Shown here: positions 1 to 23,593 of the stretch, piece after piece
How the letters are laid out: every line of letters begins with the position of its first letter
How positions within the stretch are numbered: the first letter of the stretch is position 1
Source of the DNA: a virus
IMG/VR virus record: IMGVR_UViG_3300017917_000028
Location: 1 to 23,593 of that record
DNA: 23,593 nt
Strand: one strand, 5' to 3'
Position numbers and translations under genes: made by a program
The notes under the pieces: generated by a model
Databases searched by the model: none
Told to the model about the DNA's origin: nothing
What the model saw: only the letters and a program-made list of their open reading frames with translations

Positions 1-25
1 CTAATACTTTAGATTTTGCAGACAT
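1..25 (-). CDS. 5' end of an unidentified gene (partial)
   Basis: Only the first eight codons are inside the window (MSAKSKVL), so no function can be assigned. The start is well supported. A GGAG ribosome-binding site lies at 33-36, seven bases before the ATG, and a strong sigma70-like promoter lies further upstream at 101-129. The leader between the predicted transcription start and the ATG is about 70 nt. The bases TGGAGTTTTA just before the start are shared with the leader of the CobS-like gene, which suggests similar translation control. Confidence 0.6.
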
Positions 26-100
26 TGTAAAACTCCATAATTTATAAATGAACTACTTTCAAAAGAATCTAAGGTGTAGTCCAAACCTCAGATATGTATT

Positions 101-129
101 AATATAACATTATTACAGGAGTATGTCAA
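101..129 (-). promoter_or_regulatory. sigma70-like early promoter
   Basis: Read on the minus strand, TTGACA (124-129) is followed by a 17-bp spacer and TATATT (101-106), with an extended -10 TG one base upstream of the hexamer. It drives the gene whose start is at 25. The -35 lies inside the right arm of a palindrome (119-152). Confidence 0.75.
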
Positions 130-152
130 GCGTTTTTACGGCAGACATACTC
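119..152. repeat. palindrome overlapping a -35 element
   Basis: Nine-base perfect inverted arms GAGTATGTC / GACATACTC (119-127 and 144-152) enclose a 16-base spacer. The spacer holds an inner CGT-TTTT-ACG mini-palindrome. The element lies between the stop of the CobS-like gene and the next promoter and covers that promoter's -35. No T-tract follows in the direction of transcription, so an intrinsic terminator is unlikely. An operator or an RNA hairpin at the 3' end of the upstream message are the main options. Confidence 0.6.
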
Positions 153-161
153 ACATTTGCC

Positions 162-1382
162 TTAGAATATGGCATCAGGTGTTGATTCGGCAACTGCTTC
201 AATGTTACTTTGGGCAGTCTGAGCCATAATGGTTTCAGTATTTGCACCAGCATCCACCTTAGTGTAAAGGTCTAAGAAACTTGCCTTAGTGTCATCATCA
301 AATCGGTTCAAACACAACTCAATGGCTTTCATACGATTACCAAATACACCATAAGTCTTACTGATATGAACCAAACGGCGAGTGGAAATAACCTCATCAA
401 CACCACCCTCAACAAAGGTTTTACGGATGACATCAGCCCAAGTAACCAACTTATCGGCAAATTCATCATCAGTCTTGCCATGAGCAGTTAATTCTTTTTT
501 GATAATCTTCTTCTCAGCGGCAACTGGTGGCCAATCTTGTTCATAAGTATTTAAGAATCGTTCCAAGAAGGCTTCGTTTAAAACATTGGTAAACATATAA
601 CGACCATCATCAGAACCCTTACCTTTGGTATTGGCAGTAGCGATGATAGTGAAACCTTCAGCAGGTACAACCATCTCATTTTTCTTTTTCAACAAGAATG
701 GTTTACCTTCAAGCACACGTTGTAGGCATGATAAGTTTTGAGCACCATAGTCAATCTCATCAATACATAATACGGCACCTTGGCGAGCCGCAACAGTAAC
801 GGGACCATCTCGCCACTCCATAGCACCATTAATCAATACAAAGTTACCAAGTAAATCGGACTCATCGGTTTCAGGTGTCATAGACACACACACGAATTTA
901 CGACCTAACTTGGCACAAGCCTGTTCAGCAGACATTGTTTTACCATTACCAGAATGACCAGTAATGAAAATAGGATAGAATTTTTTACTTGCAACAATTG
1001 ATACTAAATCATCAAAGTTGCCGAATGGTACATAATTTTTATAAACTTTAGGAACCAAATCTTCGGTTTCTAAATCAGTTACAATATTGGCAATACGATT
1101 GCCATGGGAGATTTTTTCACTTGGCATTTTCACAACCTGAGCAGACATATTGATAGTTTCAACAACAGGTGCAGGTTTAGAAGCACCAGATAATAATTCA
1201 GTAGGCACACGATACAGGCCACGACCAGCACGATAATTCATATCTTTCGCATACCATTGTGGGAAAGTTAAACCGTTTTTATCACACAAGGCACGAAGCT
1301 CTTTTAGTGTTAGAACCTCTTTACCAGTCTTAACAGCAACCTTAACAAATTTCTCACGAGCAGTCAAATTCACATTACGCAT
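162..1382 (-). CDS. cobS: MoxR/CobS-like AAA+ ATPase
   Basis: AAA+ ATPase of the MoxR/CobS group, of the kind annotated as cobS in many T4-like marine phages. From the chosen ATG it has 406 residues. Walker A is GHSGNGKT at about 142-149, Walker B is VLCIDEID at about 203-210, sensor 1 is ATANT at about 248-252, and an arginine-finger-like ERF lies near 275. The N-terminal 110 residues precede the ATPase core. An upstream in-frame GTG at 1406 is possible, but GGAG at 1394-1397 sits only a few bases after it and serves the ATG at 1382. The gene follows the VWA/metallopeptidase-like gene but has its own promoter. MoxR ATPases usually remodel a target together with a VWA partner. A true role in cobalt insertion into cobalamin is not shown by sequence and may be a misnomer. 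Confidence 0.9.
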   Translation of the reverse strand: MRNVNLTAREKFVKVAVKTGKEVLTLKELRALCDKNGLTFPQWYAKDMNYRAGRGLYRVPTELLSGASKPAPVVETINMSAQVVKMPSEKISHGNRIANIVTDLETEDLVPKVYKNYVPFGNFDDLVSIVASKKFYPIFITGHSGNGKTMSAEQACAKLGRKFVCVSMTPETDESDLLGNFVLINGAMEWRDGPVTVAARQGAVLCIDEIDYGAQNLSCLQRVLEGKPFLLKKKNEMVVPAEGFTIIATANTKGKGSDDGRYMFTNVLNEAFLERFLNTYEQDWPPVAAEKKIIKKELTAHGKTDDEFADKLVTWADVIRKTFVEGGVDEVISTRRLVHISKTYGVFGNRMKAIELCLNRFDDDTKASFLDLYTKVDAGANTETIMAQTAQSNIEAVAESTPDAIF

Positions 1383-1417
1383 AATATATAAAACTCCATT
1401 TTTCACTAGATACTACC

Positions 1418-1446
1418 ATTATAACACAATTGATACCATTTGGCAA
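1418..1446 (-). promoter_or_regulatory. sigma70-like early promoter of the CobS-like gene
   Basis: Minus strand TTGCCA (1441-1446), 17-bp spacer, TATAAT (1418-1423), with an extended -10 TG (TGTTATAAT). The predicted start of transcription is near 1411, giving a leader of about 30 nt. It lies directly downstream of the hairpin that ends the previous gene, so the two genes are separate units. Confidence 0.82.
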
Positions 1447-1451
1447 CCAGC

Positions 1452-1478
1452 TAAAAAGCTCTTAAAAATCAAGAGCTT
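1452..1478 (-). terminator. intrinsic terminator after the VWA/metallopeptidase gene
   Basis: On the minus strand an 8-bp stem AAGCTCTT / AAGAGCTT (1471-1478 and 1456-1463) with a 7-base loop is followed by a run of five T. The first arm overlaps the stop codon at 1477. The stem is AT-rich, so termination may be partial. Confidence 0.6.
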
Positions 1479-3777
1479 ACGATGCAATACCATCAATGAA
1501 CCGTGACACCATCACACGGGAAAACTGCTTTTTCTTGTTCATTTTCATAAAGGCATTCTTCAATTTACCAGCTGTAACAGCACCATTAATAACCAATTCA
1601 TCATTTTCAATATTCAAATCAGAACCACCAGGAATAATAAAGAATGATTCATAACCAGGATTGTATGATTGTAAGAACTTATTGTCACGCAATTGACTTA
1701 CCAAATCTTTAACGAAATCCGATTTAGTAAAGTTGATGTATCGTGGGCAATTAGCACCATATTGTTTCTTAACAATTGCATATACTGATTCACCTTTATC
1801 ATTAATGTATCGCTGAGTTACACCTTCACGAACACGATATCTGTCACCAGCAATAAAGAAACCAAAGATTTTAGATTCAGTCTGTTTTGCAAACCAATCA
1901 AAGATTGCAATACGCAAGCCATCATCATAACTATAATGGTCATGGCGAGATTCTTTCACTTTGAATTGTTTTTTATCGTGGTTGATAAACACATTAGATT
2001 CACTTAAACCAAAACTCTTAGAACTCATGATAGTTTTTTCTGGAGAGATTACATTCTCAACATTATACCTAGATGAATTATCAGCATCACCATCATGCAC
2101 AATCACCAAGTTGACCAAGTCTAAATTGTTCACTTTGCGAAACTGTTTAACAATTGGTTCTAAGGCAACCATTGCTTCATTCAATGGTGTATTGGATAAA
2201 TCTTCATTCAATGGGCGACCAAAGTATCTTGTTTCATAAGAGAGTTTAAGTGCAACCAAATTACGAATGGCTTTATTGTATTCAACACCACTCATTTTTG
2301 AGCTTAGGTATTCACGCAAGTAAACATTATCAAAGGCAAACTCATTAAGATTTTCAGTAAAACATTTTTTACTATACTCATCACGACCATAGTCCATCAT
2401 ACGGCCTTCAATAGAGTTACCAAAACCATACACCACAAAAGGAATATTCACTTTGCGACAGAAGGCAGACAACACCATAATCTGTTCAATGGAACCTGCC
2501 ATGTTTTGTGACATAGAACCAGAACGGTCAAGCAACAACACTAGACCATGTGATTTGCCTTTAGGCACACGCATAGTCTTACGGAAGATATTGTCATCTA
2601 CTTGATAACGATATAAACGAGAGATATCAATATCACCAGTATTTGACACTTTGGCCTTAGCGAATGCCTTAGCTGCTTTCTTCATTTCAAATTCTTTGGC
2701 TAACAAACCAATATAACGGTCATTCTTAGTTTTGAAATCATTAACTGCTTTGTTAATACTTTCGTTTCTATGTGTCAACTCAGGATCATCATAGTAATTA
2801 CTTAAAAACTTATGCACATCTTTATAAGGTGTGACAATGTTTTCTAAGATTGGTTTAGGGAATTTTAAATACAAATAAGGTTTACATTGTTCATCTAACA
2901 ACTTATCTTCATTCTTACGGAATGCTTTATCAGTAGAACATTCAGGTTCAAATTGGTCTTTTGATGATACTTTAGAATCTTTGAATCGCTCTAATTGACC
3001 ATCATATTCTTCTTCACCATCATCAAGTTCATCACCTGATTGTTTTTTGGTTTGACCTTCTTCACCATCACCTGATGGTTTACCTTTTTCACCTACTGAT
3101 TGTTCGGCATCACCATCAAGTTCATCACCATCACCGTCACCATATTCACCATCAAAATCACCATCAGGATTACCAGAGGCAGCTGCCATAGATTGAAGCA
3201 TCTCTTGCATTTCAAATTGTTCATTCTTTGAATAATCAAATACTGATTGAGTAACACGAATTACATCGTCCCATGTTTCACAAGATTCAACTTGTTTTAC
3301 CAAGTCCAATTCTTCATCAGTGAAATTGATGGCTTTGATACCATTCAATTTAGTATGAATATTTAATCGGTCAATAAATGACATTTGATTTAAGTCACGG
3401 TTTTTAATTTGAAAGAAATCATTACTAATAAGGTACTCATAACCTTTTAGAAATGATAAACGAAGGCCAGGATATTTACGCTTAACTTTTTTCTCAATGC
3501 GAGCATCTTCAACCACATTAAGGAAACCTTTGTAATTAGCACCACGCTTAGAAACGGCATCATGCCAACCTTCAGGCGGTGTATAGAGAGCATGACCAAC
3601 CTCATGACCCATTAATAAGTCATACAAGGCACCAGTCATATTCTGCCAAATAGGACAGTATAGAACACGATTTTTAGGGTCAAATTTAGCCGTTGAAATC
3701 TTTTGGTGTTCAATACGGAGATTTTCAGTAGCCATCAACTTGGCTAATTGTGATTTTTGTTCAACTGTAAATGTCAT
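1477..3777 (-). CDS. CobT-like protein: metallopeptidase-like N-terminus plus VWA domain
   Basis: A 766-residue protein with three parts. The N-terminus carries HEVGH (58-62), a zinc-peptidase HExxH motif, then VVEDARIE (88-95), which could supply the third glutamate ligand of a gluzincin. A very acidic Asp/Gly/Glu linker spans about 205-260. The C-terminus is a von Willebrand A domain starting near 410, with the MIDAS motif DRSGS at 417-421. CobT cobaltochelatase subunits have the same order of acidic linker then VWA. HExxH-plus-VWA-like proteins are known as DUF2201. The partner is almost certainly the MoxR/CobS-like ATPase encoded next. The HExxH motif fits a proteolytic or zinc-dependent role better than cobalt chelation. 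Its own strong promoter and terminator flank it. Function in infection is unknown. Confidence 0.85.
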   Translation of the reverse strand: MTFTVEQKSQLAKLMATENLRIEHQKISTAKFDPKNRVLYCPIWQNMTGALYDLLMGHEVGHALYTPPEGWHDAVSKRGANYKGFLNVVEDARIEKKVKRKYPGLRLSFLKGYEYLISNDFFQIKNRDLNQMSFIDRLNIHTKLNGIKAINFTDEELDLVKQVESCETWDDVIRVTQSVFDYSKNEQFEMQEMLQSMAAASGNPDGDFDGEYGDGDGDELDGDAEQSVGEKGKPSGDGEEGQTKKQSGDELDDGEEEYDGQLERFKDSKVSSKDQFEPECSTDKAFRKNEDKLLDEQCKPYLYLKFPKPILENIVTPYKDVHKFLSNYYDDPELTHRNESINKAVNDFKTKNDRYIGLLAKEFEMKKAAKAFAKAKVSNTGDIDISRLYRYQVDDNIFRKTMRVPKGKSHGLVLLLDRSGSMSQNMAGSIEQIMVLSAFCRKVNIPFVVYGFGNSIEGRMMDYGRDEYSKKCFTENLNEFAFDNVYLREYLSSKMSGVEYNKAIRNLVALKLSYETRYFGRPLNEDLSNTPLNEAMVALEPIVKQFRKVNNLDLVNLVIVHDGDADNSSRYNVENVISPEKTIMSSKSFGLSESNVFINHDKKQFKVKESRHDHYSYDDGLRIAIFDWFAKQTESKIFGFFIAGDRYRVREGVTQRYINDKGESVYAIVKKQYGANCPRYINFTKSDFVKDLVSQLRDNKFLQSYNPGYESFFIIPGGSDLNIENDELVINGAVTAGKLKNAFMKMNKKKQFSRVMVSRFIDGIAS

Positions 3778-3810
3778 AATATAATATACTTTTTCACTAT
3801 AATAATATCC

Positions 3811-3839
3811 ATTATATCACAGATTACCGTTTTTGTCAA
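3811..3839 (-). promoter_or_regulatory. consensus sigma70 promoter of the CobT-like gene
   Basis: Minus strand TTGACA (3834-3839), 17-bp spacer, TATAAT (3811-3816), plus extended -10 TG. Both hexamers match the consensus exactly, making this the strongest promoter in the window. The -35 and spacer lie inside the end of the preceding 64-residue gene. Confidence 0.88.
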
Positions 3840-4011
3840 GCCAGCGTCTAAGCTCTTGTTTTATAACGGTATTTTTGGCAACTTCATTGAGGACATGGTC
3901 TATTCCATGTGTTTTAAAGGCATCCAGAACATCGGCAACACAGCTGTAAAAGTGCATTTCTTCTTGTTCCAAAAGAGTGTGGGAATAATCTTCATAGTGT
4001 TGTTGTTGCAT
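3817..4011 (-). CDS. small protein of unknown function, 64 residues
   Basis: I do not recognise this protein. It is 64 residues, mostly predicted helical, with a Gln/His/Glu-rich start and a basic end (RRWLDKNG). No membrane segment or signal peptide is visible. Coding is supported by AGGAG placed six bases before the ATG and by an extended -10 promoter upstream (4036-4041). It is the first gene after the tRNA-like unit and its terminator. Its end carries the promoter of the CobT-like gene. Small single genes with their own early promoter often encode host-takeover or modulatory proteins in T4-like phages, but nothing here shows the target. Confidence 0.65.
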   Translation of the reverse strand: MQQQHYEDYSHTLLEQEEMHFYSCVADVLDAFKTHGIDHVLNEVAKNTVIKQELRRWLDKNGNL

Positions 4012-4035
4012 ACTATTCTCCTATTCAAAGAAGAT

Positions 4036-4064
4036 AGTATAACACATATGGTATTTATTTGAGG
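4036..4064 (-). promoter_or_regulatory. extended -10 promoter of the small gene (weaker)
   Basis: Minus strand TGTTATACT gives an extended -10 element at 4036-4041. The -35 position (4059-4064, CCTCAA) matches poorly. It stands between the terminator at 4071-4099 and the start at 4011, so a promoter is needed here. Confidence 0.5.
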
Positions 4065-4070
4065 CAAAGA

Positions 4071-4099
4071 TAAAAAAAGAAACCCCACCGAAGTGGGGT
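4071..4099 (-). terminator. intrinsic terminator after the tRNA-like RNA
   Basis: Minus strand stem ACCCCAC / GTGGGGT (4093-4099 and 4082-4088) closed by a TTCG tetraloop, then TTC and seven T. A textbook rho-independent terminator about 20 nt downstream of the tRNA-like CCA end. Confidence 0.92.
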
Positions 4100-4119
4100 A
4101 AATAGACGCATAAAAATTC

Positions 4120-4186
4120 TGGAGCGGTGTCTTGGAATCGCACCAAGCAAGTAGATTGGACACCTACTCTAGTCTAACTACACCGC
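4120..4186 (-). tRNA. D-armless tRNA-Gly(UCC)-like RNA, 67 nt
   Basis: The minus strand folds as a shortened tRNA. The acceptor stem has 7 perfect pairs (GCGGTGT / ACACCGC), followed by discriminator T and an encoded CCA. The anticodon stem is GTAGG / TCTAC (one G-T pair) with loop TGTCCAA, giving anticodon TCC. The T stem is CTTGG / CCAAG with loop TGCGATT. Discriminator U73, C35, C36 and the first three acceptor pairs are the known bacterial glycine identity elements. It is odd in several ways. Only 12 nt replace the D arm, holding at most a 3-bp hairpin. The variable loop is 3 nt. Universal U33 is G and U55 is G. It has its own promoter and terminator. It may be a decayed tRNA, or a functional tRNA-like RNA that does not serve normal translation. 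Confidence 0.7.
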
Positions 4187-4195
4187 ATTGATATA

Positions 4196-4224
4196 ATTAT
4201 ATAGGACTTTTTTATTGAAATCAA
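4196..4224 (-). promoter_or_regulatory. sigma70-like promoter of the tRNA-like RNA
   Basis: Minus strand TTGATT (4219-4224), 17-bp spacer, TATAAT (4196-4201). The -10 ends nine bases before the first base of the tRNA-like acceptor stem, so transcription would start within about three bases of it. Confidence 0.78.
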
Positions 4225-4246
4225 GCCCTTTTTAAGGCAATAGTTT

Positions 4247-5590
4247 TTATCTACCGACTTGCCCTAAGTATTTCTCTTTTGTTTCTTCCCATGAAAGGTA
4301 AATCAAATCATCATAAAATAAAACTTCACTTGATACTTTATCTTTCTTCTTTAGAAAACCAATTCGGCCTCTAGCGTGTTTCTCTTTCCAAATCTTGACT
4401 AGAGATTCGTATGATGTATCAAAAGATTTTACCAATTCAGTTTCTTTAATCTCACCACGCAAGAATTCATAGGAGTTTGTGTATAACGGACTAAAGTATA
4501 TACCTCTTGCGTGCTCAGTTCTGATTAGTTCTTTAGGCACATTCATCTTAGAGTAAGTAAACGCTAGAGACCTATTTTTATGGTCACGTTTATGTGGTTG
4601 ACCACTTGGTTTTTTTGCAACATACCATTCAAAGTATTTGCGAGTATGATTTGCCTTTAACCATTCACGAATTCTATAACGAGTTTCTCTTTCAGGTTCA
4701 AATGATACTGAGCCTGATGTGAAACCCATTGGTTGCCAATGGTCAAGGTTATCATATTGAGAAAGACCACCTGCTTTAGTTTTGCCATACAATGAGGTTG
4801 TAGTTACACCGACAAGTGTATCACCATATTGTTTCTTCCAAAGTCTTTGAACTTCATCAGATAAACATAACAAAGCAAGTAGTTTGCCGCCAACATAGTT
4901 ATAACCTAGAGGTTGAAACGGAACAATAGTAGAACCAATCGCAGTATGATTAATCATACCACCAGTAGTTTTCAAATCCCTTGGCCACCCGATGACCTCA
5001 TCCCGAGGTGTTAAATCCAAAAAGTCAGACGAGATACAGATTACTCCGAGATACTTGCCTGTTTTATTATCTTTCACAATAAAGTTAAGATTGCGGCCAA
5101 TGTTACTATTGTTTTTCATTGTAGAAATAAAGTTCCTGATTGTGTTCCATGTTTCAGGTAATTCTTTATTTCTCTTTCTGTCAACCTTGACTTCTGTGCC
5201 ATCTACCGCAATACGAGTAGTTTCACCAGAATCATCTGTATATTCCAATACAGGTTCCAAGTCAAGGTAAGAATCTGGATTCTCAGGAACCCAAATATTG
5301 TTTTTAACAGCATCAACAATCTTCTGTTGAGCTGGGTCAACAAGGAATACTTCTTCTTCACCAAAGACGGTCATATTTCTTTGTGTAGGATATTTTTGTT
5401 GAATCTCACACCACTTTTGGTAGAGTGTATATTCTTTAACATCCATTTGAGAAACATATGTCAAATCTTTAATGACAGTTTCACGCAACTCACCCTCATC
5501 AATATTCAAATATGTTGATGGTGGGTTGGCTTCTTGCCATTTCTGCCATTGTGTTTCTACATCATCTTTAGGGTCAAATGCGTATGCCAT
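4247..5590 (-). CDS. DUF4338 / DruA-like protein
   Basis: A 447-residue protein whose central part (about 165-290) resembles the DUF4338 family, which includes DruA of the Druantia anti-phage system. The cues are a beta-strand with YLGVICISSDFLDL (180-193), then TPRDEVIGW, then INHTAIGSTIVPFQPLGYN, a GGKLLALLCLS helix and GVTTTSLYGK. I recognise this by pattern and could not run a profile search. The N-terminal 150 residues and the basic C-terminus are not assigned. The start overlaps the end of the deformylase gene by 17 bp, so the gene is the last of the 55-47-46-deformylase operon. No membrane segment is visible. The biochemical activity of DUF4338 is not settled. A role in DNA metabolism or in inter-phage competition is inference from the neighbourhood only. 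Confidence 0.6.
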   Translation of the reverse strand: MAYAFDPKDDVETQWQKWQEANPPSTYLNIDEGELRETVIKDLTYVSQMDVKEYTLYQKWCEIQQKYPTQRNMTVFGEEEVFLVDPAQQKIVDAVKNNIWVPENPDSYLDLEPVLEYTDDSGETTRIAVDGTEVKVDRKRNKELPETWNTIRNFISTMKNNSNIGRNLNFIVKDNKTGKYLGVICISSDFLDLTPRDEVIGWPRDLKTTGGMINHTAIGSTIVPFQPLGYNYVGGKLLALLCLSDEVQRLWKKQYGDTLVGVTTTSLYGKTKAGGLSQYDNLDHWQPMGFTSGSVSFEPERETRYRIREWLKANHTRKYFEWYVAKKPSGQPHKRDHKNRSLAFTYSKMNVPKELIRTEHARGIYFSPLYTNSYEFLRGEIKETELVKSFDTSYESLVKIWKEKHARGRIGFLKKKDKVSSEVLFYDDLIYLSWEETKEKYLGQVGR

Positions 5591-6158
5591 TCTTATAGTG
5601 TTTCTTTACTTTGTTCATTAATTTAATTTGTTTCTTCTTTGCTAATTGTAACGCAACTGGACCAACTTTAGAGGTAAATGTGATACCATTCAAGTGGTCT
5701 AGTTCATGTTGAAAACATTGGGCAGTGATACCACTCAATGTAATCTGTTTCAATTCGCCTTGTTCGTTATAGAATTCAACATCAATCTCCGAACTTCTTG
5801 CTATAGTAACAAATAAACCTGGATAAGAGAGGCAACCTTCTTGTCTTTTAATGTGTTCTGCCGGTTTACCAACAATTTTTGGATTAATACAGGTCATAGT
5901 AAAGGCATCTGTGCCGATAACAAACATTCTGGCCTTCACACCACATTGATTAGCGGATAAACCAAAACCATTATACATTCTCATTGTAATGCGTAATTGT
6001 TCAGCCAATCTTGATGTATATTCGTTGGGTAGTGTTGAAACATCCATTTCAGGCATAACTTCACGCAACATAGGAAACTCATCACCATAAATTGGTAAAG
6101 GTTGTAATTGTTCCTGTTTTGTAATACCGGAACCAGTATCAATAATTAATTCACTCAT
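5574..6158 (-). CDS. def: peptide deformylase
   Basis: Removes the formyl group from the N-terminal methionine of new proteins, with an active-site metal. All three family motifs are present in 194 residues: GFGLSANQ (64-71), EGCLS (107-111) and QHELDH (150-155), which give the metal-binding Cys and two His plus the catalytic Glu. The enzyme appears intact. It has about 25 residues of extra N-terminus before the canonical fold. Phage deformylases are known in marine T4-like phages, where they are thought to support fast processing of host or phage proteins. Start and stop overlap the neighbouring genes (4 bp with gene 46, 17 bp with the DruA-like gene), which indicates translational coupling. 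Confidence 0.95.
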   Translation of the reverse strand: MSELIIDTGSGITKQEQLQPLPIYGDEFPMLREVMPEMDVSTLPNEYTSRLAEQLRITMRMYNGFGLSANQCGVKARMFVIGTDAFTMTCINPKIVGKPAEHIKRQEGCLSYPGLFVTIARSSEIDVEFYNEQGELKQITLSGITAQCFQHELDHLNGITFTSKVGPVALQLAKKKQIKLMNKVKKHYKNGIRI

Positions 6159-7867
6159 TTTGCAATCCTACTAAAATTATTAACTTTCTCAAATCTTACC
6201 AATGACCTAAACTTATCTTGTAATATATCACCTTTGTGACTGATAACAAATAGGTTTACATCTTCCAACAAATGCAATAGGTTCATCAAATACTCTGTAC
6301 CATTCGCATCCAAACTACTATCAAACACTTCATCAAGAATCAATAGATTAGTATTAGCACTATTCTTTAACTTGGCAACTGCACGCCAAGTCAACATCAG
6401 AGCCATATCAATTCTTTGTTTCTCACCCTCACTGAATGAGGCATAACTAAAATCATCACGGTGTCTTGATTTGATTGTTTCTTTAAATGATTCATCTAAA
6501 TTAAAGTTCACAAAGAAATCCATTGAGGCAAGATACTTGTTTACCAATTTGTTGATAACAGGCAAGTATTGTTTGATAATCTTAGTCTTAATGCCAGTAT
6601 CTTTCAATAGAATAGAAGCTGCATCAAAGTAAGATTTTTCTTCAATCAATTCTCTGTTGCGTGTTTCCAAATCATGTAACTTTTGTTTCAACTCATTTAA
6701 TTTACCAGTTTCTTCATCAAGGTTTTCTTGTGTGCCTTGTAAAGTTTCAATCTGTTTTTGTAACTTGCCAATATACTTATTAGTTTCATTGATGGTTGTA
6801 TTGTTTGTGGCAATCTGAATATTCAATTGTTGAATTTGTTTTTGAATTTCAACCATAGTATTCAGTTTGGCTTGTTCTTCCAACAACTTAGTTTCTATTT
6901 GTTGTAAACCCTGTTCACACTCGCCAACTTTCCCTTGTAGAGATTCAATTTCTTTTTCTTTAACTTCCAAGGTAATGGTTTGCCTACACGTTGGACAATG
7001 GTCATTCTGTTCAAAGAAACTGATATCCTTACGAAATTTGGATAGGTTGCTTTCAACCTTTGATTCAATCTTTGATATTTCTTTGAGTTTCGCTTCAAGT
7101 TGAGTTTTAGACGATATCTGTCCTTGAAGAATATCAATTTCTTCCTGGATTGTCCCAATCGTTCCATGTAAGGACTGCAAGGTACCGTTATTTGATAATA
7201 TTTCCGCCTCATATTCTTTTACCTTATCATCATTGTTTTGTCGCAACTGACGAATATGTTTTTCTTGCATGGCATAACTTGTGTTGGCCATTTCAATCTG
7301 GTGTTTGTTCTCAATGACTTCATCTTTATTCATAGCAATCTTATCTCTAAGAATAGAATTCATTGTAGAGAAGATTTGAATATCCAATAAATCTTCAATG
7401 ATGGCTCTGCGGTCAGATGAAGATAATTGCATGAAAGGAACAAATGATGCTGAACCTAGAATAACAATCTGTGTGAAAGATTTATAGTTCAATTTAAGAA
7501 TAAACTTTTCCAAATATTCTTGATAGTCACGAATAGCCGCATCTTGATTAATAAGTTCACCGTTACAATAAATCTCAAAGATGTTTGGTTTGATACCACG
7601 AATAATCTTATATGATTTATTATGGGCAGTAAATTCAATCTCAACAACACAATCTTTTTCATTGATAGAGTTTACCAACTGTGGTTTGTTTACGGCACGA
7701 AATGGTTTATTGAATAAGGCAAAACACAACGCATCAAGCATTGTAGATTTACCTGCACCATTACTACCAACAATCAAAGTGTTGGGAGATTTATCAAATT
7801 GTATTTCTGTAAAATAGTTGCCTGTTGACAAAAAGTTCTTAAATCTTAACTTTCGGAATACAATCAT
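6155..7867 (-). CDS. 46: recombination endonuclease subunit gp46 (SbcC/Rad50-like)
   Basis: ATPase subunit of the T4-type gp46/gp47 complex, which resects DNA ends for recombination-dependent replication. The 570-residue protein has Walker A GSNGAGKS (34-41), a long coiled-coil region (about 175-415) with the zinc-hook CPTC at 291-294, the ABC signature SFSEGEKQR (477-485) and Walker B LLILDEVFD (508-516). This is complete SMC/Rad50 architecture and normal for gp46. It overlaps gene 47 and the deformylase gene by four bases each, so the three are translated from one message, presumably started at the promoter before gene 55. Confidence 0.97.
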   Translation of the reverse strand: MIVFRKLRFKNFLSTGNYFTEIQFDKSPNTLIVGSNGAGKSTMLDALCFALFNKPFRAVNKPQLVNSINEKDCVVEIEFTAHNKSYKIIRGIKPNIFEIYCNGELINQDAAIRDYQEYLEKFILKLNYKSFTQIVILGSASFVPFMQLSSSDRRAIIEDLLDIQIFSTMNSILRDKIAMNKDEVIENKHQIEMANTSYAMQEKHIRQLRQNNDDKVKEYEAEILSNNGTLQSLHGTIGTIQEEIDILQGQISSKTQLEAKLKEISKIESKVESNLSKFRKDISFFEQNDHCPTCRQTITLEVKEKEIESLQGKVGECEQGLQQIETKLLEEQAKLNTMVEIQKQIQQLNIQIATNNTTINETNKYIGKLQKQIETLQGTQENLDEETGKLNELKQKLHDLETRNRELIEEKSYFDAASILLKDTGIKTKIIKQYLPVINKLVNKYLASMDFFVNFNLDESFKETIKSRHRDDFSYASFSEGEKQRIDMALMLTWRAVAKLKNSANTNLLILDEVFDSSLDANGTEYLMNLLHLLEDVNLFVISHKGDILQDKFRSLVRFEKVNNFSRIAK

Positions 7868-8934
7868 TCAGTTACTTCCACATTTAGAGATTCAACGTAT
7901 AATTCTTTCATAATGTTTTTGAGTTTAACAGGTTCAACATTCAATGTCAAGCCGTCAATATACTTGTTTAAGATGGTCATTGTATCTTCTGCCTGATTTA
8001 CAATTTCTTCATCCAACTCTACCGAACTATCGGTAAAATCTTCAACTACGGCAATATCAGCAACACCAGCTTTGTATAATCTATCAATTACATTATCAAA
8101 TAGATATGGGTTTTGTTTATGTGCAACTACAATCTTCACATAACAATCTTTCCAATGGTCAAAGTCAATAGCTTGCCAGAATTCAAAATCACGAATTGTA
8201 TCATCGTAAGTAATTTTATGGAACATTTCATATGGGTTCTTAACAAAAGTTAATTCTCTTGTTTCAGTATCAAACACATGGAATCCTCTATCATCACCCC
8301 AATCAGCCCAAGTAATTTGATATTGATTACCAAGATATGTAATGTTACCATTAGTTGATTTGTGGTGAAAGTGTCCTGATAATACAACATCAAACTTATC
8401 AAAGGTAGATTTGTCCATACCTGTATGACAGATGTTGCCTCTATCCATTTCAAATCCTGCAATCTCAAAGTGACCAAAACAAACTTGTGCTTCAGTATTC
8501 TTTAGAAACTCCAAACTCTGTTCATAGTTACTTGAATTGATCCAAGGCACCATGGCAATCTTGCAACCATCATAACTTAAAGTATCAGGTTCAATCATCA
8601 CTTTAATATTGTTATAACGGTCAAACAATTCATTCATCGCATTAATTTCATTGGTATTCTTGTAAGTAACATCGTGGTTACCAACAATCACATCCATTGA
8701 AATATTCTTTTGTTCTAATACATCAAAGAATCTTCTACGCCATGAATTTAATGTAACAAAGTTGATAAACTTTCTACGGTCAACAACATCACCTAAGTGA
8801 ACAATTTTTTGAATACCATGTTCTTCAAGGTAAGGAAAGAATGTATTTTCCCAAAACTTAAAAAAGTATTCGTTGAATAATGGATTGTCTCCTCTCGCAC
8901 CAGCGTGAGTGTCATTGATAAGAGCTATCTTCAT
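7864..8934 (-). CDS. 47: recombination endonuclease subunit gp47 (SbcD/Mre11-like)
   Basis: Nuclease subunit that pairs with gp46. The 356-residue protein shows the calcineurin-like phosphoesterase motifs in order: NDTHAG (7-12), GDVVDRR (48-54), GNHD (85-88), GHFE (154-157) and SGHFHH (186-191). All are expected dimetal-binding segments, so it should be active. The C-terminal part is the partner-binding and capping region of the Mre11 type. The ATG overlaps the gene 55 stop by four bases. Confidence 0.97.
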   Translation of the reverse strand: MKIALINDTHAGARGDNPLFNEYFFKFWENTFFPYLEEHGIQKIVHLGDVVDRRKFINFVTLNSWRRRFFDVLEQKNISMDVIVGNHDVTYKNTNEINAMNELFDRYNNIKVMIEPDTLSYDGCKIAMVPWINSSNYEQSLEFLKNTEAQVCFGHFEIAGFEMDRGNICHTGMDKSTFDKFDVVLSGHFHHKSTNGNITYLGNQYQITWADWGDDRGFHVFDTETRELTFVKNPYEMFHKITYDDTIRDFEFWQAIDFDHWKDCYVKIVVAHKQNPYLFDNVIDRLYKAGVADIAVVEDFTDSSVELDEEIVNQAEDTMTILNKYIDGLTLNVEPVKLKNIMKELYVESLNVEVTE

Positions 8935-9494
8935 AGTTCTGGTGGTACCTCAGGTAATTGTTCTTCTTCAATAAAGTTTTCAAGGCCTTTGGTTTTTGTT
9001 TTCTTTTTTGCCTTTTTGTTTTCTTCAAATGTATGAATGAACTCTGCAATATTATCATACATTTGAAACTGTTGCATATTGCCTTCAGCATCTTCAAACA
9101 TTTCACCTTCATCTAAAATACCGAACTGTTCTGTAGCTTTGTATTTTACATAAAGTTGTTTCTTCTCTCTAGTAATTCTTCGTAGAAAGGCAAAGTAAAT
9201 AATCTGTGTGAAATAGGCAAATGGATTGTTTGACTTAGTAGGGTCAAAGTTTCGGAAATACATGATACAGTTTTCTATACCATCCGCAATCATTTCATCA
9301 CGGAATGAATAAGAAACAAAGTTTGGTTTGCGTGATAAGTGTTCAGCAATCTTAATAAAACATTCACCAATATAGTTTGGAACTATAGGTTCTGGTTTAT
9401 TAGCCTTCTTAGCTTCATCACATTTAGTTTTATAATCAATTAATGCCTGTAAGAAATCAGGATTATTAATATAGTGTTTTGTTTTTTTAGTCAT
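8931..9494 (-). CDS. 55: late-transcription sigma factor gp55
   Basis: The T4-type sigma-like protein that directs host RNA polymerase to late promoters (TATAAATA). From the chosen ATG it has 187 residues. The region with EMIADGIENCI, NFDPTKSNNPFAYFTQI and AFLRRI (about 66-107) matches the conserved sigma2-like core of gp55. The C-terminus GLENFIEEE resembles the sliding-clamp binding tail of T4 gp55 (inferred). In-frame ATGs also exist at 9545 and 9518, but they fall inside the -35 and -10 elements of the promoter at 9517-9545, so they cannot be on that transcript. A GGA sequence stands a few bases before the ATG at 9494. It heads the 55-47-46-deformylase-DruA-like operon. Confidence 0.93.
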   Translation of the reverse strand: MTKKTKHYINNPDFLQALIDYKTKCDEAKKANKPEPIVPNYIGECFIKIAEHLSRKPNFVSYSFRDEMIADGIENCIMYFRNFDPTKSNNPFAYFTQIIYFAFLRRITREKKQLYVKYKATEQFGILDEGEMFEDAEGNMQQFQMYDNIAEFIHTFEENKKAKKKTKTKGLENFIEEEQLPEVPPEL

Positions 9495-9516
9495 AATGTA
9501 TTCCAATCTTGATATC

Positions 9517-9545
9517 ATTATATAATTCAAATACTTAAATGGCAA
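9517..9545 (-). promoter_or_regulatory. sigma70-like promoter of the gene 55-47-46 operon
   Basis: Minus strand TTGCCA (9540-9545), 17-bp spacer, TATAAT (9517-9522). The predicted start near 9510 leaves a leader of about 16 nt before the gene 55 ATG and fixes that start codon. The -35 overlaps one arm of an inverted repeat (9541-9576). Confidence 0.82.
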
Positions 9546-9576
9546 ATCTTTTTAGGAATTCTTTATCACATTTGCC
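9541..9576. repeat. inverted repeat overlapping the gene 55 promoter
   Basis: Seven-base arms GGCAAAT (9541-9547) and ATTTGCC (9570-9576) flank 22 bp. One arm covers most of the -35. The outer arm is part of TCACATTTGCC (9566-9576), an 11-base sequence also found at 151-161 beside another early promoter. This could be a regulator-binding site. The remaining gap to 9626 holds no gene that I can see. Confidence 0.45.
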
Positions 9577-9626
9577 TCAATTAACGCTTGACATAGAGTA
9601 TAGTTCTCGGTGTCACCCTTTCAGAA

Positions 9627-10091
9627 TTAATGTAGTAACCGTTTCTTAATATCCTTCCTTAACTCCTCTAGTTCCTGTTTAACTAATTCCTCATCTTCAG
9701 GTTCTTCTCCTAAATCTCCAAGTAAACTACCTAAGTCAAAAGATTCTTCAGTTTCACCATCAGTCATATCACTCAAAGCTTCATCAACATCATTACCGTT
9801 AGTAAACATCTCAAGTGTCATCTCGTCAACGGACTTATTATAATAATTAATTAATGATGGTTTAGGTTGCATAACAGTAAGAATGTCTTGTGCATATACC
9901 CAAGTTCCATTATTCTCAACCAATTCAACAGGTAACCATGGAGCCATTAACATCATGGCTTTACCTGTAGGTAATCTCTTAAAGAATAATGTCATAGGGT
10001 TTCTAAGATAAACCATACCATCACCATCTTTTTCTTCATAATCTGCAATCAAATCATCACCAGATTGAAGTCTTACAATTCTTATGTCCAT
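9627..10091 (-). CDS. Sm-like small protein of unknown role
   Basis: A 154-residue protein. The first 85 residues look like a small beta-barrel of Sm/LSm type (DIRIVRLQSGDDLIADYEE, then VYLRNPMTLFF, then WVYAQDILTVMQP). This pattern resembles small proteins encoded near uvsW in other marine T4-like phages. The second half is strongly acidic with a closing helix rich in Glu and Lys (EELVKQELEELRKDIKKR), so it may bind protein rather than nucleic acid. It starts one base after the uvsW stop, so it is co-transcribed with uvsY and uvsW. The Sm assignment is a fold guess from sequence pattern, not a recognised family hit. Confidence 0.8.
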   Translation of the reverse strand: MDIRIVRLQSGDDLIADYEEKDGDGMVYLRNPMTLFFKRLPTGKAMMLMAPWLPVELVENNGTWVYAQDILTVMQPKPSLINYYNKSVDEMTLEMFTNGNDVDEALSDMTDGETEESFDLGSLLGDLGEEPEDEELVKQELEELRKDIKKRLLH

Positions 10092-10092
10092 T

Positions 10093-11592
10093 TTATCCTT
10101 TTAATTCTATATTGTAGAATTTGTATTCAAACTTTTCATCATCATATATTTTAACTCTTTCAATAAAATGTTTCAATGTGTAATTGGTAAATTTGCCTAC
10201 TCTAAAGTCATCTGCAATATCGTATAGTGTGGCTTCTTCTTTGTTATCACCTTTTCTTAATCCACGACCAATTGATTGTAGATTACGAACCCGAGATTTA
10301 GATGGACTGGCAAATATAACATTATGTAAGTTACGAATGTTAATACCTGTAGAGAATGTTCCGTAAGATGCTATGATGATTGCATCGTTTTCCTTTTCAG
10401 TAATAGCTCTAATAGATTCTCTTACCTCAACATCTGTACCGCCAAATACAAAGAATACCTTTCGTTTCTTTTTTTCTTCGTTGATAATTCTAAAGAGTTC
10501 TCTACCGTGTTTCTCCACAAACTGAAACAGAATTAGAGAATTGCCATTTAATGAAAGTGCCAAGTTCTTAATAAATTGATTTCTTGGATTACTTCCTACT
10601 ATGTAGTCCATCTCAGTATTGTAGTCCCAATCTCTGGCTTGTTTGCAAACAGTTTCAGGATATTTTAATATCAAACATTTAATCTTAAATGAAGCCAAAT
10701 GTTCATTGTCAATCAATTCTTTAGTAGTTGTAGAGCGGTAAACAGGACCAAATAAACCTTCAAGCACCAGTTTATGTGTCTGTGTGCCATCTAAAGTGCC
10801 GGTACATCCTATACGATAAGATGCCCTATTCAGACCAGTCATAATTGTTGTTAGTGATTTGGCTTTAAATTGGTGTGCTTCATCACCTAAAACAAAATCA
10901 AATTGTTCAAAATATTCCGGTGGATTCTTATAGATTGATTGCCAAGTTGTAATAGTTAAAAACTTATCGGAGAATTTATCTTTACCTGCATATTGTTTAT
11001 GGCAATACTTTTCAGAATCATACCCATAAGATTCAAAATCAGAATACATCTGTTCAACCAATGATGTTGTGGGAACAATTAGTAATCCTTTTTTATGTTC
11101 CATATCTTGTATCATCCTAAGAATGAGATATAGAATTAAAGATTTGCCACTGGCTGTTGGAGATAACAGTAGAATTCTTCTGTTACGAATTGCATGAACA
11201 AAAGATTGTAATTGATAATCTCTAACTTCAAAAGGTAAATTCAAAGTAGAAATAAATTCTTGGGCTTCTTTTATTGAAAAGTTCTCTGTGAGATTTACCT
11301 TTGGTTCAACAAAGATATTGTAACCTCTTTCTTCACAAAACTTTTCAATATAAGGAACAAGACCATGGTACATTTTATTAGAACGCATATCATACATTCT
11401 AATTTTACCATCCCACAATCTGTTCTTATAAGCTGGAGTAAATTGATATCCAGGCACATAGAATGTAAAAAAATCCGATAATTCTTGTGCTATATTTCTT
11501 TCACAGTCAACATGAATATATGCTTCGTCAACTTTTGTAATAATTAATGTATCAGACACCTTGTATAAATCTTTCCCACGCAATAAAGTCAC
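10093..11592 (-). CDS. uvsW: DNA/RNA helicase UvsW
   Basis: Superfamily 2 helicase that in T4 unwinds R-loops and branched recombination intermediates and shifts replication from origin-dependent to recombination-dependent. The 499-residue length is close to the T4 protein. Motif I SPTASGKS (144-151), motif II DEAH (237-240), motif III GCTGTLDG (262-269) and motif VI QSIGRGLRKGD (439-449) are all present. About 120 residues precede the helicase core, as in the T4 family. The start lies inside the end of uvsY (41-bp overlap), which implies coupled translation of the two recombination proteins. Confidence 0.97.
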   Translation of the reverse strand: MTLLRGKDLYKVSDTLIITKVDEAYIHVDCERNIAQELSDFFTFYVPGYQFTPAYKNRLWDGKIRMYDMRSNKMYHGLVPYIEKFCEERGYNIFVEPKVNLTENFSIKEAQEFISTLNLPFEVRDYQLQSFVHAIRNRRILLLSPTASGKSLILYLILRMIQDMEHKKGLLIVPTTSLVEQMYSDFESYGYDSEKYCHKQYAGKDKFSDKFLTITTWQSIYKNPPEYFEQFDFVLGDEAHQFKAKSLTTIMTGLNRASYRIGCTGTLDGTQTHKLVLEGLFGPVYRSTTTKELIDNEHLASFKIKCLILKYPETVCKQARDWDYNTEMDYIVGSNPRNQFIKNLALSLNGNSLILFQFVEKHGRELFRIINEEKKKRKVFFVFGGTDVEVRESIRAITEKENDAIIIASYGTFSTGINIRNLHNVIFASPSKSRVRNLQSIGRGLRKGDNKEEATLYDIADDFRVGKFTNYTLKHFIERVKIYDDEKFEYKFYNIELKG

Positions 11593-11986
11593 GCAATTGG
11601 AAAGTTCTACTGTTGAGTTCCTTTAATACTGCTTGGCAAACATCAACAATTTCTTCGTGCATCAACTTACTTGCCGTGAATTTGTTTAAATCTTCATCAC
11701 TCTCCATATATGTAGATATGTCGGATTTCAACACAAATGGAAATGGCTCCCAGCCATAATGTTTTAATTGGGCATCATCCAGTTTACCTGTATAATATTC
11801 CCATTTAATCTTTTTCATTTTGTTATACTTGAATTCGGCTTCTTTAGCCAAAAGACGGTGACGAGAAAGTATATTCAAATACTTACTGTGTAGTTGGGGT
11901 ATATTGATTAGTTCTTTACCTGGTTCTGTTCTATCAATAACAGAATCCTTACGCCACATTTCAAGTAGTTCTTCAAGTTTGTTCAT
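11552..11986 (-). CDS. uvsY: recombination mediator UvsY
   Basis: Loads UvsX recombinase on single-stranded DNA coated by gp32. Similarity to T4 UvsY is recognisable over the whole 144 residues: an N-terminal LEELLEMWRKDSVID segment, a central basic helix with HRLLAKEAEFKYNKMKKIKWEYYTGKL, and a C-terminal helix DVCQAVLKELNSRTFQLRDFI. The length is close to the 137 residues of T4. An AAGGAGG ribosome-binding site precedes the ATG, and a sigma70-like promoter is at 12009-12037. uvsW follows with an overlap. uvsX is not in the window. Confidence 0.93.
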   Translation of the reverse strand: MNKLEELLEMWRKDSVIDRTEPGKELINIPQLHSKYLNILSRHRLLAKEAEFKYNKMKKIKWEYYTGKLDDAQLKHYGWEPFPFVLKSDISTYMESDEDLNKFTASKLMHEEIVDVCQAVLKELNSRTFQLRDFIAWERFIQGV

Positions 11987-12008
11987 AATAAAAAATCCTC
12001 CTTAAAGG

Positions 12009-12037
12009 ATTATAACATAATTAAAACAGTTTTTCAA
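12009..12037 (-). promoter_or_regulatory. sigma70-like promoter of the uvsY-uvsW operon
   Basis: Minus strand TTGAAA (12032-12037), 17-bp spacer, TATAAT (12009-12014), with extended -10 TG (TGTTATAAT). The -35 is inside the last codons of the upstream structural gene. It lets the recombination genes be expressed before the late structural genes. Confidence 0.82.
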
Positions 12038-12554
12038 TATCATAATAGGCAAATCTGAATGTTGCATCTGCCGTAATAATTGTATCCGGACTATCGGTAG
12101 AACTCATAACGAATGTTGATAGTGTTGTTGGGAAACAATCTTTTAATTTAAATCGGTAAAGTGGAATGTTTGATGATGAGTGTAGGGTTAATATAGCATC
12201 AGAGAATTGTGGTGTCTTTGGGTTACCTATATTCTTTGACAATCTTCCCAATCTTTTATATTCTTCAAATTCTGTTGGGAAAGTCATAGCACGAATCCAA
12301 TCATGCACTTCTTTCCAAGCTGTCAATTCTTCATCAACATAGAATGTCACATTTAACATATCATAGATTGCCTTCTCACCTGGAGAATAGATATCAACGA
12401 ATGGGTTTGTTTGAACAACCTCACTCAATGAGATACCAGGTATAGAAATACCTTGGCAGAAATATTGAACATTAGGTAACCTAGAAAAGTTCAAAGTGAA
12501 CTTGTTAGGTTGTAACATATTAGGATTGGTAGGATTTCTTGTAATCGCAGTCAT
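12021..12554 (-). CDS. tail-tube-fold structural protein (candidate gp3)
   Basis: A 177-residue virion protein. Its pattern parallels the tail tube protein encoded at 19251: NKFTLNFSRLPNV near the start, then GISIPGISLSEV, then a loop ending in LNVTFYVDEEL and a helix VHDWIRAM. The gp19 homologue has the same order (NLFEVTMPF, AQLPGSTV, WTISVINDEDF, FERWMNGM). It is therefore a tube-fold paralogue. Its place between genes 23 and uvsY and its length match tail-completion protein gp3 (176 residues in T4), but this is inference. A longer frame begins at 12584 inside the terminator hairpin. The ATG at 12554, with AGGA upstream, is preferred. Confidence 0.8.
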   Translation of the reverse strand: MTAITRNPTNPNMLQPNKFTLNFSRLPNVQYFCQGISIPGISLSEVVQTNPFVDIYSPGEKAIYDMLNVTFYVDEELTAWKEVHDWIRAMTFPTEFEEYKRLGRLSKNIGNPKTPQFSDAILTLHSSSNIPLYRFKLKDCFPTTLSTFVMSSTDSPDTIITADATFRFAYYDIEKLF

Positions 12555-12571
12555 GTTTATATTTATCCTAT

Positions 12572-12600
12572 AAAAAAAGACCACCCGAAGGTGGTCTTTT
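12572..12600 (-). terminator. intrinsic terminator after gene 23
   Basis: Minus strand stem GACCACC / GGTGGTC (12590-12596 and 12579-12585) with a TTCG loop, extendable by A-T pairs, then seven T. It also has a short T-run in the plus direction. It ends the head transcript and sits 18 nt before the next start codon, so that gene relies on read-through unless a promoter was missed. Confidence 0.92.
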
Positions 12601-12649
12601 AAAGTTTTGTAGTCCCACTGTAATTATTATTATATGTGGGACTTTAAGA

Positions 12650-13975
12650 TTACATAATGTTGCTAATCTTAAATGCACGGTAGTAAACGTTGCTCATAGC
12701 GCTGATAGCACCAGAACCTTGTGAAGAACCACCTGCAAATGGGTTAGCTACTAGACCGTAACGAGTCTTGAAGCCAATCTTTGGTTGGAAGTTGTTTGTG
12801 TCAACTGCACGAACCATTTGTAATGGAACGTATGGGCAGTAGAACAAGCCAGCGTCATAAGCGTTTGAACCCTTATAACCTACAACAGCAAACTCAGATG
12901 TTGAGCTAACTGGGAAGTATGGGTCAATATACACCTTGATGCGACCAAACAATGTACCAGCAAATGTGTTACCTGTATCGTCAACTGTCAAGTTAACTTG
13001 GCTATTCAAAGCAGATTGATAGTCTAACAAACCAGCCATTGCCAAAGCAGAAGCTACATCTGAAGAACAAATCAATACGTTACCTTTACCACGGCGTGTT
13101 TGCTTAGCAATTGTATTTGCTTCACGCTCAATTTGGAATGCCAAACCTTTAATCTTTTCAACCATCCAACGACCGTTAGAATCTGTATCCAAGTCAAAAG
13201 TACCTGTTGTTGTTGTACCAACCTGAGCACCAACTTTAGCTGATGTGTAGATTGTGCGAAGAACTTCACGGTTGATTTCAGCAAGAATTTCAGCAGACAA
13301 AATGTTTGCCAATTCTGTTTCAGCGTCTAAACCATGAACTGCCTTCAAGTCTTGAGCTAATTCCATTGAGTATTCTGCCTTCAAAGCACGAGTCTTTGCA
13401 GTTACAGAAACTTTCTCAATCATGAAGCCCATTTCGTTAGGTGTTAAATCTTCAGCAACAGCTGTAGTCATACCTGTACCAGTTGACAAACCGTATGTAA
13501 ATACGTTGTCTGAACCAGTTGATGTGTCTGATGCTAAAGAGATAGCGTCATGTGAACCAGTACCTGACCATGCTGAGTTAGCTTCACCGTAGAAAGCTTC
13601 GTTAGCAACAGAACGAGTAGTACCGTATGTTGAACGCATTGCAAAAATCAAACCTGTTGGACCTGTCATTGGCTGAACACCAGCAACGTCATAAGCAATT
13701 AGGTTTGGTAATGAACGGCGAACCAAGCTGATAAGGATTGGGTCAAAACCAGCAACAGCACCAGTTGCAGTAGCTGAACCACCGAAACCACCTGTACCTG
13801 CTGAGTTAGTTGGAGCTGTTTCGTTCAAAATGCCTGCTTCTTTTTGCATAGCTTGAACTTGGTTTTCCAATACAACAGCTGTAACAGCTTTCTTGTATGG
13901 ATCTTTAATAGCTGGCAAATCTGTGTGCTCTAACACTGGTTGCCACTTAGTTTGTAAAGATTCTGATAGATACAT
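12650..13975 (-). CDS. 23: major capsid protein gp23
   Basis: Forms the hexamers of the T4-type head. The 441-residue precursor begins with a charged N-terminal delta peptide. GILNE/TAP at residues 48-54 fits the (L/I)xE cleavage rule of the gp21 protease, so cutting after Glu52 is predicted, a shorter propeptide than the 65 residues in T4. The segment FDPILISLVRRSLPNLIAYDVAGVQPMTGPTG is the hallmark of T4-like gp23 (pieces at about 77-108). The end YYRAFKISNIM is also conserved. GGAG precedes the ATG. The gene follows the scaffold gene by 26 bases and ends in a strong terminator. Confidence 0.97.
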   Translation of the reverse strand: MYLSESLQTKWQPVLEHTDLPAIKDPYKKAVTAVVLENQVQAMQKEAGILNETAPTNSAGTGGFGGSATATGAVAGFDPILISLVRRSLPNLIAYDVAGVQPMTGPTGLIFAMRSTYGTTRSVANEAFYGEANSAWSGTGSHDAISLASDTSTGSDNVFTYGLSTGTGMTTAVAEDLTPNEMGFMIEKVSVTAKTRALKAEYSMELAQDLKAVHGLDAETELANILSAEILAEINREVLRTIYTSAKVGAQVGTTTTGTFDLDTDSNGRWMVEKIKGLAFQIEREANTIAKQTRRGKGNVLICSSDVASALAMAGLLDYQSALNSQVNLTVDDTGNTFAGTLFGRIKVYIDPYFPVSSTSEFAVVGYKGSNAYDAGLFYCPYVPLQMVRAVDTNNFQPKIGFKTRYGLVANPFAGGSSQGSGAISAMSNVYYRAFKISNIM

Positions 13976-14001
13976 CTTTATTTTCTCCTAGTGAGTTATA
14001 G

Positions 14002-15018
14002 TTATTTAACTGATTTTGTGATAGCTTGCATTGCGGCAGCGATGTAAGGGTCATTAACAACCACTTTCTTTTCTTCAGCAATGTCTACCTGTTCATGAAG
14101 TTGCTCTTCATCGGCCTTTTTTACGCCTGATGGAAAGTAATTTTCACGGATGGTTTCAAGCTTCTCTTTGTATTCTTCCTCTGTGGAGAAATCAACGCTC
14201 TCTGCGAGTGACTTGATTTTTTCAACTTGAGTTGCTGTCAAACCCTCTGTAACTTCACGGGTAATTTCTACTTTGCGTGATTCAACTAATGACTTCTTAG
14301 TTTCAATACCACGCTCAATTTCCTCATTCAACTTACCTTCAAGTTCTTCAACTTTAGTTGCAAGTTCTTCAACGAGGTCAACTTTTTCAGCTGGAACATC
14401 AATATAGTGTTCAGCGAAAAGATTGCGTAAACCAGCGATGAAATCTTCTGTTAATTCAGCACGAAGTCCTGATTCAATTGCGATTTCATTGTCGGCAATC
14501 CATTGTTCTACAACATATGATAGGTAATCATTTACCTTCTCAGTCAAGTCAGATTTAACTGCTTCAACTGCTTCTTCTAACATACCAGCATAGCGGGCTT
14601 CTGTTTCTTCAGCGATTTGAGCAATACGGTCTTGAACACGAGCTTCAAAAATTGTAGTTACTTTAGATTTAAATTCTTCAGAAATTGTTGCATCGTCAGC
14701 AAAAATTGCATTAACGTCAGCAGACAAGTCCATAGATTCTTCTGCAACAACTTCAGCTTCAACTTCAGTTTCTTCTTTCTTCAAAGAATCTACTGTTTTG
14801 CCTGATGCGTCAGATGCTTTTGTAGTTGGTGCTGTTGCTGACTTAGCAGCTTTAGTAGCATCAATCTTGTTAGAATCATCATCTGGTTTAGAATTTTGTG
14901 GTGTTGGACCGCCCAAATCAACTACTGTACCGTCAGCCTTTGGCATTGGTTCAGCATTCTTGCCTTTTGTTCCGGCAAGGATTTCTGCAGCAGCCTCAAA
15001 TAGTTTGTTTTGTGCCAT
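14002..15018 (-). CDS. 22: prohead scaffold (core) protein gp22
   Basis: Internal scaffold around which the capsid assembles, later digested by gp21. The 338-residue protein has a low-complexity Ala/Asp/Lys/Thr-rich N-terminus (about 20-100). Long acidic helices follow, rich in Glu, Ala, Val and Lys, with predicted coiled coils (about 115-300). Many (L/I)xE-like sites could be cut by gp21. It ends in ITKSVK. Composition and position between genes 21 and 23 identify it. A consensus late box TATAAATA at 15043-15050 lies 25 bases upstream, with AGGAG before the ATG. Confidence 0.9.
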   Translation of the reverse strand: MAQNKLFEAAAEILAGTKGKNAEPMPKADGTVVDLGGPTPQNSKPDDDSNKIDATKAAKSATAPTTKASDASGKTVDSLKKEETEVEAEVVAEESMDLSADVNAIFADDATISEEFKSKVTTIFEARVQDRIAQIAEETEARYAGMLEEAVEAVKSDLTEKVNDYLSYVVEQWIADNEIAIESGLRAELTEDFIAGLRNLFAEHYIDVPAEKVDLVEELATKVEELEGKLNEEIERGIETKKSLVESRKVEITREVTEGLTATQVEKIKSLAESVDFSTEEEYKEKLETIRENYFPSGVKKADEEQLHEQVDIAEEKKVVVNDPYIAAAMQAITKSVK

Positions 15019-15042
15019 TAGGAATCTCCTTTTGTGATTGCT

Positions 15043-15050
15043 TATTTATA
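15043..15050 (-). promoter_or_regulatory. T4-type late promoter of genes 22-23
   Basis: Exact minus-strand TATAAATA in the short gap between the gene 21 stop (15055) and the gene 22 start (15018). It is the expected target of gp55 encoded in the same window and would boost scaffold and capsid synthesis. Confidence 0.8.
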
Positions 15051-15054
15051 ATTA

Positions 15055-15705
15055 TTAAAGTTTTGAAATAAAATTGTTGAAAAGGTGTAATGCTACCTCT
15101 TCTAATTGTTTACTTGAGGCCTTCTTAATTTGTTGTTTTGCGTTATCAATGTCTATCTCTACGAACCGACCTTCAACAAACAGCCACTCTTTGCCTTCCA
15201 TGATGCCGTTAACAAAAGCACCAGGAGCAGATGGGTCAGCCACAATATCAGCTGCGGTAGCTAATCGGAAATCGTCTTGAACAATGCTCAATCCGTTATC
15301 TCCTTGTACCAATGAACCCATGCCTCTTGATGAAACTCCTAATGAAACACCGTTCTCAATAAAATTGCGAGCGATATTACCATAAGGTGTGTCAAGAATC
15401 TTTGCTTTACCAATAAAAACATTACCATCTTGTTTCAATTCTGTGATAAGATGTGATGCTCTTTCTAAGTTAATAGAAGGAGTATCAGGATGGCCTAGTT
15501 CACCCAATGCACGTTTAGGTTCAACGAACTCTTTAACGTAACGGTCAACTTCTCTAGCCAATGTGTCAATCTTATACATACGGCGATTCTTGTTGCCTTG
15601 TTCTGCAACCAGAAATGGTCCTTGTATGTATAATGCTTTTTTACCATCTTCTGTTGATTCAGTAAGATAACTTACTTCTTCAATGCGTTCTGTGATTAGT
15701 TTCAT
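15055..15705 (-). CDS. 21: prohead core protease gp21
   Basis: Serine protease that matures the T4-type prohead by cutting gp23, gp22 and other core proteins. From the chosen ATG it has 216 residues, about the T4 length. The likely catalytic His is in ELGHPDTP (His72) and the Ser in GVSSRGMGS (Ser125 or Ser126), matching the herpesvirus-like protease family. A longer in-frame start at 15771 would run back into the upstream gene. MKLITERIEEV at 15705 matches known gp21 starts and lies one base after that gene's stop. Confidence 0.95.
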   Translation of the reverse strand: MKLITERIEEVSYLTESTEDGKKALYIQGPFLVAEQGNKNRRMYKIDTLAREVDRYVKEFVEPKRALGELGHPDTPSINLERASHLITELKQDGNVFIGKAKILDTPYGNIARNFIENGVSLGVSSRGMGSLVQGDNGLSIVQDDFRLATAADIVADPSAPGAFVNGIMEGKEWLFVEGRFVEIDIDNAKQQIKKASSKQLEEVALHLFNNFISKL

Positions 15706-15706
15706 T

Positions 15707-16075
15707 TTAAGCCGCATCCAAATCTGTTGTAAAGGTTGCTGTCTTAGATACTTGTAATACCAATGTACCACCTGTACCTGAATTTGTTACATAGATATTT
15801 GATGTTGCACCATTAGCAACTGCAATATCTGTTTGAGTAAATGGTAAATAGTTGTTGTCTTTTAATTCCAAAACTAATGTACCTGAAGTGTTGTTGCCAC
15901 GATATACTCTCCAGTAACCATCTGTTGATGAAGCAACAGCACCAATTGTTGCTGATGTGATTGTTTCTGTTTCTACATTTGTAGATAGTGATGATAGAGT
16001 AATTAAAGTAGCAGTATTGCCAACAACGGTAATTGTTGACTTAGAACGTTTTGCGTTTACAATTTCGTATGGCAT
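15707..16075 (-). CDS. beta-rich virion-associated protein of unknown function
   Basis: I do not recognise this family. The 122 residues are rich in Thr, Ser, Val, Ala, Gly and Asn with alternating hydrophobic residues, typical of an all-beta surface domain. Examples are STITVVGNTATLITLSSL, YWRVYRGNNTSGTLVLELKD and SNIYVTNSGTGGTLVLQVSK, where GTLVL occurs twice, about 40 residues apart. It has only two Lys/Arg-rich spots and no Cys. It sits between prohead genes 68-like and 21 with almost no spacing, so it is made with the head proteins. A head decoration protein is a reasonable guess, but a tail or fibre role is not excluded. Confidence 0.75.
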   Translation of the reverse strand: MPYEIVNAKRSKSTITVVGNTATLITLSSLSTNVETETITSATIGAVASSTDGYWRVYRGNNTSGTLVLELKDNNYLPFTQTDIAVANGATSNIYVTNSGTGGTLVLQVSKTATFTTDLDAA

Positions 16076-16510
16076 TTATCGTATTCCCATTGATGTTCGG
16101 CGGCGAATAGACATTTTTCTCTTTAGAAGTGTTCTGCCCAATTTAGCCTTACCTTTTGTTTTCCAATATCTTTTAAGCTTTCTTGCTTTATTAATTCTTT
16201 GAATTGCTGGAACTCGTTTAACACTATTACCAGAAATTCTATATCCTTTAATTGCTGATTTGCGAACATTTCGTTGAACAACAATACGGCCTTTTTTGTT
16301 TCTACGAATACGTCTGCGAATCTTCACAACACGACCCATCTTAATACGATTGGGTGTTCCTGCTTCAGTCAAATCTTCTGCATATGTATCACCAACAACA
16401 ACAGGCTTTAATTGTTCTAAAGACTGAGTTGCAATTTCATTAAGGCGATTATATAATTCTTCTTTTGCCTCTTTTAATTTGTTTTGTAATAACAAATCAA
16501 TGAAATTCAT
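16076..16510 (-). CDS. basic prohead core-like protein (gp68-like by position)
   Basis: A 144-residue protein in two parts. The N-terminus (NFIDLLLQNKLKEAKEEL and on, residues 2-45) is a helical segment resembling the gp67-like protein encoded at 17327. The C-terminal two thirds are extremely basic, with arginine- and lysine-rich stretches such as KIRRRIRRNKKGR and LLKRKMSIRRRTSMG. T4 encodes gp68, a 141-residue prohead core protein, at this place between genes 67 and 21. Length and position therefore support a gp68 counterpart, though sequence alone does not prove it. The basic tail could bind DNA or the acidic scaffold. Stop and start touch the neighbouring genes (4-bp overlap upstream). 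Confidence 0.7.
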   Translation of the reverse strand: MNFIDLLLQNKLKEAKEELYNRLNEIATQSLEQLKPVVVGDTYAEDLTEAGTPNRIKMGRVVKIRRRIRRNKKGRIVVQRNVRKSAIKGYRISGNSVKRVPAIQRINKARKLKRYWKTKGKAKLGRTLLKRKMSIRRRTSMGIR

Positions 16511-17325
16511 CTAACACTCTTCCAAGCAAAATCAGCAGCCTTACTCATATGATGTTTTGATTTTGCCATCATATCTGAGAATTTCTTTTTATTCTCATCA
16601 TTTAATGCTTTATGTACCGTCAACAATGCGTGTGCAGTTTGAACATCAACACTACTTGTGCTGCCGTCTTGATGTTTAATCTTACCCATTTGGTGTTTAT
16701 CTTTAATACCCTGTAGGTGTTTTACAACATCTTCAGTAATTGTTTCTTCTGATTGTATTGGAGCATCAATAGATTCTTTATCTGAATAAGGAATACTAAA
16801 ATATTTTTTCAAACGGTCATTATAGTAAAGAGCAATTTTAGTATCATTAGGATACAAACGAATAGCTTTGCGTTTTAAAACCAATGTAAAAGGTGGGTCA
16901 CCTTTTAATGTTTCTTCTTCGTTGATTTCAAATTCTTCATCAACTTCTTTTGGTTCTTTACCGTAAGCAGAATCACCTACTTTGATTCGGTGAGCTCTAA
17001 CTTTACGACCAGATGGTCCAATCTTATAATCAGAAGTATCCACAACACCTTCTTCCAATTCTTCTCTAACAGCACGGCGTGTCTGTTGGAAAATTTGTTT
17101 ATTATTAGTTACAAGGTCAACCATTTTATTAAACAAGTCTTGCATCATTTGACGGTCTTGTTGATTAAAAACAGGCTTATCTTCACCCATTTTTTGCAAG
17201 ATTTTATGTAAACGATTAACTTGTGATTTATTGGCTAAACCAGCACGAACAAGAGTATCAAACTTTGAATAGTCTTGTTTTTCTTCTTCGGTAAGATTTA
17301 ACTTAAACTCTTGTAACGATTTCAT
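16507..17325 (-). CDS. head-module protein of unknown function
   Basis: A 272-residue protein that I cannot assign. The N-terminal 90 residues are helical (MKSLQEFKLNLTEEEK, then FDTLVRAGLANKSQ, RLHKILQKM). The middle part has an RRAVREELEEG helix and a beta-rich segment (FTLVLKRKAIRLYPNDTKIA). The C-terminus is helical and His/Lys-rich (VVKHLQGIKDKHQMGK, MMAKSKHHMSKAADFAWKSVR). No membrane segment is visible. It is inserted between the gp67-like and gp68-like genes, one base after the former and overlapping the latter, so a core or vertex role is inferred. The frame is open to 17397, but those codons overlap gene 67. The ATG at 17325 is chosen. Confidence 0.75.
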   Translation of the reverse strand: MKSLQEFKLNLTEEEKQDYSKFDTLVRAGLANKSQVNRLHKILQKMGEDKPVFNQQDRQMMQDLFNKMVDLVTNNKQIFQQTRRAVREELEEGVVDTSDYKIGPSGRKVRAHRIKVGDSAYGKEPKEVDEEFEINEEETLKGDPPFTLVLKRKAIRLYPNDTKIALYYNDRLKKYFSIPYSDKESIDAPIQSEETITEDVVKHLQGIKDKHQMGKIKHQDGSTSSVDVQTAHALLTVHKALNDENKKKFSDMMAKSKHHMSKAADFAWKSVR

Positions 17326-17326
17326 A

Positions 17327-17521
17327 TTATTCAGCAGCAGGTTCTTCTGTTGGTTCTTCGGTAGTAACTTCTTCTCCACCAAACATAGTGGCACCAATTT
17401 CTTGTTTTTTAGCTTCTAGTGCTTCAAATGCACGAGCAGATAACAATTCATCCAAAATATCTTTGGCATCCGTATTGTTACCTTGTCCTACTAAATCTAT
17501 AAAGTTGCGAACTTGTTCCAT
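17327..17521 (-). CDS. 67: prohead core protein gp67-like
   Basis: A 64-residue protein with an N-terminal helix pair (VRNFIDLVGQGNNTDAKDIL, then ARAFEALEAKKQEIG) and an acidic Glu/Thr/Pro tail (EEVTTEEPTEEPAAE). T4 gp67 has the same plan: a helical head with the pattern LI-AIKSNDLVAARKL, then an acidic tail. It also lies directly after portal gene 20. It is part of the internal core of the prohead and probably a gp21 substrate. A perfect late box (17539-17546) and a GGAG site precede the ATG. Confidence 0.82.
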   Translation of the reverse strand: MEQVRNFIDLVGQGNNTDAKDILDELLSARAFEALEAKKQEIGATMFGGEEVTTEEPTEEPAAE

Positions 17522-17530
17522 AATATCTCC

Positions 17531-19192
17531 TTATTTTCTATTTATACCAGATGAAAACTTTTCAACCATTGCATCAAGTTCCGGTGTTAACGACTCCGAG
17601 GCGCCCGCTTCTGTAACGTTGTCCTCGGGAGGGTATTGTTCTTCTGAAACTTCTGGTTGTATGGCGTTTCCTTGGGCGTCAACAGGTGTCCGTGGTCCTT
17701 CTTCTTCAATTTGTTTCTCCATTTGTTCAATATCTTCGTCAGTCATTTGAAGAACATTCTTCTTAACCCACTCAGCAGAGTAGTAACGACCAACATAAGG
17801 GTCAATAAATTGTAATGCCTGCAATCTAGCTTGTAACAATTCAGCATTACGCAATTCTACAAAATTATTGTCTTTCTTAAAATCATAATAAATGAATTCT
17901 TTAAATTCTTCCCATTCTTCTTGTGTGCAAATACCTTTAAGTGTTAATTGAATCTTTAAGGCATGGTCAAAAGCTTGAGTAAATTTATTACGAAGTTTTT
18001 GAATAAACTTATTAAATTTAAGTTCATCTCTAGTTACTTCTGTTGTTCTACCTAAACCAATCATACCACCACCTGCATTTTGTGGGTCTAATCGTGAATA
18101 AGGAACATTCATTGATTGTAATAGTTTCTTTTGGAAGTAAATCACATCTGCCAACTCACCAAGATTTTGGCCAGCTGGTAGTGTTGTAATCTCTGTACCT
18201 TTACCACCTTCACGGCGAGGCAACCAGAAATCTTCCAACATTGACATATGTTTACGGTCATCACGCAACTCACCAGTTGCAGCATCGTAAACCATTTTAT
18301 TTTTATATTTTACCATAATATCACGAAGATATTGTTCTGCTTTACCTTTTGGTAAATTACCAACATCAATGTAAAATATTCTACGCTCTGGTGCTCGTGA
18401 TAAACGGTAGATAACGATAGCATCTTCAATCATTCGTAATTGATTGAGAGATTTAATTGCTTTATGTAAATAAGAAATTACAAAAGTATTCTTTGCATCC
18501 ATCAATCCTGAATTAACATTAATGACGGATTCTGGTGCAATTCTTAGACCTGAATTTGTACCAGCTGTATAGTTTTGTGCAGCTGATGGTCTTTCATTGT
18601 AAACATAATATTCTGCGGTTGAAGCAATTACATCAGCACCAGTTTTGGCATCTTTGCCTTTTTTAATTTCTCTTACTTTACGAATCTTGCGTGGGTCAAT
18701 ATATCGTAGTTCTTGTATACCTTCTTTTGGATTTTTATCATTTACCAAAACATGGTAATACAAACGACCATCAATATACCATCTACGGAAAATATCATCT
18801 GCAAGATTATTGAAATTCATCATGCGAAGAATATTTTGAAATTCTTCAGCAATTTTCTTTTTGATTGTTTCTGGTTGTTTAAGATTGTCCATCTTAATAT
18901 CAACAACCGTACCATCCTTTTCGTGGGTGATTGCTTCGTCAACAATCTCGGTGATGGCTTGGTCACACTCAGGGTGATTTGCCATTTCACGATAACGGGT
19001 AATTAATTCTAGTTCGTTGCGAACTGCACCTTCTAGGTCAACATATGTACCATAGTGTGCGTTTTGAGTGATGGTTACAGCACCATCATCTAATGATTCG
19101 GTTGGAAGTGCGAAAGATGCCTGTTCAGGTTTTTCTTTCTGAACGATATCTTTACTACCTAATGTGAAGCCAAATAGTTTGATTGCAGCCAC
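17531..19192 (-). CDS. 20: portal protein gp20
   Basis: Dodecameric portal at the DNA-entry vertex, the initiator of prohead assembly and docking site for terminase and neck. The 553 residues include conserved T4-like portal blocks: NELELITRYREMANHPE and DQAITEIVDEAI near 60-90, RRWYIDGRLYYHVLV and ELRYIDPRKIRKVREI near 140-175, then APERRIFYIDVGNLP and QNAGGGMIGLGRTTEVTRDELKF pieces further on. The start codon is GTG at 19192, with AAGGA eight bases upstream, and no ATG is nearby. The C-terminal 60 residues are acidic and low in complexity, as usual in this family. Confidence 0.97.
   Translation of the reverse strand: MAAIKLFGFTLGSKDIVQKEKPEQASFALPTESLDDGAVTITQNAHYGTYVDLEGAVRNELELITRYREMANHPECDQAITEIVDEAITHEKDGTVVDIKMDNLKQPETIKKKIAEEFQNILRMMNFNNLADDIFRRWYIDGRLYYHVLVNDKNPKEGIQELRYIDPRKIRKVREIKKGKDAKTGADVIASTAEYYVYNERPSAAQNYTAGTNSGLRIAPESVINVNSGLMDAKNTFVISYLHKAIKSLNQLRMIEDAIVIYRLSRAPERRIFYIDVGNLPKGKAEQYLRDIMVKYKNKMVYDAATGELRDDRKHMSMLEDFWLPRREGGKGTEITTLPAGQNLGELADVIYFQKKLLQSMNVPYSRLDPQNAGGGMIGLGRTTEVTRDELKFNKFIQKLRNKFTQAFDHALKIQLTLKGICTQEEWEEFKEFIYYDFKKDNNFVELRNAELLQARLQALQFIDPYVGRYYSAEWVKKNVLQMTDEDIEQMEKQIEEEGPRTPVDAQGNAIQPEVSEEQYPPEDNVTEAGASESLTPELDAMVEKFSSGINRK
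17539..17546 (-). promoter_or_regulatory. T4-type late promoter of gene 67
   Basis: Exact minus-strand TATAAATA inside the last codons of gene 20, 17 bases before the gene 67 start codon. It would give extra transcription of the core, protease and scaffold genes. Confidence 0.72.
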
Positions 19193-19214
19193 TTATCTTA
19201 TCCTTTGTATCATT

Positions 19215-19246
19215 ATAAAAAAGCAAGGGAGAGATTAACTCTCCCT
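19215..19246 (-). terminator. intrinsic terminator after gene 19
   Basis: Minus strand stem AGGGAGAG / CTCTCCCT (19239-19246 and 19226-19233), 5-base loop, then TGC and six T. It separates the tail genes 18-19 from the head genes starting at 20. Gene 20 would need read-through or a promoter that I cannot recognise. Confidence 0.9.
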
Positions 19247-19250
19247 ATAC

Positions 19251-19796
19251 TTATGCTACGTTGTCCTCAGCTGATTCCCACCATTGATATGATAGAGTTA
19301 CTGTGAACTCCTCAATGGTATCATTTGAACCCCAATCAACATCAATTGGACTCAAATCTGTTGGGAAAACACCGATGAACTTGTATTTCTTCAATGTGTC
19401 ACCATTTTTGCCATACTGACGAACTTCTGAATCAACAGTATAACCAAGTGGTGTAGTAGCAGCTGGATTGCGAATATTGGTTGCATGACTGTTCATACCA
19501 TTCATCCAACGTTCAAAAGCATTGCGAATAACAAAATCTTCATCGTTAATAACTGAAATAGTCCAGTCTGTAAAAGTTCTGTTACCTGCAAACTTTAGTT
19601 CACGACCAAAATACTGAACAGGTACCGTGTTCACTGTGGAACCTGGTAACTGTGCAGTTTTACACATAAAGCTTAATTTAGTTTGTGCATTTCCTGGCAG
19701 TGCGAAAGCCGGAAACGGCATAGTCACCTCAAATAAATTTGGGCGGGCACCGTCTCCAACCATCTGAGAGCGGAATTCATTTACATTAAATGCCAT
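19251..19796 (-). CDS. 19: tail tube protein gp19
   Basis: Forms the inner tube of the contractile tail. The 181 residues show the T4-like tube pattern: FNVNEFRSQMVGDGARPNLF at the start, TAQLPGSTVNTVPVQYFGRE, TFTDWTISVINDEDFVIRNAF, ERWMNGMNSHATN, and the ending EEFTVTLSYQWWE. It is adjacent to sheath gene 18 in the usual order. A paralogue with the same fold is encoded at 12021. A variant late box precedes it at 19818-19825, and AGGAG precedes the ATG. Confidence 0.97.
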   Translation of the reverse strand: MAFNVNEFRSQMVGDGARPNLFEVTMPFPAFALPGNAQTKLSFMCKTAQLPGSTVNTVPVQYFGRELKFAGNRTFTDWTISVINDEDFVIRNAFERWMNGMNSHATNIRNPAATTPLGYTVDSEVRQYGKNGDTLKKYKFIGVFPTDLSPIDVDWGSNDTIEEFTVTLSYQWWESAEDNVA

Positions 19797-19817
19797 TTAA
19801 GTTTCTCCTATCTCTCT

Positions 19818-19825
19818 TATTTATT
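19818..19825 (-). promoter_or_regulatory. late promoter variant of gene 19
   Basis: Minus-strand AATAAATA, one base from the TATAAATA consensus, placed across the stop of gene 18 and 21 bases before the gene 19 start. Gene 19 needs many copies, so a private late promoter is plausible. Confidence 0.5.
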
Positions 19826-21491
19826 AGAACTGTCCAACTACTTCTTCAAAGCTTACACCTGTGCGAACTGCCACAAAGTTAAGTTGAATGTAGTTAATAG
19901 AACGAGCTGGTTTGATGTAGATATCACCAACAAATTCGTTGCGGTCAATAACTTCACCTGTATTATTTGTTGTATCACAAACAACACGGAAGTCATAGAT
20001 ACCACGGCGACCTTGAACATCACGCAAGAACGGTTCTACTAAGTTAACAAAAGCTGCACGGGTAAATTCATCGTTGAATTCAAATAATGAAGAACGAGCT
20101 GCACGAGCAACTGCCTTTTCCAAGATAATGAATAAACGGCGAACATTGATGCGGTCAAATGCTGACGGACGAGCCAACAATGTCTTGTCACCATATAGAA
20201 CTGTACCTTCACCTGGGAATGTTACAACAGGGTTAACACCGTCTTTATACAATGAATCACGTTCTGATTTTGTTGGGTTCCAAGAAAGTTTAACAACATT
20301 CTTGATTACACCACGATTGAAACCAGCTGGTGAGAACCATGGGTCACGTTGATTGTCTGTGCGAACACATAGACCAGCAATATCACCATTCAATGGAATC
20401 CAACGGTATGTATCGTTATATTTGTCGTATTGATATTTCCATGCAGAATCCATAACAGCATATGAAGATGATGTATGACTTGCACGAGTTGTTGCAATAT
20501 CAGCAGCTTCAGAACCTGCGTTATCAATAACATCAGAAGATGATGGAGAGATAAACACTAGGCAATCTTTACGAGTTTCTGCAATTGATACCAAATAGTT
20601 TGGAATAGTTGAACCACTTGTTGGACCAGCCAGCAAGAAAGATACATCTACTGATTCAGGATTTTCAAACTTATCATATGAAGAAGTTAAATCGCCTGTT
20701 GTTGGGTTACCCACAACACCACCACTTAATGTATAGTTACCTACAGATGTAGTATTTGTAAATGTTACACCAGCTGCAGCAGTTCCCCAATTGGTACCAG
20801 CAGCAGGATGTGATGCCCACCAAACATATTTTGAACGATTATTAACAACATCTTTATAATAGTTTGTAGAACCATCTGAGTTTTTAGCATCAGAAGCTTT
20901 AGAAACGAAACCAAATTTTTCTAAAACTGTGTTTGCTGTACCAGAGAAAGCACCTGTTGTATCAATAACAACAATGTGCAATTCATCGTTTGTGCCACCT
21001 TTAGCGGTTGCCCAATCTGATGTATCTGGAGAATCAGAGAAAGATGAAGAATATGTCCAACCAACATATGTGTTAGCATCAACCAAAGATACTTTTAGTG
21101 AATTACCTAAAGCACCTGGATATTTTGCAATAAATGTGTCGCTACCAGAACCACTTGAATGGTTTTGTTCGTAGTCGTCACGATTCTCTACTAAAACACC
21201 TGTACCAGATGTTGTAGCATTACGAGCAGTATTGTTAGCTGAACGAACAGCACGCAATGTTCCACCGTAAGATAAGAAGTTGGAAGCAGTAAAGAAATAC
21301 TGGTAGGTATTAGCGTCTGGTTTACCGAATGTATCTACAAGTTGGATTTCGTTATCAAGAGTGATAATCTCGTTAACTGGACCCCATGCAAAATTACCGG
21401 CAAGACCACCAGCAGTAGTGCCAACAGAAGGAACAACTGTTGTCAAATCTACTTCGGAGACGTTAACTCCTGGTGATAATTGAAAAGCCAT
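19824..21491 (-). CDS. 18: contractile tail sheath protein gp18
   Basis: Contractile sheath subunit. The 555 residues start with the typical LSPGVNVSEVDLTTVVPSVGTT region and end with the conserved sheath domain: FPGEGTVLYGDKTLL, FDRINVRRLFIILEKAV, FVNLVEPFLRDVQGRRGI, DIYIKPARSINYIQLNF. The middle (about 95-370) is the variable surface domain, Ser/Thr/Gly/Asn-rich and beta in character. It is shorter than the 659-residue T4 protein. GGAG stands eight bases before the ATG. Confidence 0.97.
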   Translation of the reverse strand: MAFQLSPGVNVSEVDLTTVVPSVGTTAGGLAGNFAWGPVNEIITLDNEIQLVDTFGKPDANTYQYFFTASNFLSYGGTLRAVRSANNTARNATTSGTGVLVENRDDYEQNHSSGSGSDTFIAKYPGALGNSLKVSLVDANTYVGWTYSSSFSDSPDTSDWATAKGGTNDELHIVVIDTTGAFSGTANTVLEKFGFVSKASDAKNSDGSTNYYKDVVNNRSKYVWWASHPAAGTNWGTAAAGVTFTNTTSVGNYTLSGGVVGNPTTGDLTSSYDKFENPESVDVSFLLAGPTSGSTIPNYLVSIAETRKDCLVFISPSSSDVIDNAGSEAADIATTRASHTSSSYAVMDSAWKYQYDKYNDTYRWIPLNGDIAGLCVRTDNQRDPWFSPAGFNRGVIKNVVKLSWNPTKSERDSLYKDGVNPVVTFPGEGTVLYGDKTLLARPSAFDRINVRRLFIILEKAVARAARSSLFEFNDEFTRAAFVNLVEPFLRDVQGRRGIYDFRVVCDTTNNTGEVIDRNEFVGDIYIKPARSINYIQLNFVAVRTGVSFEEVVGQF

Positions 21492-21543
21492 GTTATGTTC
21501 TCCTTTGAATATTCATTAGAACTTTTATCATTATTTTATTCTC

Positions 21544-21551
21544 TATTTATG
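21544..21551 (-). promoter_or_regulatory. late promoter variant of gene 18
   Basis: Minus-strand CATAAATA, one base from the late consensus, in the 63-bp gap between genes 17 and 18 and about 50 bases before the gene 18 start. Confidence 0.5.
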
Positions 21552-21554
21552 TTT

Positions 21555-23246
21555 TTACAGATTTGACGGTAGGTATCCTGGAGGAATCATCGGCTTATCT
21601 TCAGATTTATTCGTTGTCCAAACATCTTGGCCATCCGCATATATTTCTTCTTCACTACCGTCAATGATGAATCCAAATGGTGTAATTGTTTCTTCAATAT
21701 TTTTAATCTTTTCTTGATACATTGCTTCACGAATATTGATATTGTTTAAATCTCTAAAATAAGGATTTGTTGATAACCAACTAAACAACACCAAAGGCAT
21801 CACTAAATCATCATGGTAACCTTCGTCAGCTTGATAACTGTCTTTTACCTGAATAAATGTTGACAATTCAGATATAACATCAGGGTCATTAATGATTAAT
21901 TTTCTTTCTTCCATCATTGACTTGAATGTGAAACATCCAATTCGTTTAACTTTCTTATCAGTAACCACACCATATTGTGCTTTACCACCACCGAAGCCAC
22001 CAGAAACAATCTGTCCTCGTTTACTGTCACGGTTTACAAACAGAATATTCTCATATTCCAATTCGTTATACATGATATGTGCAACTTGTTCTGATGAGTT
22101 AATTTCAATGAGAACATAAGCCATGTTGAAATCATGTGCAACTTTATGAATCACTGTTGGGTATAACATAGGTGCAATCTTGTTATCTCTATACTTACCT
22201 ACCAATTTATATGGTACCTCAGTAATATCTATAATGACAAAAGCCGAGTAGTCACCACCAACTCCTTTTGCAGTATCGGCAACAATACAATAGGTGTGTG
22301 GTTTGACAATCAGTTCTTCATTGTCATTTCTCTCACCTTTAATTGGCCACTCATATAAATCTAAACCATCTTTAGAATATACAGTTGGACAAGTTGACAT
22401 CCATTCAATGGTATCAGAGTTAATTAGTGTTAAACTTGAACCTAAGAACTTACAGAGAACCTCTTGATTATACTTTAAATCACCTAATTGCCTGCGTTGT
22501 TCTTCTGCCCACTTCTCATCACGGCCTGGAATTTCACTATAAGGAATGAACATCGGAACAAAGTCATTGTTCTTATTAACCGCATCATTCCAGAATTTCC
22601 AAAAATGATTATATCCAAGTGGTGTTGAGGTAATCAAAATCTTTGTTGTTGTACCAGCAGAGATAACTGGATATACCGCAGTGAAGAAAGCATCAGCAAT
22701 ATTATTTGGAATAATTGCAGCCTCGTCAATATACAACATATTAACAGACTTACCACGAATACCTGATGCGGTAGTTGCAGCTGTAAATACTTTAGAACCA
22801 TTTTCTAGTTCCACATCACCTTTATTCCAGTTACGAATACCTTGTTGCATCCATACTGGCAAATTCTCATACATCAACTGATAACGGGACATAATCTCAC
22901 GAGCAGTTGAAGATTTGTTTGCTAGAATCGCAACAGATTTAGATTCTTGAAATAATGTGTACCAAAGAATATAGGCTGCAGCTGAAGTTGTTTTACCTTG
23001 TTGTCGGCCTTCCATGAGAATAACTTTACGATTCTCATGTATTAATTTTATCTTTTTCTTTTGACATTCATAAAGTTTGAAAGGTTGCAACCCGTGGTCT
23101 AGGGTTACAATCATACAATAAGTGTCAATGAAATAAATCGGGTCTTCCGAACATTTTGCAATCTCTACAATTTGTTCTTCAGTATAAGAAAGTTCAACAC
23201 CTGCCCGCTTTAAATGCGGGTTACCCAAATAACCAATATCACTCAT
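21555..23246 (-). CDS. 17: terminase large subunit gp17
   Basis: DNA-packaging motor with ATPase and nuclease domains. The 563 residues have Walker A GRQQGKT (80-86), Walker B MLYIDEAA (170-177), the coupling motif TSTPLG (206-211), and RNase H-like nuclease residues in VADTAKGVGGD (322-332) and YHDDLVM (477-483). All are as in T4-like gp17, and the protein is complete. The ATG lies five bases after the Dps-like stop. No strong ribosome-binding site is visible, so translation may be coupled to the gene before it. No gene 16 for the small subunit lies directly upstream in this window. Confidence 0.97.
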   Translation of the reverse strand: MSDIGYLGNPHLKRAGVELSYTEEQIVEIAKCSEDPIYFIDTYCMIVTLDHGLQPFKLYECQKKKIKLIHENRKVILMEGRQQGKTTSAAAYILWYTLFQESKSVAILANKSSTAREIMSRYQLMYENLPVWMQQGIRNWNKGDVELENGSKVFTAATTASGIRGKSVNMLYIDEAAIIPNNIADAFFTAVYPVISAGTTTKILITSTPLGYNHFWKFWNDAVNKNNDFVPMFIPYSEIPGRDEKWAEEQRRQLGDLKYNQEVLCKFLGSSLTLINSDTIEWMSTCPTVYSKDGLDLYEWPIKGERNDNEELIVKPHTYCIVADTAKGVGGDYSAFVIIDITEVPYKLVGKYRDNKIAPMLYPTVIHKVAHDFNMAYVLIEINSSEQVAHIMYNELEYENILFVNRDSKRGQIVSGGFGGGKAQYGVVTDKKVKRIGCFTFKSMMEERKLIINDPDVISELSTFIQVKDSYQADEGYHDDLVMPLVLFSWLSTNPYFRDLNNINIREAMYQEKIKNIEETITPFGFIIDGSEEEIYADGQDVWTTNKSEDKPMIPPGYLPSNL

Positions 23247-23251
23247 AGTAT

Positions 23252-23593
23252 TTACTTAGTGATACTACGAAGCATCCATGCGTGTTTTTGGTGTTGGTCT
23301 AATAAATCTTGTAAAAAATTACCAATAGCTGGTTCATTTGCTGAATCAGCTGCCACGATGCCTGCTCGTAAGTGAACAATAAATCTATCATTGTCTTGTT
23401 TGAGTTGATTTAACATAGCTAATGCTGACGGAATGGTTTCTGTATTTTCAATATCAGAAAGTTCCAACATTCTAGGTAATGATGTTGGCGCATATGAACC
23501 CAACATACGAATCTTCTCAGCAATAATATCTACATTACCATAAACAGATTCATAGAAATCACGTAAAAATTCATGGTATTGTGCAAAGTCAGC
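23252..23593 (-). CDS. Dps-like ferritin-family protein (5' end beyond window)
   Basis: The frame stays open to the window edge and gives 113 C-terminal residues. The visible start is ADFAQYHEFLRDFYESVYG, then NVDIIAEKIRMLGSYAPTS, a linker, DNDRFIVHLRAGIVAAD, and NFLQDLLDQHQKHAWMLRS at the end. This matches the last helices of the Dps family, which store iron and protect DNA from oxidative damage. Aligned by eye without gaps to E. coli Dps, His63, Asp78 and Glu82 of the ferroxidase site are kept. Asp67 is replaced by Arg, with an Asp next to it. His51 would lie outside the window. The gene sits directly before terminase gene 17. An ATG at 23506 is internal and not the real start. Confidence 0.82.
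   Translation of the reverse strand, partial: ADFAQYHEFLRDFYESVYGNVDIIAEKIRMLGSYAPTSLPRMLELSDIENTETIPSALAMLNQLKQDNDRFIVHLRAGIVAADSANEPAIGNFLQDLLDQHQKHAWMLRSITK

Follow-up and report, generated by a model that had tools for sequence, protein, structure and literature searches.

Genomic context of a tRNA-like RNA

The window considered here, a 23.6-kb fragment (23,593 nucleotides) from IMG/VR, derives from a T4-like phage as judged by its gene content. It encodes a terminase, sheath, tube, portal, protease, scaffold and major head protein, together with a UvsY-like protein, a helicase, a late sigma factor and SbcD/SbcC-like subunits. On the minus strand, genes for an SbcC-like subunit, a peptide deformylase and a DruA/DUF4338 protein are followed by a short tRNA-like RNA, a small open reading frame (ORF), a CobT-like 'peptidase' and a CobS-like ATPase, in that order (Table 1). 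A family search with the 64-aa product of the small ORF gave no match; this product begins with EDYSHTLLEQEE, and promoter-like sequence is visible by eye upstream of the ORF in several relatives. ARAGORN detected no other tRNA in the fragment.

Table 1 Features surrounding the tRNA-Gly-like RNA, with positions in the window
Feature	Positions	Strand	Details
'Peptidase' phrog_459/CobT-like protein	1477–3777	−	766 aa; anchor gene of the co-occurrence test
Conserved small ORF	3817–4011	−	64 aa; flanked by the RNA and the CobT-like gene
Intrinsic terminator	4072–4100	−	Hairpin TACCCCAC-TTCG-GTGGGGTT, then a run of T; begins about 19 nt past CCA
tRNA-Gly-like RNA	4120–4186	−	67 nt; G1 at 4186, A of the encoded CCA at 4120; direct sequence, conserved covarying family
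Sigma70-type promoter	4196–4224	−	−35 TTGATT (4224–4219), 17-nt spacer, −10 TATAAT (4201–4196), 9 nt before G1
DruA/DUF4338 protein	4247–5590	−	447 aa; predicted GNAT fold, proposed partner enzyme
Peptide deformylase	5574–6158	−	Pfam PF01327, E = 2.2e-36; overlaps the start of the DruA gene

The 5′ half of the RNA reads GCGGUGU AGUUAGACUA GAGUAGGU GUCCA AUCUACUU and is followed by G CUUGG UGCGAUU CCAAG ACACCGC U CCA. As an earlier note on this DNA had claimed, the acceptor stem (GCGGTGT/ACACCGC) is a perfect 7 bp, the T stem (CTTGG/CCAAG) is likewise perfect, and U73 and an encoded CCA can be read directly. The promoter and terminator that it had placed on either side, the latter about 20 nt beyond the CCA, are also present at those distances. 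Three details of the fold, however, differ from that description. The D arm, said not to be a real one, is a mini-hairpin (TAGT-TAG-ACTA) with a 3-nt D loop; the anticodon loop, taken as 7 nt with G33, is narrowed by a U32–A38 pair to 5 nt (GUCCA); and the variable region, given as 3 nt, measures about 1 nt once the extended anticodon stem is counted. The T loop, UGCGAUU, departs from UUCRA and lacks the universal U55, as had been stated, and G18–G19 are absent from the D loop. U55 normally pairs with G18 (PMC10853795), and both are missing from the phage RNA.

The RNA is not reported as a tRNA by ARAGORN, and the covariance-model check that had been suggested earlier gave the same outcome, with Rfam RF00005 not reporting it at the gathering threshold or even at E ≤ 10; it belongs to no Rfam family. 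Its ARAGORN and covariance-model scores, an anticodon loop that is not 7 nt with U33, and a T loop and D loop without UUCRA and G18–G19 set it apart from canonical bacterial tRNAs. Folded as a single sequence, it is modestly better than its shuffles (z = −2.31). An 87-aa ORF with a GTG start (3900–4163) crosses the RNA; because relatives of the RNA vary in length from 63 to 70 nt, we consider it unlikely that the RNA is part of a protein-coding ORF.

A conserved and covarying RNA family

Relatives gathered through the CobT-like protein and through the DruA protein carry an equivalent RNA 3′ of the DruA gene, usually 5–75 nt away, and 50 distinct freshwater-type versions occupying the same position in T4-like phage contigs were parsed and compared. 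G1–C72, C2–G71, G3–C70, G4–C69, U73, CCA and a CC in the anticodon loop are invariant in 50 of 50. The search for this set was itself keyed on GCGG/CCGCUCCA, but nearly all loci recovered through the protein carry this pair of motifs too. Pairing at acceptor position 7 is not maintained. Anticodon-stem pairs form in 94–100% of the RNAs, compared with 42–80% when partners are shuffled, percentages that lean upward because stem boundaries were set by a pairing-maximising script, with four rows set by hand, and that come from permutation tests that ignore relatedness. The variety of pair types is independent of how these boundaries were chosen: pair 32–38 is Watson–Crick in every version and takes four forms (UA 27, CG 13, GC 6, AU 4). 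The loop measures 5 nt in 29 RNAs (GUCCA, UACCC, UUCCC, UCCCC, GCCCA) and 4 nt in the other 21 (CCCA, CCCC). The mini D hairpin, of 3–4 bp, recurs in 48 of the 50 versions against 7.1 expected in shuffles, which makes the label 'D-armless' inaccurate. T loops across the family, including UGCGAAU and UUUAACU, differ from UUCRA, and the anticodon arms of the main RNA types cannot be aligned with one another. The best promoter score per upstream region (n = 49) averages 9.4 of 12, compared with 7.9 in shuffles, with several regions carrying TTGACA-17-TATAAT; a terminator-like hairpin lies downstream in 30 of 49 sequences.

These observations bear on whether the RNA is a decaying tRNA pseudogene or a chance tRNA-like sequence, as its invisibility to ARAGORN and Rfam and its modest single-sequence z score might suggest. 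Against this stand dozens of compensated variants, invariant functional positions, promoters and terminators. Chance is implausible because several pair types occur at many positions, and stem covariation led us to reject both decay and chance, a reading that we regard as exceedingly improbable. At the relatives' locus, where decay might have left a normal tRNA-Gly with uncompensated changes in this copy, we found instead abnormal versions with compensatory changes. The earlier proposal of a maintained, probably non-proteogenic RNA is thereby strengthened, since the relatives are equally abnormal, their changes are compensated and their identity elements are invariant. The existence and conservation of the RNA family are established; a literature search reaching few preprints and no subscription papers found no earlier description of it.

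Some loci depart from the common arrangement. Two different odd Gly-tRNA-like RNAs stand in tandem behind a single DruA gene in contigs L068, L072, L073, L077 (5709–5776 and 5780–5848) and L069 (5625/5696), and in L075 an insertion of about 0.5 kb (4747–5313), possibly a piece of a homing endonuclease, separates DruA from the RNA. A few type-B RNAs (T loop UUUAACU; L383, L424 and L457) have longer anticodon loops, one reading U33-UCC, which suggests that the length of this loop drifts.

Linkage of the RNA with DruA

The RNA and the DruA gene co-occur. Of the contigs that reach 2.2 kb or more upstream of the CobT-like gene, 38 hold both DruA and the RNA, 1 holds DruA only, none holds the RNA only and 11 hold neither (Fisher p ~3e-10, not corrected for phylogeny). 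Scans using patterns of the RNA alone recovered DruA in the fetched stretch at 114 of 118 type-B loci, at 46 of 120 loci with T loop UGCGAAU and at 25 of 124 with GGCAGUA, figures to be read in light of many fetched stretches being short, marine DruA genes lying kilobases away and a few matches being plainly chance. Whole records gave a DruA-family gene in 18 of 26 with a pattern match and in 0 of six contigs without the odd RNA.

There are exceptions. Of the 74 DruA loci with sufficient sequence downstream, 14 lack an adjacent odd RNA, as does L057; these fall in two DruA clades, and DruA can therefore exist without the odd RNA, unless it uses ordinary Gly-tRNA there. A relaxed scan of G001, a DruA-positive contig of 133 kb from an RNA-less clade, found no odd RNA. 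The few bacterial Druantia DruA genes inspected have no adjacent odd tRNA; the cyanophage DruA relatives have no adjacent odd RNA in S-CAM9, and a scan of six cyanophage records returned normal-looking tRNA-Gly only.

The RNA might instead act independently of DruA, as a decoy for glycyl-tRNA synthetase (GlyRS), RNase P, an anticodon nuclease or a tRNA-acetylating toxin, or as a regulatory RNA. Its own promoter and terminator, an acceptor end that mimics a tRNA fully and a variable anticodon loop would suit such roles. We nonetheless think them rather unlikely, given the nearly exclusive co-occurrence with DruA and the invariant acceptor identity elements, U73 and encoded CCA, which most of them would not need. 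Of the functions listed in the earlier note, linkage to DruA thus favours a glycine donor over a decoy, nuclease bait or plain regulator.

Predicted fold and relatives of the DruA-like protein

The 447-aa protein matches DUF4338 (Pfam PF14236; E = 6.5e-19, 68.6 bits against a curated cut-off of 27) and the PADLOC DruA model (E = 6.7e-17). DUF4338 has been classed as GNAT (PMC10853773). In a Foldseek search of its AlphaFold model (pLDDT 82.5, pTM 0.80) against the PDB, the best matches are all GNAT acetyltransferases, though of modest significance (best E 0.0097, none below 0.001); a sequence search for solved structures gave no meaningful match. An invariant GGKL motif is common to the DruA family, including the phage protein; it falls within the region that commonly binds CoA in GNATs, a placement that is no more than suggestive. 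No other Druantia genes (DruB–E) are among the identified neighbours in the window, which does not make up a Druantia system, and no bacterial relatives of the phage DruA were confirmed in the genome collection.

Cyanophage DruA relatives are flanked by gp44 and gp62 of the replication operon, a setting that fits a role on DNA. The type that the inspected cyanophages carry at this position, a shorter DruA of about 370 aa, is also present as a second paralogue beside the longer one in G022, G023, G025, G029, G031 and G047. In BFVD, structural relatives of the DruA-like protein are found in giant viruses (A0A3G4ZXG3, A0A5K0UAJ3 and A0A3G4ZRA1; Faunusvirus, Yasminevirus and Dasosvirus).

A GNAT-like fold is also compatible with a toxin-like enzyme that acetylates Gly-tRNA and stops host translation, in which case the odd RNA could be a decoy, an inhibitor or a preferred substrate. 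Some TacT toxins prefer Gly-tRNA, TacT is among the weaker Foldseek matches, and the protein is tightly linked with a chargeable-looking tRNA-Gly. Yet these matches (E 1.2) rank below many other GNATs, TacT toxins are small whereas DruA has 447 aa with large extra regions, and an RNA that does not decode would not shield phage translation from acetylation. We judge such an activity unlikely.

Versions in marine and cultured phages

Carriers of the odd tRNA-Gly include many uncultured freshwater phages, and a related version occurs in ocean phages. DruA relatives with 54–58% identity are found in the Pelagibacter phages HTVC008M and Mosig, which also encode, some kilobases from DruA, a full-length odd tRNA-Gly with anticodon ACC and T loop AGCGUUA or GGCAGUA. 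In HTVC008M (KC465899.1, 91140–91213, + strand), it is the sole tRNA found. Neither record annotates it as an RNA, and that of Mosig has a short ORF called across it. Marine pelagiphage-type contigs carry this second kind more widely (T loop GGCAGTA or AGCGTTA, anticodon ACC or UCC), 4.7–7.8 kb downstream of DruA in 18 of the 20 contigs of sufficient length to judge. Marine contigs also have another odd tRNA-Gly(GCC), at 11673–11747 in L263 and about 2.2 kb from the GGCAGTA type, with a D arm of normal length but G55 and A18.

Glycine identity elements without a normal decoding loop

The identity elements read by E. coli (bacterial) GlyRS are those that the phage RNA retains, namely G1–C72, C2–G71, G3–C70, U73, C35 and C36. 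The claim that the glycine identity elements are preserved, made earlier for the single RNA, extends to the family, with the acceptor pairs and U73 invariant and CC in every loop. Judged from sequence, the RNA keeps the parts needed for glycine loading and has lost those needed for codon reading; its loop of 4–5 nt, being closed by a pair, presents no normal anticodon. Two large relatives have ordinary tRNAs as well: an RF00005 search reported 25 in G022 (214 kb) and 34 in G023 (169 kb), among them normal tRNA-Gly(UCC) and tRNA-Gly(GCC), and did not report the odd RNA of either.

That the RNA is a working decoding tRNA of unusual shape appears quite improbable to us. Truncated mitochondrial tRNAs, which likewise have a reduced D arm and a non-standard T loop, offer a precedent, CC at 35–36 is kept, and loops of 7 nt that carry the anticodon ACC or UCC do occur, in the pelagiphage versions and in a few of the freshwater RNAs. 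The mitochondrial tRNAs, however, keep 7-nt anticodon loops for decoding, whereas the 50 freshwater-type loops have 4–5 nt and are closed by the covarying 32–38 pair. Normal tRNA-Gly(UCC) and tRNA-Gly(GCC) are present in the same genomes, and decoding would leave the DruA linkage unexplained.

Discussion

The best explanation, and one that we hold to be reasonably probable, is that the RNA carries glycine for the DruA enzyme and does not decode. We infer that the phage would make this RNA from its own promoter, and that host GlyRS would load it with glycine, recognising its acceptor pairs, U73 and anticodon-loop CC. The 4–5-nt loop and altered elbow should then exclude it from the ribosome, and the neighbouring DruA-like enzyme, a predicted GNAT, would take the glycine and transfer it to an acceptor outside ribosomal synthesis. 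Phage DNA would be the likeliest candidate, with glycine as a protective base modification; this choice of target is a guess that we offer tentatively. A full tRNA-dependent DNA modification, in which a DruA-family GNAT moves glycine from a dedicated non-decoding glycyl-tRNA onto DNA bases, is more doubtful still. Use of aminoacyl-tRNA by enzymes with a GNAT fold has precedents in FemX and MurM.

Several known systems resemble parts of this proposal. The non-proteogenic tRNA-Gly of staphylococci, the parallel named in the earlier note and the substrate of the FemX/FemA/FemB peptidyltransferases, likewise keeps glycine identity, has an altered elbow and is extra to decoding tRNA-Gly (as the phage RNA is in G022 and G023); it is served by a GNAT-fold transferase, as is proposed for the phage RNA. 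Unlike it, the phage RNA is phage-encoded, has a 4–5-nt anticodon loop and a D arm of 3–4 bp, and adjoins DruA, whereas the staphylococcal RNA serves the cell wall. The partner protein matches the family of Druantia DruA and has its invariant GGKL, but it is encoded by a phage, lacks DruB–E in the window and adjoins an odd tRNA-Gly, which the bacterial genes inspected do not. Mom of phage Mu, which puts a glycinamide-like group on adenine, has the GNAT-type fold predicted for DruA and a phage setting in common with it, and the annotation of one cyanophage DruA relative reads 'methylcarbamoylase mom'; homology of DruA to Mom was nevertheless rejected, as the two have no detectable sequence similarity (hhalign probability 0.1%) and Mom has a separate Pfam family. 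TacT and AtaT toxins are GNAT enzymes that act on aminoacyl-tRNA, as is proposed for DruA, but they are small members of two-gene toxin–antitoxin systems, and their structural matches to DruA are weak.

The RNA would constitute a widespread phage family that escapes standard tRNA finders and for which there is a clear candidate partner protein. That it is nearly always found with a DruA-type acyltransferase gene suggests a phage-made glycine carrier outside protein synthesis. We found no established biochemical activity for DruA, a component of defence systems, and a linked glycyl carrier makes such an activity directly testable; experiments are possible because two cultured SAR11 phages carry a version of the RNA. 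If the carrier role is true, the non-ribosomal use of aminoacyl-tRNA would extend from bacterial cell walls to phages, and if the DNA-modification reading is also true, the DruA of Druantia defence systems would gain a biochemical activity as well.
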